A stretch of 64,000 nucleotides of DNA from assembly GCA_012719175.1 (NCBI GenBank), contig JAAYAX010000015.1:1-64000 (forward strand), given 5' to 3'. Position 1 is the stretch's first letter; each line of letters begins with the position of its first letter. The notes below the pieces were generated by a model that saw only the letters and a list, made by a program, of their open reading frames with translations, did not search any database and had not been told where the DNA came from. Made by a program: the position numbers and the translations under genes. Below are positions 1 to 64,000 of the stretch, piece after piece. Source of the stretch: Methanomassiliicoccus sp. GTDB lineage: Archaea; Thermoplasmatota; Thermoplasmata; Methanomassiliicoccales; Methanomassiliicoccaceae.

Positions 1-423
1 CTGTTCCTTGAGCTGCGTTAGCTCGTTCTTTGTAGTGTCCAGTTCTCCAGTGGCTGCAATGTGCTGTTCCTTGAGCTGCGTTAGCTCGTTCTTTGTAGTG
101 TCCAGTTCTTCTGTCGTTGACTGGTACTTCTCATTCAGCTGAGCAAGCTCGTTCTTTGTGGAACTTAGCTCCTCGGTCGTTGACTGGTACTTCTCATTCA
201 GCTGAGCAAGCTCGTTCTTTGTGGAATCCAGCTCTTCCCTTGTGCTGAGGTACTGTTCTTTTATCTGAGCAAGCTCGATCTTTGTGGAGTCCAGCTCCTC
301 GGTGGATGTTAGATGCTGTTCCTTGAGCTGGGCCAATTCGTTCTTTGTGGAGTCCAGCTCCTCGGTGGATGTTAGATGCTGTTCCTTGAGCTGTTCGAGG
401 TCCGACCTCGTCGTCTCGAGGTC
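1..423 (-). repeat. Tandem 63-bp (21-residue) coiled-coil repeats
   Basis: Read on the minus strand, units begin at 423, 360, 297, 234, 171, 108 and 45, each exactly 63 bp. The consensus is ELDSTKNELAQLKEQ followed by HLTSTE. Twenty-one residues equal three heptads, so copies can be added without breaking coiled-coil register. Adjacent units 171-234 and 108-171 are nearly identical, which indicates recent duplication. The array continues past base 1. Confidence 0.93.
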
Positions 424-3400
424 GCTTCTTATTGACTCCAGCTCCTGGTTCCGGTGCTCCAGGTCCTCAGTGGTCCTGGACTTCTCTTCCAGCACCTGGG
501 CCAGTTCTGTCCTCACCTCATTTAGCGTGGTCACAGTGGCTACGAGCTCCACGCCCTTGGCCTCCAGTTCACCATTGGATAGCTGGTTCCTCTCCTGGAG
601 CTGAGATAACTCCGCCTTTAAACCTTCAGCCTCACCTGTGACGGCGGCCAGTTCCTTCATCTTGTTCTCGAGGTCCTCTGACGTAGCGTTCTGCCTTACC
701 GTGAGCTGGGTAAACTCTTCCTTGACAGCTGACAGTTCCCCACTGACGCTCTCCAGCTCGCTGTTCTTCCTTTCCAATTCTTCTGTGGAACGCTGCTGAA
801 GCTCCCTGATCTGGGCTAGCTCCGACCGGGCAGCCTCTAGCTCCTCGGTGGTCGTGGTGAGCGCCTGTTCCTTCTCATCCCGCTCTTGAGCGGTTATCTG
901 GTGCTGGTCCTTCTCCTGTGCAAGGTCCTGGACCATCTTGTCGAGTTCTTCCTTTACGAGCTGGTGTTCGGTACGGACCTCTTCCAGTTCCTTTATTCGC
1001 AGCTCCAGCTCCTCCTTGTTCAGCTGATGTTGGTCCCTTTCCAGGGTCAGGTCCGATCCCCTCTGCTCCAGTTCACGGGTCAGCACGAACACCTGGCTCT
1101 GGGCGCGGTTCAGGTCCTGGACCAGGGCGTTCTTCTCAGCCACGGCCGCACTAGCCTTGGTTGCCAAGCCCTCGCCCTCTGCCTTAGATGCTGCCAGCCA
1201 TGATTCTCTCTGCGATAGTGCCTCGCGGAGGCCGAAGATGATGGTCTCGTTGACGTTCTGGTCCGAGGTGAGCTGTGTCCTTTGTTTCATCAGCTCCCCC
1301 AGTCTGCCCTTATGGCCATCGACCTCTGTGAGAGCCGAGACCAGCTGCTCCTCCTTGAGCTTCCGCTCCTCTTCCTCGCGCTCCGCCTGGGCCCGCAGCT
1401 CCTCGATCTCCCGGTCCTTGACCCGGGCGAGGTCGTCCAGCTGCTCCTTGGCCCATATTAGTTGAGAGTTCTCGCCCTCCAGCCTCCCCTTGGCATCTTG
1501 GAGCGTCTGCCGCTCCTCCGTTAGGGTGACCACTTCCGCTTTGGATGCTTCCAGTTGAGCACTGAGGTCTGCTGCGAGCGCGCTCTTTTCCTCCAGCTGT
1601 TCCTTGATCCGCGCATTCTCTTCGCACGCGCAATCCAGCTCGTCCTGCTTCCGCTCCATTTCGTCGGACAGCCCTGCAGCCTCATCCTCCTTGGAGGAAA
1701 GCTCGCTCTTGAGCGCCTTTACGGCAGCGAGGGCCTCGGTGAGGCTGGTAGACTTCGATTCCAGCTCTTCGGTAGTCTGGGTCAGGTCCTTGGTCCTGAG
1801 GTCCAGGTCCTCTTTCGCTTTCAGGTGCAGGTCCGTGACCTGTTTCAGCTCTTCATCTCTAGAGGCCAGGGACTCGTTGGCCTTCTGCAGATCGGCGTTG
1901 AGCTTCTCCACCTGCTGATGCAGCGTTATGAGCTCCTCGGCCTTCTGCGCCACGGCCTCCTCTACTCCGGAGAGGGATTCCCTTACCCCGCCCAGCTCCA
2001 AGGTTTGGGACTTGAAGCTCGCGGCCAGTGTTAACAGCTCCCCTTCTTTCCCCTGCAGCGCCTTCTGTACCTCGGAGAGAGCGCTCTGGGTGGTGATCAG
2101 TTCAGCATCCTTGTCCTCCAGGTTCTGCCGGATCAGGGTCAGGCTGGCCTTCTGCTCCTCGAGCTCGGCCTGTTTGGCCTCGGCCGCGGCCCGGGCCTCC
2201 GTAAGCTCCTCTTCCCGCATTTGCAGGGCATCGCGCAGCCCGCCGAGCTCCTCAGAGGTCTTGGTCAGCTCTGCCTGGCTTGACCTCAGTGATTCCTTTA
2301 TGGACTGGGTCGCGGTGTCCCGCTCCGCCTGCTGGGCCTTGAGCTGAGATATGGCCACCTCCAGCGACTCGATACGGCTGTCCCTCTCCTGCACCTTGGC
2401 CAACGATTCCTCCACCCGTTTGTGGCTCTCCTCGATGGCCTGCTTGGCGGTGATCCGACCTGTGATGTCACGGTCTATGCCCCGGTATCCCAGGAACTTG
2501 CCGTCCCTGCCGAAGTGGGGCATGCCGTTCATCTCGAGGTAGACAGTGCGGCCATCTGGATGCTTGGCCTGCTTCTCCAAGGCGGTAATGGGTACGTGCG
2601 CCGCCATGGTCTTGGTGAGAATGTTGGAGATGTGCTCCGCGCTTTCCTTGGTTATGAGGTCCAGGGGGGAGCGGCCCACAACGTCCTCGGGCAGTAGGCC
2701 CAGTAATTCCTTGACCCTCGCCGAGGACCAAGTGTAGGCCCCGTTCTCGTCCATCTCCCAGGACCAGTCCGAGGACCGCTCCGAGAGATCGTTGAACCTT
2801 ATCTGCTGCTTGTCCAGTTCCTCCTCTGCGGACTTCCGGGCCGCGTTCTCCTCGCTCAGACGTCGGCGTATCTCATCTATCGCCTGGTCTCGGTTCTGGA
2901 TGTCCGATTCGGCACTGTTGTGGAGGCGGATGCTATCGAGCATCCGTTCCAGCTCCAGCTCCGAGTAGTCGTCACGGAGCAGTCTGTCCGTGGGTACGTA
3001 GAACATGTTGTTGTTTATCGAGCCCTCAGAGACCACCCGGGGGTGGGCATGCAAGGCGACTATCAGAGAGGACGGAGAGAATATCCTCCGATCGTACTGG
3101 CAGATGATCCTCAGGGATATGCCAGGATTGAACACGTTCAATTTGGCCTCATATTCCGGCCACTTCTCCACACCGGCCACCTTCTCCTGGGTCCATGTCA
3201 TGTCGGATATGATCCGCATGGCCGTGAACCCGTAGGACTTGGCGAGCTCGGCCACGTTGCCGATGACCTTCATGGTCCAATCGGGGTCGAAGTATCCCCG
3301 CTTGAAGTACATCTCCTTCTTGTGAGTGAGGATCAGCCCTCCGTTGCCGATGGCCTTGTCCACATCGATGTTCTCGGCCTTCAGCGCCTCCACCATGTCG

Positions 3401-3585
3401 GTGTCGTCCTCCTCGTTGGAGATATATAAGCAGATCTCACCCTTCTCCAGACCTACGCGTATCAACGGTGTGACCGCCGAGAGCCGCTCCTCTGGGGTCT
3501 CGTAGATTAGGGCTATGTGATCTCCAATTAAATGCTGGTCGGCCTCTGATCCCGTCAAGGGCCGGTCATTGTTCATATTGACCAT
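1..3585 (-). CDS. MEDS-PAS sensor with giant coiled coil (partial, C-terminus outside window)
   Basis: The frame is open from the ATG at 3585 to base 1 without a stop, giving at least 1195 residues; the C-terminus lies outside the window. The first ~200 residues match the MEDS sensory domain (start HIALIYET, then GLEKGEICLYIS), known from DcmR and methanogen sensors. A PAS domain follows at roughly 265-390 (WSWEMDENG, then DITGRI). The rest, over 800 residues, is almost pure Glu/Leu/Lys/Gln/Ser coiled coil that ends in tandem 21-residue units. The start at 3585 has an AGGAGG site at 3595-3600; an in-frame ATG at 3594 lies inside that site and is unlikely. No kinase or DNA-binding domain is seen in this part. 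Inferred role: a cytoplasmic sensor or scaffold whose signal travels along a long rod. Family placement of the N-terminus is fairly sure; the output is unknown. Confidence 0.85.
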   Translation of the reverse strand, partial: MVNMNNDRPLTGSEADQHLIGDHIALIYETPEERLSAVTPLIRVGLEKGEICLYISNEEDDTDMVEALKAENIDVDKAIGNGGLILTHKKEMYFKRGYFDPDWTMKVIGNVAELAKSYGFTAMRIISDMTWTQEKVAGVEKWPEYEAKLNVFNPGISLRIICQYDRRIFSPSSLIVALHAHPRVVSEGSINNNMFYVPTDRLLRDDYSELELERMLDSIRLHNSAESDIQNRDQAIDEIRRRLSEENAARKSAEEELDKQQIRFNDLSERSSDWSWEMDENGAYTWSSARVKELLGLLPEDVVGRSPLDLITKESAEHISNILTKTMAAHVPITALEKQAKHPDGRTVYLEMNGMPHFGRDGKFLGYRGIDRDITGRITAKQAIEESHKRVEESLAKVQERDSRIESLEVAISQLKAQQAERDTATQSIKESLRSSQAELTKTSEELGGLRDALQMREEELTEARAAAEAKQAELEEQKASLTLIRQNLEDKDAELITTQSALSEVQKALQGKEGELLTLAASFKSQTLELGGVRESLSGVEEAVAQKAEELITLHQQVEKLNADLQKANESLASRDEELKQVTDLHLKAKEDLDLRTKDLTQTTEELESKSTSLTEALAAVKALKSELSSKEDEAAGLSDEMERKQDELDCACEENARIKEQLEEKSALAADLSAQLEASKAEVVTLTEERQTLQDAKGRLEGENSQLIWAKEQLDDLARVKDREIEELRAQAEREEEERKLKEEQLVSALTEVDGHKGRLGELMKQRTQLTSDQNVNETIIFGLREALSQRESWLAASKAEGEGLATKASAAVAEKNALVQDLNRAQSQVFVLTRELEQRGSDLTLERDQHQLNKEELELRIKELEEVRTEHQLVKEELDKMVQDLAQEKDQHQITAQERDEKEQALTTTTEELEAARSELAQIRELQQRSTEELERKNSELESVSGELSAVKEEFTQLTVRQNATSEDLENKMKELAAVTGEAEGLKAELSQLQERNQLSNGELEAKGVELVATVTTLNEVRTELAQVLEEKSRTTEDLEHRNQELESIRSDLETTRSDLEQLKEQHLTSTEELDSTKNELAQLKEQHLTSTEELDSTKIELAQIKEQYLSTREELDSTKNELAQLNEKYQSTTEELSSTKNELAQLNEKYQSTTEELDTTKNELTQLKEQHIAATGELDTTKNELTQLKEQ

Positions 3586-3603
3586 TATGTGCATCCTCCT
3601 AGG

Positions 3604-3622
3604 CCCCGATCGGGAATCGGGG
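3604..3622. promoter_or_regulatory. Perfect inverted repeat in the leader of the MEDS gene
   Basis: CCCCGAT and ATCGGGG are separated by five bases, 4 bp upstream of the Shine-Dalgarno sequence at 3594-3600 (reading the minus strand). It could be a protein operator or a leader hairpin. The rest of the 3623-3929 gap shows no gene; a TATA-like GTTTATG for the minus strand sits near 3663-3669. Confidence 0.5.
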
Positions 3623-3929
3623 AATCCCATCAATACCGTCGCCCCCCAGCAACATTTCGGGACATAAACCCTCGCCCCAGGCCATCATGTTTTGGGCATG
3701 TCGGAGGCGGGGTCTCCGCCCTCGGTAAACGACGCTATTCCCGGGGGTATAGCGGTAGGAAGGGGCATATCCTTATGTGCGCTGGCATGGTATCAGCCCC
3801 CAGGCTGATATCTAAGCCAGTGGGTAAAAAAGTGTCGAGGGATGACCGCCACAGAAAATATTGAGATGGGATCTGATGGGCATGGATATGATGCATAGGG
3901 ACCGCCAAGGCATGCATGGTGATGCTGGG

Positions 3930-4610
3930 ATGAGGGGGGCTGGAGACGGTGACGACCTCACCGTGCTGTGCGACTTCGACGGGACCATCTCCCTCATCGA
4001 CACCGCGGAATACATTCTGGAGCGTCATGCCAGGGGAGATTGGAAGGCCCTCGAGAGGTCCGTAGCCGAGGGGATCATCACCCTAGAGGAGTGCATGAGC
4101 ATGCAGTTCGACATGATCGCCCTGTCCAGGGACGAGATGCTGGTGGAACTGGATAGAGTGGTCATACCCCGTCCCGGTTTCGAGGAACTAGTGGAGAAGT
4201 GCCTTTTCAACAGCGTCACCTTCCGCATAACCAGTGCAGGGATGGACTTCTACATCCGGCATTTCCTGGAGCCCTTCGGATGGAGGGACAGGGTGGAGCT
4301 GGTGGCCCCCGAGGTCGTGGACACCGGGAAGGGAGTGAGGTTCCAATTCCCTCCCAAGCTGTTTAGCCAGGCGCATAATTTCAAGGAGGACAACGTGCTC
4401 AAAGAGCATGCTGCCGGCAAGCGGGTGGCGTACATCGGCGATGGCACCTCCGACCTGTGGGCGGCCATGGCCGCGGATATGGCCTTCGCGGTCCGCGGCT
4501 CGGTGCTGGACCTCCACCTGAACAGGATGGGCAGGGACCACCTGACGTTCACTGACCTGCGCGAGGTGGTCGAGGTACTTTTCTCCGGGCCTCCGCGTCA
4601 GCGGGGATGA
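3930..4610 (+). CDS. HAD-superfamily phosphatase, MtnX/phosphoserine-phosphatase type
   Basis: The protein has 226 residues from the ATG at 3930. Motif I is DFDGT (nucleophile Asp15, general acid Asp17), motif II is the TSAG region near residue 95, and motif III is GDGTSD near residue 172, followed by alternating hydrophobic segments. This is the layout of the MtnX/PSP branch, which hydrolyses small phosphomonoesters; the substrate cannot be read from the sequence. In-frame starts exist up to 3861, but GGTGAT at 3918-3923 with a 6-base spacer supports 3930, which also puts motif I close to the N-terminus as usual. The 3' end overlaps the convergent msrB gene by 13 bp. Confidence 0.8.
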   Translation: MRGAGDGDDLTVLCDFDGTISLIDTAEYILERHARGDWKALERSVAEGIITLEECMSMQFDMIALSRDEMLVELDRVVIPRPGFEELVEKCLFNSVTFRITSAGMDFYIRHFLEPFGWRDRVELVAPEVVDTGKGVRFQFPPKLFSQAHNFKEDNVLKEHAAGKRVAYIGDGTSDLWAAMAADMAFAVRGSVLDLHLNRMGRDHLTFTDLREVVEVLFSGPPRQRG

Positions 4611-4999
4611 AAGTCCATGGCACCGGAGTTCATGCAGTAGCGCTTTCCGGTGGGGCGGGGGCCGTCGTCGAACACGTGGCCGAGATGTCCTCCGCAGCGA
4701 GCGCATTCCACCGCCGTCCGGACCATTCCGTAGCTGCGGTCGGACCGCTCTGTTACCGCGTTCTTGTCGATGGGAGCGATGAAGCTCGGCCATCCTGTAC
4801 CGGAGTCGAACTTGTCGTCCGACGAGAACAGGGGGTTGCCGCAGCCCCCACAGACATAGGTCCCCGGCTCATGGTTGTTCCAGTACTGGTTATGGAACGC
4901 GGGCTCGGTCCCATCCTGACGTAGAATCCTGTACCGTTCCGGTCCCAGCAGCCTCTTCCATTCCTCCTCAGATTTGACCACCCTCGCGACTGATGTCAT
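4598..4999 (-). CDS. msrB: Peptide-methionine (R)-S-oxide reductase MsrB
   Basis: A 133-residue, single-domain MsrB that reduces methionine-R-sulfoxide in oxidised proteins. Two CxxC pairs (CGGC near residue 48, CARC near residue 97) form the structural zinc site. The catalytic cysteine is Cys122 in RYCMNSG, and GTGWPSF is the typical substrate-pocket motif. Length and motifs are complete. A TATA-like element (CTTTTAATAG on the minus strand, about 5031-5041) lies about 35 bp upstream. The gene ends inside the 3' end of the convergent HAD phosphatase gene. In an anaerobe this fits a protective role after oxygen exposure. Confidence 0.95.
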   Translation of the reverse strand: MTSVARVVKSEEEWKRLLGPERYRILRQDGTEPAFHNQYWNNHEPGTYVCGGCGNPLFSSDDKFDSGTGWPSFIAPIDKNAVTERSDRSYGMVRTAVECARCGGHLGHVFDDGPRPTGKRYCMNSGAMDFHPR

Positions 5000-5044
5000 G
5001 GATCCTCTTCCACTCTCTTTAGAGATTAGTGTACTATTAAAAGG

Positions 5045-5227
5045 TCAGCTCTGGTCCTCCTGTACTCCTGAGGCTCCTCTCCCAGCATCGTCTTTCACTT
5101 CATGGTCGTTACCCTCGATATCAATTATTAGAACGATAGAGGAGGCGTCCTCGGATACAACCTCGACCGTATCTCCTTGACGAAGCTGGGACCCGCCGAA
5201 GATCACGGATGCGCTGTACCGGTTCAA
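5045..5227 (-). CDS. Small acidic protein, function unknown
   Basis: A 60-residue frame from a TTG at 5227 with a beta-rich stretch (GDTVEVVSEDASSIVLIIDI) and an acidic, probably disordered tail. The central part resembles a short beta-barrel or KOW-like strand set, but I cannot assign a family. It lies upstream of msrB on the same strand, between msrB and the divergent small winged-helix gene. The TTG start is weak and there is no clear Shine-Dalgarno site, so a spurious frame remains possible. Confidence 0.4.
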   Translation of the reverse strand: MNRYSASVIFGGSQLRQGDTVEVVSEDASSIVLIIDIEGNDHEVKDDAGRGASGVQEDQS

Positions 5228-5270
5228 GGCATGCGCCGATGCTCCACTCTCATGTCAGGTCAGACGTACC

Positions 5271-5283
5271 GAAATATATTTTA
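5271..5283 (+). promoter_or_regulatory. TATA box of the small winged-helix gene
   Basis: AAATATATTTTA is centred about 30 bp before the ATG at 5307 and no Shine-Dalgarno site is present. Transcription would start at or just before the ATG, suggesting a leaderless mRNA. Confidence 0.6.
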
Positions 5284-5306
5284 GTCTGACGATTTTTCAC
5301 AGCCTC

Positions 5307-5525
5307 ATGGTATCCTCTCAAGTCGAGAAACTGTTCAATTCCATGAAGAATGGCGGGATAATATCCGAGGACAAGGCTGTCAGTGCGGAGAAGGCGACCT
5401 CTATGTCCAAGCTGCCTAAGGCCCAATGCATGAACGCCTTGGCAGAGCTGGAGAAGATGGGCGTGGCCAAGAAGCGCAAGAACAACAACGCCGTGGCCTA
5501 CTATCTTGCTCGGAACAACCTGTGA
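5307..5525 (+). CDS. Small winged-helix DNA-binding protein
   Basis: A 72-residue basic protein. The order of helices (VEKLFNSM, PKAQCMNALAELEKMG) followed by KKRKNNNAVAYYLA, a wing-like strand pair, is that of a minimal winged-helix domain without sensor or dimerisation extension. Such single-domain proteins in archaea are usually transcription regulators or chromatin-like factors; which applies here cannot be told. The mRNA appears leaderless and a hairpin terminator follows the stop codon. Confidence 0.7.
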   Translation: MVSSQVEKLFNSMKNGGIISEDKAVSAEKATSMSKLPKAQCMNALAELEKMGVAKKRKNNNAVAYYLARNNL

Positions 5526-5537
5526 TCATTTTTCCAT

Positions 5538-5580
5538 AGAGAGGCCGATCGTGGCCTCTTCCATCTTTTATTTCCTGTCC
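5538..5580 (+). terminator. Hairpin plus T-rich terminator
   Basis: AGAGGCC (5538-5544) pairs with GGCCTCT (5551-5557) around a 6-base loop, and the following bases to about 5584 are T-rich (TCTTTTATTT). It sits 13 bp after the stop of the winged-helix gene. Confidence 0.6.
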
Positions 5581-5656
5581 CTTTAACTATGGTGCCCATA
5601 GCTTCCACGAGCTGCTGGTGCTCCAATTAAAAATGGGGATGAGGGCAAGATAACCC

Positions 5657-6235
5657 TCAGGTCCCCGGGCGATAGGTCTTCCCGACCTTGAAAGCCTCGG
5701 CCACCATCTCTCCCAAGCGGTGATAGGTGGAGCCTACGGAAAGGTACATCAAGGGGTCCAGCCTGCCGGCGTCGGGAGAGTTCTCGCTGAACACTCCTTC
5801 CTCCGCGTACACTCCCACGATCTTCCCTAGTATCATGTCCGTGGTCTCGAACTCGATGATCTTGAGAAGCTCGCACTCCATGGTCAGGGGGCACTCCTCG
5901 ATCATGGGAGCGGTCTCGAGCTTCCCGTAGAAGCTCTCGAACACTTCAGACTTGTCGGCCTCGCGTCCCGAGGTTATGCCCACGTAGTCGGTGACCGCGG
6001 CCATTGACGCGCTGGGTATATTGACGCTGAAGGTGAGGTTCTCAAGTATTCCGTCCTTGGTCTTCCTCTCCTTGGCCATCACCAGCCCGATCACGGGGGG
6101 GATGTCATCGATCATGGTGAACCAGGCTATAGTGCAGTAGTTGGGCCTTCCTTCTATGTTGGCTCCCGCAATGCACACTGGCAGAGCGAACGGGGGCATT
6201 ATCATGCCGAGCTCTTTCTTGGTCATGGTATCCAC
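5657..6235 (-). CDS. Flavin reductase-like FMN-binding protein (flavoredoxin type)
   Basis: A 192-residue member of the flavin-reductase-like (split-barrel FMN) family. Typical marks are the N-terminal PPFALPVCIAGA strand, RPNYCTIAWF, the VIGLVMAKERKTKDGI segment, FSVNIPS, and the C-terminal GSTYHRLGE stretch. In methanogens and sulfate reducers these proteins bind FMN and exchange electrons with ferredoxin-linked systems. The gene diverges from the ferredoxin/2-oxoacid oxidoreductase operon, so a redox link is plausible but inferred. Length is normal. Confidence 0.85.
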   Translation of the reverse strand: MDTMTKKELGMIMPPFALPVCIAGANIEGRPNYCTIAWFTMIDDIPPVIGLVMAKERKTKDGILENLTFSVNIPSASMAAVTDYVGITSGREADKSEVFESFYGKLETAPMIEECPLTMECELLKIIEFETTDMILGKIVGVYAEEGVFSENSPDAGRLDPLMYLSVGSTYHRLGEMVAEAFKVGKTYRPGT

Positions 6236-6292
6236 TCTCAGATGTGTTCCCGCCGTACATCTCCCTTTTGCCCCTCAGAGTTTTGCCGAGAG

Positions 6293-6309
6293 TTTAAGTA
6301 CGGTCGTAC
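6293..6309 (+). promoter_or_regulatory. TATA box with adjoining palindromic operator of the oxidoreductase operon
   Basis: A TTTAAG element near 6293-6298 lies about 30 bp before the ATG at 6327. Directly joined to it, GTACG-GT-CGTAC at 6298-6309 is a perfect dyad. A protein bound there would cover the promoter, so repression is the likely mode (inference). Confidence 0.5.
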
Positions 6310-6326
6310 GTTTTCGAGCCGATAAC

Positions 6327-6569
6327 ATGGCCGCTGCCAATGACCTCCCTCGACCGGTCATCATCGAGGATGAATGCAAGGGGTGCGGGCGCTGCATCGC
6401 CGCCTGTCCCAAAAAGGTGCTCAGACCAGCAGACCACATGAACCGCCGAGGTTTCGTTCCCGCCGAGTATATCGGGGAGGGCTGCACAGGCTGCGCCATC
6501 TGCTTCTACAATTGTCCCGAGTTCTATGCGATAGAGGTGCATACAGCGGATAAGGAGGGAAAGCGATGA
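6327..6569 (+). CDS. 2-oxoacid:ferredoxin oxidoreductase delta subunit, 2[4Fe-4S] ferredoxin
   Basis: An 80-residue protein with two CxxCxxCxxxCP motifs ([12 protein letters not shown] near residue 17, [12 protein letters not shown] near residue 52), each able to hold a [4Fe-4S] cluster. It is the ferredoxin-like electron-exit subunit of the oxidoreductase encoded just downstream; its stop overlaps the alpha-subunit start in ATGA. Upstream in-frame starts reach 6141 but would run through the promoter and into the divergent gene, so the ATG at 6327 is chosen; transcription is probably leaderless. Confidence 0.88.
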
Positions 6570-7621
6570 GGAAGTTCGTCAAAGGCAACGAGGCCGTGGT
6601 CATCGGAGCCCTTTACGCCGGCTGTGATGTGTATTTCGGGTACCCCATCACTCCGGCCAGCGAGATAGCCCACGGTGCGGCGGAGCTGTTCCCGCGAACG
6701 GGCAAGGAATACCTGCAGGCGGAGTGCGAGACCGGCTCCATCAACATGATCTTCGGCGCGGCCAGCGCGGGCAAGCTGGCCATGACCGCCTCATCAGGGC
6801 CGGGGATCAGCCTGATGCAGGAAGGGATCTCCTACCTCGCGGGGGCCCAGCTCCCCGCGGTCATCGTGAACGTCATGCGCACCGGTCCCGGGCTGGGCAA
6901 CATCGGACCGGAGCAGGGAGATTATAATCAGGCGGTCAAGGGCGGCGGTCACGGCAACTACAAGACCATAGTCCTGGCGCCGGGCTCGGTGCAGGAGATG
7001 TGCGATCTTACCATGAAGGCCTTCGAGCTGTCGTTCCGTTACCGGACCCCCGTGGTGGTGCTGGCGGACGCGGTCCTGGGACAGATGATGGAGTCCCTGA
7101 AGCTTCCGGAGAGCACCTTTCCTCGTCCAGAGACCTCGTCCTGGGCGGTACACGGGGACGCCGACACGCGGCCCAACCTCATCACCTCCATATACCTGGA
7201 CCCGGACCGCCACGAGCAGCACAACCTCAGGTTGCAGGAGAAGTACGCCCGCATGAAGGTCGAGGCGAGGGCGGAGGAGTACCTTGTGGAGGATGCTGAG
7301 ATCGTCCTAACCGGCTACGGCTCCTCCTCCCGCATAGCTCGCTCGGCGGTCGACCGCCTCCGCTCCGAGGGTATAAAGGCTGGGCTCTTCCGCCCGGTGA
7401 CCCTCTCCCCGTTCCCGGTGGAGCAGCTCAACGCCGCGGTGGGGGACCGCACCGTCCTGGTGGTGGAGATGAGCAACGGCCAGTATCGGGACGATGTTCT
7501 TCTGCACCTTGACCGCAGGAGCCGGTCGGAGGTGTTCCTGGTGAACCGCATGGGTGGGAACCTCGTCCGTGTGGAGGAGGTCGTCAAGGCCGCCCGGGAA
7601 AAAATGGGGGTGAAGGCATGA
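6566..7621 (+). CDS. 2-oxoacid:ferredoxin oxidoreductase alpha subunit (VorB/KorA type)
   Basis: A 351-residue pyruvate:ferredoxin-oxidoreductase-like domain I plus II. Conserved stretches are the [10 protein letters not shown] start of the alpha domain, the [10 protein letters not shown] segment, [11 protein letters not shown], and the C-terminal transketolase-like domain with VEMSNGQ. The best general match is the 3-methyl-2-oxobutanoate (branched-chain) enzyme, but 2-oxoglutarate or other 2-oxoacids cannot be excluded. It overlaps both neighbours by 4 bp, so translation of delta, alpha and beta-gamma is probably coupled. Acts in the cytoplasm, interconverting 2-oxoacids, CoA and reduced ferredoxin. 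Confidence 0.9.
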
Positions 7622-9021
7622 TAAAGCGATCCCGAGGATTCTACGAGACTTTCGATCGCAAGGACGGCAGCAGGACGACCACGTTCTGCGCAGGTTGCGG
7701 GCACGGCATCATACATAAGCTCATCGCGGAGGCCATGGCCGACCTGGGCATCCAGGACCGTACCGTGTTCGTCTCCCCGGTAGGGTGCGCAGCCTTCTGC
7801 TACTATTACTTCGACTGTGGGAACGTGGCCGGCCCCCACGGGCGGGCTTCGGCCGTCGCCACCGGACTGTCGCGAGTGCTGCCGGAAAAGGTCGTCATCG
7901 CCTACCAGGGCGATGGGGACCTGGGCGCCATAGGGTTCAACAACGCCTTTCAGGCCGCGAACCGCGGCGAAAAGTTCGCATGCTTCTTCGTCAACAACAC
8001 CATCTTCGCCATGACCGGAGGGCAGATGGCGCCCACCACCATGCCCGGTCAGAAGACCACCACCTCCCCCTACGGCAGGGACATCGCCAAGACCGGCGCT
8101 CCCCTAAGGGTATGCGAGGTGTTCGCGCAGCTGGACGCCCCCGTGTACGTCGAGAGGGTGTCGGTGGCGGACACCAAGCGCATCATGCAGGCGAAGAAGG
8201 CTGTGAGGAAAGCGCTGGAGATACAGCGTGACGGGAAGGGCTACGCCTTCGTGGAGTTCCTCTCCCCGTGTCCTACCAACTGGCGCATGGACGCCCTCAA
8301 GGCCGCCGACTACGTGACCCAGGAGATGGAGAAGGTGTTTCCCTTAGGCTGTTTCAAGGACCGCAGCGCCGATGAACCCATCAAGCCGCAGGAGATCGAG
8401 ATAGCGGACCTGCGGACGGTCCTGGGCGGCACCGATGGGGGCGTGGAGCCGCGGCCAGACCCCAGCTTCCGGGAGAGGCGCTTCAAGTTCTCCGGGTTCG
8501 GAGGGCAGGGCGTGCTCAGCCTAGGCCTGGTGGTCGCCGAGGCCGCGGGCAGGGCCGGCCGGTATGTCTCCTGGTTCCCCAGCTACGGCCCGGAGCAGCG
8601 CGGAGGGGCGGCCTCCTGCTCCGTGGTCATGGGGGGGCAGGAGATAGGGTCTCCGGCAGTGGAGACCCCTGACGTGCTCGTATGCATGAACCAGCCCTCC
8701 CTGGAGCGATTCTTGCCCACGGTGGCCCCCGGTGGGACAGTGTTGTACGAGGCATCCATACCCGCAGAGGTCAAGCCGCCCGAAGGTGTCACCGTCCATG
8801 CCTTCCCCGCCATGAGCATAGCCGCGGACCAGGGGGTCCCCAAGGCAGCCAACACCGCCCTCCTCGGCGCCATGATGGAGCTGGGCCTGATAGATATACC
8901 CGAGGAAGATGTCCTTGGTTCCCTGGCCGATAGCTTCTCGGCCAGACCCAAGCTGGTGGAGGTCAACCGCAAAGTGTACGCCTCCGCCCGGGACTGGGCG
9001 AGGGAGAACCTCACGCGGTGA
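7618..9021 (+). CDS. 2-oxoacid:ferredoxin oxidoreductase, fused beta and gamma subunits
   Basis: A 467-residue fusion. Residues 1-250 are the thiamine-diphosphate-binding beta subunit ([17 protein letters not shown], then FFVNN, the usual TPP/Mg motif). Residues ~285-465 are the gamma subunit ([22 protein letters not shown]). In many methanogens these are separate VorA and VorC chains; here they share one reading frame joined by a ~35-residue linker. With the delta and alpha genes this makes a complete three-gene enzyme. The order delta-alpha-beta/gamma and the ATGA overlaps point to one transcript. Confidence 0.9.
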
Positions 9022-9037
9022 GGGAAGCGGCGGCAAC

Positions 9038-9058
9038 CGGTGATAAGATATATTACCG
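9038..9058 (+). promoter_or_regulatory. 21-bp dyad covering the TATA box of the XRE-cupin gene
   Basis: The arms CGGTGATA and TATTACCG match at 7 of 8 positions, and the TATA-like AGATATATTA lies inside the dyad. The first encoded protein downstream has an XRE-type helix-turn-helix, so autorepression is the simplest reading (inference). Confidence 0.5.
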
Positions 9059-9142
9059 ATTGTGCGGATTTGCCGGGAGACCAGCGGCCGCGGTCCGGAC
9101 GTGACCTGGCCTCTCTGGCAGACCACGCCCCCGGAGGATAGC

Positions 9143-9706
9143 ATGTTAAACTCTCATAAACTGGGAACCCGTATCAAGACCTACCGCGAGCGGCTGGGAC
9201 TCACCCCTGAGGACCTGGCCAAGAATGCCGGCATAGACGTCGAACTAGTTAACAACGTAGAGAATGGGATCGTGTATCCGGCGCTCAGCGTGCTGGTGAA
9301 GCTCTCTCGTGCTCTGGGTCAAAGACTGGGGACGTTCATGGACGACCAGTTCCTTCCCGATCCCCTGATCGTAAGAATGGAGGACCGTCTGGAAGAGACC
9401 ACCCCCCATCACGGGGCGGGGCCCGGCAACTACCATTATTTTCCGTTGGGGAAGGGCAAGACCGACCGCCACATGGAGCCGTTGTTCATCATCATCGATC
9501 CTTCCGAGGAGAACGCTATTGCCTCCCATGAAGGGGAGGAGTTCATCATCGTCGTGTCCGGGGACATAGAGCTCACCTACGGTAAGGAAAAGTACCTCCT
9601 CCAGGCCGGGGATTCCATGTACTACAATTCCGTGGTCCCGCACGTCGTAAGTGCAGTAGGGAACACCCCCGCCACCATCTATGCGGTCGTGTACACACCG
9701 GCCTGA
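9143..9706 (+). CDS. XRE-family regulator with C-terminal cupin domain
   Basis: A 187-residue protein. Residues ~7-62 are a Cro/C1-type helix-turn-helix (GTRIKTYRERLGLTPEDLAK, then VELVNNVENG). Residues ~110-185 are a cupin barrel (HEGEEFIIVVSG, then YNSVVPHVV). Cupin regulators of this class sense small ligands, often carboxylates or acyl-CoA-related metabolites. The ATG at 9143 has GGAGG at 9133-9137; a longer frame from 9062 would start inside the promoter. It precedes the acyl-CoA synthetase gene by 9 bp. This pair recurs in anaerobes, so control of the ligase gene is likely. Confidence 0.9.
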   Translation: MLNSHKLGTRIKTYRERLGLTPEDLAKNAGIDVELVNNVENGIVYPALSVLVKLSRALGQRLGTFMDDQFLPDPLIVRMEDRLEETTPHHGAGPGNYHYFPLGKGKTDRHMEPLFIIIDPSEENAIASHEGEEFIIVVSGDIELTYGKEKYLLQAGDSMYYNSVVPHVVSAVGNTPATIYAVVYTPA

Positions 9707-9715
9707 GGGATTCCC

Positions 9716-11368
9716 ATGGTTAGAGAGGAGATCACTAGAGAGGCCACGTTGGGACAGCTTCTGGACGAGACCGTGGCGAAGTGCCCCGACAACGAGGCCA
9801 TAGTCTATGCCGACCGCGACTATAGGGAGACGTGGAGGCAGTTCTCGGACACCATCGACAGGGTGGCCAAAGGCCTAATGGCATTGGGAGTGAAGAGGGG
9901 CGAGAAGGTGGCGGTGTGGGCTACGAACGTCCCACACTGGGTCACGCTGCAGTTCGCCACCGCGCGCATCGGTGCCATCTTGCTGACCATCAATATAAAT
10001 TACAAGATCTCCGAGATCGAGTACATTCTGAAGCAGTCGGAGACGGAGAACATCTTCATCATCGACGGGTACCGGGACACTGACTACCTGGCCACGCTCT
10101 ACGAGCTCATTCCGGAGCTGAAGACCCATCCACGTGACAAGCTGCGCTCGGAGCGGTTCCCGCATCTGAGGCGGGTGCTGTTCCTGGGGCCGGAGAAGCA
10201 TCGCGGCCTGTACTCGATGAACGAGGTCATGGCCATGGCCGTGCAGACCTCGGACGAGGAGTACAAAGAGAGGCAGGCCAACCTGTCCTGCTATGATGTG
10301 GTCAACATGCAATACACGTCCGGCACCACGGGGTTCCCCAAAGGAGTGATGCTCACCCACCACAACATCGGCAACAACGGGTACTGGATCGCGACCAACA
10401 TGAACTACACCCCCGCTGACCGAATATGTCTCCCGGTTCCGCTGTTCCATTGCTTCGGCTGTGTCCTGGGCGTGATGGCCTCTCTGAACTCGGGGGCGTG
10501 CATGGTCATACTGGAGAAGTATGAGGCTGTCAACGTGATGACGGCGGTGGAGAAGGAGCGATGCACAGCTCTCTACGGCGTGCCCACGATGTTCATCGCC
10601 ATCTTAGAGCATCCTCTCTTCGACAAGTTCGACTTCTCCACCCTGCGTACCGGGATCATGGCCGGCTCCCCCTGCCCCTCCAAGAGCATGGAGGAGTGCG
10701 TGGAGAGGATGAACATGACCGAGGTCACCATCGTGTTCGGTCTCACCGAATCCTCGCCCGGGATGACCCAGACCCGCTACGACGAGCCGTCCCTGGAGAA
10801 GAAGTGCTCCACGGTGGGTCAGGCCCTGCCGGGTGTGGAGGTCAAGCTCTTCAACCCCGAGACGGGACGGGAGTGCGTGGTGGATGAGCACGGAGAGGTG
10901 TGCTGTCGGGGCTACAACGTGATGAAGGGCTACTACAACATGCCCGCGGAGACCGCCAAGGCCATTGACAAGGACGGGTGGCTACACTCCGGGGACATCG
11001 GCAAGATGGACAAGGACGGGTACCTCGCCATCACCGGCCGCCTCAAGGACATGATCATCCGGGGCGGGGAGAACGTCTACCCCAAGGAGGTCGAGGACTA
11101 CATCCATCACATGCCGGGTGTGCAGGACGTGCAGGTGGTGGGCGTGCCCAGCAAGAAGTACGGCGAGCAGGTCGGCGCATACATAATCCTCAAGAAGGGA
11201 GCACAGTTGACCCCCGAGGACGTCCAGGACTTCTGCCGCGGGAAGATATCATGGTACAAGATGCCCAAGTTCGTAGCCTTCGTCGACTCCTACCCGCTCA
11301 CCGCCTCAGGGAAGATCATGAAGTACAAGCTCCGGGAGGATTCAGCACAGCGGTGGCCGGACGCCTGA
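9716..11368 (+). CDS. AMP-forming acyl-CoA synthetase
   Basis: A 550-residue ANL-superfamily ligase that activates a carboxylic acid to acyl-AMP and then acyl-CoA. All core motifs are present: the P-loop YTSGTTGFPKG, the adenine-binding VFGLTESSPG region, GWLHSGDIG, the hinge GRLKDMIIRGGENVYPKEVE, and the C-terminal SGKIMKYKLRE with the catalytic lysine. The pattern fits medium-chain or aromatic acyl substrates better than acetate, but the substrate is not determined. It lies in one operon with the XRE-cupin regulator. Full length. Confidence 0.92.
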   Translation: MVREEITREATLGQLLDETVAKCPDNEAIVYADRDYRETWRQFSDTIDRVAKGLMALGVKRGEKVAVWATNVPHWVTLQFATARIGAILLTININYKISEIEYILKQSETENIFIIDGYRDTDYLATLYELIPELKTHPRDKLRSERFPHLRRVLFLGPEKHRGLYSMNEVMAMAVQTSDEEYKERQANLSCYDVVNMQYTSGTTGFPKGVMLTHHNIGNNGYWIATNMNYTPADRICLPVPLFHCFGCVLGVMASLNSGACMVILEKYEAVNVMTAVEKERCTALYGVPTMFIAILEHPLFDKFDFSTLRTGIMAGSPCPSKSMEECVERMNMTEVTIVFGLTESSPGMTQTRYDEPSLEKKCSTVGQALPGVEVKLFNPETGRECVVDEHGEVCCRGYNVMKGYYNMPAETAKAIDKDGWLHSGDIGKMDKDGYLAITGRLKDMIIRGGENVYPKEVEDYIHHMPGVQDVQVVGVPSKKYGEQVGAYIILKKGAQLTPEDVQDFCRGKISWYKMPKFVAFVDSYPLTASGKIMKYKLREDSAQRWPDA

Positions 11369-11410
11369 TGAGCAACCCGTAAATAGTTCCTTGGAGTTCG
11401 AGGCGGTCGA

Positions 11411-12229
11411 ATGCCCAAGATCAAGGCGGGGGATGCCATCATCCACTACCATGTCCAGGGTGAGGGCGAGCCCCTGTTGCTCATCACCGGGTTCAGCGGC
11501 GATCTCTACAACTGGAAGAAGGCCATCCCCCTACTGGACGATTCCTACAAGGTCATAACCTTCGACAACCGGGGGAGCGGACAGACCGAGGCTCCGGAAG
11601 CTCCCTTCACCGTCGAGACCATGGCAGATGATGCCGCTGCGCTGCTTGACGCCCTGGACATAGAACGGGCCCACGTGCTGGGATGGTCCATGGGAGGGAA
11701 CATCGCCCAGGAGCTGACCTTCAGGCACCCCCAGAAGGTCGCCAACCTCATCCTCATGTCCACCTATGTCCGGGAACCGGACCGGGCGCGCTTCGCCATC
11801 GACGCCATGATACACTCCGTCCGCGAGGGTGCGAGCATGGACACCTTCCAGACGATGATGCAGACGTGGTGTTCCACCGAGACCTTCTTCCGCGGTAAGG
11901 TTTCGGTATGCGAGCTGGGCGAGGAGTGCAGCATAAACGTGCTCAACGGCTTCACCCGACAGAAGAGGGCCCTGGACGCTTTCGACAGTCACGAGCGCCT
12001 TCACAAGATCAAGGTCCCCACGCTGGTCATCCACGGGGAGGAGGACATCATGGTCCCCATCAACTTCGGCGCGAAGGTCGCTGCAGGCATAGCCAACTCG
12101 GAGTTCGAGGTCATCGAGGGAGCAGGCCACTTCCTGCCACCTTCAGGATACGTGCCCCTGGTGCTGGACTTCCTGGCCAAGCACCCCATGGCGGAGCACA
12201 TGGGAAACGTGAACGAGAGGCTCGTCTGA
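11411..12229 (+). CDS. Alpha/beta hydrolase
   Basis: A 272-residue alpha/beta-hydrolase fold. The nucleophile is Ser93 in GWSMGG, the acid is in GEEDIMVP near residue 213, and the histidine is in GAGHFLP near residue 239. The oxyanion-hole region is TGFSGDLYNW. Esterase, thioesterase or C-C hydrolase activity is possible. CCGTAAATAG at about 11379-11388 is TATA-like and ~26 bp before the ATG, so the gene probably has its own leaderless promoter although it follows the acyl-CoA synthetase by 42 bp. Confidence 0.85.
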   Translation: MPKIKAGDAIIHYHVQGEGEPLLLITGFSGDLYNWKKAIPLLDDSYKVITFDNRGSGQTEAPEAPFTVETMADDAAALLDALDIERAHVLGWSMGGNIAQELTFRHPQKVANLILMSTYVREPDRARFAIDAMIHSVREGASMDTFQTMMQTWCSTETFFRGKVSVCELGEECSINVLNGFTRQKRALDAFDSHERLHKIKVPTLVIHGEEDIMVPINFGAKVAAGIANSEFEVIEGAGHFLPPSGYVPLVLDFLAKHPMAEHMGNVNERLV

Positions 12230-12332
12230 GTCTGTTCGGCAGAACGTGATGCTCGAGGACAAAAAAATGCTGGATGATCTACCTCCTCGGTGCGTGGATG
12301 TGTGGAGGCGTGATCACCCATCCCTGCACATC

Positions 12333-12815
12333 CTACAGAGCCTTGGTCGGCTCCGGCTTGCGCTTGGTCCCTATCTCCTCTTTCTCGAACAGGGTCCAGA
12401 ACGGGATCGCTATGATATCTCCCACGATGAAGGCCAGGAACAGGATCACGGTGGGCGTTGTCCAGCTGGAATAACTATTGTTGACGACCGCTGGAAGGAC
12501 CACGAACACGATCCAGACCGTCTTGTAGATAAGCTCCAAGAGGAGCACGGGCACGAACTTCAGGGGGGACCTGAGCCCCAGAACAGACAGAAGGCCTATA
12601 GCTAGCCATAGGCTTCCCGCCAAACCAAAGATCATTGGGTTCTCCGTCGGAATCGACATCAAGGAATTGGCTGTACTGGGGGACACCACCATTAAGAGGC
12701 CTATGATTCCCGCGAAGATGATCGTCAGGGAGTACATGAGCCTCAACCATCGATACCTGACTACTCCATGTTCGAATATGTCTTCACGCTCCTGCCCCGG
12801 GGGGCAAAAAGACAT
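12333..12815 (-). CDS. Four-helix membrane protein, function unknown
   Basis: A 160-residue protein with four hydrophobic segments (about residues 25-48, 60-80, 86-108, 118-140) and a charged cytosolic tail (EKEEIGTKRKPEPTK). No catalytic motif is visible. The single-gene arrangement, convergent with the hydrolase gene and divergent from the M32 peptidase gene, gives no functional hint. Similar small 4-TM proteins are common in Methanomassiliicoccales-like genomes (general impression, not checked). Confidence 0.7.
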   Translation of the reverse strand: MSFCPPGQEREDIFEHGVVRYRWLRLMYSLTIIFAGIIGLLMVVSPSTANSLMSIPTENPMIFGLAGSLWLAIGLLSVLGLRSPLKFVPVLLLELIYKTVWIVFVVLPAVVNNSYSSWTTPTVILFLAFIVGDIIAIPFWTLFEKEEIGTKRKPEPTKAL

Positions 12816-12951
12816 GTGTCGAGGTTGCCATAAACATTTCTAAAATGCTAGAAAAAATATCAGGGTTCTCATCGGCCAATAGGCACGGCACTCCCTTCGT
12901 GAAGCTAGGAACAATTGTATAAGCTTCCAGGACATATTTTGGCCGATCACG

Positions 12952-14481
12952 ATGGCATCCAAACTTCTCAAGGAATATCATAAGCTGCTCGCCAGGTACA
13001 AGGAAATGATCGTTCTCCGCACTGCGGGGGATATCGTTTACTGGGACATGGAGACCAAGATGCCCCCATCGGGCCTGGAGCTGCGCAGCGAGCAGCTCTC
13101 CCTCCTGGGGCTGATGAGCCACAAGATGCTCGTCGATCCCCAGATCGGTCGGAGCCTCTCCATACTGGAGAAGGAGAAGGGGCTGGCCGACATGACCGAG
13201 GAGCAGAGGCGGAACGTGCACCTGATGCGCAAGTACCACGACGAGGAGTCCAAGCTCCCCGACCGGCTGGTCGCGGATATGTCCAAGCAGCAGATCTTGT
13301 CCGTGGGCGCGTGGAAGAGGGCCAAGGCCGCCAAGGACTTCTCCCAGTTCCGTGACCATCTCCTGAAGAACATCGAGCTCAAGGAGAAGGCCGCGGCCAT
13401 CCTCATGGAGGTCAAGGGGACCAAGACCCCGTACGACGCCCTCCTCGACATGTACGAGCCTGGCATGACCGCCGACAGCATAAGCAAGGTCTTCAAGGGG
13501 ATGCGGGACGGTCTCATCAAGATCATGAAGAAGGTCAATGCCTCGGAACGGCCGGACACCTCCATGCTTAACAGGAAGGTCCCCGTCTCCGCCCAGCGCA
13601 GGATCTCCGAGGTGGCGATGGGTTTCATCGGGTACAGGACCTCGGGGCCCGAGGCCTGGGGGAGGCTGGACGAGACCGAGCACCCGTTCTCCAACGGGTA
13701 CTACACCGATGTGCGGATCACGACCCATTATCACGAGGACAATTTCAAGTCAAGCTTGTTCAGCGTGCTCCACGAGGGAGGGCATGCCCTCTACGAGCAT
13801 GACCTTCCGGCCGAGTGGATGTTCCAGCCCATAGGCAGCGCCGCCAGCTACGGCGTCCATGAATCCCAGAGCCGCTTCGTGGAGAACATGGTGGGAAGGA
13901 GTCCGGAGTTCCTCTCGTTCATGCTTCCGAAGCTAAAGAAGGCCACCGGTAAGGTGCTCGCCGATGTCGAGCTGGAAGACTTCGTCCGTGCGGTCAACAT
14001 GGCCGGGCCGTCCAAGATACGTATCGAGGCCGATGAGGTCACCTACGGCCTCCACATCATTGCGCGCTTCGAACTGGAAAGGGATGTGTTCACCGGAAAG
14101 CTCCGGGTCGATGAGCTGCCGCAGGCCTGGAACGAGAAGTACTCCCAATACCTGGGTGTTGATGTGGACAACGACTCTGAGGGGGTCATGCAGGACACCC
14201 ACTGGGCCGGGGGCAGCTTCGGGTATTTCCCCAGCTATGCGTTGGGGAACCTTTACGGGGGGATGTTCCTTAGGAAGCTGGATAAGGATGTCCCGGACTG
14301 GAGGGATGAGGTGGCCAAGGGACGCTTCTCTCCGGTCGGTGGCTGGCTGGCGGAGAACGTCCACTCACGGGGCAACCTGTACGATCCCGCCGACCTCATC
14401 AAGGTCGTGACCGGGGAAAGTTTGAGCATCAAGCCGTTCTTGGACTATCTCAAGACGAAGGTGGACAGCGTCTACGGATGA
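12952..14481 (+). CDS. Metallocarboxypeptidase, family M32 (Taq type)
   Basis: A 509-residue zinc carboxypeptidase. The HExxH site is HEGGH at residues 274-278 and the third-ligand region HESQSRFVEN starts at residue 303, both diagnostic of M32. The protein is the usual ~500 residues and has no signal peptide, so it acts in the cytoplasm, trimming C-terminal residues from peptides. A TATA-like TGTATAAGC at 12916-12924 is ~32 bp upstream, which fits a near-leaderless start. Confidence 0.93.
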   Translation: MASKLLKEYHKLLARYKEMIVLRTAGDIVYWDMETKMPPSGLELRSEQLSLLGLMSHKMLVDPQIGRSLSILEKEKGLADMTEEQRRNVHLMRKYHDEESKLPDRLVADMSKQQILSVGAWKRAKAAKDFSQFRDHLLKNIELKEKAAAILMEVKGTKTPYDALLDMYEPGMTADSISKVFKGMRDGLIKIMKKVNASERPDTSMLNRKVPVSAQRRISEVAMGFIGYRTSGPEAWGRLDETEHPFSNGYYTDVRITTHYHEDNFKSSLFSVLHEGGHALYEHDLPAEWMFQPIGSAASYGVHESQSRFVENMVGRSPEFLSFMLPKLKKATGKVLADVELEDFVRAVNMAGPSKIRIEADEVTYGLHIIARFELERDVFTGKLRVDELPQAWNEKYSQYLGVDVDNDSEGVMQDTHWAGGSFGYFPSYALGNLYGGMFLRKLDKDVPDWRDEVAKGRFSPVGGWLAENVHSRGNLYDPADLIKVVTGESLSIKPFLDYLKTKVDSVYG

Positions 14482-14516
14482 GGGTAGCTTCCGTGCTCCT
14501 GACCGTTGAACTATCG

Positions 14517-14537
14517 TAATCATGATAGGTATGATTA
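14517..14537. promoter_or_regulatory. Inverted repeat over the start of the PaaK-like gene
   Basis: TAATCAT and ATGATTA are perfect arms around seven bases. The element contains both candidate start codons (14522 and 14531). It could be an operator or an RNA hairpin masking the start. Confidence 0.4.
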
Positions 14538-16171
14538 ATAACCCCTCCACCATCCCCCTTGTGATGAACGAGCAGGGGCCGGCTTGTGTTGAGGAGCGTA
14601 TCGACACCACCCTGCAGATATCCCGGGAAGCGATGGTATCGCGGCATCAGGATATGCTTAGAAGCATAACCTCCTCAGCGGCGAGGTCAGCGATATATGA
14701 GGGGAGGATCAGGGAGATCTCCTTCCTGCAGGACCTATCCAGCCTGCCGTTGACATCGTATCAGTATATTGAGGAGGCCATTGAGAAGCTGAGCCAGGAA
14801 AGGTGTCTTCTCCAGAGCCCGGACCATGTCTTCCAAACATCTGGTAGCACCGGGAACCCCAAACGTATGTACTACAGCAATAGTGATGCGCTGCGCATCG
14901 CCACGGACTTTGGGATCATCTGCCGGACCGTAGGGCTGGGCAGGTCCTATAAGGGGTGGAACCTGGGAGGGGCCCGGCCCAACGTGTCCGGTGCCCTACT
15001 GGAGGAGACCAGCGAGCTGCTGGGCCTCGATGTTCTCCATACACTGCTCACTCGGGAATCGGATCTCATGCCTGCGATGCGGAGGGCATCCCGGCTTGAT
15101 CGCATAGATGTTGTGGCCAGCGCAGCCCTGGTCCTGTACTTCATCTCCCGGTCCGTCAAGGAGCCGGACTTCCTTCAGAGCACTGTCAAGGAGAAGCTCA
15201 GAAGGGATAAGCACCTGCCATCATTCGTCGCGTCCTTGGTCGCCCGCCTGTACATAGCGAACGTGAACCCGAAGAGGCTGGGAACGATGCTCGCCAAGAC
15301 CCATATCGCCATCACTTACGCGGAGCCCATCACCGGTTACTACACCGATTATCGGAACAGTATGCCCGAAGCTCGGTTCGTTGATGTCCTGGGAAGCACG
15401 GAAAATCCTGTCCTCGCGGCCCAGTTGGACCTAGGCAGCAAGGGATTGAGCCTGTTCCTCAACGCGGTCATCCCTGAGCTGGCCGATCCAGTGGAGGTGG
15501 CCAATGCCAAGCAGGACGGCACCAATGTGAAAGGCACTCCCTGGACCGAGTGGCAAAAGGGAATGCGCGGCGAGCTCCTGGTCACCCGACCCGGGGAATG
15601 CCTACCCCTTATCCGCTATCCCACGGGCGACATGGTGGAGGTCATCGATCCAGCCCACAGGATATCCCTGGGTGACGACGGGAGGACAACGGTCCTTCCC
15701 CTCATAAAGGTCCTGGGCCGCTCTGTGGACGTGCTCGATTTCGAGGTCGAGGACGAGATGGGTTGCTTCCTGGGGAACAAGATCTATTCTCACAACATTC
15801 ACGAGGCCATGCCGCGGTCCCTCAACATCAGATGGTGGGAGCTGTACAACATAAAAGGGAATCCCGGGCGGCTTTGCTTCCTTATTATTCCGGAGAAGGA
15901 CGTTACCGATGTCGAGCGGTTCAAGAAGGACGTGCTGGACCACCTGCTCAAGGAATGCGACGACCCCCATCACACGCTGGAGATCGGGATCGAGCTGGGA
16001 CGCCTGGACCTTATGATCACAAAGGCCGCGGCATACTCCGTCGTGCAGAGGGAGATAGACCAACGGGCCCGTGAGGGTCGGGCCCTCGGTCAGCTGAAGC
16101 CCAAGCGCATCCGCACGGTTGACGGGGAGGAGGCCTTCAAGGAGGCCGTCGCCGAGAAGATGCAACAGTAA
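14522..16171 (+). CDS. PaaK-like AMP-forming ligase (divergent)
   Basis: A 549-residue adenylate-forming enzyme of the phenylacetate-CoA ligase/GH3-like branch. The P-loop is QTSGSTGNPKR near residue 105; ELLVTRPGECLPLIRYPTGDMV resembles the RYxTGD core motif, and GRSVDVLDFEV the hinge. Methanogen homologues of PaaK include coenzyme F390 synthetase, but this chain is longer and poorly matched, so the substrate is open. The start is either 14522 or 14531, both inside an inverted repeat. It follows the M32 peptidase gene by 40 bp and may share its transcript. Confidence 0.75.
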   Translation: MIGMINNPSTIPLVMNEQGPACVEERIDTTLQISREAMVSRHQDMLRSITSSAARSAIYEGRIREISFLQDLSSLPLTSYQYIEEAIEKLSQERCLLQSPDHVFQTSGSTGNPKRMYYSNSDALRIATDFGIICRTVGLGRSYKGWNLGGARPNVSGALLEETSELLGLDVLHTLLTRESDLMPAMRRASRLDRIDVVASAALVLYFISRSVKEPDFLQSTVKEKLRRDKHLPSFVASLVARLYIANVNPKRLGTMLAKTHIAITYAEPITGYYTDYRNSMPEARFVDVLGSTENPVLAAQLDLGSKGLSLFLNAVIPELADPVEVANAKQDGTNVKGTPWTEWQKGMRGELLVTRPGECLPLIRYPTGDMVEVIDPAHRISLGDDGRTTVLPLIKVLGRSVDVLDFEVEDEMGCFLGNKIYSHNIHEAMPRSLNIRWWELYNIKGNPGRLCFLIIPEKDVTDVERFKKDVLDHLLKECDDPHHTLEIGIELGRLDLMITKAAAYSVVQREIDQRAREGRALGQLKPKRIRTVDGEEAFKEAVAEKMQQ

Positions 16172-16281
16172 AAATATCCTAATCTCAGGAAAAGGGCCCG
16201 GACACGTTCGGCCAGGGACGAGAACAGGTCTCTCTTCCCGGCCTCCAGCTTTTCATATTTTTCAAATATTTCTATTTCCCT

Positions 16282-16878
16282 ATGGTGAGAACGATGAGAG
16301 GCCGCACCATCGCCGGACTGACGCTCTTCCTCCTGCCATCGCTCTTCCTGACCGCACTGATGTGGGGGGAGAGCATCGCCCCTGGATATTCCGTGCGGGA
16401 CAACGCCATAAGCGACCTGGGCATCATAGACGAGACCGCCACCCTTTTCACCGTGACCCTGGTGGCCGTCGGGGCTTTGAGCATCATCGGAGGCTACTTC
16501 TTATACCGTGACGACGGGAGAATGGGACGGCTCCTCCTGTATGTTCTCGCTGGGGCAGGTGCCATCGGCGCAGGGGTGATCTCCTTGAACGATCCCTCGG
16601 GGCTGCACGGGCTTTTCGCCCTCTTGGCCTTCCTGTTCTTCAACCTTCTACCTCTGGCCACCATGCGGGAGGTGGAAGGACCGTTTAAGGCCATTGCCGT
16701 CGTGACCGGGACCGTGGGATTGATCTTCTTGGTGGCGATGTTCATCAGCGATGCAGGGTTGATCGACCTGTTCGGGCTCATCGGACATGGGGGCCTTGAG
16801 CGAATGATCGCCTACCCGCCCATGATTTGGTTGTTCGCCTACGGGAGCATGCTCATGAGCACGTCCAGGACGACTTGA
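16282..16878 (+). CDS. DUF998 membrane protein
   Basis: A 198-residue integral membrane protein with about six transmembrane segments. The motif DNAISDLG after the first helix and the phenylalanine/leucine-rich SLNDPSGLHG region match the DUF998 family, whose function is unknown. It is followed by the TetR regulator gene on the same strand, but the regulator has its own TATA element. The upstream gap 16172-16281 holds AT-rich promoter-like sequence near 16252-16275. Confidence 0.75.
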   Translation: MVRTMRGRTIAGLTLFLLPSLFLTALMWGESIAPGYSVRDNAISDLGIIDETATLFTVTLVAVGALSIIGGYFLYRDDGRMGRLLLYVLAGAGAIGAGVISLNDPSGLHGLFALLAFLFFNLLPLATMREVEGPFKAIAVVTGTVGLIFLVAMFISDAGLIDLFGLIGHGGLERMIAYPPMIWLFAYGSMLMSTSRTT

Positions 16879-16951
16879 GCGGTGCCTTCCAACATCTTGC
16901 CTAACCGCAAGGTGGCGATGGAGAAGGCAGGGCTCCGTCGTTCATGACCAT

Positions 16952-16959
16952 GTTTAAAT
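16952..16959 (+). promoter_or_regulatory. TATA box of the TetR gene
   Basis: TTTAAATC is centred ~28 bp before the ATG at 16983, the spacing expected when transcription starts at the start codon. This decides the start in favour of 16983 over the in-frame ATGs at 16944 and 16950, which overlap the box. Confidence 0.6.
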
Positions 16960-16982
16960 CAAGCCCTACCATTAGCGGTGAC

Positions 16983-17585
16983 ATGCCGGGGGCCAAGAAG
17001 AAAGTTCAACCGTCCAAGTTCCTGCAGACCGCCATGACCTTGTTCGTAGAGAAAGGGTTCTCACAGGTCACCATGGCCCAAGTCGCCAAGGCCTCGGGGG
17101 CAACCGTGGCCGAGCTGAGGTCCCACTACGATACCAAGGAGGAGCTGTTGATAGCCGCCTTCCGCGTAGGCCACAGGAAGATGGAGGAGAGGCTTCGCAC
17201 CATCATTAGCGGTGACCTCGACGCCCATATCGGCCAGATGTTCGACGCCTGCCTTGACGGGCTCATGCCCTTCGGGCCCGAGATACACCTCAACCTCCTA
17301 CTCCAGGCTACCAAGGACAGGACGCTTATGGAGATCGTGAGGCGTACCTCCCGCAACGTCAACTTCGCCGTCAAGGCCTATCTCGCACAGATGGTATCTC
17401 TGAGCATCATAGATGAGGTCAAGGATGTGGAGAAGGTCAACGAGGAGCTGGTGGCCTCTCTGGTGGAGAAGGTCGCCGGGGTGATGGAAGGAAAGGACCT
17501 CACTGAGATCAAGAAGGCCTGGGTAGCTCACGGAAAAAAGATGTTGAACCCCTCCTACAAGACCACCGTTCCTGCGCTGGACTGA
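16983..17585 (+). CDS. TetR-family transcription regulator
   Basis: A 200-residue protein. The N-terminal ~50 residues are a TetR helix-turn-helix (AMTLFVEKGFSQVTMAQVAKASGATVAEL, then YDTKEELLIAAF). The rest is a helical ligand-binding domain with no recognisable ligand. The usual tyrosine-phenylalanine ending of the DNA-binding domain (LYYHF) is replaced by RSHY, so it is somewhat divergent. It could repress the DUF998 gene or itself; no dyad was identified with confidence. Confidence 0.85.
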   Translation: MPGAKKKVQPSKFLQTAMTLFVEKGFSQVTMAQVAKASGATVAELRSHYDTKEELLIAAFRVGHRKMEERLRTIISGDLDAHIGQMFDACLDGLMPFGPEIHLNLLLQATKDRTLMEIVRRTSRNVNFAVKAYLAQMVSLSIIDEVKDVEKVNEELVASLVEKVAGVMEGKDLTEIKKAWVAHGKKMLNPSYKTTVPALD

Positions 17586-17628
17586 GTTCCCCCTAGGCAT
17601 ATGGCCTTACATGGGGAAATAAGGAAAA

Positions 17629-17662
17629 CCGGCCTCCGCCGGAAAAAATAGAAAAAAAGTTC
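17629..17662 (-). terminator. Terminator of the PNPOx-like gene
   Basis: Read on the minus strand, the DNA after the stop has two T-runs (17643-17659 as their complement) followed by a CCGGC/GCCGG hairpin at 17629-17642 and more T. T-runs alone suffice for archaeal termination. The hairpin may also serve the TetR gene arriving from the other side. Confidence 0.55.
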
Positions 17663-17669
17663 GGTGCTC

Positions 17670-18080
17670 TCACACCATCTTCTGGCCGGCGTCGTAGGTG
17701 GGGCTCTCGTTCCACACCTCTTCGACCTTGAGAAGCCACAAGCCCTTGAGCTCGAACTTCATCTTCTTGAAGGCCTCAGACATCTGGTCGAAGATAGGTC
17801 CCGAGGTCAGGTGGTCCGCGACCGACGCCTTTACCTCGTAGGACTTGAAGCCCTTGGACACCAGGACGGACACTTTCGAGCCCTTCTCCTTCGCCAGGCT
17901 CAGGTTCTCGCTGGTCTTCTTCATGAAGATCTCGCCGATGAACACGGTCTCAGGGTTAATGGCCCCAGCCCCACCGACGTTGATGAGATGAACGTCCCCG
18001 TTTGCTGCTGCTGTTCCCAATACCTTGGCCGCGGTCTGCTCGTTCATCAGACCGAAGACTTCCTCGGGTAATGCTACCAT
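17670..18080 (-). CDS. Pyridoxamine 5'-phosphate oxidase-family protein
   Basis: A 136-residue split-barrel protein of the PNPOx-like flavin-binding group (AANGDVHLINVGGAGAINPETVFIGE is the N-terminal barrel, KGSKVSVLVSKGFKSYEVKASV the core). These small members bind FMN, F420 or heme in different branches; the cofactor here is unknown. It diverges from the cysteine-rich winged-helix gene and shares its regulatory region, so it may be that regulator's target. Confidence 0.8.
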   Translation of the reverse strand: MVALPEEVFGLMNEQTAAKVLGTAAANGDVHLINVGGAGAINPETVFIGEIFMKKTSENLSLAKEKGSKVSVLVSKGFKSYEVKASVADHLTSGPIFDQMSEAFKKMKFELKGLWLLKVEEVWNESPTYDAGQKMV

Positions 18081-18093
18081 TTTTTCACCGTCG

Positions 18094-18147
18094 CTTGAAT
18101 GACGTCACAATACTTTAATATTCTGAAATAATACTTTTCTATTCAAG
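18094..18147. promoter_or_regulatory. Patterned divergent regulatory region
   Basis: Within 54 bp lie an inverted repeat CTTGAAT (18094-18100)/ATTCAAG (18141-18147), a perfect palindrome TGACGTCA (18100-18107), and a direct repeat AATACTTT (18109-18116 and 18130-18137) spaced 21 bp, two helical turns. TTTAATATT between them can serve as TATA element. It separates the PNPOx-like gene and the winged-helix regulator gene. Confidence 0.55.
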
Positions 18148-18151
18148 TGAC

Positions 18152-18931
18152 ATGACCGAAGAGCAGATGATACAAGAGATCCGCTCCCTGAGGAGCGAGG
18201 TGGACACGCTAGGCGACCACATGCTAAGCATAAGGTATGAGGACATCAGGAGCGTCTTCATAGAGCAGTTAAGGCTAGCTTTGGGTGAGGAAGGCAGGAG
18301 ATCCTTCCGCGATGAAGCGACACAGCTCCGCAGCTCCTCAGCATGCCAGAACAAGAACCGGTGCTTCTCCTCGCTGAGCGAGACCGTGGAGTCGGCCGCG
18401 GACAGGTTCATGGCTGGTGATGTCCAGGGTGCTGAGGGGATGATCGATGAGCTGGAGAGGATGGTCTCCGGCGAGTGCTCCCCCTGCACGGACGGCGCCT
18501 GCTCCAAGGACGCAGTGGAGACGCTACATCGGGTCAAGGTCATCCTTTCCATCCATCAGAACATCACGAACCGTTTGGGACATCTTAGCGCGGAAGTTCT
18601 CCCGCCGGTATCATCGTCAGAGGTCGCTCCGGAGCACGCGGAGGAGGTGCTGGCCCCCCTGGCCAACGCCTGGAGGGTCAAGGTGCTTAGGGTGTTGCGT
18701 TCCGGTGAGCGCAGCCTGACCGATCTGGGGAGGTCGGTGAGCCTGCGCACCGGGCATCTCCAGTTCCACCTCCGTGCCCTCATGGAGGCCGGTTATGTCA
18801 GGGCGGACCGCCGCAGGCACCTCTATTACATCACGACCCGCGGGCGCATGGCCCTGCAGGGCGTCGAGGACCTCGCCTCCCGGCTGGGTCCGCAAACTAA
18901 GGACACTGATCTCTTGGCGAACGATGAATGA
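18152..18931 (+). CDS. Cysteine-rich winged-helix (ArsR-like) regulator
   Basis: A 259-residue protein. The C-terminal third is a winged helix (VLAPLANAWRVKVLRVLRSGERSLTDLGRSV, then HLQFHLRALMEAGYV and a wing DRRRHLYYITTRG). The N-terminal 150 residues are helical and hold a cysteine cluster: SACQNKNRC near residue 66 and GECSPCTDGAC near residue 110, five cysteines in CxxxxxC and CxxCxxxxC spacing. That arrangement could bind metal or an iron-sulfur cluster, or form disulfides. A redox- or metal-sensing regulator is inferred. It diverges from a flavin-type PNPOx gene. Confidence 0.8.
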   Translation: MTEEQMIQEIRSLRSEVDTLGDHMLSIRYEDIRSVFIEQLRLALGEEGRRSFRDEATQLRSSSACQNKNRCFSSLSETVESAADRFMAGDVQGAEGMIDELERMVSGECSPCTDGACSKDAVETLHRVKVILSIHQNITNRLGHLSAEVLPPVSSSEVAPEHAEEVLAPLANAWRVKVLRVLRSGERSLTDLGRSVSLRTGHLQFHLRALMEAGYVRADRRRHLYYITTRGRMALQGVEDLASRLGPQTKDTDLLANDE

Positions 18932-19016
18932 GGGCGTTCGTTCGTCCCTACCTCCTTCGTGACAGAAAAGTTTCATAACCTCACATGGAGTTATTAACGG
19001 GGTAAAGGTGAGCGGA

Positions 19017-19439
19017 ATGGGCGGGAAATCGAAGGGAAGTGAAGGAGGACCTTGCAGGATTGCGTTCGCATCGGAGGGCAGGACGTTGGAGGATAGGATA
19101 TCCAACTCGTTGGCTGGAGCTCCTTACTTCGTAATAGCTGAGGGAAGCCCCGAAAATCTCTCGGTCGTGAAGAACAGCGCCAAAGGCCTCGGGTCGGCAG
19201 CGGGGGAGGAGGCTGCCAAGATCCTCCTGAAGGAGAAGATCACTATTCTTGTTACTGGCAACATCGGTCCGGCCGCGGCTCGAGCGCTCGAGGCGGGAAA
19301 TGTTGTCGTCCATGCAGGCTGCTCCGGCAACATCTCTGAGGCGATACAGAAATGTCTATCGGGAAAGCTGATCGAGACCAAGGGAGCGAGCTACACTGGG
19401 TGCCTGGAAAGCCCGGGGACCGCGAAGGCCAAACAGTGA
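19017..19439 (+). CDS. NifX/NifB-type dinitrogenase cofactor-domain protein
   Basis: A 140-residue protein of the dinitrogenase iron-molybdenum-cofactor (NifX-like) family: RIAFASEGRTLEDRIS start, APYFVIAE, then AAKILLKEKITILVTGNIGPAAARALEAG. Members bind Fe-S or Fe-Mo clusters in transit. Three cysteines (in GPCR, AGCSG, TGCLE) are present. No nitrogenase gene is near, so a general cluster-handling or regulatory role is more likely. The ATG at 19017 has GGTGA at 19007-19011; an upstream GTG at 19008 is less likely. Confidence 0.85.
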   Translation: MGGKSKGSEGGPCRIAFASEGRTLEDRISNSLAGAPYFVIAEGSPENLSVVKNSAKGLGSAAGEEAAKILLKEKITILVTGNIGPAAARALEAGNVVVHAGCSGNISEAIQKCLSGKLIETKGASYTGCLESPGTAKAKQ

Positions 19440-19503
19440 TCTCTCGATCGGGCACGGGTATTCCCAGCGAGCGCCGGAAGTGACAAGCGTGACGGCAAGC
19501 GGC

Positions 19504-19866
19504 CTAGCCGTCGTTCTGGATGCCTATGGTCTCGAGCGAGGCCGCCTTCAGGGAGCCTTCACGGAGCTGCTCGAGAACGTTGCGAACGCTTCCTTCGGCA
19601 CCGGACAGCACCCTGATGCCTAGCTCCTGGCACTGCACCGCGGCCTTGGAGCCCAGATGGTGGACGATTATTGTGTCCGCTCCGATCCCCTTCAGCAGTT
19701 CCGGGGGTGTGAGCCTCCCACCCATGTGATCGCTGGTGTTGTCGATCACCGTGAGGTGCCCGCTCTCCAGGTTGGCGATGGTGTAGGTGGGCGCCTTCCC
19801 AAAGTGCTCGAACAGCCTATCTTCCAGACCCTTATTCCCCTGCGTCGGTATGGCTACAATGATCAT
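19504..19866 (-). CDS. NifX-like dinitrogenase cofactor-domain protein, second copy
   Basis: A 120-residue single-domain NifX-like protein: MIIVAIPTQGNKGLEDRLFEHF, then APTYTIANLESG and GADTIIVHHLGSKAAVQ. It differs in length and cysteine content from the convergent copy ending at 19439 (one cysteine only). The two genes point at each other with a 64-bp gap. Such pairs are common in methanogens without nif genes. Substrate unknown. Confidence 0.85.
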   Translation of the reverse strand: MIIVAIPTQGNKGLEDRLFEHFGKAPTYTIANLESGHLTVIDNTSDHMGGRLTPPELLKGIGADTIIVHHLGSKAAVQCQELGIRVLSGAEGSVRNVLEQLREGSLKAASLETIGIQNDG

Positions 19867-19972
19867 CGATTCACCTCATCCCGATGAGAGTGGCCTGCTG
19901 CAGGCGCATGCATCGGCTATACCATTCACAAGGGAACTGAGGGGTATTAGACTTGTTCCGAATATGTTCGGC

Positions 19973-20599
19973 CTACCGGTTCTCCAGGTAGTCCTCGATT
20001 ATCGCCTTCTCGGCCCTTTTCAAGATCTCCCCCAGTGTGGACGGGCGCACTTTCATCTTCTTGGCCAGTCCTTCCAGATAGATCCGCTTAGGTATCTCGT
20101 AGTATCCCTCCTTGACCGCTGTCCTGAGCACTTCCTCCTGTCGTTTGGTGAGCAGGTTGGACTCGCGTATCGCCCTTATCCACTCCACCTCCGTCTCGCA
20201 CCCGGCATCCCTCAGGGACTTGACCAGGGAGAGGAGAGAGCCCTCCATACCGGTGACCAGCTTCCATCGCACCTTCCCCTCACCCATGCTGTACGCGGAC
20301 ATCAAGAAGCAGTCCGAGGCCGCCAGGGCCTGGCTTGCACAGCAGCTGTGGTTGATCACTGAGGCGGAGATGCGGCCGTCATCGGTCCGGTGTACCTCCA
20401 CCCTATCCACCGACGGATGTGTTCTTATCTTCTCTATCAGGCCTTCATTGTCTTCATCGTCATCGAACTCGATCAGGCCGCGACCGCCCTTGCTGCCATA
20501 GGGGAGGCAGGTGCGGAACTGGACGCTCTTGTCACCGCTTGTCCCCAGCGACGAGACCCAGGTGTCCGGAGGTCGGACGACGATTGATGCTTCCATCAT
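19973..20599 (-). CDS. HTH_10-family regulator (bacterio-opsin-activator type)
   Basis: A 208-residue protein. The last ~60 residues are an HTH_10 DNA-binding domain (LTKRQEEVLRTAVKEGYYEIPKRI, then LAKKMKVRPSTLGEILKRAE), the hallmark of archaeal BAT-like regulators. The N-terminal ~140 residues form a sensor part with HSCCASQ and SDC cysteines but no named domain. The start is MM at 20599; a longer frame to 20692 would overlap the antiporter gene by 4 bp and adds non-conserved residues. It lies downstream of the Kef-type antiporter on the same strand. Confidence 0.8.
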   Translation of the reverse strand: MMEASIVVRPPDTWVSSLGTSGDKSVQFRTCLPYGSKGGRGLIEFDDDEDNEGLIEKIRTHPSVDRVEVHRTDDGRISASVINHSCCASQALAASDCFLMSAYSMGEGKVRWKLVTGMEGSLLSLVKSLRDAGCETEVEWIRAIRESNLLTKRQEEVLRTAVKEGYYEIPKRIYLEGLAKKMKVRPSTLGEILKRAEKAIIEDYLENR

Positions 20600-20688
20600 G
20601 ATAGCCGAATGGAGGTGCACCTTTTCAAACAATGGCCATAAAGCGAACGGAGAGTCGGGGGGGGGACGGACGAACGTTCGTGGTATGA

Positions 20689-22434
20689 TCAAACCATGCC
20701 GCGTTCAAGCCTGCTCTTCAATCCTTCTGAGAACCTAATGTAGCTCTTCCATGTAAGATACAGTACCATGATCCAGGCGCTTATAATGAGGATGAGGCCA
20801 AGGAAGTAACCTCCGCCGACCGCGGCCAGCAGGGGGAGGAAGAGGAATGCTAGCGTGATTATCAAGAACCCGTAGCCAAAGTTGCGGACCATCCGGTAAC
20901 GGGGAGTCCCCTTGTACTGTTCACCGTTCACCGCGCCGGGACCTCCTCCGGTTATGGCATCGGCCATTCGCCCTATGCTCAGGAGGGTGTTGAGCACTAC
21001 TGGGGTGATGAGGAGCAATACGGTGGTGAAAGTGAGGAACATGGGGATGACGTTGCCGTCGATCACGGCCAGGAACCCTTCTGCCTCCTCGGCGAAGATG
21101 TTTATGACCAGCATCAATGAGATCATCACCACCAGGTCGATCGCTATGAGCACCATCTCTGTACGGGCCTTCTTGCGGGCCTCGGGAATGGCCTCGAAGC
21201 GGTCGCTAACGTCCATCCTGAACGTGCTGACCTTGTTGAAACTGTAAGATAGGGAAGCGGGGATGAGCTTGTCGATCCGGTCGTAGATGCGCATGGAGTT
21301 CTTGGACAGAACAGGCATGACCACCATGGTGATCAATGCCGCGCCGATGATGATGGAGTAGAACTGCCGGTCCACCTGTCCCGCCTCCACGGCCAGTTGG
21401 GTGATTATGAACGCGAACTCTCCCATGGCCACCAGGCTTACCGCCACCTGGAAACTGGACCGCATCTTCATGTTGTTGATGTAGCAGGCCACACTGACGC
21501 TGATGACCTTGCCGATGATGAAAATGATGGCGATGGCGAGGGCCATCAGCAGACCGCCAGTGATCAGGACGGGGTCGATCTGAAGGCCTATGGAGATGAA
21601 GAAGACGGCCATGAACAGCTCCTTCATTGGCTCCACCTTGGACTTGATGATGGTGACGAACGAGGACTGGGAAACGATCAGGCCCATGACGAAGGCCCCG
21701 ATAGCGATGGACAGCCCGATGCTGCTGGAGATGAGCGCCGAAGTGAAGCACAGGGCGATGGCGAACAGGAGTAGGGTCTCCCCTGAGTACTTGTTCCCAA
21801 CCCAATCTAGGAGCCTGGGTATGCAGAGGGCGCCGAGGACGATGATGATGGAGACGAAGAGTACGATCAGAGCTACCATGCCGATGGTGGACTGGATGGT
21901 GGGTGACTCCCCGTTGAGGAGGGGGGCGGCGAGGGTTAGGATCATCACCTGCCCTATGTCCTCCAGCACAGTGATCCCAATGGCAGCCTTGGCCACCTGG
22001 GTTCCCATCATCTTCAAGCTGTGGAGGACGCCCACCACCACGGCGGTACTGGTGCCGGAAATGATAGCTCCCAGGAAGATGGAGGTCACCGGACCGAGGC
22101 CCAGCATCATACCCACAAGGTAACCGACCATCACCATCATGGTCATCTCCATGGTGACCACGATGATGGTGAAGGAGCCTATCCTCCTCATCTCCCTGAG
22201 GTTCAGCTCCATCCCGATGTAGAACATCAGTAGCACGATGCCCAGGTTCGAGAGGAAGAACACGGTGGAGTCCTGCACCGTTATCTCAGGGAAGATGGAG
22301 GGGCCGAGGACGATGCCAGCAACCAGATAGCCTATTATGGTGGGCATCTTCAGCTTCACCAGGACTATGGAGCATATGCCGGCCACCGCCGTTAGGAAGG
22401 TGATGTCCAGTAGTAATCTGGTCTCCGCCTCCAT
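20689..22434 (-). CDS. Kef-type cation/proton antiporter (CPA2)
   Basis: A 581-residue membrane protein. Residues ~1-390 are the twelve-helix Na/H-exchanger domain: GYLVAGIVLGP, FYIGMELN, SGTSTAVVVGVL and the ion-site motif EDIGQV near residue 155. After a cytosolic stretch (~395-440) there are four more hydrophobic segments instead of the usual TrkA-N/RCK nucleotide-binding domain, so this is a KefB-like transporter without the standard regulatory tail. Function: monovalent cation exchange for protons at the plasma membrane; the ion is not determined. Confidence 0.88.
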   Translation of the reverse strand: MEAETRLLLDITFLTAVAGICSIVLVKLKMPTIIGYLVAGIVLGPSIFPEITVQDSTVFFLSNLGIVLLMFYIGMELNLREMRRIGSFTIIVVTMEMTMMVMVGYLVGMMLGLGPVTSIFLGAIISGTSTAVVVGVLHSLKMMGTQVAKAAIGITVLEDIGQVMILTLAAPLLNGESPTIQSTIGMVALIVLFVSIIIVLGALCIPRLLDWVGNKYSGETLLLFAIALCFTSALISSSIGLSIAIGAFVMGLIVSQSSFVTIIKSKVEPMKELFMAVFFISIGLQIDPVLITGGLLMALAIAIIFIIGKVISVSVACYINNMKMRSSFQVAVSLVAMGEFAFIITQLAVEAGQVDRQFYSIIIGAALITMVVMPVLSKNSMRIYDRIDKLIPASLSYSFNKVSTFRMDVSDRFEAIPEARKKARTEMVLIAIDLVVMISLMLVINIFAEEAEGFLAVIDGNVIPMFLTFTTVLLLITPVVLNTLLSIGRMADAITGGGPGAVNGEQYKGTPRYRMVRNFGYGFLIITLAFLFLPLLAAVGGGYFLGLILIISAWIMVLYLTWKSYIRFSEGLKSRLERGMV

Positions 22435-22577
22435 CGATTATCCCAGCTTCTCCATCAACTTCCCCTTCCACCCTGCCAGTCTCCGAAAGGGACGGAACGG
22501 AGCTCCAGGTTCATCATGGAACCGTCCGATGACGGGTCCAGGACCGTTCCCTACCTCCCGAGAATTAGTATAAAACT

Positions 22578-22591
22578 ATTTTAATTAAAAT
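22578..22591. promoter_or_regulatory. AT-rich perfect palindrome in the antiporter/nitroreductase intergenic region
   Basis: ATTTTAATTAAAAT is a perfect 14-bp palindrome, preceded by AGTATAAAAC (22567-22576). The 325-bp gap 22435-22759 holds no gene. A TATA-like CTAAATAA (22720-22727) serves the plus-strand nitroreductase gene; the palindrome region can give a promoter for the antiporter with a ~120-base leader. Confidence 0.4.
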
Positions 22592-22759
22592 ATGTTTCGG
22601 GATGGCAATTGACCGGTGATGATGGACGGGGACCGCGGCGAGTAGGTGCTCGCCCTCCTGAAGCGAATGCCCCGGGTAAGGGTCTGGGGCTGCCGGAGCC
22701 TACATGATGTTCCGTTCGTTCTAAATAAGGCCCGAGCCATGGCAGATAGAGGTGCGGCA

Positions 22760-23548
22760 ATGCAAGAGGAGCTTTATCGCGCGATCTTTGAGCGCCGGTC
22801 CGTACGCAGGTTCGAGGACGTGGAACTTAAGGAGGGGGTTCTGGCCAGATTAAAGACGTTCACCTCCGAGCTGAGGCCGCTGTTCCCAGAGATTCGCACG
22901 GACTTCAGGATCGTGGGACCCGAGGATGTGAAAGGCCTGTTCAAGGTCAAGGCCCCTCACTACTTGGTAGCGTTCTCCGAGAGAAAGGAGGGAGGCGCCG
23001 TTAACGTGGGGTTCATGCTGCAGCAGGTGGACCTACACCTGGTCTCCATAGGCCTGGGTGCCTGCTGGCAGGGAGGTCCGCGGCTGACGCGGAGCTCACG
23101 GGATGGGTCCGACCTGGAGCCGGTGATCATCCTCGCCTTCGGCATACCTCTCAAGGATGAGCGGAGACGGGCCGCGACCGAGTTCGACCGTCGGCCGCTC
23201 TCCGAGATCACCGAGATCGGCGGCCATGAGGACATCCTCGAGGCAGCGAGGCTGGCGCCATCGGCGATGAACAAGCAGCCATGGTTCTTCACCTCCGGGG
23301 AGAACGGTTCCATCAACACCTACGTCATCCATTCGTCCTTAATGGAGCGGATGAACCAGGTTAGTGCGGGGATCGCCCTATGCCACATGTGGCTGGCGGC
23401 GGCCCATCAGGGTTTGGGCGTGGGCTTCGACCGGGAGCCGGACGAGACCCCAGGGCCCAAGGGCTACGATTACGTGGCCACGATGATCGTCAGGCATGCC
23501 ACCGGTGCCCTCGGTCAAGAAGGGGACGGTGCGGGCCCCGTCCGCTAG
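22760..23548 (+). CDS. Nitroreductase-family flavoprotein
   Basis: A 262-residue protein of the TM-type nitroreductase family: the N-terminal RRSVRRFEDVEL, the VDLHLVSIGLGACWQGG helix, and APSAMNKQPWFF, a variant of the usual APSxxNxQPW FMN-site motif, here in the second half. It reduces an unidentified substrate with FMN. Starts exist at 22646 and 22739; GAGGTG at 22749-22754 with a ~6-base spacer supports the ATG at 22760, directly before the conserved EELYRAIFERRS. Confidence 0.82.
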   Translation: MQEELYRAIFERRSVRRFEDVELKEGVLARLKTFTSELRPLFPEIRTDFRIVGPEDVKGLFKVKAPHYLVAFSERKEGGAVNVGFMLQQVDLHLVSIGLGACWQGGPRLTRSSRDGSDLEPVIILAFGIPLKDERRRAATEFDRRPLSEITEIGGHEDILEAARLAPSAMNKQPWFFTSGENGSINTYVIHSSLMERMNQVSAGIALCHMWLAAAHQGLGVGFDREPDETPGPKGYDYVATMIVRHATGALGQEGDGAGPVR

Positions 23549-23582
23549 GGCTCCTCGCGTTCCTCTCGGGCCTGCACTTGGA

Positions 23583-26500
23583 TCAGTTCCAGAACCTTCC
23601 GGGGACCCTTACCTCGACCTTATGCTCATAGCCCGGCACCCTCAGCACGGTGGTGTCACACACTGAGCGCAGGTGCTTCCACAGGTAGGATGAGGCGTAG
23701 TCGTCGACGTCCGCGGGCATGCTATCCAGCAAGCTGCGGGAGCATACCACGATGAGCCTCTCCCGGGCCCGGGAGAAAATGACGTTGGTGCGGTTCAGAT
23801 CGAGGATGAACTCGGCGCTGCCGGTTATGGCCCCGGCATCGCTCTGGGTCCCGGAGACGATTATGGTCTCACACTCCCCGCCTTGAAGCCTTTCCACGGT
23901 GTCGATGAGCTTGAGGTGATACCTGAAGTCCTTTTCCAGCATGCTCCGGAGAAGGCCCCGTTGGGCGCGATGGGGCGTGATGACGGACACGGTGCCGGGG
24001 GGCACCTCGTGCTCCTCCACCCTCCAAGCATCCATGATATCGTGGATAAGCCGGGCTTCGAACAGGTTGCTCTTCCGCGAGCAGGACTCATCGTGTACCA
24101 CCAGGTACACGCCCTTCTCGTGCCACAGGTCTGACAGGGAGGATATCTCTGCGTTCTTGATCTCCTGTTGCTTCCTCGACCTCAGCTTCACACCTTCCAA
24201 CGCATAGACGCCGGAGATGAGGTGGGTGAGCTCGGGGGTGAGGCGATAGGTGACCGTGAGAGCCGACTTCCCTATCGCTCCCGGAGGCGTCCTGTTGCTC
24301 AAGCCGCTGACCGCCTGATAGCAGCTATGATGAGGGGCCAGGGCTGTCACCTGCTCCCTGCTCTCCTCCTCCCAGTCGTGAGAGGTGATAGGTGAGAGCT
24401 GCTTATGATCCCCCACCAGCATTATCTCTCCGTCCTCCGCCAACAGCGTCGCCAGGGCCAGGAAGTCGGGGAACACCATCATGCTGGCCTCATCGATCAT
24501 GAGGCCGTCGGCACACATCGGGCTTGAGCGCTGGAAACGTTCCGCCATCTTCAGCAGCTCTCCCACCGTGCCGCAGAGGACCACATCCCCCCTCTCCATC
24601 TCTTCGCGGACCTTCATGTCATCCCAGGTCCCCACCTCCCCCTCCTTCGGCAGTGTGTCCCTGCTGACCAGGCGCAGGACCCTGTGGGGCAGGTGCTCTA
24701 GACCTGTCAGGTCCGCCTCCCGTAGGAAGCGCGGGGATGTATCACGGATGCGTGCAGTGAGCTCGTCAACGGCCGTGTGGGTGTTGGCCGAGAGCAGGAA
24801 CAGCTTCCTCCTAGGCCTGGCGGCGAGGCGGGCGAGCACGGCCGCGGCGGCGGTGTTAGTCTTGCCGGTACCCGGCGGCCCCAAGAGGAGCTGCACGGTG
24901 CATTCGAGGCCGTCCATGCACGAGCGCAGTTGCACCTCGTCCAGACCATGTCCGTTCAGGTCCATGGTGGCGAGCACCGTCTGCAACCCAGCGAGAGTGG
25001 TATCGTTCATCCTCTCCCTCACAGGCACGGTGGGCCCCTGGGGATCGAACCAGCGGACTATGGGCGAAGCGCCGTGATCGTTGAGCCAGGCATCGACCCG
25101 GGCCCTGGCGTAGTTTGACAGGCTCTCTCCAACCAGCACCAGGTCGCCATCCTTCAGGTCCCTGCCGAAGGAGGGGAGAATGTACCGGCCTCTGACGGGA
25201 TCGGACCGGCCGCTCCTGACGATGGCCGCCTGGAAGGCCCCCCTCTCGCGGTCTAGCACCTTCACCGTGGCGGTGACCCCTAGGCTGAGGAGCTCCCTGA
25301 TGGTCTGGCTCCTCTCCACGTTCCCGGAGTATGGAGCGAGGCGCACGAAGCTGCCCTCGTCCAGGGTACAGGAGGCAAAGTAGGTCTGGGGATCGAGGCC
25401 GAAGAGCTCCAGGTCCACCTCCCCGCCCACATGTTCCTGGTCATGCTCCTCGTACCTGAACAGCCCCCGGAGTGGAAGGGCGGAGCCGTCGGCCACTCGC
25501 GCGGACGGCGACCTGAGGGAGTCGATGAGCCATGCCGCCCTTTTCACGTGATGGTCCAGTCTCAGGAAGTCCAGGCTGGCCTCGACGATGTCGTATCGGG
25601 AGGTGAAGTGTGTTCCGATATGCCTCAGCTCCCCCAGCGGGATAGGGGGCTTCTCGATGTGGTTGTTCGTGTACATTCTCTCCTCGATCCATCGGAGCGC
25701 CTGGCACTTGGCCAGGAGGAAAGCGGAGATCGTGGGCGCGGTCCCCCCGCGACGGTAGTCCTCCAGGGCCCGGGGCAGCAGGTTGTCCTTCCCCACCCTC
25801 CGCGGCAGGGCATCCCACATCGCATACCAGTAGGGGGCGTTGACGTCGGAGCTGTAGTAGGTGCGGACCTCGAAGAAGCCGCTCTGAGCCCCCGGGGCAT
25901 CGCGGTCGCACCACTCCCCCTCAGGGTCCATGGCCAGTGCCGTGCGGAAGTCGAAGATGTCCCGACGCATCACATACGAAAGGTCCGTGGCCCTTCCGTT
26001 GACCGTTCTCGTCCAATGGAAGCGCGAGGAGCCGAACCAGCGCGCGGAGGTGGCGATGACCGGGCTGAGGCCGGTATATCCCACCGTGAACTTGTGCCTG
26101 ATCTCGTCCACCAGGGGAGTGTAGATCGTCTGCTCCAGGTCCGCACGGCACTCCGCCCGGCATCCCAGAAGCTCAGTGAGATGATGCAGCAACGGGCCAC
26201 CGCAGCGGTTGCAAGCGTCGATAAGGTGCCCCATGTCGCCCTGGGACCAGGTGTAGAGGTGCATGGGCCTCCATCCGCTACCGCCGGCCCGCACGATGGC
26301 GTCGACCAGCTCATCGAAGAAGCCACTGATCATCTCCCTCTCGGCCCTGTCGTCCTCGCCTACATCGCCGGTCCAGGCGCTCATGACCAGACGGACGACC
26401 TCCTGAGACCTCATGGCCGGCCCGTCCTCCTCCTTGCCTATGACCTCCTTGAGCTGGGGGTCGGGGGTGCGGTCACCGTCAATGGGGGTCAGAAGGGACC

Positions 26501-27656
26501 GCTCACTGTCGGTGACGTGGGCGGCCAGTCCCACCAGGCGGTCCTCGATGTAATCGTACTCCACGTCCAGGAAGACCCGCACCATACGCTCTCCCTCCGG
26601 GCTCACATGTGCGGGGAGAAGGCCTGGTCCAGGGTGCCCCATCGACATGACTCCGAAGTCACCCTGCTGGTTGCCGGACATGTTGGACCGCCGGGCCCTG
26701 GCGCGCACGATGAGGTTTCCAAGGTCGGAACTGAAACCGATGGTGCGCCGGAGCACGGCCGCGCTTTCTCCCTTTTGATCGAGGTCGGCCAGGTCATCGA
26801 TGGTGGCGATGCCTGCCTGACGAAGCATGCGGACCTCCGAGGGATCTATGCCCAGCAGCTCCAGGCGCCTCCGGCGGGCGCTGTCGGGCATACAGATGGG
26901 GCAGTGCACACAGGCTCCGCACTTGGCGTCGAGGCGGTAGCTGAGGTCCTCCAGATCGGTTCGTGCGATGCGGGCCAGGGGACCGCTCTCAGAAAGAAGG
27001 TTGCGAAGGTCCCCCATCTCCTCCTCCAGGTCCAGCGAGTTCAGCCCCAGAGCGTCCTGGACCACGTTGGTCTCGGGATCTATGCGGGCGACCACCGACT
27101 CCAGGACCACGTCGGCATAGTGAGCTCCGCCCACCTCCAGCCCATGTTGTTCGAGGTGATCCCCCACCATCAGCCTGTACGCTCCCAGCTGGACGCGGTG
27201 GTATGTCTTGTCCCTGCGGCTGGCCTTGCACTCTACGATGCGCAGGACGGGCAGACCGTCCCGCCATCCCAGGATGAGGAAGTCCATCCTTCCGGATAGG
27301 ATGAAATCACCAACCTCGCCCTCCATCTCCACCTCCCGGGCGAAGACCTCGGAGCCGGGCGCCGTTGCCCTCAGGGAGTCAAGGAAACTTTGCCAGGGGA
27401 TCCGGCACTCCCCTTCCGGGGGGCAAGGGTTCAGCAGGCGGACCCTTTTCCGCAGGGATCGCTCCAGTTCCTCCTCCCTCTCCGTCCCGCGGACGGCCAG
27501 GATGGGATTCAGGGGGCCGCGCACCCGGCCGTAGAAAGGAAAGCGGCGGGCGATCTCGGACTTGTCCAGCCTCAGCTTGAAGCTGCGCTCGCAGCAGTGC
27601 TGATCGACATACTCGCCGATATCGGTCACAACCACCAGGCCCTTCTTGCCGCTCAT
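23583..27656 (-). CDS. TM0106-type RecB nuclease / RNase H-like / SF1 helicase fusion
   Basis: A 1357-residue protein. Residues ~1-270: PD-(D/E)XK nuclease of RecB type (GRMDFLILG, then IVECKAS and VQLGAYRLMV), with a cysteine set made of HCC near residue 22 and CGACVHCPIC near residue 250, likely a [4Fe-4S] cluster as in Dna2/AddB. Residues ~330-520: RNase H-like exonuclease fold (VFLDVEYD, YTWSQGDMGHLIDACNRC). Residues ~900-1340: SF1 helicase with Walker A GPPGTGKT near 925, Walker B MIDEAS, GDHKQLSPI, TYRLTPELT, TVERLQGGE and NVIFSRARE. Role: DNA end processing or repair; defence is possible but unsupported by neighbours. Single gene. Confidence 0.85.
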   Translation of the reverse strand: MSGKKGLVVVTDIGEYVDQHCCERSFKLRLDKSEIARRFPFYGRVRGPLNPILAVRGTEREEELERSLRKRVRLLNPCPPEGECRIPWQSFLDSLRATAPGSEVFAREVEMEGEVGDFILSGRMDFLILGWRDGLPVLRIVECKASRRDKTYHRVQLGAYRLMVGDHLEQHGLEVGGAHYADVVLESVVARIDPETNVVQDALGLNSLDLEEEMGDLRNLLSESGPLARIARTDLEDLSYRLDAKCGACVHCPICMPDSARRRRLELLGIDPSEVRMLRQAGIATIDDLADLDQKGESAAVLRRTIGFSSDLGNLIVRARARRSNMSGNQQGDFGVMSMGHPGPGLLPAHVSPEGERMVRVFLDVEYDYIEDRLVGLAAHVTDSERSLLTPIDGDRTPDPQLKEVIGKEEDGPAMRSQEVVRLVMSAWTGDVGEDDRAEREMISGFFDELVDAIVRAGGSGWRPMHLYTWSQGDMGHLIDACNRCGGPLLHHLTELLGCRAECRADLEQTIYTPLVDEIRHKFTVGYTGLSPVIATSARWFGSSRFHWTRTVNGRATDLSYVMRRDIFDFRTALAMDPEGEWCDRDAPGAQSGFFEVRTYYSSDVNAPYWYAMWDALPRRVGKDNLLPRALEDYRRGGTAPTISAFLLAKCQALRWIEERMYTNNHIEKPPIPLGELRHIGTHFTSRYDIVEASLDFLRLDHHVKRAAWLIDSLRSPSARVADGSALPLRGLFRYEEHDQEHVGGEVDLELFGLDPQTYFASCTLDEGSFVRLAPYSGNVERSQTIRELLSLGVTATVKVLDRERGAFQAAIVRSGRSDPVRGRYILPSFGRDLKDGDLVLVGESLSNYARARVDAWLNDHGASPIVRWFDPQGPTVPVRERMNDTTLAGLQTVLATMDLNGHGLDEVQLRSCMDGLECTVQLLLGPPGTGKTNTAAAAVLARLAARPRRKLFLLSANTHTAVDELTARIRDTSPRFLREADLTGLEHLPHRVLRLVSRDTLPKEGEVGTWDDMKVREEMERGDVVLCGTVGELLKMAERFQRSSPMCADGLMIDEASMMVFPDFLALATLLAEDGEIMLVGDHKQLSPITSHDWEEESREQVTALAPHHSCYQAVSGLSNRTPPGAIGKSALTVTYRLTPELTHLISGVYALEGVKLRSRKQQEIKNAEISSLSDLWHEKGVYLVVHDESCSRKSNLFEARLIHDIMDAWRVEEHEVPPGTVSVITPHRAQRGLLRSMLEKDFRYHLKLIDTVERLQGGECETIIVSGTQSDAGAITGSAEFILDLNRTNVIFSRARERLIVVCSRSLLDSMPADVDDYASSYLWKHLRSVCDTTVLRVPGYEHKVEVRVPGRFWN

Positions 27657-27725
27657 CGCACGCCCTCAGGTGGCACCGGGGGTCCATCGTGACCTAGCCC
27701 GATGCCTGGAGACGCTAACGCATCC

Positions 27726-29267
27726 TCACCACTTGAACCTGATGAGCAGGTAGACCGCCAATCCCACGGCCAGTATGGAAACGCCCCAGCCTACCCATAT
27801 CCACGTCTCGGAGGAGAACGGGGCCCATTGCGCATCCCCCACCACCACCGTGAGCTCGTTGGAGATGGAGACCCGGGACGAGGAGTCGGTCACGGTAAGG
27901 GTTACAGAATAGGAGCCGGGATTGTCGTAGGTATGGTTCACATCCCTCATGGTGCTGGTGGACCCGTCATCGAAGTTCCAATGGTAGAAGTATGGCCCCG
28001 TGCCACTGGAGACCGAGCTGGTGAAGGGCACGGTCAGGGGGGCAGGCCCAGTGCTGGATCCCTGCTGGATGATGACCTCAAGTCCGTCCTCCGAGGTCAC
28101 CGTGATCTCGATGTCCTGCGACGTCGCCTCCTTCATGGAGGAGTCGGACACCTTCAGGTGCACGGTGTAGATCCCCGGTTCGGAGTAGTTATGCACAGGT
28201 TCCTCCTCCTCGCTGTAAGCCCCGTCGCCGAACGTCCAGTTGTATGAGATCGTTCCTGTGGCGTTCTCCACAACGCTGTAGAAGCTAACATCCAGCGGAC
28301 CCATGCCGTAGGAGACGGAAGAGGAGATGCTGGTCTTAAGGTCCAGGGTCATGGACGCCACGATCCTCAGGTTGGGGGAGGTGGTCGTCCGGCCCTCGCT
28401 GTCGGTGACGTTCAGTTTCACGTTGTAGGTGGCAGGGTCCGTGTACTCATGAAAGGGCGACTCCTCGTTGCTGGTGGACCCGTCACCGAACTGCCATAGG
28501 TACGTGTACGGAGATACTCCGTACCGGGGTGTGGCACTGAAGGTGATGTTCAGGGGCACGGTGCCTGCGGTGGTGGAGGCGGTGATGTTCACCTGGAACG
28601 CCGGGGTGATCACAATACCGGCGCTGGTATTGGTGACCGTTCGGCCGTAGTTATCGGTAATGATGACCTCTGGAGAATAGGTGCCCGCCTTGGCGTAGAC
28701 ATGGTTGACCGAGCTTCCGGTGCCGGTGGTACCATCGTCAAAGTCCCACTCGTAAGTGTAAGGTGCGGTGCCACCCGTGACGTCGGCCGTGAGGGCGACA
28801 TCCACCGGCGCCTGGGCCGTGGAGACGCTGGAGGTCACGTTTACGTCCAAGGCTGCGCTGGCGCAGACGAACGTGAAATCAAGGCTGGGGGTAAGCTCGT
28901 AGGGGTCGCCCTCCGTGCTTCCCGTGACCCTCACGGTGCCGCTATGAGGTCCTGGCGCCAGGTCGGAGGGGATGTCCACGGTATGGTTGAAGGTCCGGGT
29001 GTAAGGGAACGTTTTTATCTCCAGGATGCCAGAGAACAGCACGCCGGTGTAGCCCCAATCAGCATAGAACACTGTCACCTGGGTTATGTTCAGGGACGAT
29101 ATCTCAGAGCCAGGCGCTATGACCATGGTGTACTGACAGGGCACGGACTCCCCGGGAAAGACCTCCTGCGGCGAGGTCTCGTCCAGAGTCACAAAGTCCG
29201 GCCAAGCGCCTTGTACAGATGGCGTCACGAACGCCACGGTCGTCGTTAATAGTAAAATCGTGAGCAC
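27726..29267 (-). CDS. PKD-repeat surface protein with C-terminal membrane anchor
   Basis: A 513-residue protein. An N-terminal hydrophobic signal segment (LTILLLTTTVAFVT) ends near a GAW cleavage site; residues ~135-480 hold four PKD domains, each with the YEWDFDDG/YLWQFGDG core; residues ~488-508 are a transmembrane helix followed by RFKW. The start is a GTG at 29267; the frame has no upstream ATG before a stop. PKD domains mediate cell-surface contacts. The gene is the left end of the sensory/surface island. The 29268-29554 gap downstream of the kinase gene shows no gene and one AT-rich patch near 29327-29345. Confidence 0.85.
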   Translation of the reverse strand: MLTILLLTTTVAFVTPSVQGAWPDFVTLDETSPQEVFPGESVPCQYTMVIAPGSEISSLNITQVTVFYADWGYTGVLFSGILEIKTFPYTRTFNHTVDIPSDLAPGPHSGTVRVTGSTEGDPYELTPSLDFTFVCASAALDVNVTSSVSTAQAPVDVALTADVTGGTAPYTYEWDFDDGTTGTGSSVNHVYAKAGTYSPEVIITDNYGRTVTNTSAGIVITPAFQVNITASTTAGTVPLNITFSATPRYGVSPYTYLWQFGDGSTSNEESPFHEYTDPATYNVKLNVTDSEGRTTTSPNLRIVASMTLDLKTSISSSVSYGMGPLDVSFYSVVENATGTISYNWTFGDGAYSEEEEPVHNYSEPGIYTVHLKVSDSSMKEATSQDIEITVTSEDGLEVIIQQGSSTGPAPLTVPFTSSVSSGTGPYFYHWNFDDGSTSTMRDVNHTYDNPGSYSVTLTVTDSSSRVSISNELTVVVGDAQWAPFSSETWIWVGWGVSILAVGLAVYLLIRFKW

Positions 29268-29554
29268 TAAGCTCCCTAGAACCTTATCGATCCGCGTTTC
29301 CCATCCCTCGTGCCATCAACGCACTTTTTTTAGATAATACTTACGAGAGTTGGCATCCTGGCCCAGTTAAGCACATGGCCAAGTTCGATGATCTAGCGTT
29401 GCGACAGACTCATGCTTCATAACGCTCCAACTCCCCCGGGCTCTTCCCAGATGCGGCGATCTGCGCCCTTGATCGGCCCGGCCGTCCTCACTGTCCGCTC
29501 ACCGAACAAGTCCAGCTACCGCCGTGTTATCTGCGTTAACGTACACAGCCTACT

Positions 29555-31783
29555 TCACGCGCGCCTGTACGAGCCGTGATGTATGGTGAGCTGAAAGGTG
29601 GCCCCGTTCCCGTCCTCCCCGACCTCCTGTATGAGTATTCCGGTGATCGCCAGGATCTCCTTGGAGAGGAACAGGCCCAGACCGGTCCCCTTGCCGAAGC
29701 CTTTGGTGAAGAGCCTCTCCCGGTCCTCCTGAGATATCCCTACTCCATTGTCCTGGAACGTGAGCAGCATGTCGCTACCTTCTCTCCTGGCGTCTAGGAC
29801 GATGCGTAGAGAGTCCTTACGGCCAGAGTACTTCACGCTGTTGTCCACAAGGTTGCGGAAGACCATGGCCAGCATGGGGTCCGCCAGGACGCTCAAACCT
29901 TTCAGGCCGGGGCCTACCTCGATGGTCCCGGTGCCGTCCAGCTTGGGGAGTTCCTGCACGATGTCCTCCATCGATTGCCAATGAGGGACCGTGGAACCCA
30001 TCCTCTCATAGTCCTTGGTGAAGTCAATCTGCCTGCTCACGTTGTGTATCGACCCCTCGACCTTCTTGAGCCGCTCCAGGACCGCGGGGTCCTCCGTCCT
30101 CATCATGGCCAGCTCCAGGTTCGCGCTCTGGATCTGGAGCTGGTTCTTGATATCATGGCGGGTGATGCTTCCCAGGAGGTCCAGCTTCTGCCTCGCCTTC
30201 AGGTATCTTATCTCGGCCTGCTTGTACCGGGTGATGTCCTGGTTGACACCGAAATCCCTGACCCTTGCTCCCCTCTGGTCCCTGAAGGAGTAGGCGCAGA
30301 TGAGGATGTGCCGCACCTCCCCGTCTCGACGTATTATGCGGTGCTCCAGTTCCCGGTAGTCATCGTAATAGGAGGAGGAGAAGGTCTTGGTGCGGAAGTT
30401 CTCCTGCACCCGCGGAAGGTCGTCAGGATGCACGAACTCTCGGATGTAGGTCTCCGCCAGCATATGGTAGCCACCCTCCCTTTGGGCATCGGTGGCTAAT
30501 AGCTTGTAGAAGCGATCGTTGAAGGTGTAGGTCCTGGTCCTCACGTCGTACTCCCAGGATGCGATGTCCGCCATGTCCATGGCCATAGACAGATGGGCCA
30601 TGGTGGCCCTCAGCTCTTCCTCCACCCTCTTCCGAGCTGTGATGTCACGGAAGAGTACCATGTCCTGGGGCTCGTCCTCCTCCGCTTCCTCCAGGGAGGC
30701 TACGGTTATGTGTCCCCAGACGATATGGCCGTCCTTGCGGATGTACCTCTTCTCCACATCATAGGTACTCCTCCTGCCTGCCAGGTACTCCTCCCGGAGG
30801 TCCATCCCCACCTCGAGGTCATCGGGATGGGCGAGATCGAAAAGGGACATTTGGCTCAGCTCCGAGCGGGAGTGCCCGAAGAACCTCACCAGCTCATCGT
30901 TGAACTCCTTGGGCGCACCATTGCGGTCAGTGATGGCGATCCCCACCGCCGCCTCGTTGAAGACGGCGCGGAACTTGCTCTCGCTTCGACGCAGCGCATC
31001 CTCCGACCTCACATGATCGGTCATATCGGTAACGTAGGCCAAGACGCCCTTGCCGTCGGGGAGGTCCACCTGGGTGAAGGCCACGTGAACGGGGAAACGG
31101 GTGCCGTTCTTGCGTACTCCGATGAACTCGGTCTCCGGCCTCCGGTACGGCCGATGCCCTGGACGCGTCATCAGGTCCGCGTCCTGGGGCCGGCCGGACT
31201 GTGCGATCATGTCCTCAACCGGGCGCTCCCCGATATCATTGGCATCGTCGTAGCCGAACAGGTCCAGGTGCCGGCGGTTGGCATAGGAGACGAGGCCCTC
31301 CTGGATCATCATGATGGCGACGGGGGCGTCCTCGATGATGGAGCGAAAACGCTCCTCGCTCCTCCGAAGGTCGAGCTCATTACGGTGACCGATGACCGCC
31401 TTCTTCACCTTGTGCTCCAGCTCCATGAACTGGGAGACGGGGTCCCCGCCCTTCTGAACGTAGAAGGTGACTCCGTAGTTCAGCGCCTCGATCACGACCT
31501 CCTCGCGGCCCTTGCCGGTGAAGAGGATGAAGGGGATGCTTGTATCCATGGCCCGCACGCTCTTGAGGAGCTCGATGCCGTTCATCTCCGGCATCTGGTA
31601 ATCAGAGATTATGGCCTCGTACGAGTTCTCCCTCATCAGCCTCCCCACGTCCAGAGCGGAGAGGGCGGTGTCCACATGCAGGTCCCCTGAGCGTTCCAGA
31701 AATGACTTCCCCACATCCAGGAGCCCCGCCTCGTCATCGACATAGAGGACCCGGTACATCCAGCGATACAATGGGTTGGTCAT
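29555..31783 (-). CDS. REC-PAS-PAS-PAS histidine kinase
   Basis: A 742-residue cytosolic protein. Residues ~10-125 are a receiver domain (acidic Asp16/Asp17, phospho-acceptor Asp61 in ISDYQMPE, Thr89, Lys111). PAS domains lie near 140-260, 265-390 and 395-520. The dimerisation helix has His543 in RHDIKNQ rather than the usual HExxN box, followed by an HATPase with VDNSVKYSG, DNGVGI and GKGTGLGLFL. No transmembrane segment. Phosphorylation of the receiver probably gates the kinase. The start may instead be MYRVLYVDD at 31759, which is where the paralogous gene begins and which fits the TATA-like TCTAGATAAAT at ~31784-31794. Confidence 0.9.
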   Translation of the reverse strand: MTNPLYRWMYRVLYVDDEAGLLDVGKSFLERSGDLHVDTALSALDVGRLMRENSYEAIISDYQMPEMNGIELLKSVRAMDTSIPFILFTGKGREEVVIEALNYGVTFYVQKGGDPVSQFMELEHKVKKAVIGHRNELDLRRSEERFRSIIEDAPVAIMMIQEGLVSYANRRHLDLFGYDDANDIGERPVEDMIAQSGRPQDADLMTRPGHRPYRRPETEFIGVRKNGTRFPVHVAFTQVDLPDGKGVLAYVTDMTDHVRSEDALRRSESKFRAVFNEAAVGIAITDRNGAPKEFNDELVRFFGHSRSELSQMSLFDLAHPDDLEVGMDLREEYLAGRRSTYDVEKRYIRKDGHIVWGHITVASLEEAEEDEPQDMVLFRDITARKRVEEELRATMAHLSMAMDMADIASWEYDVRTRTYTFNDRFYKLLATDAQREGGYHMLAETYIREFVHPDDLPRVQENFRTKTFSSSYYDDYRELEHRIIRRDGEVRHILICAYSFRDQRGARVRDFGVNQDITRYKQAEIRYLKARQKLDLLGSITRHDIKNQLQIQSANLELAMMRTEDPAVLERLKKVEGSIHNVSRQIDFTKDYERMGSTVPHWQSMEDIVQELPKLDGTGTIEVGPGLKGLSVLADPMLAMVFRNLVDNSVKYSGRKDSLRIVLDARREGSDMLLTFQDNGVGISQEDRERLFTKGFGKGTGLGLFLSKEILAITGILIQEVGEDGNGATFQLTIHHGSYRRA

Positions 31784-31832
31784 TTATCTAGATAGTGAAA
31801 AAAAGTGAGCATGCTACATATCGTTCTCTATG

Positions 31833-34106
31833 TTACCAGACCTTTGATGGCTCCTCTTGGCCGAGCTTGGAGAGGGTTCCGGGAACGTTCACGTACTTGA
31901 ACTTCCCATCGGGGACGAACATCTCGAACCTCACCCCTCGCCCGGGCTCTCCCGTCTCCCTGATGGTGATGCCAGTGATCGCCAGGATCTCCTTGGAGAG
32001 GAACAGGCCCAGACCGGTCCCTTTCCCGAACCCCTTGGTGAACAGCTCTTGCTTCTCCTCATGGGGTATGCCTACCCCGTCGTCCTCATATGATAGGACG
32101 ATACCCCCGTCCCTCTCCATGCAATCGACGGTGATGGTCATGGGGCCGCCTCCGTACAGTAGGCTGTCCTCCACCAGATTGTGGAAGACACGGATCAGCA
32201 TGGGGTCCGCCAGGACCTGCAGACCGGCTATCCCCTTGCCAATGAACAGGGCCTTTGCCGGCCGTTGCTCCTGCACGCACCTAACGATCTCCTCTATAGG
32301 CTGCCACTGCGGCAGGGCTGTGCCCATGCGCTGATAGACAGAGGTGAAGTCCATCTGTTCCTGGACGATGTTCACCGAACGCTCCAAGCGGCCGATCCTC
32401 TTCAGCTGCTCAGGGTCGGTGATGGTGGACCTCATCAGCTCCAATGTCGAGGTCTGTATGAGGATCTGGTTCTTGATGTCATGATGGGTCAGATCGCTCA
32501 AGAGATCAAGCTTCTGGCGGGACCTGCGCACCTCCTCCTCGGCATTCCTCATCTCGGTGATGTCCTGGTTGATCCCGAAGATCCTCCTGTGCTTGCCGTC
32601 CTCGCTCTGCCAGTTAGCGGACCGCACGAGGATGCGGCGCACCTCGCCATCGCGCCGCAGGATGCGGTGCTCGAACTGAAAGTAACCGATGGGGGGTGTA
32701 GAGAGCATGCTGTTACGGGAGTTCACCCTGACGAGATCATAGTCCTCAGGGTAGACGAACCTATGGAAGTACTCTATGGAGGACATTTGATATCCGCCCT
32801 CCCTTTGGGCATCGGTGGCGTAGATCCGGTAGAACTGGTCGTTGAAGGTGAAGGTGGAGGTATCAAGGTCCAGCTCCCAGGACGCCAGGGTGGCCATGTC
32901 CAGGGCCATGGACAGCTGCCCCATCGTGCTCCTTAGCCTCTCCTCCGCCCGCTTGATCTCGGTTATGTCCTGGGTTACGCCGAAGCCCATGGACCTCTTT
33001 CCGTTCTCGTCCTTCACGGAGATGGACCTAACGATGATGTGTCGTTTCTCTCCGTCCCGGCGGATGATGCTGTGCTCTATTTGCAGGAAATCCTGGCCAT
33101 ATTCGGGCTGACTAACGGCGCTCATGACCTCGACAAGACGGGGCACCTCCTCAGGAGGCACGAACGTCTCGACATAATCCTTGGCGGCCATGCGGTAGCC
33201 GCCCTCCCTCCCCGCGTCCGTGGAATAGAGCTTGTAGAACCGGTCGTTGAAGAGGAACGTACCGGTCATGGGATCGAACTCCCACGAGGCCAGGCCGGCC
33301 ATGTCTATGGCCATGGACAGCTGCCCCATGGTCCCCCGGAGCTCCTCGTCGGTCTTCTTGCGCTCTGTGATGTCGGTGATGAAGGTCAGGACCGCGGGCG
33401 CATCGGAGATGGTGACCTGCGCCGCCGTGACCTGTATGGGGAACTGGGTCCCATCCCTTCGCCATCCCAGGAACTCGACCTCGAAGGGCAGGGAACCACG
33501 ATCCATGCCTTGAGGAGGTCTCCATGCCTTCATTCCCCTATCGGGGGAGGTGATGAAATCGCATAGTGAGAGGCCGGTGTACTCCTCCGGCCTGGTGTAG
33601 CCGAAGATCTCTCGGTGCAGGGGGTTAGCGTACGTGATGACACCATCCTGCAGGATGGCGATGGCCACAGGGGCGTTCTCGATCAGGGAGCGGAACCTGA
33701 CCTCGCTCTTCTTGAGGGCCATCTCGGTCTTGTGGCCCACGATGGCGTTCTTCACCTTATGCTCCAGCTCCTTGAACTGGGAGATGGGGTCCCCTCCCTT
33801 CTGGACGTAGAATGTGACGCCGTTGTTCAGCGCCTCGATGACGACCTCCTCGCGGCCCTTGCCGGTGAAGAGTATGAACGGAAGGTCCTTGTACGCATCA
33901 CGAACCCGCTTGAGAAGCTCGATGCCGTTCATCTCGGGCATCTGGTAATCTGATATGATGGCATCGTACCGCTCCTCCTCCATCCGCCCCTCGGCCTCAT
34001 GGGCCGAGAGGGCCGTGTCCACCTTAAGGTCCCCGGACATCTCCAGGAACACCTGCGCTATCTCAAGGAGGCCACATTCATCATCGACATAGAGGACACG
34101 ATACAT
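31833..34106 (-). CDS. REC-PAS-PAS-PAS histidine kinase, paralogue
   Basis: A 757-residue paralogue of the kinase encoded 50 bp downstream on the same strand. Receiver: Asp8/Asp9 and phospho-acceptor Asp53. Three PAS domains; the second and third are near copies of each other (both open MGQLSMA.DMA..ASWE). The phospho-acceptor helix has His542 in HHDIKNQ, and the HATPase keeps EDDGVGI and GKGTGLGLF; the N-box is LVEDSLLYGG, lacking the standard asparagine (EDS in place of DNS). That may weaken ATP or Mg binding. The ending of ~20 residues after the HATPase is unique. No membrane segment. Confidence 0.9.
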   Translation of the reverse strand: MYRVLYVDDECGLLEIAQVFLEMSGDLKVDTALSAHEAEGRMEEERYDAIISDYQMPEMNGIELLKRVRDAYKDLPFILFTGKGREEVVIEALNNGVTFYVQKGGDPISQFKELEHKVKNAIVGHKTEMALKKSEVRFRSLIENAPVAIAILQDGVITYANPLHREIFGYTRPEEYTGLSLCDFITSPDRGMKAWRPPQGMDRGSLPFEVEFLGWRRDGTQFPIQVTAAQVTISDAPAVLTFITDITERKKTDEELRGTMGQLSMAIDMAGLASWEFDPMTGTFLFNDRFYKLYSTDAGREGGYRMAAKDYVETFVPPEEVPRLVEVMSAVSQPEYGQDFLQIEHSIIRRDGEKRHIIVRSISVKDENGKRSMGFGVTQDITEIKRAEERLRSTMGQLSMALDMATLASWELDLDTSTFTFNDQFYRIYATDAQREGGYQMSSIEYFHRFVYPEDYDLVRVNSRNSMLSTPPIGYFQFEHRILRRDGEVRRILVRSANWQSEDGKHRRIFGINQDITEMRNAEEEVRRSRQKLDLLSDLTHHDIKNQILIQTSTLELMRSTITDPEQLKRIGRLERSVNIVQEQMDFTSVYQRMGTALPQWQPIEEIVRCVQEQRPAKALFIGKGIAGLQVLADPMLIRVFHNLVEDSLLYGGGPMTITVDCMERDGGIVLSYEDDGVGIPHEEKQELFTKGFGKGTGLGLFLSKEILAITGITIRETGEPGRGVRFEMFVPDGKFKYVNVPGTLSKLGQEEPSKVW

Positions 34107-34306
34107 CCGGCACCACAGACTTCGCCATGCAAAAACCTGAGGATATTTATAAGGTTAAGGAAATAGGTATTGCATCTGATACCCTGGGGACCAAAGATGC
34201 TGGTTATTAATAAGGAGCGCCCCCCTTGCAGATGGTCACCTGTTCCATATATCTATAATGACAACATCATTCATACCAACAATTGAATCGCCAAGGTCAA
34301 ATATTG

Positions 34307-35263
34307 ATGAGTGCAATCGATGATGTCGTGGTCGTGCAGCCCGGGATCGTGACCTGCTCTCGATGCGGTAACGTCGTGAGCAGCTCCTACAAATATTGCC
34401 CCATGTGCGGAGCGATCCCGCTGGTGCCCAGGTTCGAGCCCACGCCGGTGAGCGTTTGCCCGGGGTGCGGTATCCTGAACCCCTCGGGAAGCAACTACTG
34501 TGCCCGATGCGGCTCCAGCATGAGGGTGCCGGTGAACCCGACCCCGATGCCGCAGCGTCAGAGCAGAAGGGGCATCGTCGTGGTGGCCGTGCTGTTGGTG
34601 GTGGCCGTGCTCATCCTATCCATGATGATGGTTAACATCCTGAATATGACCGGCTCCAACACCACAATGGGCTCAGGGGAGTCTAACTTCGTCTGGCACT
34701 ACGGCGGTGACACCTTCAGGCTGAAGGTGGACATACCCACCGACCTCTATCTGGAGTATGAGCGGGACTCCATCAGGAGGTATGCGCTCAACATCAACGA
34801 TGCCGTGGAGTTGAGCAAACGGTATGTGACGACCGACGAGACCATAGTCACCAACATATCCTCCATGCTCTACAACCGGTCCATGGCACTGGGATTGGAC
34901 GATGAGGCCAAGATCAACTTCGTACTATCATTCGTACAGTCCATACCGTACGTAGAGGATGAGGCCAGCGTGTCCCTGGACGAATATTGGCGGTTTCCGG
35001 TGGAGACCCTCTACGACAATCAAGGCGATTGCGAGGACAAGTCCTTCCTCTTCGCCTCTTTGATGGAGTCGATGGGGTTCGATGCGGTCATCCTGATCTT
35101 CGATTCCCATGCGGCAGTGGGGGTCGAATGCTCCGGCGTTTATGGGAGCTACTACAGCTATGAGGGGAACAAGTATTACTACTGCGAGACCACCGCTGAA
35201 GGTTGGGCCATCGGCGATATCCCTGACCAGTACGGGGCCGCGGACATAGCTCAGGTGAGCTGA
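34307..35263 (+). CDS. Double zinc-ribbon membrane protein with transglutaminase-like domain
   Basis: A 318-residue protein. Two zinc ribbons precede the membrane: CSRCGN...CPMCG and CPGCG...CARCG (about residues 17-70). One transmembrane helix follows (VVVAVLLVVAVLILSMMMV, ~92-112). The outer part has a transglutaminase/protease-like core with Cys in QGDCEDKSF and His in SHAAVGVEC, then a YYYCETT stretch. The ATG at 34307 is chosen over a TTG at 34283. It is the first of two paralogous genes of this type. The zinc ribbons would be cytosolic, the enzyme domain outside; substrate unknown. Confidence 0.85.
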   Translation: MSAIDDVVVVQPGIVTCSRCGNVVSSSYKYCPMCGAIPLVPRFEPTPVSVCPGCGILNPSGSNYCARCGSSMRVPVNPTPMPQRQSRRGIVVVAVLLVVAVLILSMMMVNILNMTGSNTTMGSGESNFVWHYGGDTFRLKVDIPTDLYLEYERDSIRRYALNINDAVELSKRYVTTDETIVTNISSMLYNRSMALGLDDEAKINFVLSFVQSIPYVEDEASVSLDEYWRFPVETLYDNQGDCEDKSFLFASLMESMGFDAVILIFDSHAAVGVECSGVYGSYYSYEGNKYYYCETTAEGWAIGDIPDQYGAADIAQVS

Positions 35264-35356
35264 GGTTTCGTTCGGCCCATAGCTCGCGGCAGCATCCGGG
35301 AATCAGTTTCATCTATCATGGGGTGCATCATATCGGCAGGTTCGATAGGGGTCTCG

Positions 35357-36772
35357 ATGAATGACAGGAGCATGCTGGTGGTCTGGGTCGTGGCGACCAT
35401 CATCATTTTCAGCCTTATAGCCGCATGGGCCTTGACCAGCCTTCCCAGCAGGGACGAGGATGGTGACGGACATCCCGATTCCCAGGACGCATTCCCCAAG
35501 GACGCATCGGAGTGGTCGGACAGCGACGGTGATGGAATAGGCGACAATGCTGACCTGTCCCCCTTCAAGGACAGCGATGGGGATGGGTACGATGATCCCG
35601 TGGATGCCTTCCCTTACGATAAGAACGAATGGAAGGACGACAACAGCAACGGCATAGGGGACAACTCGGACCCTCCCACCGCGGACACGGACGAGGACGG
35701 CTATGGGGACAACGTCGACCTTTACCCTAATGCCGACATGGGGTTCATGTTCAACATCTCCAGCGTAGTGATCCTCGATGAGGTGGACTATCTGGCCGAG
35801 AATGGGGATGTGTACTTCTACTTGAAGATCAACGGCGTGCTGCAGAACCGCATAGATAACTTGGGCGAGCCTTGGAGTTGCCACATCGGAAGAGAGATCA
35901 CCATAAGTGAGTCCTTCCGGTTCAACGTCGACGATAACCGGCGGTACACCTACATCGAGCTGACCATGTTCGACGAGGATATTCTGGAGGATGATGTGCT
36001 GGACATCAATGGGCGTACCTCTGCGGGACGCACCCTGTCGATCGTCTACGACATCGTCAACCGCACCTGGATCGGCAATGACGTCAATGGGCGTGCCGAC
36101 GGTTCCCTGGACGGTTCCGGGTCCAAGGACGATAATGACGCGGCCCTGTCCTTCGACATCCAGCTGGTCACGATAGATCCTAACCACATCTACACATGGA
36201 CGTACAAGAGCACGGCACACACGCTCCAGGTCTCGATCCCGCCCAGGTCCTACGCCGCCTATCGCAACAGCGATGTGGCCCGTTACTACTATTACGGCTA
36301 CGAGAGCAGCGATGTGCAGCAGTTCGTCACTTCGAACGACCCCATTGTCATTGACGTCGCGAACAAACTGAGGCAAATGGCCAACAGCCGGGGTTACACC
36401 GAGGTGGAGACCATCAATTTCGTGCTCCGCTTCTGCCAGACCATGAAATATTCTTATGACAACGCGTCCATGGATGCTGATGAGTACTGGCGGTTCCCGG
36501 TGGAGACCCTCTATGACGAGACCGGCGACTGCGAGGACACCTCCTTCCTGTTCTCCTCGATCTCCGAGGCCATGGGTTATGATGCATCGATACTTCTGTT
36601 CCCTGGCCATGCGGCGGTGGGGGTGGCGTCCGATGATGCCACGGGAACCTACGTCCGGGGCAGCAACAACGTTCGATACTACTATTGCGAGACCACCTCT
36701 CCAGGTTGGGAGATGGGCGAGCTCCCGCAAGAGCTTGAGGGGCAGGAAGTGGACGTCGTCCTGGTGAGCTGA
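35357..36772 (+). CDS. Thrombospondin-type-3-repeat, membrane-anchored transglutaminase-like protein
   Basis: A 471-residue protein with an N-terminal membrane anchor ([19 protein letters not shown]), a calcium-binding thrombospondin-type-3 region (~35-120; repeated [29 protein letters not shown]), a beta-rich middle domain, and the same C-terminal transglutaminase-like core as the upstream gene ([39 protein letters not shown]). The shared [13 protein letters not shown] segment shows the two genes are related; only the N-terminal halves differ. The start at 35357 removes 13 residues of poor quality. Inferred role: calcium-stabilised cell-wall or surface enzyme. Confidence 0.87.
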
Positions 36773-37003
36773 TTGCTCCGGTTTCCGGCGGACAACGATC
36801 GTCCGCCTGTGGCATGTAGAATGTGATCGCTGATCCTTCCATTCATTGTTAAGGGGGTCCTACCCAGGTGCGATATTCAATCAATCAGGCTATCTTTATA
36901 TTTTAAGTCCGATATCATTCGTGATGACTAGGCATTATATTATTTATATTGTCTAAGGGACTCGCGATGCCCAGGCTAAAAAGGGATTGGGGAAGACCTG
37001 AGC

Positions 37004-39919
37004 ATGTGGGCGTTCATACTTTGCATCATCTATGTTATTTTCGCCTTCGCCTGCCTCGCCGTCCTCATAGCCCTTTACGATAGGCGACCGTTGCGGATAA
37101 GGTCCGGACTGGTGATGTTGCCGGCCTGCGCTCTGATATCGGTCGGCGCCATTCTGCAGATGTTCCTACCCTACCAAGGCACCCTCCAGGTTCTCTACTA
37201 TTTTAACGTCCTGATGTTTGTCGTCGTCTACACTGGCTTCATATTCTTCGTGGGCGAGTTCACGGGCCGCTTCGACCCCCTGGAGAGGAAGAACCTGGCC
37301 CTCATTCTGATCGTCCCAGTTCTAGCCGCGTTCTCTATCATCACCGATAACTGGCTACACCTCTGGAACTCCAATTTCTACCTATCTACGCTGCCCGACT
37401 ACGAGGTCCCCTTCCTCCTGTGGGATTTCTCGTACATGAACATAGTGTGGTCTATCTTCTGCTTCGCCTCGGGGGCCGTGCTCCTGTACTATCTGAGCAG
37501 AACATTGCACAGGACAGGTAACTGGATCTTGCTCGCCGTGTTCTACCTTGGTGCCGCCATGTGCGTCACCTTGAACATAATGGCGTTCTTCACAGTGGAC
37601 CTGATGGTCATGCCCGTCGATGGCCTAACCTTTACTCTGGGAATCCTGTCCTTCTACATCAGTGCCTTGGTCTTCGGTATGTTCGACATCGCGCCTGTGG
37701 CCCGCAAGAAGATGTTGGACCTGATGAAGGATGCCATTTTCGTCCTGGACTCGGAGGGTATGATAAACGACGTCAACACCAGCGGTCTGAAGCTCCTCCG
37801 CAGGGAAAGAAAGGATGTCATCCTCCAGAAGTCCGATATCCTCCTAGAAAGGTTCCCCGCCCTGGATCACTTTCTAAAGGAACCGGAAGAGAAGGGGGAG
37901 ACGGAGTTCAAGGATGTCGATGATCGCACCTTCGAGGCCAAGGTGAGCGTCTTCGATTACGGGAGGATGAAGAAGACTGGGCGGATGCTTGTCCTCAAGG
38001 ATGTCACGCTGAGCAGGCAGATAGAGAAAAAATTCCGCGAGGCTGAGTTCCAGATGAAGCTGGCCGATACCAACCGGAGATACAGGACCATCATCGAGAA
38101 CCAGACCGAGGCCATCCTGACCTTCGACAGGAACGGCCAGATCACATTCTTTAACCCCGTCTTCGAGAGGATCGCGGAGAGGAGCACCAAGCAGATGGCC
38201 GATTCGAGGATCGGTGACCTGCTGAGCGAGGATGACGACAGGGCGTTGTGGGATCGGATAGAGAAGGCCACTCCCGAAGCCCCGGTCTTCCACTTCGAAC
38301 ACGTCGTCAGCCTCCTCGACGGGTCAGACATGTGGATCCATTGGCAGGGGAAGGTCCACTTTTCCGAGAGCGGAGAGCTGACCGAGGTCCAGACGGCCGG
38401 CATCGATATCACGGAAAAGAGGAAGAAAGAGGCCGAATACCAGGCCATCGTGGAATGCCAGAAAGAGCTGATCGTGCGCCGGCAGAGGGGGGGAACCATA
38501 ACCTTCGCCAACCAAGCTTTCTCCGAGTTCTACGGGATCCCCAACGAGAAGCTGATAGGGAGCACTTTCTTCCCTTCGGTAGACGAGGAAGACAACCTGA
38601 GATTCCGGGAGGCGCTGAGGTGCCTCACTCCTGGACTTCCGGACAGCGACCCTGTGAAGCTCAGGATCCTCCGGGGGCAGGACGATCTCAGGACCACCGA
38701 GTGGAGACTCCGGGGCATCTTCGATTCCAAGGGCCAGATGGTGGAGTATCAGACGGTGGGCAATGATATCACAGAGAAGTTGCGGATGGAGCAGGAGCTC
38801 AATAAGACGCAGAAGTTGGAGTCCCTGGGGGTTTTGGCAGGGGGCATCGCCCATGACTTCAACAATCTGCTGACGTCAATAATCAGCAACATCGAGGTGG
38901 CGGCCAAGGACATCCCCTCGGGAGAGCGAAGCAGGTATCGTCTGGAGGAGGCCGTCCGATCTGCATTGAACGCCAGGAACCTCACCCAGCAGCTCCTTAC
39001 ATACTCCAAGGGAGGTAAGCCCGTGAAGGAGCCGACCGACCTGGGGGAGCTCCTCCAGAAGACCATCGAGTTCACCTTGACCGGCACCAATGTGAGGGCC
39101 GATTACCGCATCGCCGAAGACCTCCGCCCGATAAGTGCGGACCGCTTCCAGATCGAGCAGGTGATCAATAACCTGATCATCAATGCGGTGCAGGCGATGC
39201 CGGAGGGGGGCAAGATCTTCGTCAAGGCCTCCAATTCCGACAGGTACTTCCGCTCGCTCGACAAGGAGGGGGGCCAAGGGTTCATCAAGGTAAAGATCAC
39301 CGATCAGGGACCGGGGATCCCCGCCGACGTACTGGGCAAGATCTTCGACCCTTTCTTCACCACTAAGGACAACGGAACCGGGCTGGGGCTGTCGACCGTG
39401 CAGTCCATCGTCAAGAACCACGGGGGATTCATCGACGTGGAATCGGAGCCCGGGTTGGGAACGTCATTCAACATCTATCTCCCGACCAGCAATGCTCCGG
39501 CCATTTCGGCACCGGAGGCGGTGGGGAGCGAGGGGCAAGTCAGGGCTTCCAGGATCCTCATCATGGACGACGAGGAGGCCATCCTGGAGGTCCTCTCCAC
39601 CATCCTCATGGACCTGGGTCACAGTGTGGAGATGGCCCGGACAGGAGAGGAGGCCATCGAACAGGTCTCACGTTCGCTGACCGAAGGCAGGCTTTTCGAC
39701 CTTCTCATCATGGACCTGACCATCCGGGGAGGGATGGGGGGCAAGGACGCCATCCAGGAGATCCTCAAGTTGGACGGAAGCGTCAAGGCCATGGTATCCA
39801 GCGGCTATTCCAACGACCCGGTGATGTCCGAGCCCCGGAAGTACGGGTTCATCGATTTCCTTCCCAAGCCCTATTCCATCCAGGACCTGAAGGACAAGCT
39901 GGCGCGGCTCCTCCTCTAG
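37004..39919 (+). CDS. 7TM hybrid histidine kinase with C-terminal receiver
   Basis: A 971-residue membrane sensor. Residues ~1-230 form an N-terminal seven-helix histidine-kinase domain (7TM type). Three PAS-like segments follow (~240-345, 360-475, 480-595). HisKA has His617 in AHDFNN, then an HATPase with INNLIINAVQA, DQGPGIP and GTGLGLSTV. The end (~850-970) is a receiver with MDDEE and phospho-acceptor Asp904 in LLIMDLT, and Lys in FLPKPYS. Unlike its island neighbours it uses the standard HD-type box and carries the receiver at the C-terminus. The 231-bp gap upstream is AT-rich (TTATATTTTAAG at ~36894-36905). Confidence 0.92.
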   Translation: MWAFILCIIYVIFAFACLAVLIALYDRRPLRIRSGLVMLPACALISVGAILQMFLPYQGTLQVLYYFNVLMFVVVYTGFIFFVGEFTGRFDPLERKNLALILIVPVLAAFSIITDNWLHLWNSNFYLSTLPDYEVPFLLWDFSYMNIVWSIFCFASGAVLLYYLSRTLHRTGNWILLAVFYLGAAMCVTLNIMAFFTVDLMVMPVDGLTFTLGILSFYISALVFGMFDIAPVARKKMLDLMKDAIFVLDSEGMINDVNTSGLKLLRRERKDVILQKSDILLERFPALDHFLKEPEEKGETEFKDVDDRTFEAKVSVFDYGRMKKTGRMLVLKDVTLSRQIEKKFREAEFQMKLADTNRRYRTIIENQTEAILTFDRNGQITFFNPVFERIAERSTKQMADSRIGDLLSEDDDRALWDRIEKATPEAPVFHFEHVVSLLDGSDMWIHWQGKVHFSESGELTEVQTAGIDITEKRKKEAEYQAIVECQKELIVRRQRGGTITFANQAFSEFYGIPNEKLIGSTFFPSVDEEDNLRFREALRCLTPGLPDSDPVKLRILRGQDDLRTTEWRLRGIFDSKGQMVEYQTVGNDITEKLRMEQELNKTQKLESLGVLAGGIAHDFNNLLTSIISNIEVAAKDIPSGERSRYRLEEAVRSALNARNLTQQLLTYSKGGKPVKEPTDLGELLQKTIEFTLTGTNVRADYRIAEDLRPISADRFQIEQVINNLIINAVQAMPEGGKIFVKASNSDRYFRSLDKEGGQGFIKVKITDQGPGIPADVLGKIFDPFFTTKDNGTGLGLSTVQSIVKNHGGFIDVESEPGLGTSFNIYLPTSNAPAISAPEAVGSEGQVRASRILIMDDEEAILEVLSTILMDLGHSVEMARTGEEAIEQVSRSLTEGRLFDLLIMDLTIRGGMGGKDAIQEILKLDGSVKAMVSSGYSNDPVMSEPRKYGFIDFLPKPYSIQDLKDKLARLLL

Positions 39920-40111
39920 TAATTAGTCATTATGCCATTATCGGAGCGCGCCTCGTTCCCCGTTAGTACGGCCGTTGACCACATTTATCCATCCGTTTGT
40001 ATTATCTTTCATGATAACATACCCGGTGCTGCACCGTTGAGGGATGGGGGACGTGCTAACGCCGGTGCTATCGCATCGGTGGGTAATAGCACGGATTGCA
40101 GGTGATTCAAA

Positions 40112-42232
40112 ATGTCCATGGAGAGAAGATACTGTAAGGCCAGAAAGAGCATGGCAGTCGCCGTGACCGTCCTGGTCTTCCTGGGCTCCTTCGTCATGAC
40201 GGCACCTCCGGCCGCAGCCTGGGTGTATGACGATCCCCTTACGAGCAGCTATGTGAAGATCACGTCGGGCAGTGGTTCATTCAGCAGCCTCTCGACCAGT
40301 TCAAAGCAGATATATGTTGATAGCGGCGAGAGCATCTACGGTTCGATCGTGCTGGAAACCCATAACAGCATGTCCGCCACCGATAAGGCGCCGCTCATCG
40401 GCACTACAAGTTGGGGATCGCATAGTTCCAGCTATTGGGAGATAGAGAATTGGATCTCCACGGGCACCAACAGCTACGTGTCCAGCAACATAGCCGTCAA
40501 TGCACCCACCGCCGCGGGCACCTACTACCTCATATTTGCTTTCGGTGCGGAGTATACAGGCGCGCAGCTGGCCTCCTGCACCAATTGGAGGTATGCAGAT
40601 GTCCATGGGGAGATATGGAACGACGGTAACGATATCGCCCAGCTGTCGGCCGCCAAGATCTCACAGATGCAGTCTTCTGGACGGACGACCGTCAACTACC
40701 TATTCGATCAAGGATCCCAGAGCTGGACCATACCAGGTGACGCGGTCACCGTGGTGGTCTCGGATGCAGGGACCATCCCATCTCCCTTCTCCACCAGCCA
40801 GATCACTCTGGGATCTGGTACGGAGTCCTTCTCCACCATCTCGCAGAGCAACAAGCAGATCACCGTCGCTCCCGGAAGTCGCCTGACCGGGAGCATTAGC
40901 GTCGATGCTAGGAACAACATGGGTTCCAGCGCCGGACCGTTGGTGGCCACCTCCACCTGGGGCACTAGCAGCTCTTCGTACTGGGTCATCCGTAACGAGG
41001 TCACTCCGGGAACGGCCCAGTACACTACCAGCGGCATATCGATGATCGCTCCCAGCAACCCCGGGACCTACTATATCATCATAGCATTCAGCGATGAGTA
41101 TGACGGGGCGCAGGTAGCATCCTGCACAAGTCAAGGATATGGTGACGGCAGTGCCGTATGGGACGATGGTAATGACCTCGCGGACCTATCCTCCGCTCAG
41201 ATCTCCAGCGCCCAGACGAACGGAAGGGCGAGCGTGCAATATCTTTTCGCGGGCGGTCTCCAGCAGTATGTCATCCCGGTGGCGGCCATCACCATCATCG
41301 TGAAAGGCAGTGTGGTGACACATCTGGATGATCCCTTGACGCAAAGCTACGTGAAGATCCAATCGGGAACTGGTTCCTTCAGTTCTGTAACGACCACCAA
41401 CAAGCAGATCGTGGTGGAACCGGGAGCGGCGCTCACGGGTTCCGTGGCCATGCTCGCCAAGAACGATCTGAAGAGCACCGATGCAGCTCCTCTCGTCGGT
41501 CTGACGAGCTGGGGCTCGCACAGCAGCAACTTCTGGAGCATCAACAATTGGATCTCCACAGGCACCAACAGCTACGTGTCCAGCAACATAGCCGTCAACG
41601 CCCCCTCCTCCGAAGGTACTTACTACCTGATCTTCGCGTTCAACGCAGAGCTCAACGGTGCCCAGGTCGCGTCCTGCACCAACTGGAGGCATGAGGGCGG
41701 CGTGGTGTGGAACGATGGCAATGACATTGCCAGCTTCTCCTCGCATAAGATAGCGGAGATACAATCGAACGGGCGGACAACGGTCAGCTACCTGTTCACG
41801 ACCTGGTCCCAGGAATGGACCGTGCCTTCTGATGCCATTAAGATAGTGGTCGCCGACGAGAAGGAGGGAGTTGCGCTCCTGGGCACGATCTCCGGCAGGG
41901 TGGTTTATTCCAACGCTGATCCAGTGGGAGGGGCCAGCGTGGTATTGTCCAGCGGGTCCACGGTGCTGACCGATACCGATGGATGGTTCTCGATCGACCT
42001 GTCACCCGGCAGCTACGATCTCACCTTGCGGAAGACGGGTTGCGAAGAAAGGCATGTCCAGGTGGCCGTAGGGACCGGACAGTCCCTGAACATGGGGGAG
42101 ATCGTAATGCAGGAGGTGTCCACGACCTCAGACCCTACCTCGTCCCAGCTTCTTCCTTGGGCTTTCGGAGGGATGATCCTGGTGGGTGTGGTCCTGGCTG
42201 CCCTGCTACTCGTCCAACGCAGGGGGCGATAG
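40112..42232 (+). CDS. Three-repeat surface protein with carboxypeptidase-regulatory-like domain
   Basis: A 706-residue protein. A signal peptide (AVAVTVLVFLGSFVMTAPPAAAW) is followed by three tandem ~183-residue domains (DNA ~40229-40770, 40775-41315, 41327-41870), each with SxSF...KQI, SYW or FW, and GTYY(L/I)IFAF motifs. Then a carboxypeptidase-regulatory-like beta sandwich (GRVVYSNADPVGGASVVL, ~592-670) and a C-terminal transmembrane helix (WAFGGMILVGVVLAALLLV). The repeat family is not one I recognise. GGTGAT at 40101-40106 fixes the ATG at 40112. The protein is exported and anchored at its C-terminus. Confidence 0.87.
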   Translation: MSMERRYCKARKSMAVAVTVLVFLGSFVMTAPPAAAWVYDDPLTSSYVKITSGSGSFSSLSTSSKQIYVDSGESIYGSIVLETHNSMSATDKAPLIGTTSWGSHSSSYWEIENWISTGTNSYVSSNIAVNAPTAAGTYYLIFAFGAEYTGAQLASCTNWRYADVHGEIWNDGNDIAQLSAAKISQMQSSGRTTVNYLFDQGSQSWTIPGDAVTVVVSDAGTIPSPFSTSQITLGSGTESFSTISQSNKQITVAPGSRLTGSISVDARNNMGSSAGPLVATSTWGTSSSSYWVIRNEVTPGTAQYTTSGISMIAPSNPGTYYIIIAFSDEYDGAQVASCTSQGYGDGSAVWDDGNDLADLSSAQISSAQTNGRASVQYLFAGGLQQYVIPVAAITIIVKGSVVTHLDDPLTQSYVKIQSGTGSFSSVTTTNKQIVVEPGAALTGSVAMLAKNDLKSTDAAPLVGLTSWGSHSSNFWSINNWISTGTNSYVSSNIAVNAPSSEGTYYLIFAFNAELNGAQVASCTNWRHEGGVVWNDGNDIASFSSHKIAEIQSNGRTTVSYLFTTWSQEWTVPSDAIKIVVADEKEGVALLGTISGRVVYSNADPVGGASVVLSSGSTVLTDTDGWFSIDLSPGSYDLTLRKTGCEERHVQVAVGTGQSLNMGEIVMQEVSTTSDPTSSQLLPWAFGGMILVGVVLAALLLVQRRGR

Positions 42233-42242
42233 ACCATCTCCC

Positions 42243-42255
42243 TTCCTTTTTTTCC
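42243..42255 (+). terminator. Poly-T terminator of the three-repeat surface gene
   Basis: CCTTTTTTTCC lies ~12 bp after the stop at 42232; no hairpin precedes it. T-tracts are typical archaeal terminators. Confidence 0.5.
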
Positions 42256-42442
42256 AACATCAAAAATGGAGCCTCTGCTATCGGATCGGATGCGCTCGGT
42301 CGCCTAGGTCGTCCCTTTTGTTGTGGAGATGAAGCCGAAGCGGCGATGGTCCGATGTGCCTCCCGGGCAGCAGCTCCATGGTAAGATCCCATCGCTCCAT
42401 GAACGCATCGCCGTGAGAGCATCCCGTCATAATCATAGCGGA

Positions 42443-43618
42443 TCAGTGGCAGGCGACCGTCGAGTTCTGTTCCGTTATGTCCTGGCAGACCCCCTCTATG
42501 GTGAGGGTCCTGCCACCATCGTCCTTGAGGAAGTTGAGACGTATCACGAAAGTACGGACGGACCCGTCCCGCCTTATCACCCGATACTTGTACTGAAGAT
42601 ATGGATAGGGGTGACCGCTGGCATAGTCATTGTTCTCGATCTCCGCAAGCCGCTCGCGGTCATCTGGATGAACGAACTCCTGAAGGTAGGTATCGCGGGA
42701 CATGAGGTAACCCCCCTCCTTCTCCGCGGTGGTGCCGAAGAGAGCGAAGAACTGGTCGTTCAGTTCCATGGTACGGGTGCCAAGGTCGTACTTCCAGAAT
42801 GCGATGCTCGCCATTTTCATGGCCATGGTAAGGCGGCTCAGATTCTCCTGGGACCTCTCTTCAGCCCTCTTGCGCTCGGTTATGTCAGTGAACACTGCCA
42901 GATGGCCCGGTCCGTCCTCGAGGTTGATGCTCGCAACTATAAGATGGAAGGGAAAGTGCGTACCGTCCTTCCGTAGCCCCATGAGTTCCGTTTCAATAAG
43001 GATCGTGCCGGCCTCGCTATCGGCTGGTAATAAGGGGCCCTGGTCCCGTTGGGAGGGCTCCAGGAGGAGGTTGAAGTCCATCTTCAAGAATTCGGCCTTG
43101 TCTTCGTAGCCGAACATGTGCATGAAGCGCTGATTGGCGTACAGGGCCTTCCCGTGCCTTCCCACCCCCAAGGCCACGGGGGCGTCCTCGATGATAGAGC
43201 GAAAACGCTCCTCGCTCTGGCGGAGAAGCATCTCGGAGCGGTGCCGGGAGATCGCCTGCCTGAGGTGATGCCGCAGCTCGGCGAACTGGGAGATCGGGTC
43301 CCCGCCCTTCTGTAAATAGAAGTCAGCGCCGTTGTTCAGCGCCTCGATGACGACCCCCTCGCGGCCCTTTCCGGTGAAGAGGATGAACGGTATCCCCTTG
43401 TGCTTGTCCCTCACCATCTTCAGAAGCTCGATCCCGTTGATCTCCGGCATCTGGTAGTCTGATATCACCGCATCGTACTCCTTGCTTGACATCAAGGACA
43501 TGGCCTCCTTTCCGGACAGCGCGGTGTCCACCTTGGCGTCTCCGGACTGCTCGATGAATATCTTACCGATCTCCAGAAGACTCATCTCATCATCAACGTA
43601 CAGGATTTGGAGCATCAA
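42443..43618 (-). CDS. REC-PAS-PAS protein lacking a kinase domain
   Basis: A 391-residue relative of the two REC-PAS kinases. The receiver keeps Asp9/Asp10, phospho-acceptor Asp54 and the downstream TGKGRE segment, and two PAS domains follow (APVALGVGRHG; MASIAFWKYDLG). The frame stops right after the second PAS with DITEQNSTVACH. The paralogues continue with a third PAS and the kinase; the ~200 bp after this stop show no kinase remnant. It may be a stand-alone receiver-sensor, perhaps signalling to one of the neighbouring kinases, or a truncated gene. Confidence 0.85.
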   Translation of the reverse strand: MMLQILYVDDEMSLLEIGKIFIEQSGDAKVDTALSGKEAMSLMSSKEYDAVISDYQMPEINGIELLKMVRDKHKGIPFILFTGKGREGVVIEALNNGADFYLQKGGDPISQFAELRHHLRQAISRHRSEMLLRQSEERFRSIIEDAPVALGVGRHGKALYANQRFMHMFGYEDKAEFLKMDFNLLLEPSQRDQGPLLPADSEAGTILIETELMGLRKDGTHFPFHLIVASINLEDGPGHLAVFTDITERKRAEERSQENLSRLTMAMKMASIAFWKYDLGTRTMELNDQFFALFGTTAEKEGGYLMSRDTYLQEFVHPDDRERLAEIENNDYASGHPYPYLQYKYRVIRRDGSVRTFVIRLNFLKDDGGRTLTIEGVCQDITEQNSTVACH

Positions 43619-44000
43619 GGACCACCGATTTCTTCATGATAGGCTTACAGGTTCAATATGCCTTTTATGGTCATCCAGATGATTCTAATTATTTAATTCT
43701 ATATTAACATTTAACCACGAACCCTTCCAGAACGTGGAGGGAACAGCCTTCGAGCGGACCATGAGGCTGGTCCTTTTTGCTCACGGTGAATCTGCGGTGG
43801 GCCGGGGTCGATTAGGCTGGCGACACCGGTCAGATCTGCCATGCATCAAGGTCACTGGCCGAGCTACGGCGGAGGGGCAACCATTATGATTCGTAGAACG
43901 ATTGTCGGACCCGGGCTGGATGCGAGAGGGACGCTTTCGCATCATGGCGCCATGGGAGATCGGAGCACCCAGAGGGCATATGGAAGGCAGAGGAGGAGGT
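43619..44000. other. Intergenic region upstream of the ABC exporter
   Basis: No gene seen in these 382 bases. An AT-rich patch (TTATTTAATTCTATATTAACATTTAA, ~43689-43714) can give promoters in both directions: on the minus strand it is ~80 bp upstream of the REC-PAS-PAS gene, on the plus strand it precedes the exporter. In-frame codons upstream of 44001 back to 43902 look unconserved. Confidence 0.4.
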
Positions 44001-45914
44001 ATGCGCGGTTGGTCAGCAGGGCCTTCCGACGGACGGGACCGTCGTTCCATCAGGGTCACCACTGACGCCCCCCGTAGGTCCGCGTCCCAGGGTGACGGCG
44101 GCAGGAAGATGCTCTACCGCTACCGTCGGCTGATCCGATACCCTCTGCATCAATGGCCGCGTCTTGCGGCTATACTGGCCCTATCTGCCCTCATCTCACT
44201 GACGGCGGTCCTCCAGCCTTGGCCGCTGAAGATACTGGTGGATCATGCGCTGGGAGAGGCGAGGATGCCGGACTGGCTGTCCGCCCTCCTGTCCACGCTG
44301 GGGATGGAGGGCGGTCCTGTGGACCTGGTCATCATCGCGGCCCTGGCCAGCCTGGCGGTGTTCGCCCTTAGCAGCTTCCTCACGGTTTCCCTGAACTGGA
44401 TATGGGCATCCACAGGTCAGAAGGCCGTGTACGATCTGCAGACCGACCTCTTCGACCGCCTTGAGCACCTGTCGCTGCGATTCCACAGCAGCTCCAGCGT
44501 GGGCGACTCCCTGGGCCGCATGAGCGTGGACTCGTACAGTGTGTACTCCATGATAGACCTCATAGCCACTCCCTGGCAGCAAGCCCTCACCATCCTGCTG
44601 GTGGGAACGGTGGCGTGGAGCATGGACCCTTCCCTGACGATGATAACCTTCGTGGTGGCCCTGCTCATGGGAATGTTGGCCGTCTTCTTCGGCCCCCGCC
44701 TCCGAAGCATCAGCAAGCGGACCCGGCAGGCGGAGAGCCAGCTCACCTCCTTTGTCCATCAGGCCCTGACCGCGATACCACTGGTCCAGGCTTTCGGGCT
44801 GGAGGACCACAACGACAGACAGTTCCGGAACCTGGCCTCCGGAGTGGTGCATATCTCCCAGCGGAACGCCCTTATCCGCGGAGGATATGCCTTCGCCATC
44901 GGTCTGGTGGTGGCCGTAGGCACCGCCATCGTCCTGTTCGCCGGAGGCCAGCGTGTTTTGGGGGGATCGCTCACGGTGGGTGGTCTCATTGTCTTCACCT
45001 CCTATCTCGCCACCCTGTTCACCGGTTTCCGCTCTCTCATGAGGATCTACGGTGAGTTCAAGTCCACCGAGGCTAGCATGGACCGCGTCCTGGACGTGCT
45101 GGATTCCACGGACATGGTGAAGGAGGCGCCCGACGCCATCGTCCTCCCCGAGCGCGAGGGCCGCGTGGGACCGCGCATCACCTTCGAGAATGTGACCTAC
45201 GGATATGAGGAGGGGAGGCCGGTGCTACATGACATTGACCTGGATGTCCGGCCGGGGGAGACCATCGCCCTGGTGGGGCCGACGGGAGCGGGGAAGAGTA
45301 CCTTCGTATCCCTGGTCCCCAGGTTCTTCGATCCCTGGGAGGGCAGGGTGCTTTTCGACGGCATCGACCTGAGGGAAATCAAGATCGACAACCTCAGGGC
45401 CCAGGCATCCATCGTGCTCCAGGAACCTTACCTACTGCCACTGACAATAAGGGAGAACATCGCCTACGGAAGGCCGTCGGCCAGTGATGAGAATGTGATC
45501 GCGGCCGCCAAGGCGGCGGGAGCAGAAGAGTTCATAGTTCAGCTGCCCCAGGGGTACGACACGGTCATCGGCGAGAGGGGGATAACGCTATCCGGCGGAC
45601 AGAGGCAGCGCCTCGCCATCGCCAGGGCATTCCTCCGGGACGCGCCGGTGCTGATACTGGACGAGCCTACGTCCGCTCTCGATGCCAGAACGGAGTCCGA
45701 TCTCCTATCGGCTCTGGAGCGACTCAAGAAAGGTAGGACCACGTTCATCATCGCGCACAGGCTGTCCACGGTGAAGGGGGCGGACCGCATCGTCGTCCTG
45801 GAAGAGGGCAGGATAGTGGAGGTAGGGAATCACCAAGAGCTTCTGGTCAAGGGTGGGCTGTATTCGCGCCTCCATGCATTGCAGTTCCAGGACCCGGAGG
45901 GAGGTGCTCTATGA
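44001..45914 (+). CDS. ABC exporter half-transporter (permease-ATPase), subunit 1
   Basis: A 637-residue half-transporter: six transmembrane helices (~60-330) fused to an ATPase domain with Walker A GPTGAGKST near residue 426, signature LSGGQRQR, Walker B ILDEPTSALD and H-loop AHRLS. The pattern is that of type IV (MsbA/BmrCD-like) exporters of lipids or drugs. AGAGGAG with a 5-base spacer supports the ATG at 44001; an ATG at 44109 begins the conserved part. It overlaps the next gene by 4 bp (ATGA), so the two subunits are made together. Confidence 0.88.
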   Translation: MRGWSAGPSDGRDRRSIRVTTDAPRRSASQGDGGRKMLYRYRRLIRYPLHQWPRLAAILALSALISLTAVLQPWPLKILVDHALGEARMPDWLSALLSTLGMEGGPVDLVIIAALASLAVFALSSFLTVSLNWIWASTGQKAVYDLQTDLFDRLEHLSLRFHSSSSVGDSLGRMSVDSYSVYSMIDLIATPWQQALTILLVGTVAWSMDPSLTMITFVVALLMGMLAVFFGPRLRSISKRTRQAESQLTSFVHQALTAIPLVQAFGLEDHNDRQFRNLASGVVHISQRNALIRGGYAFAIGLVVAVGTAIVLFAGGQRVLGGSLTVGGLIVFTSYLATLFTGFRSLMRIYGEFKSTEASMDRVLDVLDSTDMVKEAPDAIVLPEREGRVGPRITFENVTYGYEEGRPVLHDIDLDVRPGETIALVGPTGAGKSTFVSLVPRFFDPWEGRVLFDGIDLREIKIDNLRAQASIVLQEPYLLPLTIRENIAYGRPSASDENVIAAAKAAGAEEFIVQLPQGYDTVIGERGITLSGGQRQRLAIARAFLRDAPVLILDEPTSALDARTESDLLSALERLKKGRTTFIIAHRLSTVKGADRIVVLEEGRIVEVGNHQELLVKGGLYSRLHALQFQDPEGGAL

Positions 45915-47722
45915 AAGGCTGGTGGCTTCGCCTGCTGTCCCATGTGAACCTCCGCGACCGCGGCCTCATTGTGATCGTAGCGGCGATTCTCCTCAACGCG
46001 ATCATGACCATCATCAGGCCCTGGCCCCTGAAGTTGATCATTGACAACATCCTGTCCGGCCAGCCTCTCCCTCAGAGCCTCTTCTGGCTTCAGCAGCTTC
46101 CCGGAGCCGGCTCCCCCGAGGTCTTCCTGGCATGGATGGCCGGGGCCACGGTCCTGATCTACATCACCACACAGGTCATCTCCGTCGCTCGCGACTACTC
46201 TCAGACCGGGGTCGGCAAGCGCATGATATACGCCCTAGCCGGGGACCTGTTCGACCACCTGCAGCGCCTCTCCCTCCGCTTCCACACCTCCCAGCGAGCG
46301 GGGGACCTGGTGCAGCGGGTGACCTCGGACACCACCTGCGCCCGGGACCTTGTCCTGAATGTTCTTTTACCGAGCTTCAGCTCCATCATCACCCTGGCCC
46401 TCATGTTCGTGGTGATGTTCAGCCTCGATCCATACCTCACGTTCTTCGCCCTCCTGCTGACCCCGCTCATAGTGGTCATGGTGCGCAGGACCTCCACCCC
46501 CATGAGGGAGCGCACCTACAAGCAGAGGAAACTGGAGGGAGAGATGACAGCCCTGGCGGAGCAGACGTTGACCGCGATGCCCGTGGTGCAGGCGTACGGC
46601 CGGGAGGAGATGGAGCGTCAGCGGTTCCGGGAACTGGCCTCGACCACCTACAGGGCGTACCTCGACGCCATGATAACGAGGGTAAAGTTCAACCTGGGGT
46701 TGAGCACGATTACTGCGGTGGGGACGGCCATCATCATGGTGTTGGGAGGCCTCCACGTCATCGAGGGGAGCTTGACCGTGGGAGGCCTGCTGGTCTTCCT
46801 GTCCTACCTTGAAGCGCTGTATGCGCCCCTGGAGACCCTGGCGAACGTCTCCGTATCCTTCGCCACCGCCGGAGCGGGCGCCAAGAGGGTGCTGGAGATC
46901 ATGGACGTGGAGCAGGAGGTCAAGGATGCCCCCGACGCCGCTTCCCTTCCGCCCGCCAGCGGACGGGGGGCCCGCATCACCCTGGAAGGCGTAACCTTCG
47001 GCTACCAGGAAGGTAGGCCGGTGCTACATGACATCGACCTGGATGTCCGGCCGGGGGAGACCATCGCCCTGGTGGGGCCGACGGGAGCGGGAAAGAGCAC
47101 CCTGGTAGGCCTCATATCCCGCTTCTTCGACCCCTGGAGGGGGAGGGTCATGTTCGACGGCACGGACCTCCGGAAAGTAAAGGTATCCAGCTTGCGGTCG
47201 AACATATCCAGCGTGCTGCAGGACCCTTATCTGCTGCCGCTGACGGTGGCGGAGAACATCTCCTTCGGACGTCCGGAAGCGCAGAGGGAAGAGGTGCTGG
47301 AGGCGGCCGTGGCCGCAGGGGCGGACGAGTTCATCTGTAAGTTGCCCCAGGGGTACGACACGGTCATCGGCGAGAGAGGAATAACGCTGTCCGGCGGACA
47401 GAGGCAGCGCCTCGCCATCGCCAGGGCGTTCCTCCGGGACGCGCCGGTGCTGATACTGGACGAGCCTACGTCCGCTCTCGATGCCAGGACAGAAGCGGAC
47501 CTGCTGGCCACTCTGGAACGTCTTAAGAAAGGCAGGACCACGTTCATCATCGCACACCGCTTGTCCACCATACGCGACGCCGACCGCATAGTGGTGTTGA
47601 AGGACGGCAAGGTCGTAGAGGTGGGCTCACACCATGAGCTGATGATGCGTGGCGGAACATACAGCACGTTCTATGGCCTGCAGTCTGGGACCTTCACGGA
47701 GACGGGGCGCAACGACCAATGA
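45911..47722 (+). CDS. ABC exporter half-transporter (permease-ATPase), subunit 2
   Basis: A 603-residue partner of the preceding gene. Six transmembrane helices (~20-310) and an ATPase with Walker A GPTGAGKST at residue 389, signature LSGGQRQR, Walker B ILDEPTSALD. Both ATPase sites keep the catalytic glutamate, so neither is visibly degenerate, unlike many heterodimeric exporters. Long stretches of its ATPase DNA equal that of subunit 1 (for example 47022-47095 versus 45222-45295, and 47346-47490 versus 45546-45690), while the membrane parts are well diverged. Substrate unknown. Confidence 0.9.
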   Translation: MKGWWLRLLSHVNLRDRGLIVIVAAILLNAIMTIIRPWPLKLIIDNILSGQPLPQSLFWLQQLPGAGSPEVFLAWMAGATVLIYITTQVISVARDYSQTGVGKRMIYALAGDLFDHLQRLSLRFHTSQRAGDLVQRVTSDTTCARDLVLNVLLPSFSSIITLALMFVVMFSLDPYLTFFALLLTPLIVVMVRRTSTPMRERTYKQRKLEGEMTALAEQTLTAMPVVQAYGREEMERQRFRELASTTYRAYLDAMITRVKFNLGLSTITAVGTAIIMVLGGLHVIEGSLTVGGLLVFLSYLEALYAPLETLANVSVSFATAGAGAKRVLEIMDVEQEVKDAPDAASLPPASGRGARITLEGVTFGYQEGRPVLHDIDLDVRPGETIALVGPTGAGKSTLVGLISRFFDPWRGRVMFDGTDLRKVKVSSLRSNISSVLQDPYLLPLTVAENISFGRPEAQREEVLEAAVAAGADEFICKLPQGYDTVIGERGITLSGGQRQRLAIARAFLRDAPVLILDEPTSALDARTEADLLATLERLKKGRTTFIIAHRLSTIRDADRIVVLKDGKVVEVGSHHELMMRGGTYSTFYGLQSGTFTETGRNDQ

Positions 47723-47966
47723 CGTCAGCGACCTGACCGTGAAGCTGTTCCCTGGCCTGCGCTTCTACATCTCCTCTTCCAGCGTGCAACGGACGCTCAC
47801 ATATCACATAAAACAAGTCTTTGGATGGACGGCGCCCGTGCCCATGCACGAAGAGGGTTGCCACTTGTGGATTCCAGAGCTATCAGCAATGGTTCGTGAC
47901 GTGCCGGGACCTTCCACTATGGTTTTTTGTAATCGAGATTATCCTCTCATGCGTGGAGGAAAGGGA

Positions 47967-48482
47967 ATGACCGTCTTAGTCACATATATGTCCCAGACAG
48001 GGAACACCAGGAAGGTGGCCGAGGCCATCTATGAGGCGATTGTAGGGGAGAAAGAGATCAAGCCCATGGACCAGGTGCAGGGCCTGGACGGGTACGAGCT
48101 CACGTTCGTAGGATTCCCGATACACCAGTTCGGAATCGCGAAGCCTGCCAAGGAGTTCCTGGAGAGCAAGGCCAGGGGGAAGAAGGTAGCGCTGTTCTAC
48201 ACTCATGCGTCGTGGTCCGACCCCTCGTTGCCGCCACAAGTGATGGAGCTGATAAAGAAGTTCCGGCAGAGCGTGACCGACGCCGCAGCCGGTTCGACGG
48301 TTCTTGGTACCTTCGACTGCCGCGGCGAGCTCGGCGAGGCAGTGGCCCAGGGATGCTTGAAATCCCCAGATCCCCTCGTACAGACATTTGGAAAGATGCG
48401 CCCTATGACCCTGGGCCATCCTGATGCGGAGGAGATATCCGCGGCCAAGGCCTTTGCCAGGGACATGATGGCCAAGAAGTGA
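47967..48482 (+). CDS. Flavodoxin-family protein
   Basis: A 171-residue flavodoxin fold. The FMN phosphate loop is SQTGNTRKVAEAI near residue 9, the second loop VGFPIHQFG near residue 50, and the third YTHASWS near residue 79. Function: FMN-dependent electron carrier. GGAGG at 47955-47959 with a 7-base spacer supports the ATG at 47967; the frame upstream to 47649 overlaps the ABC gene and is not conserved. TATA-like CACATAAAAC at ~47804-47813 lies in the 244-bp gap. Confidence 0.88.
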   Translation: MTVLVTYMSQTGNTRKVAEAIYEAIVGEKEIKPMDQVQGLDGYELTFVGFPIHQFGIAKPAKEFLESKARGKKVALFYTHASWSDPSLPPQVMELIKKFRQSVTDAAAGSTVLGTFDCRGELGEAVAQGCLKSPDPLVQTFGKMRPMTLGHPDAEEISAAKAFARDMMAKK

Positions 48483-48631
48483 ACGCTTAGAAAGAGAGGG
48501 GTCAGACATACTGACCCCAAAATATTTTTAAGGCCCACCCTCGGCAATGATCATAGGGAGAGCGAGATCATCCCCGAAACGCTCGCCTCCAGGCCGGCCA
48601 GCGCCCATCCCTCCTCGATCTCCTCCGCGCC

Positions 48632-48718
48632 TTACACATACAGCGGCTTGGTGCTCGATCCTCCCGCTCGGACCAGTCTGCGAACGACCTCAGCTACTGA
48701 CAGCTCTGCCATGACCAT
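48632..48718 (-). CDS. Possible 28-residue small protein
   Basis: A short frame from the ATG at 48718 to TAA at 48632, with GGAGG at 48724-48728 and an ideal 5-base spacer. The product would have a short amphipathic helix (LSVAEVVRRLVRAGG) and a KPLYV end. It lies in a 381-bp gap between the flavodoxin and hexapeptide genes; the gap also holds a TATA-like AATATTTTTAAGG (48520-48532) and ATCATATATGAG (48818-48829, probably the hexapeptide promoter). Coding is not proven. Confidence 0.3.
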   Translation of the reverse strand: MVMAELSVAEVVRRLVRAGGSSTKPLYV

Positions 48719-48863
48719 CCTCTCCTCCCATGTTAGCGGGGTCCGTAATGCTAGATTTTTCCTCCCCCTCGCATATGGGTCCCACGACCCTGGTGACCCA
48801 GCGCCGGTCCGCGCGAAATCATATATGAGATGCCGGTCCCATATCTCCACGGAGGTTGACAGG

Positions 48864-49361
48864 ATGAGCAGGTACATCGATCCCACGGCAGTTCTGATAG
48901 GCAACTATGAGCTGGGTGAAGGGGTGAGCATCTGGCCGTATGCGGTCATAAGGGCGGACCATGACCGTGTGGTGGTAGGGGAGGGAAGCAACATTCAGGA
49001 GCACGCCGTGCTCCACGTGGAGACGGGGTTCCCCACGATCATCGGCAAGAACGTCACCGTGGGCCACGGGGCCATCATAAACGGCGCTACCATCGGGGAC
49101 AGCTGCATCATCGGCATGAACTCCACCATCGTGGAGGGAGCGGTCGTGGGGGACGACTGCATCATCGGGGCCAACGCCGTGGTCACCGGCACCATGAGGG
49201 TGCCCCCGCGCTCCCTGGTGGTGGGCATCCCCGGCCGCGTGGTCAGGTCCGACGATCCCACACTGCATGAGCGGGCGGAACACAACGCCAAGGCGTACCA
49301 CGCGCTGAGGGACGAGCATCTCGAGGGACGGTACCGCCGTTACAATGGCTCCGGGCTGTGA
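48864..49361 (+). CDS. Gamma-carbonic-anhydrase-like hexapeptide-repeat protein
   Basis: A 165-residue left-handed beta-helix protein of the YrdA/gamma-carbonic-anhydrase family (ASNIQ-type start, repeated hexapeptides such as IGDSCI, VGDDCI). Two of the three zinc histidines appear (LHV and VGHG); the third, usually in LHG, is asparagine in IING, so zinc binding and carbonic-anhydrase activity are doubtful. GGAGGT at 48851-48856 with a 7-base spacer fixes the ATG at 48864 within a longer frame. Confidence 0.87.
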   Translation: MSRYIDPTAVLIGNYELGEGVSIWPYAVIRADHDRVVVGEGSNIQEHAVLHVETGFPTIIGKNVTVGHGAIINGATIGDSCIIGMNSTIVEGAVVGDDCIIGANAVVTGTMRVPPRSLVVGIPGRVVRSDDPTLHERAEHNAKAYHALRDEHLEGRYRRYNGSGL

Positions 49362-49502
49362 TGACGCGATACGAGACGCTGCATGCGAAACCGCCCTCGA
49401 AGCACGGAAGTTTACCTTCCCGACCGCAAGCTGGTGCTGCCTAAATGTTATCATCGCTAATGACGTTGATAGACGCAGGACTCCCTTGGAGGGACTGCAT
49501 CG

Positions 49503-51281
49503 ATGATGGGAGGTAGGACCATAACGAAGCCGTGGTTATCGTTGGTACTGGCAGTTATGATGGTCGCGTCGGCAGGAGGCCTGCTCCTCGGCAGCGCGGA
49601 CACCGCGGACGCGTCCCTCTCAGTGACACCAGTGGTGCAGAGCCTCTCCGACGGGGCCTCCTGGTGGTACACGTCCATGGCCATTGATCCCCAGGACCAT
49701 GTGCATGTCTGCTACAGCGATGGGGAGGACCTTCACTACGCCAACGATGCCGGCGGAACGCTCTCCTCACTGACGCTAGAGGGCGCGCACGGGGCGGGTG
49801 TGGACTGCTCTCTCGCCGTTGACGGACAGGGAAGAGCGCACATCAGCTACACCGACAACACCGACGTCGACCTGCGCTACGCCACTAACGCAGGTGGCTC
49901 ATGGTCCTACGAGATCGTGGACAGTTCCGGTGAGGTGGGCAGGGACTCGCGTATCGTGGTGGACGATCAGGGCGTGGCTCACATCGGCTACATCGGCTCG
50001 GGGCTGAGGTATGCGGAGCGATCGGGAGGCGAGTGGAACGTGGTGACGCTCGATCCCGACGGCGAGGACATACACGCCATGGTCCTCGACTCCCGCGGCC
50101 GAGCGTACATCCTGTACTCGGACGGGTCCAGCCACCGTTATGCTGCCATGACCGACAGCGGATGGAGCCTGGAGACGGTGGTGGACCGGTCCCTAATACC
50201 GGGTGGCTCCATGGTATTGGACGCGCAGGACCGTGTCCACTTCACCCTGGTGAACGCCAACTACGATCTGCTATACGCTAACGAGAGCACGGGGTTCTGG
50301 AACGCGCAGAGGGTGGCCACATCGGTCAAGGCTGACAGCCCCCGCATCGCCGGCGATGACGATGGCAGAGCGCACATCATTTACACGGATGGGCAACGCT
50401 CCTCACTGATGTACGCGACGAACCTAGGCGGCTCGTGGAGCAGCCACGTTATTGAACCACAGGACGAGGGACGGTCGGTATACTCGGGAGCCGTCGTGGT
50501 GGACTCCCAGGGCGCAGCTCACGCCCTCTACCTGATGGGGTCACCGTCGACCAACGATCTCGTGGTCAGGTACGCCTCCTTCACGCCCGATGTCCACACC
50601 GTTCCGTCCGCTCCCCAGGAGCTTACGGCCGTTCCTGGTAATAACCAGGCGGAGGTGAGCTGGTCCGCACCCCTGTCCGATGGGGGGTCGCCCATCACCG
50701 GCTACCTATTGTACTGGCGAGAGGGGGCGGAGGGTGTTGATTCCTCGGTGTTCGTCAACGTAACGAGCTACCTGCGCACCGGCCTGCTCACTGGGAGGGA
50801 GTACTACTGCAAGGTCGCCGCCATCAACGACGAGGGCGTGGGTCCGAACACTAGCGCCATCTTGATCACGGTCGCCGGTGGAACACCGTACCCCTCAGCA
50901 CCTCGCGGCCTTTCCGCAGCGTACTCCGACGGCACAGTGGTGCTGACATGGTCAGCGCCGACCTACGGAGAGAACATCACAGGTTACAGAGTTTACCGCG
51001 GGACCACCTCCTCCATGGAGCATCTCGCAACGGTCAACGGCACTACCGCTGAGGACAGGGACCTCCAGGCAGGGATGACCTACTACTACAATGTGAACGC
51101 CGAGAACGAGAGCGGTGCGGGCGAGGTCAGCGAGACGGTGAGCGTGACGGTCCCGTCCTCGACATTAGATGACATCATCGCTTTCCTGGGGTCCACCGGC
51201 GGAGCGGTCTTGATAGCGGGCCTTGCGGTAGCGTCCATCGGTACCGCATGGTATGTCCTGGGGCGCCGCAGAGCGAGATGA
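49503..51281 (+). CDS. Surface protein with beta-propeller-like repeats and two FN3 domains
   Basis: A 592-residue exported protein: signal peptide (~1-38, ending TADAS), six or seven BNR-like repeats with D.QGRAHISYTD motifs (~45-355), two fibronectin type III domains (~365-455 and ~460-550; PSAPQELTAVPG and PSAPRGLSA starts), and a C-terminal transmembrane helix (GGAVLIAGLAVASIGTAWYVL). Probably a cell-surface binding protein. The start is MM at 49503; GGAGGG near 49490 is upstream. No enzyme motif is seen. Confidence 0.88.
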   Translation: MMGGRTITKPWLSLVLAVMMVASAGGLLLGSADTADASLSVTPVVQSLSDGASWWYTSMAIDPQDHVHVCYSDGEDLHYANDAGGTLSSLTLEGAHGAGVDCSLAVDGQGRAHISYTDNTDVDLRYATNAGGSWSYEIVDSSGEVGRDSRIVVDDQGVAHIGYIGSGLRYAERSGGEWNVVTLDPDGEDIHAMVLDSRGRAYILYSDGSSHRYAAMTDSGWSLETVVDRSLIPGGSMVLDAQDRVHFTLVNANYDLLYANESTGFWNAQRVATSVKADSPRIAGDDDGRAHIIYTDGQRSSLMYATNLGGSWSSHVIEPQDEGRSVYSGAVVVDSQGAAHALYLMGSPSTNDLVVRYASFTPDVHTVPSAPQELTAVPGNNQAEVSWSAPLSDGGSPITGYLLYWREGAEGVDSSVFVNVTSYLRTGLLTGREYYCKVAAINDEGVGPNTSAILITVAGGTPYPSAPRGLSAAYSDGTVVLTWSAPTYGENITGYRVYRGTTSSMEHLATVNGTTAEDRDLQAGMTYYYNVNAENESGAGEVSETVSVTVPSSTLDDIIAFLGSTGGAVLIAGLAVASIGTAWYVLGRRRAR

Positions 51282-51419
51282 ACATCGCCTCCTTCTCCAT
51301 TTTAGCCCGGCATGTAGATCAAGCCCCCGGAATGTGACCGGCATTATTACTTGCCAAGAACTGATCAGGAGGGGATGCCAAGGGGGGTTCGGACAACCGG
51401 CAGCATCACCCTCCTCGGG

Positions 51420-52232
51420 TCAATCGGACCGTCCTTCGGCGAGCGACACGATCAGCCTCTCCAGCAGCTCCTGCACCTCTTGGAAATCGAATAGCACGAA
51501 CTCTGCAGCCGTCTGACGCTGGACCTCGGTGACCAGGATGGTCACGCCCTTCTCGCCTATGGTCCTGAACGCGTGCTCATCGGTGACGTCATCACCGATG
51601 TACATGGGAACGGCGCCCTTCCTGATGCCTATCATGTCGATGACCAGGTTCACCGCCCTTCCCTTGTGCCAGTCCATGTTGGGCCGGAGCTCAAAGGCCC
51701 TCTTCTCCATGATGCTCTCCAGCTCCGGGAACTTCCTGGCGATGTCCTCGAAGACGGTCTTCAGCCGGGGATAGTCATGGGGGTCCACCAGCCGGTGGTG
51801 AACCGCCACTGCGAACCGCTTGCGCTCCACCAGAGCGCCGCGGATGTCTCCGATCCGGTACCGCAGCGCCATCTCCGCCTGGTCCAGCAGAGGCTTGAAC
51901 CGCTCACCCCGGTCCTCCACGTAGTGCCCCCAGGGCCCCAGCACCTCGTAGCCGCCGCTCCCCACGTATATTAGGTGGTCCAGGCCCACCTTGCTCCTGA
52001 CATCCGTAAGGCTGCGGCTGCTCATCAGCGCCACCGGGCAATAGTTGGCGAGGCGGTGGAGGGTTCCACGCATGCTGTCCGAGAGAACGGCCTTGGAAGG
52101 CACCTCCACTATGGGCGTTAGCGTTCCATCATAATCCAGGAACACGATGGGGCTGCCGCCCATGAGCCTCTCTAGGATGTCGTCCCACCAGTCGAGGGCC
52201 GACCTATCCATCCCATCGATCATCAGCTCCAT
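51420..52232 (-). CDS. otsB: Trehalose-6-phosphate phosphatase
   Basis: A 270-residue HAD phosphatase of the trehalose-phosphatase family. Motif I is FLDYDGTLTP, motif II MSSR, and motif III GDDVTDEHAF; the cap contains GGYEV and the FELRPNMDWHKG motif that is characteristic of OtsB. It hydrolyses trehalose 6-phosphate to trehalose. No trehalose-6-phosphate synthase gene lies in the window. The ATG at 52232 is preferred; a GTG at 52277 is also in frame. TATTTAAG at ~52279-52286 is TATA-like. Confidence 0.9.
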   Translation of the reverse strand: MELMIDGMDRSALDWWDDILERLMGGSPIVFLDYDGTLTPIVEVPSKAVLSDSMRGTLHRLANYCPVALMSSRSLTDVRSKVGLDHLIYVGSGGYEVLGPWGHYVEDRGERFKPLLDQAEMALRYRIGDIRGALVERKRFAVAVHHRLVDPHDYPRLKTVFEDIARKFPELESIMEKRAFELRPNMDWHKGRAVNLVIDMIGIRKGAVPMYIGDDVTDEHAFRTIGEKGVTILVTEVQRQTAAEFVLFDFQEVQELLERLIVSLAEGRSD

Positions 52233-52476
52233 GGTCAAAACGTCAACTCCTTCTCTCTTCTTTGGCTCTCCCGACACTTAAATACTTTGCTCACAATCAT
52301 TTTTATAATAATGAAGGGCACAGTTTGAGCGAGGTCGGATCGGGGGCTGGGCGTGGCAGATACCGTAGCTGACCGTTCGATTTCGTAACTGCGTCCTTCA
52401 CGATCAACGCCTCCGAAATTTGGGTCGAACCATCGCACAATGCTAACTTTCACGATATCAAAAGTAAAAAGCCAAA

Positions 52477-52484
52477 TTTTATAT
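52477..52484 (+). promoter_or_regulatory. Strong TATA box without a following ORF
   Basis: TTTATATA within an AT-rich stretch (AAATTTTATATACTGG) predicts a start near 52503-52510. No gene of coding quality begins there; the structured region described next follows. Confidence 0.5.
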
Positions 52485-52504
52485 ACTGGCCGTTACAAGA
52501 TGAA

Positions 52505-52710
52505 TATTGCTTTACGGGACCGCGGAGACTCGACGCCCTATGGGTGACGATCTACAAGTAGTCTCCATAAGTGGAACTAATCCATTGGCGTTCAAGAGAA
52601 GGCGTGGGACCGGTGTAGCTAACTGGTAAAACGATTCCCTCGACTCAATAAGTCAAGAATGCCAAAGGGGCGTGACGCGGCCGTAAAGCACCCATCTGTT
52701 CTGTCATGTA
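52505..52710 (+). ncRNA. Candidate structured non-coding RNA
   Basis: Downstream of the TATA box at 52477-52484 the DNA can fold: GGAGACT (52524-52530) pairs with AGTCTCC (52560-52566), enclosing CCC/GGG (52536-52544); ATTC (52634-52637)/GAAT (52657-52660) nests GACT (52642-52645)/AGTC (52651-52654). A GTAGCTAACTGGTAAAAC stretch recalls a tRNA D-arm, but no T-arm or acceptor pairing follows. No long ORF covers it. Not matched to RNase P, SRP or C/D box RNA by eye. Ends are guesses. Farther on, GGTCCAT (52725-52731) and ATGGACC (52761-52767) form an inverted repeat. Confidence 0.35.
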
Positions 52711-52963
52711 CCTATCCTATTATTGGTCCATATCACCCCTGGAAATATGTTCAACTATGAATGGACCATTAGAAAAAGGTTCGAGAAAATGGTCCAAAGA
52801 TAAAGCGGGCTCCAGTATTTCGTGGAATAGTTCCTTAACGGACAAGCAGGAAAACGAATGATGTGTTAATATTCGTAAACCCGTGTACAATAATTATTTG
52901 AGCGCAGGGTTAGAACAAACATCATACAGAATCTGATATAGAATTCTCATGAGGAGGTGTATG

Positions 52964-53524
52964 ATGTTCGAGGCAGAACCGGTAAATGATCCCAAGGGGT
53001 GGAAGATATTTCTCAGAAACCACTGGAAGCTGTTCCTGGTGATGATCGGTGTGGCCGTCGTGGCCTTCATCTGGTCGATCCTGGTGTACCTGTGGTTCGT
53101 GGGACAAGCACAATTGACGGGCATGGTGCCCACCACGCTGGGCCTGTGGTCCATGGGGCATCTGGTGACATTCCTGCTGAACCTGTTGTTCTGGATGGTC
53201 CTTTTGGTCGGCCTCCCTCTGATCGTCGTCGGGGTGGTCGGCTGGCTGTGGTGGAGGAGGCTGCCATTGGAGGAGAGAGCGAAGTACCGCTTCTTCCGCA
53301 ACCGCTCCCGCAGGTCGGACGGCGGCAATGCCATATCGTTCCTGGTGTTCATAGCGTTCCTCATCAAGGTCTATGTTGACGGGAACTGGAACGTCGCTTT
53401 CGGTACCTGGACCTTCGACTATCTCGTGTACTCGATGCTCACCGCGTTCATCTGGGTGATCGCAATTATGGCGATTCCCGCTGCCATCGGCCTGATATGG
53501 TGGTTAAGTCGAAGAGGGAGGTGA
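52964..53524 (+). CDS. Membrane protein, function unknown
   Basis: A 186-residue protein with an N-terminal cytosolic part (MFEAEPVNDPKGWK), hydrophobic segments near 21-50, 62-92, 120-137 and 148-178, and a basic cytosolic loop rich in arginine (RNRSRRSDGG). No known domain. GGAGG at 52953-52957 places the start at 52964 rather than the ATG at 52961 or 52949. A TATA-like AATAATTATTTG (~52888-52899) precedes it. No partner gene is evident. Confidence 0.75.
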   Translation: MFEAEPVNDPKGWKIFLRNHWKLFLVMIGVAVVAFIWSILVYLWFVGQAQLTGMVPTTLGLWSMGHLVTFLLNLLFWMVLLVGLPLIVVGVVGWLWWRRLPLEERAKYRFFRNRSRRSDGGNAISFLVFIAFLIKVYVDGNWNVAFGTWTFDYLVYSMLTAFIWVIAIMAIPAAIGLIWWLSRRGR

Positions 53525-53732
53525 GCATCAGACAGATAATATCGTCCAGGTTCGGCAACGACACCTGGAGGTCGGAGCGTTCATCCAGTGTCTAATTTGC
53601 CGCCTCATGGTAATCGTAGATACGCTCTTTATTTGAATCCTGGACATTTGACCGGGATGCAACGATCGCCACACATAATAATGGTCACGAACGTATATGA
53701 TAATTTTATTTTTTCATCATGAAATCATATTA

Positions 53733-53744
53733 TTTTATATACTA
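53733..53744 (+). promoter_or_regulatory. TATA box of the fic gene
   Basis: TTTTATATACTA is ~27-30 bp before the ATGs at 53760 and 53766. There is no Shine-Dalgarno site, so the mRNA is probably leaderless. The surrounding ~100 bp are very AT-rich compared with the window. Confidence 0.55.
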
Positions 53745-53765
53745 TTTATGTTCATATCTATGGTC

Positions 53766-54671
53766 ATGAAAAAAACCATACTTGATAGTCTCAGGAGCGA
53801 ACTACTTGACCGGGGGTCGCTGGATTCCCTGCCTGAGGCCATCTGGAAGGGGATGAGCTCGCTCAACACCTATGGTACGAACGCCATCGAAGGAAACACA
53901 CTGAGCATGGATGAGGTGGAGACCGTCCTCCTCGGCATGAAAGGTGTGGAGAGGCCGATCGCTCACATTCTGGAAACGATCCAACACGAGAGGGCGTTCA
54001 GAGACCTGATGAAGCGAAGAGGTAGGGCCATCAATCTGGTGACCATCCTTGAGATCCATGAAGAGGTGTTCGTGGGACTGATGGACGATGCGGGCCAGTG
54101 GAGGCGGACAAACGTGAACGTCCGGGGTGCATCGTTCACTCCACCAAGGCCGGAGAAGGTGGTACAGAGGATGGACGCTTTGATCGAGGAATACGATAGA
54201 AGGGACATGGAAGGCGAAGATCCATTGATATTAGGGTCCTGGCTGCATCATGGCTTCGAGGCGGTCCATCCATTCAGCGATGGCAACGGGCGTGTGGGAA
54301 GGTTACTGCTGAACCTTCACCTCATGAAGCACAACTGGCCGCCCGTCCATGTCCTTCCGCCAGACCGTGACATCTATCTGGATGCACTGGAAGAAGGCAA
54401 CAAGGGGTCTCTGGCACCGCTGACCGATTACCTGAAGGTCATCATGGGAAGCTCCCTCCTTGACCTCCTGTCCCAGGTAGGCACTGCTGAAGACGAACTG
54501 AGGTCCCTCATCGAACTACAGGAAATGGGCCCTTATTCAGCCAAATACCTTGCCCTGAGAGCAAAGCAGGGTGAGCTTCCGGCCTTAAGGATTAAGGGTG
54601 GTTGGAGATCGAGCAAGCGGGCCCTCGTCCTATATTCTGATGAGGTGGGAAGGGATTCGAGGAGGAAGTGA
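53766..54671 (+). CDS. Fic-domain AMPylase-like protein with inhibitory helix
   Basis: A 301-residue Fic protein. The active-site loop is HPFSDGNGRVGR beginning at His168, with all catalytic residues. The N-terminal inhibitory motif is TNAIEGN with Glu42, the class II arrangement in which a glutamate from the same chain blocks ATP binding. The C-terminal ~45 residues resemble the small winged-helix end of such proteins. Fic proteins usually transfer AMP to a target protein hydroxyl; the target is unknown. It stands in AT-rich DNA and is convergent with the coiled-coil nuclease candidate. No antitoxin-like gene is needed, since inhibition is internal. Confidence 0.92.
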   Translation: MKKTILDSLRSELLDRGSLDSLPEAIWKGMSSLNTYGTNAIEGNTLSMDEVETVLLGMKGVERPIAHILETIQHERAFRDLMKRRGRAINLVTILEIHEEVFVGLMDDAGQWRRTNVNVRGASFTPPRPEKVVQRMDALIEEYDRRDMEGEDPLILGSWLHHGFEAVHPFSDGNGRVGRLLLNLHLMKHNWPPVHVLPPDRDIYLDALEEGNKGSLAPLTDYLKVIMGSSLLDLLSQVGTAEDELRSLIELQEMGPYSAKYLALRAKQGELPALRIKGGWRSSKRALVLYSDEVGRDSRRK

Positions 54672-54720
54672 ACTGGCAGGTCAGCTCATTCCGCCAGCTC
54701 GCTCATCGCGGCGGCCCGAA

Positions 54721-56202
54721 CTATCGGTCCGTCCTCTTCCCTTCCTTCAGCAATGGCAAGGCCTCGATGGTCCCTGACGTCTCCGACGTCTCTAACCCAA
54801 GGAAGGAGGTTTCCTTCATGACGCCGTCCACCGCCTTCTGCAGCGACCTCTCGGTGATCAGCTTGGCCTTTTGCTCCACCGGGGGGTTCACCTTGGTCGA
54901 CCTCTCGTACTCTTCCATCTTATCCGTCATGTCCTCCGGCAGGCAGCCACATTCCTTGAGCGCCCTGAAGCTCTCCTCGCAGAAGAACGCGTCCACCTGG
55001 ATGCGCCTCTTCGTCAGGTGGCTGAACCTACCGATGACGCGGCAGATGCTGTCCCGGTCCTCCGGGCTCAGCTGGTCGGCGAACTCGTACTCCTCTATCT
55101 TCTTCAGGCTGAGGATTATAGGCTCCAGGGAGTCGACTGTCACCACAAAGACGTTGTAGTCGCCGTGGTTCATCGTATGCTCGTCGAAGAGGTGTATGGT
55201 ATTGGACGGTACGACGAGGTATACGTCCTTCTTGACGCTGGCCTCCTTTACGTACTTCTGGACTTCGCCGGATTGCTTCTTCACATAGTCCGGGAAGTTG
55301 GTCAGATCGTCACCCTGGGGGCTCTTGGCGTCGAAGATCACGTACTCCTCGCATATCATGAGGGTGTTGTCAGGTTTGCCCTTGAACGGCACCTTCTCCT
55401 TGCCCACGTACTCTATTGCATGCTTATTGCATAATGACCTCAGCGACTCCTCGACCCTCCGCTCGTGGTTAAGCCAGGTCCTCTTCATGTCCTCGAACTG
55501 CTTCTCGAAGGCGGCCTTCCTCTCCTCATCCAAACGCGCCTTGTCCTCCTTGAGGACGGCCATGAAATGGTCCAGCTCGTTCATCTTGTCCGCGTGCTCC
55601 TCGCTCCTGGAACTTTCGACGCTCTCGAACTGGGTGATGCGCTTGTTGCATTCGGCGAGCGTCGTGCTCAGCTCCTCGTGCCTTCGCTTGTGATCGCCGA
55701 TTTCCGCCTCCAGCTCGCGGACGCGGTTGGAGTTGCTCTCCTTGGCCGTCAATGCCTCGGCCAGCCTGCTCTCCCTCACCGTTAGGTCATCGTTCCTCTC
55801 CTCGACGTTATGTTGCAAGGCAGTGACCTGAACCCGGAGCTCGGCGACCTTCTCCATGCTGGCCTCAGCCGAGGTCTCCAGCTCGCGTATCCTGGTGATG
55901 CGCTCATTGAGCTGAGCCTTCGCCTCGTCCAACGCCGTCCTGGCCTGCGTGAGCTCTATCGTGAGCCTGCTCACCTCTCTGCCGCCGGCCTCGGCCTCCC
56001 GTTTAGCGGACTCGAGCAGCTGGTTGAGGCCGTATAGCTGCTGGTTCACGCCATCCCTCTGGTTCCTGAGCAGCGCGTACTCGTTGCTGGCCTCGTAGCT
56101 CAGGCTCCGGATCCTGCCCCAGGAAAACAGGCGTCCAAACAGGCCGATGCTCTTCACTTCCTCGAAGAACGCCTCCATTGCCGTGCGGTTAGTGATCGCC
56201 AT
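54721..56202 (-). CDS. Coiled-coil protein with PD-(D/E)XK-like domain (RmuC-like)
   Basis: A 493-residue protein: a short hydrophobic N-terminal segment (SIGLFGRLFSWGRIRSL), a coiled coil from ~40 to ~260 rich in EL/AE heptads, then a restriction-endonuclease-like core with GKPDNTLMICEEYVIFDAKSP (candidate Asp and D-x-K ligands) and YVKEASVKKDVYLVVPSNT. The order coiled coil then nuclease is that of RmuC-type proteins, which limit DNA rearrangements, but similarity by eye is weak. GGTGG before the ATG at 56202. Convergent with fic. Confidence 0.7.
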   Translation of the reverse strand: MAITNRTAMEAFFEEVKSIGLFGRLFSWGRIRSLSYEASNEYALLRNQRDGVNQQLYGLNQLLESAKREAEAGGREVSRLTIELTQARTALDEAKAQLNERITRIRELETSAEASMEKVAELRVQVTALQHNVEERNDDLTVRESRLAEALTAKESNSNRVRELEAEIGDHKRRHEELSTTLAECNKRITQFESVESSRSEEHADKMNELDHFMAVLKEDKARLDEERKAAFEKQFEDMKRTWLNHERRVEESLRSLCNKHAIEYVGKEKVPFKGKPDNTLMICEEYVIFDAKSPQGDDLTNFPDYVKKQSGEVQKYVKEASVKKDVYLVVPSNTIHLFDEHTMNHGDYNVFVVTVDSLEPIILSLKKIEEYEFADQLSPEDRDSICRVIGRFSHLTKRRIQVDAFFCEESFRALKECGCLPEDMTDKMEEYERSTKVNPPVEQKAKLITERSLQKAVDGVMKETSFLGLETSETSGTIEALPLLKEGKRTDR

Positions 56203-56400
56203 TAGTGCCCACCCATCCCAAACTGGATGGAGATGTCCTCTCTGTGTATTAACTATAATCAGAACAATATGAAAAGGCTAGAATCCCTCTTCCCCACCGA
56301 GCGCCCCATCGTCCGTGGGAAAACGGGAAGAGCTTGCGGTGCTACCATCGGGGCTGATCATTAATAGGATGCAGATGGCATGTTGGTTCTGTGAGCTGAG

Positions 56401-56928
56401 TTGACGGATGATCGCAGCAAGGCCATCGTGATCAGCCTAACTGCACTGGGGATTTCGATAGTCTCGATCGTTATCTCATATTATCTGCTGGACCTAGGAA
56501 TCTGGTCTTGGGTGATCGGCGGCCTCGTTATGACATTATGCCTCCTGGCATCCTTTTATTTAAGAAGAAGTGCCGGGAGGGAGGTGGTCGCGCGGGTCAG
56601 GGCCACGGACGACGAGGGGTTCCAGAAGATGGAGCGAGTGCTGAACCGCACCGTCGGCAAGCAGCCGACAGGCCCGCTGTGGGAGTCCAGGGTTTATAAG
56701 CTCTCCAAGGGGGACGTGCTCAAGGTGGAAGTGATCGCCGATCACGAGGTCACGGCCCGGCTGGTCAGGACCGGACCCGTTAAAGTGAATGTCGATGGCT
56801 CTACCGGCCCTGTCAAGAGGTGGTCAAAAAAGATCGAGGTCCGCGAGGGTGGAGATCATCGGGTCATCCTCGATTGTGGACATCCCAAGATCACCGTGAC
56901 GGTCAAGATCGGGTTGCGGTCGAAATGA
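56401..56928 (+). CDS. Two-helix membrane protein, function unknown
   Basis: A 175-residue protein with two adjacent N-terminal transmembrane helices (ISLTALGISIVSIVISYYLL; VIGGLVMTLCLLASFYL) and a ~120-residue beta-rich domain behind them (DVLKVEVIADHEVTARLV). The start is TTG at 56401, the only usable one because a TGA precedes it at 56392. The AT-poor upstream gap 56203-56400 shows no gene. No family recognised. Confidence 0.65.
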   Translation: MTDDRSKAIVISLTALGISIVSIVISYYLLDLGIWSWVIGGLVMTLCLLASFYLRRSAGREVVARVRATDDEGFQKMERVLNRTVGKQPTGPLWESRVYKLSKGDVLKVEVIADHEVTARLVRTGPVKVNVDGSTGPVKRWSKKIEVREGGDHRVILDCGHPKITVTVKIGLRSK

Positions 56929-57015
56929 TTGAAAATGGCACCACTCTGCATAATGGCCCATGGGCTGATAAATTATGATTAGGAGAAGTCTCGAGCCCTC
57001 TCATCACCTGCGCTA

Positions 57016-57549
57016 TCAGTTGATGAGGTCCACTCCGAATAACGATAGCAGAATGAGCAATATGGATGCCCTGGTTATCCCAGCGCACAGGTTGGCGAAC
57101 GCGAACATCTGCATGGTGAACACTCCGTTCTTGTTCAATATCGAGAAGATGTATAGGGGGACGGTATCGGTCATCAGGGGGACGGAGAGGATGAGGTACA
57201 GGCCGAGGTAGTTCAGCTTCTTCACCAACCATTCGGACTTGGCCACAAGCCATCCGAACCCCGGCCATTTCGCGGACCAGCCCTCGACCTTGTCTCCGAT
57301 GCCCAGACCCAGGTAGAACACCAGGACGCTACCGACCATCTTGCCGAGACCCAGGATGGCTGCCAGCATGATCACTGGCGTGTGTGGGCTCAGCAGAAGT
57401 CCGACCTCCACTGGTATGGGCAATATCACCGCGGCCATGATGGCGTAGAAGAAGAGAACGATGCTGTAAGCGATGGGGTCCGCCGCCGTCTGGGCAAGAA
57501 AGCTCATCATGCCATCGATGATCGATGTGAGCGTCTGCGGTAACTCCAC
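57016..57549 (-). CDS. DedA/VTT-like small membrane protein
   Basis: A 177-residue integral membrane protein with four to five helices. The re-entrant motif FYAIMAAVILPIPVEVGLLLSP and the later GLYLILSVPLMTD resemble the VTT/DedA fold used in lipid scrambling or export. The start is a GTG at 57549. Alternative: an unrelated small multidrug-export-like protein. No clear neighbour link. Confidence 0.65.
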   Translation of the reverse strand: MELPQTLTSIIDGMMSFLAQTAADPIAYSIVLFFYAIMAAVILPIPVEVGLLLSPHTPVIMLAAILGLGKMVGSVLVFYLGLGIGDKVEGWSAKWPGFGWLVAKSEWLVKKLNYLGLYLILSVPLMTDTVPLYIFSILNKNGVFTMQMFAFANLCAGITRASILLILLSLFGVDLIN

Positions 57550-57816
57550 GAGTAGCCGTATGCCCTCTTTCTATTAACCTATTCTACCAGGCATGGTGCT
57601 CATGATAACCAGGACCGGACAGTGGTGGTCAGTTTCGTTGAGGCATCATAATGAGCGCCATCTAGGAAAAGACCATCAAATAGCGATCGATCGAAGCGTA
57701 GCCAGATCATTGATGATCCAGGCGATGGTCCATGAAAAGCTCATTATAAGAATATTATTTTTTCAACATAATATATTTAAGACCCGTGTGGTCTTGATGC
57801 TTTTGGTCAAACCCCT

Positions 57817-58164
57817 ATGAGCAAGCATGCTGCCTCCCTAATCGTCGATGGTGACGTAAAAAGAGTGTATGAATCCGCCCTACGATGTCTTGCCGGTCAG
57901 GAATATCGACTGGTCAGGGACGAAAGTCCTACGCGACTGGAGATGGAGCGCGGGAACCCATGGTACTCCACCATCTTCCTGTTCCCAGGGTATGCCAGAA
58001 GCTGGAAGGACCACTACTGCCATGTGACAGCGTCGTTCCTCAAGGATGCGCCCGGCAAGGTCCGTATCGAGTGGGACTTCAACTGGAAGTACAGCGTGAT
58101 GCGGCCGATGATCATGGAGCTGGTGGATGAGGAGATATCCAGCATAGGTCCTTGTGCTCAGTGA
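57817..58164 (+). CDS. Hypothetical soluble protein
   Basis: A 115-residue soluble protein that opens with MSKHAASLIVDGDVKRVYESALRCL and continues in alternating charged strands with several tryptophans and tyrosines. The layout (helix after strand, then antiparallel strands) could be a START-like or DUF1499-like fold, but I do not recognise it. TATA-like ATATATTTAAG lies ~40 bp upstream (57769-57779). Confidence 0.6.
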   Translation: MSKHAASLIVDGDVKRVYESALRCLAGQEYRLVRDESPTRLEMERGNPWYSTIFLFPGYARSWKDHYCHVTASFLKDAPGKVRIEWDFNWKYSVMRPMIMELVDEEISSIGPCAQ

Positions 58165-58247
58165 TGGATGTCAAGATAGGACTGCATGCTCAAGCATCAT
58201 CACGTCAATTCCTTTCAAAAGTGTATCTATGAGCTCCAACCGCATCT

Positions 58248-58769
58248 CTATGGCATCGGCCGCTGTGGATTCTTCTCCAGCTTGGACGTGTCATATCCCT
58301 TGGTACTAATGCGCTGCAGCAGCTCCTCATACAACGTATCGTCCATCTGTGGCGTTCTCGAGAGGATCCACAGGAACCTGCGGGACTCCTGGCCGACGAC
58401 CGCGTACTCGTAATCCTTCCCGAGCTCGATGATCCAGTAGTCCGCTGCGAAGGGCCAGAAGAATGAGACCTTCAGCTTGGCGTTCGTCTTCTTATCGACC
58501 ACGGTGGCGGTCCCCTTGGCGACCTTCTCCTTCCCATTGAAGTCTTTCACGTACCCTTTGTTCAGCACCCTGACCTTGCCGTTGGGAAGCAACGTGTAGT
58601 TAGCGGTGATGCCTACGAGGCCCTCTTCGAACTTGAACGGTATCTTGGCAATCTCATACCATGTTCCCATGTACCTTTCCACGTCGACATGATCAACGGT
58701 CCTGAGCTCGGGCATCATACATCCAAATGATGCTCTTTGCTGGATTAATTCGTTTCCCTTGCTGGACAT
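58248..58769 (-). CDS. Lipocalin-family protein (Blc-like)
   Basis: A 173-residue lipocalin: RYMGTWYEIAKIPF holds the diagnostic GxW, followed by TANYTLLPNGKVRVLNKG, and the later YAVVGQESRRFLWILSRTP is the usual TDY-like plus R motif. Blc proteins bind lipids at membranes. Unlike bacterial Blc there is no signal peptide or lipobox cysteine, so this form stays in the cytoplasm. Archaeal lipocalins are rare; transfer from bacteria is likely. It is 21 bp downstream of the methyltransferase gene, on the same strand. Confidence 0.88.
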   Translation of the reverse strand: MSSKGNELIQQRASFGCMMPELRTVDHVDVERYMGTWYEIAKIPFKFEEGLVGITANYTLLPNGKVRVLNKGYVKDFNGKEKVAKGTATVVDKKTNAKLKVSFFWPFAADYWIIELGKDYEYAVVGQESRRFLWILSRTPQMDDTLYEELLQRISTKGYDTSKLEKNPQRPMP

Positions 58770-58790
58770 GATATGATGGTAGATGTTCGA

Positions 58791-59582
58791 TCATCGGCTG
58801 TCGAGACAGGCATGGTGGCGGGCCACGACGAACAAGCGTTTGAACGGGAACAGGACCCTGCCATCTTGCTGCGCGACGTAGGTGGTTTTCAATACTTTGC
58901 ACACAGAGGCTTTGAAGTCGACTATCTGCTCGCCCTCCAGGTGGTCAGTGTACGGCCGTAGGGCTGTCGACTCCATCATGCTGATGATATCACTGTGACC
59001 GGGCATTATGTGGAAGTACTCCGTCGCCCACATCTGGATGTCGTCGGTGAGCTGGGAAAGCAGGTCGTAGTAGAACCCATCGGGGTGGAACGAGAAGCCC
59101 GTTCGGACGTCACCCAGTTTAGGCGACCATTGTGGTGTCGATACTAACTCGGCGACCACCTTCGACATTGGCATCTGGTCGTACTGAGGGAGCTGGGCCG
59201 CGAAGATGCCTTCCTCACCGAGAAGTTTGAACAGGCGCGGGATCAGGGCTTCGTGGTCGGGCATCCACTGCAGCGAGGCGTTGGCAAAGACCACGTCGAA
59301 CGTACCCAGATCCGAAAGATCGCCGGAGGCGTCCCGGACCAGGAACTCCGCCTCTGGGCAATCCTGTCGGGCCTTTTCAACCATGTTCTTGGAGCTGTCC
59401 AGACCGATGACCTTAGCTGCCGGCCATCTATCTCTGAGCGCGATGGTGCTGTTGCCTGGCCCGCAGCCAATGTCCAGGATCCGTTTTGGTTCGGCAGTAT
59501 CGATGCGGGAGATAAGGTCGTGCACAGGCCGCGTGCGCTCGTTTACGAATCGAAGGTATTGCGTGGGATTCCAGTCGGACAT
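58791..59582 (-). CDS. Trans-aconitate 2-methyltransferase-like SAM methyltransferase
   Basis: A 263-residue class I methyltransferase. The N-terminal DWNPTQYLRFVNERTRPVHDL is typical of Tam; motif I is ILDIGCGPGNST, followed by GLDSSKNMV (ribose-binding Asp), and FDVVFANASLQWMPDH is the later motif. It would methylate trans-aconitate using S-adenosylmethionine. Full length. Together with the downstream lipocalin gene it forms a compact, bacterial-looking pair; functional link unknown. Confidence 0.87.
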   Translation of the reverse strand: MSDWNPTQYLRFVNERTRPVHDLISRIDTAEPKRILDIGCGPGNSTIALRDRWPAAKVIGLDSSKNMVEKARQDCPEAEFLVRDASGDLSDLGTFDVVFANASLQWMPDHEALIPRLFKLLGEEGIFAAQLPQYDQMPMSKVVAELVSTPQWSPKLGDVRTGFSFHPDGFYYDLLSQLTDDIQMWATEYFHIMPGHSDIISMMESTALRPYTDHLEGEQIVDFKASVCKVLKTTYVAQQDGRVLFPFKRLFVVARHHACLDSR

Positions 59583-59687
59583 CGTGAATCATCAGCCATG
59601 CGTAGCGGACGCTTCCGGTGATGTAAATTCTAGGATATTTCACCTTTCAACGATGTCAGTCGGCTCCTAACGGTTAGCTAGACGGCA

Positions 59688-62600
59688 TCAGAGCGTGAGC
59701 AACCGCTCCTCATCCACCAGCCATAGTAATGAGCTCACCTTTTTCTTCATTTGATCGGCGATCGCCTTCTCGTAGATCTCCATCTGGAGCCTGTAATCTT
59801 CGAGCTTCTCATCACCGATCTCGCCGTCAAAGCGACCGGTCTTATGGTCCACTACGAGCCATGAACCGTCGCCGTTCTGCAGCAGCAGGTCGATCCTGCC
59901 CTTGTAGACCTCGTCATCTACCTTGGCCATGAACGCCAGCTCCCGATAAACGGCCTTGGCATCGGTCATCATGGGCTCGGACATCAAGCGGTCGTACATG
60001 CCGGAGAGCTCCCTCACCCTGGCGCCATCTGTTATGCCGTACTTCCTGAGCACCACGCTGGCATCCTTACCGCTGAGGATCTCGTGGATGATAGTGCCCC
60101 TCACCGTCGGGATGTTTAAGCAGCTCAGCTCCCCCTTTACGACGATATCCGGCAGCTTCGTCCTCACCCTGCCTGCTGCTACGGCCCTCTTACGCTCATG
60201 GGATATCTGCGACGGAGAGAGCGGCGTCTTTGATGGAGCTACATCTATGGGCGCTCGGGGTACGATGAAGGCGCTCATCTCTTCTGGGTCCAGCAGCGAC
60301 CCGGTCGCCATCTCCCTCTCCTCCGCCTCAAACACCCCGGGGTCCTGGACTATCCCCAACGACAGCTGGGGGCTGATGACCTTCTCTCCAGCGCTGATGT
60401 CCTCGACGCCTATGGCCGCTGCCTGAAGTATCCAGTTGATCCACAGCTCCTTCTCCTGTTCCTTCTCATTAGGCGTGCTGCCGCACATCACCAGGTGGTC
60501 CTTGGCCCGGGTCAGCGCCACATAGAGGAGGCGCTTCCTCTCCGCCGATGCCTTGGAGTCAAGCTCCTCGGCGATTATCCTCTTGGGCAGGGTCGCCTTC
60601 AGCTTGTGACCGTCCCCCGGGTCCGGGGCGTCGACACCGATACCCGCGTCCTCGGAGAACAGGAGCAGGGACGAGTCCTCGCCCCTGAAGAAGTTCATCT
60701 CCGGCACGAAGACTATGGGGAACTCCAGCCCCTTGGCCGCGTGGACGGTCATGATCTTCACCGAGCCCTCACCGCCGGCGAGCTGCGCCAATCCTTCCTT
60801 GGCCCCGGCCTCCATGCTCAGTTGCATCCAGCGCTTGAATTCCGACAGCGAGAGAAAACCGGACGAGTGCGCGTTCCTGACCATGGAGAGGAGCTTCTCG
60901 AGGTTGGCGATCATCAGCTCGCCGTCGTCCAGCGCCCCGTACACGGCGAAGATGCCGGACTCCCGGTACACCATGTTCAGCAGCTGAGGCACGGTGGAGC
61001 GGGGAGCGTAGTGGAGCCAGCGATTTAGTCTCTCTACAGAGCGTCTAACACGCTCATCCTCCGTTCCAGCGGCATATGCGACGAGGGCGTTCCACAAGGA
61101 GCCGTTCCGCCGACAGAGCATGTGGAAGAGCTGCTCGTCCGAGAACGAGAAATATGGTGAACGGAGCACGCCGTACAGCGACATATCGTCATCCTCATCG
61201 CTGAGGAAGGAGAGGAGGTTGCTCAGGTCGATGATCTCCTGCCTCTCGAAGAACCCCAGGCCGCCGTGGACACGGTAGGGGATGCCGTAGCGGGTTAGCG
61301 CGTCCTCAAAATCATGAAGGCGCGTCTTCGCTCGGAGCAGGATGGCGATGTCTCCATACCCTGCCTTCCTGGGAACGTCCAGGTGTTTCTTGCCGTCCTC
61401 GGACCAGTATATCTCCCTTGTCCCCATCTCCACGATGTTCTGCACGCGGCGGGCGATGAACTCCGCCTCCGAGCCACCATCTTCTGGAAGAAGAAGCAGC
61501 TCCACCGAGCCCTGGTCATCCTTGCGAGCATCGCCGCACCTCATCTCCTGGTACTGGAACTCCCACCTCTCCCTGGCCTCGCCCATGAGCTGGCCGAAGA
61601 CTTGGTTCACGAAGTCTATGACCTGCGGTGATGAGCGGTAGTTCGTGTCGAGGTGTATGCTCCTCCCTTCCAGCAGTTCGTCGATCCTGCCCTGGAAGTC
61701 CTTGAACATGGACACATCCACGTTGCGGAAGAGGTAGATGGACTGCTTGGGATCGCCAACGATGAACAGCCGCTCCTTAGCGTCCTCGCCGCCGGCCATC
61801 CTCCAGATGATGTCGCTCTGTATCGCATCCGTATCCTGGAACTCGTCCACCAGGATGTAGCGGTACCTTCTGGTGAACTCCTCCTCCACCATCGCCGGGT
61901 CCCTCTCGAACAGGTCGTGGACGATGGCGATCATGTCCCCGAAGTCGATGGCGTTGCCGTCCCGCTTCAGCTCGCTGATGATGGCCTTATAGGAATCGAA
62001 GACCAGCTTCAGGTCCAGGAGGATCTTGGCCGCCCCCTCGTTGAGGTCCTCCGCCCCCTCGTCCATGATGTCCGTCCCATGGCGCTTAAGCGCTTCCTGG
62101 ATAGCCGCGACCGCGTCCCGGAACCGCCCCAGGTCCTGACCGAACACGGGCTTGCTTCCCCCGTTCCTCGTGCCTTTCACCTTCCCCAGCTCGCTGATGG
62201 CATTGCACGTTTCCTCTACAGGAACGCTAGTGCTGATATCATCGAGCAACGGGGCGATCGCATCCAGGTACTTGCATCCTGAGTCCTTTCCGCCGCTGTA
62301 TCTTGGGGCGAGCTCTCGAAGCGTTTCCACGGCTCCCATGAATGCCTCGTCCTCGATGAAGAAGGTAACCGATCTCCTGCGGCCCTCACACGCTATATCC
62401 CTCCACCGAACCAGGAGCTCGTCCTTGGTGGTGAACGAATTGAGGAAGTTGGATGTCTCGGAGCGCCGATCGTATAGGTACTGCAGGCTCGTCGCGAGCT
62501 TCGACATAGGCATGTCGGAGAGGAGGCGCACCAGTGCTTCGTTGACATCCGGCTCCAGCGGCGGAGAGAGCAGGCGGTCTAAAGCCTCGCCAAGAAGCTC

Positions 62601-62969
62601 TCTCTTCTCCACCTCCTCCAGGACGTGGAAGCTGGGCGGTACCCCTGTCTCCAGCGGGAACTCCTTGATGACGCTCACGCAGAACGCGTGGAAAGTGGAG
62701 ATCTTGCACCAGTTGATCTCCTCCTTGACCCGGTCCCACTCCTCGCCCTGCAGCTTCATGATGGAGGTGCGCACGCGGTGCTTCATCTCCGCCGCCGCCT
62801 TCTCCGTGAACGTCAGCGCGAGTATCTCCGAGACCGCTACGCCGCTCTCGATGAGGTGAATGTACTTCTCGACCAGGGTGTGCGTCTTCCCGGCACCGGC
62901 TCCGGCCGTCACGCACATCGACCTGGAAGGGTCCATCGCTTCCCGCTGCCGCTCACTCAGCAACGTCAT
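59688..62969 (-). CDS. AddA-like UvrD/RecB helicase-nuclease
   Basis: A 1093-residue protein. Residues ~1-850: SF1A UvrD-type helicase, with Walker A TAGAGAGKT at 21-29, TFTEKAAAEM, RYILVDEFQDTDAIQ, GDPKQSIYLFR, and the later motifs TVHAAKGLEFPIVF and LLYVALTRAKDHL. Residues ~930-1090: PD-(D/E)XK nuclease with YKGRIDLLL, WLVVDHKTG and YRLQMEIY. This is the AddA layout for double-strand-break end resection. The ATG at 62969 is chosen because a longer frame to 63077 overlaps the AddB-like gene by 125 bp; with 62969 the overlap is 17 bp. Confidence 0.9.
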   Translation of the reverse strand: MTLLSERQREAMDPSRSMCVTAGAGAGKTHTLVEKYIHLIESGVAVSEILALTFTEKAAAEMKHRVRTSIMKLQGEEWDRVKEEINWCKISTFHAFCVSVIKEFPLETGVPPSFHVLEEVEKRELLGEALDRLLSPPLEPDVNEALVRLLSDMPMSKLATSLQYLYDRRSETSNFLNSFTTKDELLVRWRDIACEGRRRSVTFFIEDEAFMGAVETLRELAPRYSGGKDSGCKYLDAIAPLLDDISTSVPVEETCNAISELGKVKGTRNGGSKPVFGQDLGRFRDAVAAIQEALKRHGTDIMDEGAEDLNEGAAKILLDLKLVFDSYKAIISELKRDGNAIDFGDMIAIVHDLFERDPAMVEEEFTRRYRYILVDEFQDTDAIQSDIIWRMAGGEDAKERLFIVGDPKQSIYLFRNVDVSMFKDFQGRIDELLEGRSIHLDTNYRSSPQVIDFVNQVFGQLMGEARERWEFQYQEMRCGDARKDDQGSVELLLLPEDGGSEAEFIARRVQNIVEMGTREIYWSEDGKKHLDVPRKAGYGDIAILLRAKTRLHDFEDALTRYGIPYRVHGGLGFFERQEIIDLSNLLSFLSDEDDDMSLYGVLRSPYFSFSDEQLFHMLCRRNGSLWNALVAYAAGTEDERVRRSVERLNRWLHYAPRSTVPQLLNMVYRESGIFAVYGALDDGELMIANLEKLLSMVRNAHSSGFLSLSEFKRWMQLSMEAGAKEGLAQLAGGEGSVKIMTVHAAKGLEFPIVFVPEMNFFRGEDSSLLLFSEDAGIGVDAPDPGDGHKLKATLPKRIIAEELDSKASAERKRLLYVALTRAKDHLVMCGSTPNEKEQEKELWINWILQAAAIGVEDISAGEKVISPQLSLGIVQDPGVFEAEEREMATGSLLDPEEMSAFIVPRAPIDVAPSKTPLSPSQISHERKRAVAAGRVRTKLPDIVVKGELSCLNIPTVRGTIIHEILSGKDASVVLRKYGITDGARVRELSGMYDRLMSEPMMTDAKAVYRELAFMAKVDDEVYKGRIDLLLQNGDGSWLVVDHKTGRFDGEIGDEKLEDYRLQMEIYEKAIADQMKKKVSSLLWLVDEERLLTL

Positions 62970-64000
62970 CACCCTCCATCCTACTGGGGTCGACGCGGCA
63001 CACCGCCGCGTACTCGCAGCCCCGGGGGCACTTCGCCGGCCCCTTGTTGGGGTGGAACCTCCCGGCACGCATCCCATTAAGGTACGAGGAGATTGATATG
63101 TTGGTCCTCTGGATCATATCCGAGAATCCCTCCTTGTACTTCCTCCTCTCACCGAAGTACGGCCTCAGCTCGTCAACGTGATCGATGTCACCGAAGACGC
63201 CCTTGTGCCCGATGTCGGCCTCGCTCCTCACACCGTAATAAGCTCCGCCGATGCCTCTCATCTCCGGCAGAGCATTCTCCACGGCCTGGATGTATAGGGG
63301 GAGCTGCAGCGCGGTGCCCTTCTCGATCGATGCGACGGAGGGAGCGGACGCCCCGGTCTTGTAATCGATGACGACGAACCTTCCGTCGGGGCAGGCGTCC
63401 ACGCGGTCGATGCGGCATCTGAGCTTCAGGATCTCACCACCGAGGTAGATCTCCACCGGCTCGGGAACCGAGGAGGGGTCCGCGTCATCGTCGATCGGCA
63501 GACCGAACGACAGCTCGAAAAACGTCGGGCACAAGGTGGACATGTTCTTAGTTTCGTTCTCCAGGAACGCCCTCAGCATGCCCTTCCTGCTAGCAGTGCC
63601 GAGGAGATTGTTCCGGAAGGCGTCCCAGGCCGGACCCTGGTAGCTGTACCGGCCGCACTCCTCCTGTCCAATGGCAATTATGCGTGAGGTCATCGTATCA
63701 AGCTCGGCCGATGTGAACCGCGTTCCGCCTTGCTCTCTGAGCTCGGAGTAGAAGCGGCAGGCAATGCGGTGGAAGAGAGTGCCTTTCTCCTGCGGCGTCA
63801 GCTCCGTCTCGATCTCCTCCCTCGGCTGCATTCCCATCACGTAGCTGAGATAGTACTGGAACGGGCAGCGAGCGTACCTCTCCAGGCGGGAGGGCGAGTA
63901 CACGTCCTTCTTGGCGAGCAGCGCGTTCAACTCCGAGATGCAACCCTCGTCGGCGAACACACCGTCGTAGGGATTGTCATAATCGTTCACACGCTCCTGC
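62953..64000 (-). CDS. AddB-like nuclease subunit (partial, N-terminus outside window)
   Basis: The C-terminal ~349 residues of a larger protein; the frame is open to the window edge (a GTG at 63990 is internal). The PD-(D/E)XK core shows CRIDRVDA and VIDYKTG, then LQLPLYIQ. Cysteines in ERYARCPFQYYLSY and CPRGCEYAAVC would ligate a [4Fe-4S] cluster, as in AddB. The stop lies 17 bp inside the AddA-like gene, so the two subunits are translationally coupled. The inactive helicase part expected in full AddB is outside the window. Confidence 0.88.
   Translation of the reverse strand, partial: QERVNDYDNPYDGVFADEGCISELNALLAKKDVYSPSRLERYARCPFQYYLSYVMGMQPREEIETELTPQEKGTLFHRIACRFYSELREQGGTRFTSAELDTMTSRIIAIGQEECGRYSYQGPAWDAFRNNLLGTASRKGMLRAFLENETKNMSTLCPTFFELSFGLPIDDDADPSSVPEPVEIYLGGEILKLRCRIDRVDACPDGRFVVIDYKTGASAPSVASIEKGTALQLPLYIQAVENALPEMRGIGGAYYGVRSEADIGHKGVFGDIDHVDELRPYFGERRKYKEGFSDMIQRTNISISSYLNGMRAGRFHPNKGPAKCPRGCEYAAVCRVDPSRMEGDDVAE

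What the first reader, a model, noticed from the sequence alone, without database searches (positions are those of the whole stretch)
1..3585. Giant MEDS-PAS sensor with an expanding 21-residue coiled-coil array
The MEDS and PAS domains are followed by more than 800 residues of coiled coil that ends in exactly 63-bp tandem units, the last copies nearly identical. Twenty-one residues are three heptads, so the rod can grow or shrink without losing register. MEDS proteins are normally short sensor-kinase parts; a ruler-like rod behind one is unusual and could be a length-variable scaffold or filament linking a methanogenesis-related signal to a distant site.
Basis: partly seen in the sequence, partly recalled or inferred. 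Interest (0 to 1): 0.75.

Follow-up and report, generated by a model that had tools for sequence, protein, structure and literature searches.

The report
Archaeal sensor protein with heptad-stretched rod
A methanogen-lineage archaeon carries a soluble signalling protein in which two sensor ends are joined by a helical rod of roughly 50 to 140 nanometres, and close relatives have rods of very different length that nearly always differ by whole seven-residue turns, a natural experiment on how signals pass along coiled coils.

Summary
The minus-strand gene at 3585..1 encodes MEDS, PAS and 820 residues of coiled coil, ending at the contig edge in a 63-bp array. Its other half lies at the end of contig C3 of the same genome (exact 109-bp overlap, same frame, same synteny as an intact relative). 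The joined protein is at least 1629 aa: MEDS–PAS–rod–PAS–kinase-like helical hairpin–receiver. There is no ATPase domain, and in this species no phospho-histidine. It looks like a hybrid histidine kinase that lost its catalytic half.

All GTDB-family members with a readable gene have this architecture. PAS-to-PAS spacing runs from 348 to 974 residues. Four close alleles differ only by whole 21-residue units (2, 3, 4 and at least 8). Seven of eleven spacings are equal modulo 7, and in those one heptad register runs through the rod. The other four show internal register shifts, mostly stutter-type.

Best reading: an in-register parallel dimer strut that couples the N-terminal sensor to a PAS/receiver end serving as a docking or phospho-acceptor platform. 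Architecture and length behaviour are shown; dimerisation, signal passage and ligand are inferred. I found no evidence for a filament or methanogenesis link. New variant of a known kind: heptad-quantised signalling linkers, extreme in length.

The parts
1..3585 (-). 5' part (1195 codons) of the giant MEDS-PAS-rod-PAS-pseudoDHp-REC gene; the remaining 434 codons (at least) lie on contig C3 of the same genome (G000:C3, about 46266 to the contig end at 47676, minus strand)
   Evidence: synteny with the intact gene in G003
3040..3522 (-). MEDS domain (KaiC/RecA-like fold, classed as inactive KaiC in the archaeal census)
   Evidence: PF14417, 121-127 bits; weak sequence match to RecA-fusion PDB entries; PMC5847659
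2743..2934 (-). short coiled coil between MEDS and PAS
   Evidence: COILS-type score
2455..2778 (-). first PAS domain
   Evidence: PAS_4, PAS and PAS_9 above cut-off
1..2460 (-). coiled-coil rod in one unbroken heptad register apart from a short local ambiguity; 820 residues in the window, about 950 when joined
1..384 (-). 63-bp (21-residue, three-heptad) tandem array, cut by the contig end; joined minimum is eight units
   Evidence: TRF; units listed

Best explanation
The gene encodes a soluble receptor of at least 1629 aa, derived from a hybrid histidine kinase that lost its ATPase domain. MEDS and PAS sit at the N-terminus. A long, mostly unbroken, probably parallel dimeric coiled coil links them to a second PAS, a kinase-type helical hairpin (DHp) without its histidine, and a receiver domain that keeps its phospho-acceptor Asp. 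Proposed working: ligand or redox state at MEDS-PAS changes the helix pair. Because the register runs to the second PAS, that change can be passed along the rod and alter how the hairpin/receiver end docks, or is phosphorylated by, a kinase acting in trans. The rod lengthens and shortens by recombination between repeats (63-bp units here). Mostly whole-heptad changes survive, because others break the register between the PAS domains. Shown: architecture, length variation, register arithmetic, loss of catalytic parts. Inferred: dimer, signal passage, partner kinase, ligand.
For: Two contigs join by an exact 109-bp overlap in one frame, and the order agrees with the intact gene of G003. The domain order recurs as single ORFs of 1060-1615 aa across the family. 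PAS1-PAS2 spacings of 974, 869, 736, 687, 652, 505 and 400 residues are all 1 mod 7 (chance of 7 or more of 11 in one class about 0.0016, ignoring kinship). One register anchored at PAS1 is best in 88-100% of rod windows in those seven, and position a is 80-93% hydrophobic in the five counted. All indels among four close alleles are multiples of 21 residues. The pseudo-DHp aligns to DHp domains of hybrid kinases of the same genome (hhalign 93%, E 2.4e-7) and its receiver is 30-37% identical to theirs. KEYVIPEGRM is kept in 13 of 14 sequences, while the histidine is lost repeatedly. AlphaFold gives helix-PAS-helical hairpin-receiver (mean pLDDT 74.5). The review reports heptad-dependent PAS/LOV linker signalling.
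Against: No experiment. The rod's oligomeric state was not predicted (monomer models only), and I know of no demonstration that a signal travels 100 nm along a plain coiled coil in a sensor of this kind. Four of eleven orthologues carry register shifts, so strict 7n is not universal. Expansion of heptad repeats yields 7n changes by mutation alone, so selection for register is not proven. In g3 and G014 the receiver Lys is Arg, and in G008 the Asp is Gly, so phosphorylation cannot be general. The join assumes no extra repeat units between the contigs.
Confidence: 0.55

Rival explanations
1. The rod is a passive spacer or tether: it places the MEDS-PAS end and the PAS-receiver end at different cell sites, and its length is nearly neutral, drifting by unequal recombination of heptad repeats.
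For: Rod length varies almost threefold in orthologues, and neighbouring alleles differ by 1-2 units at 92-98% identity. Repeat-based mutation alone gives multiples of 7.
Against: Register is kept over more than 900 residues; exceptions are mostly 4-residue stutters, the mildest break, rather than random shifts. A tether would tolerate hinges.
Confidence: 0.25
2. It is a cytoskeleton-like filament or polar scaffold, similar in working to the receiver-plus-coiled-coil proteins FrzS/AglZ or to intermediate-filament-like bacterial proteins.
For: Long coiled coil joined to a receiver domain; FrzS-type pseudo-receivers localise proteins (PMC1974792). Receiver and DHp are partly degenerate here.
Against: The receiver lies at the other end and keeps its Asp in most genomes; domains at both ends are conserved signalling domains; no motility or assembly genes adjoin it.
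Confidence: 0.12
3. A decaying former kinase with no coherent function, the coiled coil growing by slippage.
For: ATPase domain missing, His lost, receiver residues eroding in g3.
Against: Intact frame in every complete orthologue; N-terminus 43-95% identical across most of the family (32% in G007), KEYVIPEGRM near-invariant, single-copy conserved place.
Confidence: 0.05

Closest known systems
Hybrid histidine kinases with C-terminal receiver (e.g. ORFs at C5, C6 and C15 of this genome)
   Same: PAS-DHp-receiver order; DHp hairpin and receiver are homologous
   Different: ATPase domain gone, phospho-histidine lost in this species, and a rod of about 950 residues before the second PAS
PadC phytochrome-diguanylate cyclases and YF1-type LOV kinases (heptad-quantised coiled-coil linkers; PMC9587094, PMC6798134)
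   Same: Sensor-effector linkers differ mostly by multiples of seven; exceptions fall in a few classes
   Different: Their linkers differ by a few heptads; here the linker is 348-974 residues and differs by up to 89 heptads
MEDS-domain sensors and signalling-helix proteins of methanogens (PF14417; PMC1592074)
   Same: MEDS, short helical linker, PAS
   Different: Strong full-length MEDS ORFs outside this family in 300 class genomes are at most 675 aa, save one MEDS-PAS-GAF-type protein of 1049 aa without the rod in its readable part
FrzS / AglZ of Myxococcus
   Same: Receiver plus long coiled coil, partly degenerate receiver
   Different: N-terminal pseudo-receiver lacking Asp, coil 258 residues in FrzS; no MEDS or PAS (PMC1974792)
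Chicken BG proteins
   Same: Heptad-coded coiled coil whose repeat number varies between alleles (27-38 heptads, PMC5938342)
   Different: Heptads are 21-nt exons in a receptor tail; unrelated protein

Membership tests
MEDS-domain proteins (PF14417) | MEDS profile above the curated cut-off | tested here: met
   121 bits against 29.8; also in G001, G003, G006, G007, G009
Hybrid histidine kinase | HATPase_c catalytic domain | tested here: not met
   absent between DHp hairpin and receiver in all orthologues examined
Hybrid histidine kinase | Phospho-acceptor histidine in the H-box | tested here: not met
   AHDLND in G001, G005, G006 (His kept); TALDDPL or AALDDPL in G000, G003, G004; Arg, Tyr or Asn in others
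Hybrid histidine kinase | C-terminal receiver with acidic pair, Asp, Thr/Ser, Lys | tested here: met
   DDD, IMDY, ATG and LLKPY in G000; Lys to Arg in g3 and G014; Asp to Gly in G008
Heptad-quantised sensor linkers (PadC/LOV type; comparison of working, not homology) | Linker length differences mostly multiples of seven with continuous register | tested here: met
   7 of 11 spacings 1 mod 7; unbroken register in those seven; others show internal shifts
Heptad-quantised sensor linkers (PadC/LOV type; comparison of working, not homology) | Signal-dependent change passes through the linker | not testable with these tools
   needs purified protein
Signalling helix (S-helix) | ERT signature in the central heptad | not tested
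   -
FrzS/AglZ-type pseudo-receiver coiled-coil proteins | N-terminal receiver lacking the Asp, followed by coiled coil | tested here: not met
   receiver is C-terminal and keeps the Asp
SMC/Rad50 | ABC-type ATPase heads | tested here: not met
   only coiled-coil matches far below cut-off; no head domain in Pfam
Intermediate-filament-like proteins | Self-assembly into filaments | not testable with these tools
   -

The most novel reading that the evidence does not exclude
The 63-bp array is a tuning device: strains change the length of a rod of about 100 nm in three-heptad steps, keeping sensor and output in register while changing the reach or strength of signalling. This would be a length-polymorphic long-distance allosteric strut in an archaeal receptor.
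Probability: 0.2. Interest if true: 0.75.

Novelty: new variant of a known kind. Interest (0 to 1): 0.5.

Why it matters
Engineered linkers have shown that PAS/LOV signalling depends on heptad phase, but the natural linkers studied are short and their length series small. Here one orthologous family gives eleven rods from 348 to 974 residues with the same ends, plus four close alleles that differ in length only by 21-residue units. That makes it directly testable whether phase alone, or also length, matters for signal passage in a coiled coil, and how far a conformational signal can travel. It also gives a family of archaeal receptors in which a hybrid kinase became a non-catalytic platform.

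Tried and rejected
Frame ending at base 1: rejected, the frame continues on C3. Chimeric join: rejected by exact overlap and synteny. Filing under SMC/Rad50 or eukaryotic coiled-coil families: sub-threshold coiled-coil matches only. Methanogenesis operon: no such neighbours. Partner enzyme: a PaaK-like AMP-forming ligase lies directly downstream in 8 of 11 genomes, but no orthologue was found in G000 or G003 and it is displaced in G009, so it is not an obligate partner. Reading the assembler word size from contig overlaps to learn whether the array is collapsed: overlaps of 59, 109, 117 and 122 differ, so undecided. The genome scan with the first 1195 residues found only the two nearest relatives, because most of its patterns fell in the rod. 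Pairwise indels in more distant rods are mostly multiples of 7, but the aligner favours this in repeats; I rely on spacings and register tracks instead.

Full report
1. The observation. The minus-strand frame from 3585 to base 1 is open. It begins with an ATG preceded by GGAGG and contains MEDS (121 bits) and PAS (43 bits) domains, then 820 residues of predicted coiled coil. Tandem Repeats Finder reports a 63-bp array at 1-393. Lag-21 identity across the joined rod is 0.28, against at most 0.134 in 100 shuffles. Unit-to-unit DNA identity is 62-89%, so 'nearly identical' overstates it. Weaker 21-residue periodicity reaches further back into the rod.

2. The missing half. The window starts at the first base of contig C15. 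A second match in the same genome lies at the very end of contig C3 and reads 470 residues in the same frame, 36 of them shared by the overlap. The two contig ends share exactly 109 bases. In the relative G003 (its contig matches Methanomassiliicoccus sp. QR_Bin.16) the gene is intact, with pdxT and lipid-synthesis genes on one side and a HAD-type phosphatase, msrB and oxidoreductase genes on the other. These are exactly the genes at the ends of C3 and C15. The joined protein is 1629 aa from ATG to stop. That is a minimum, since repeat units may be missing at the join.

3. Architecture. The second half holds a PAS domain (weak by profile: PAS_8 21.4 bits against a cut-off of 21.8), a helical hairpin and a receiver (35 bits against 30.2). 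AlphaFold on an alignment of twelve orthologues gives a long helix, a PAS-type sheet, a two-helix hairpin and a receiver fold (mean pLDDT 74.5); the PDB fold search returns receivers and a sequence profile finds PAS and receiver structures. The hairpin matches the DHp domain of three hybrid kinases of the same genome (hhalign 93% probability, E 2.4e-7), and the receiver is 30-37% identical to theirs. No ATPase domain lies between hairpin and receiver. The histidine of the H-box is kept in G001, G005, G006 and G014, but lost in this species and in others in several ways, while KEYVIPEGRM is nearly invariant. The simplest account is a hybrid kinase that lost its catalytic domain and kept the hairpin and receiver. 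The genome has 30 HATPase_c matches, so kinases that could act in trans exist. No segment looks transmembrane.

4. Family. Orthologues with the whole architecture occur in the GTDB family f1 as single frames of 1060-1615 aa; G004, G011 and G013 show parts on separate contigs, and in fragmentary G002 no orthologue was seen. Among 300 genomes of the class, strong full-length MEDS matches outside the family lie in frames of at most 675 aa. The one exception is G084, with 1049 aa, whose readable part is MEDS-PAS and GAF-like (by inspection) without the rod.

5. Length variation. Between the end of PAS1 and a fixed point in the next PAS, spacings are 974 (this genome, minimum), 869, 736, 687, 652, 505, 492, 464, 437, 400 and 348 residues (the G009 value of 505 was corrected by hand from the printed sequence). 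The closest alleles carry eight or more units (this genome), three (G003), four (G004 contig 18) and two (G004 contig 46). Every internal gap among them is a multiple of 21 residues, at identities of 81-98%. The two G004 variants may be strains in one bin or paralogues.

6. Register. Seven of the eleven spacings equal 1 modulo 7; seven or more in one class has a chance of about 0.0016 if the values were independent, which related sequences are not. They span the two branches of genus g1 plus G009 and G014 on the tree. Counting heptads from the end of PAS1 without any correction, position a is 80-93% hydrophobic along the rod in the five orthologues counted, and that register is the best of seven in 88-100% of windows in the seven orthologues. 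In G008, G012 and G007 the register shifts inside the rod in steps equal to 4-residue stutters, and in G010 by a net one residue. After these shifts the register at the second PAS is the same as in the other seven for G008, G010 and G012, and off by one for G007. Conserved register at the two ends is expected from homology of the ends; the informative point is that nearly all length change inside is heptad-neutral or stutter-like.

7. How it may work. Published work on LOV kinases and PadC cyclases shows that sensor-effector linkers signal through continuous coiled coils, that linker lengths cluster at multiples of seven, and that other spacings change the output (PMC6798134; PMC9587094). The same logic here implies a continuous helix pair of about 50-140 nm (0.1485 nm per residue) connecting MEDS-PAS with PAS-hairpin-receiver. 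Dimerisation, parallel orientation and signal passage are inferred. The output is most likely docking of, or phosphorylation by, another protein at the hairpin/receiver end; this is inferred from loss of catalysis with retention of the receiver Asp.

8. Alternatives. A passive tether explains the length variation but not the unbroken register. A filament or polar scaffold of the FrzS/AglZ kind is possible but has no specific support, and the receiver is at the other end and keeps its Asp. Repeat expansion by itself produces multiples of 7, so selection on register is suggested, not proven.

9. Novelty. The parts are known, and heptad-quantised linkers are known. The length, the allelic three-heptad array, the near-complete absence of register breaks over more than 900 residues, and the kinase-to-platform change in a family of Methanomassiliicoccus-related archaea were not found in the papers searched (the library lacks most subscription journals). 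I rate it a new variant of a known kind.

Noticed in passing
window about 37004-39920 (+): Hybrid histidine kinase with hydrophobic N-terminus, PAS domains, HDFNN H-box, ATPase and C-terminal receiver; similar ones at C5 and C6. The 2018 archaeal census reported hybrid kinases only in Methanomicrobia (PMC5847659), so this lineage extends that.
   Followed up: partly
L051 9910-11382 and equivalents in G005, G006, G007, G008, G010, G012, G014: PaaK-like AMP-forming ligase directly downstream of the giant gene in 8 of 11 genomes, absent as an orthologue from G000 and G003 and displaced in G009; DUF169 and radical SAM genes upstream.
   Followed up: partly
C-terminal hairpin of all orthologues: KEYVIPEGRM in the pseudo-DHp hairpin is nearly invariant although the phospho-histidine is lost several times, suggesting a docking surface.
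   Followed up: partly
L061 and L062 (G004 contigs 18 and 46): Two versions of the C-terminal half in one assembly, 92% identical and differing by two 21-residue units: strain mixture or paralogues.
   Followed up: no
L055 (G013 contig 10): Rod frame appears shifted near the contig start, with out-of-frame translation before the second PAS; probably a sequencing error in a fragmented assembly.
   Followed up: no
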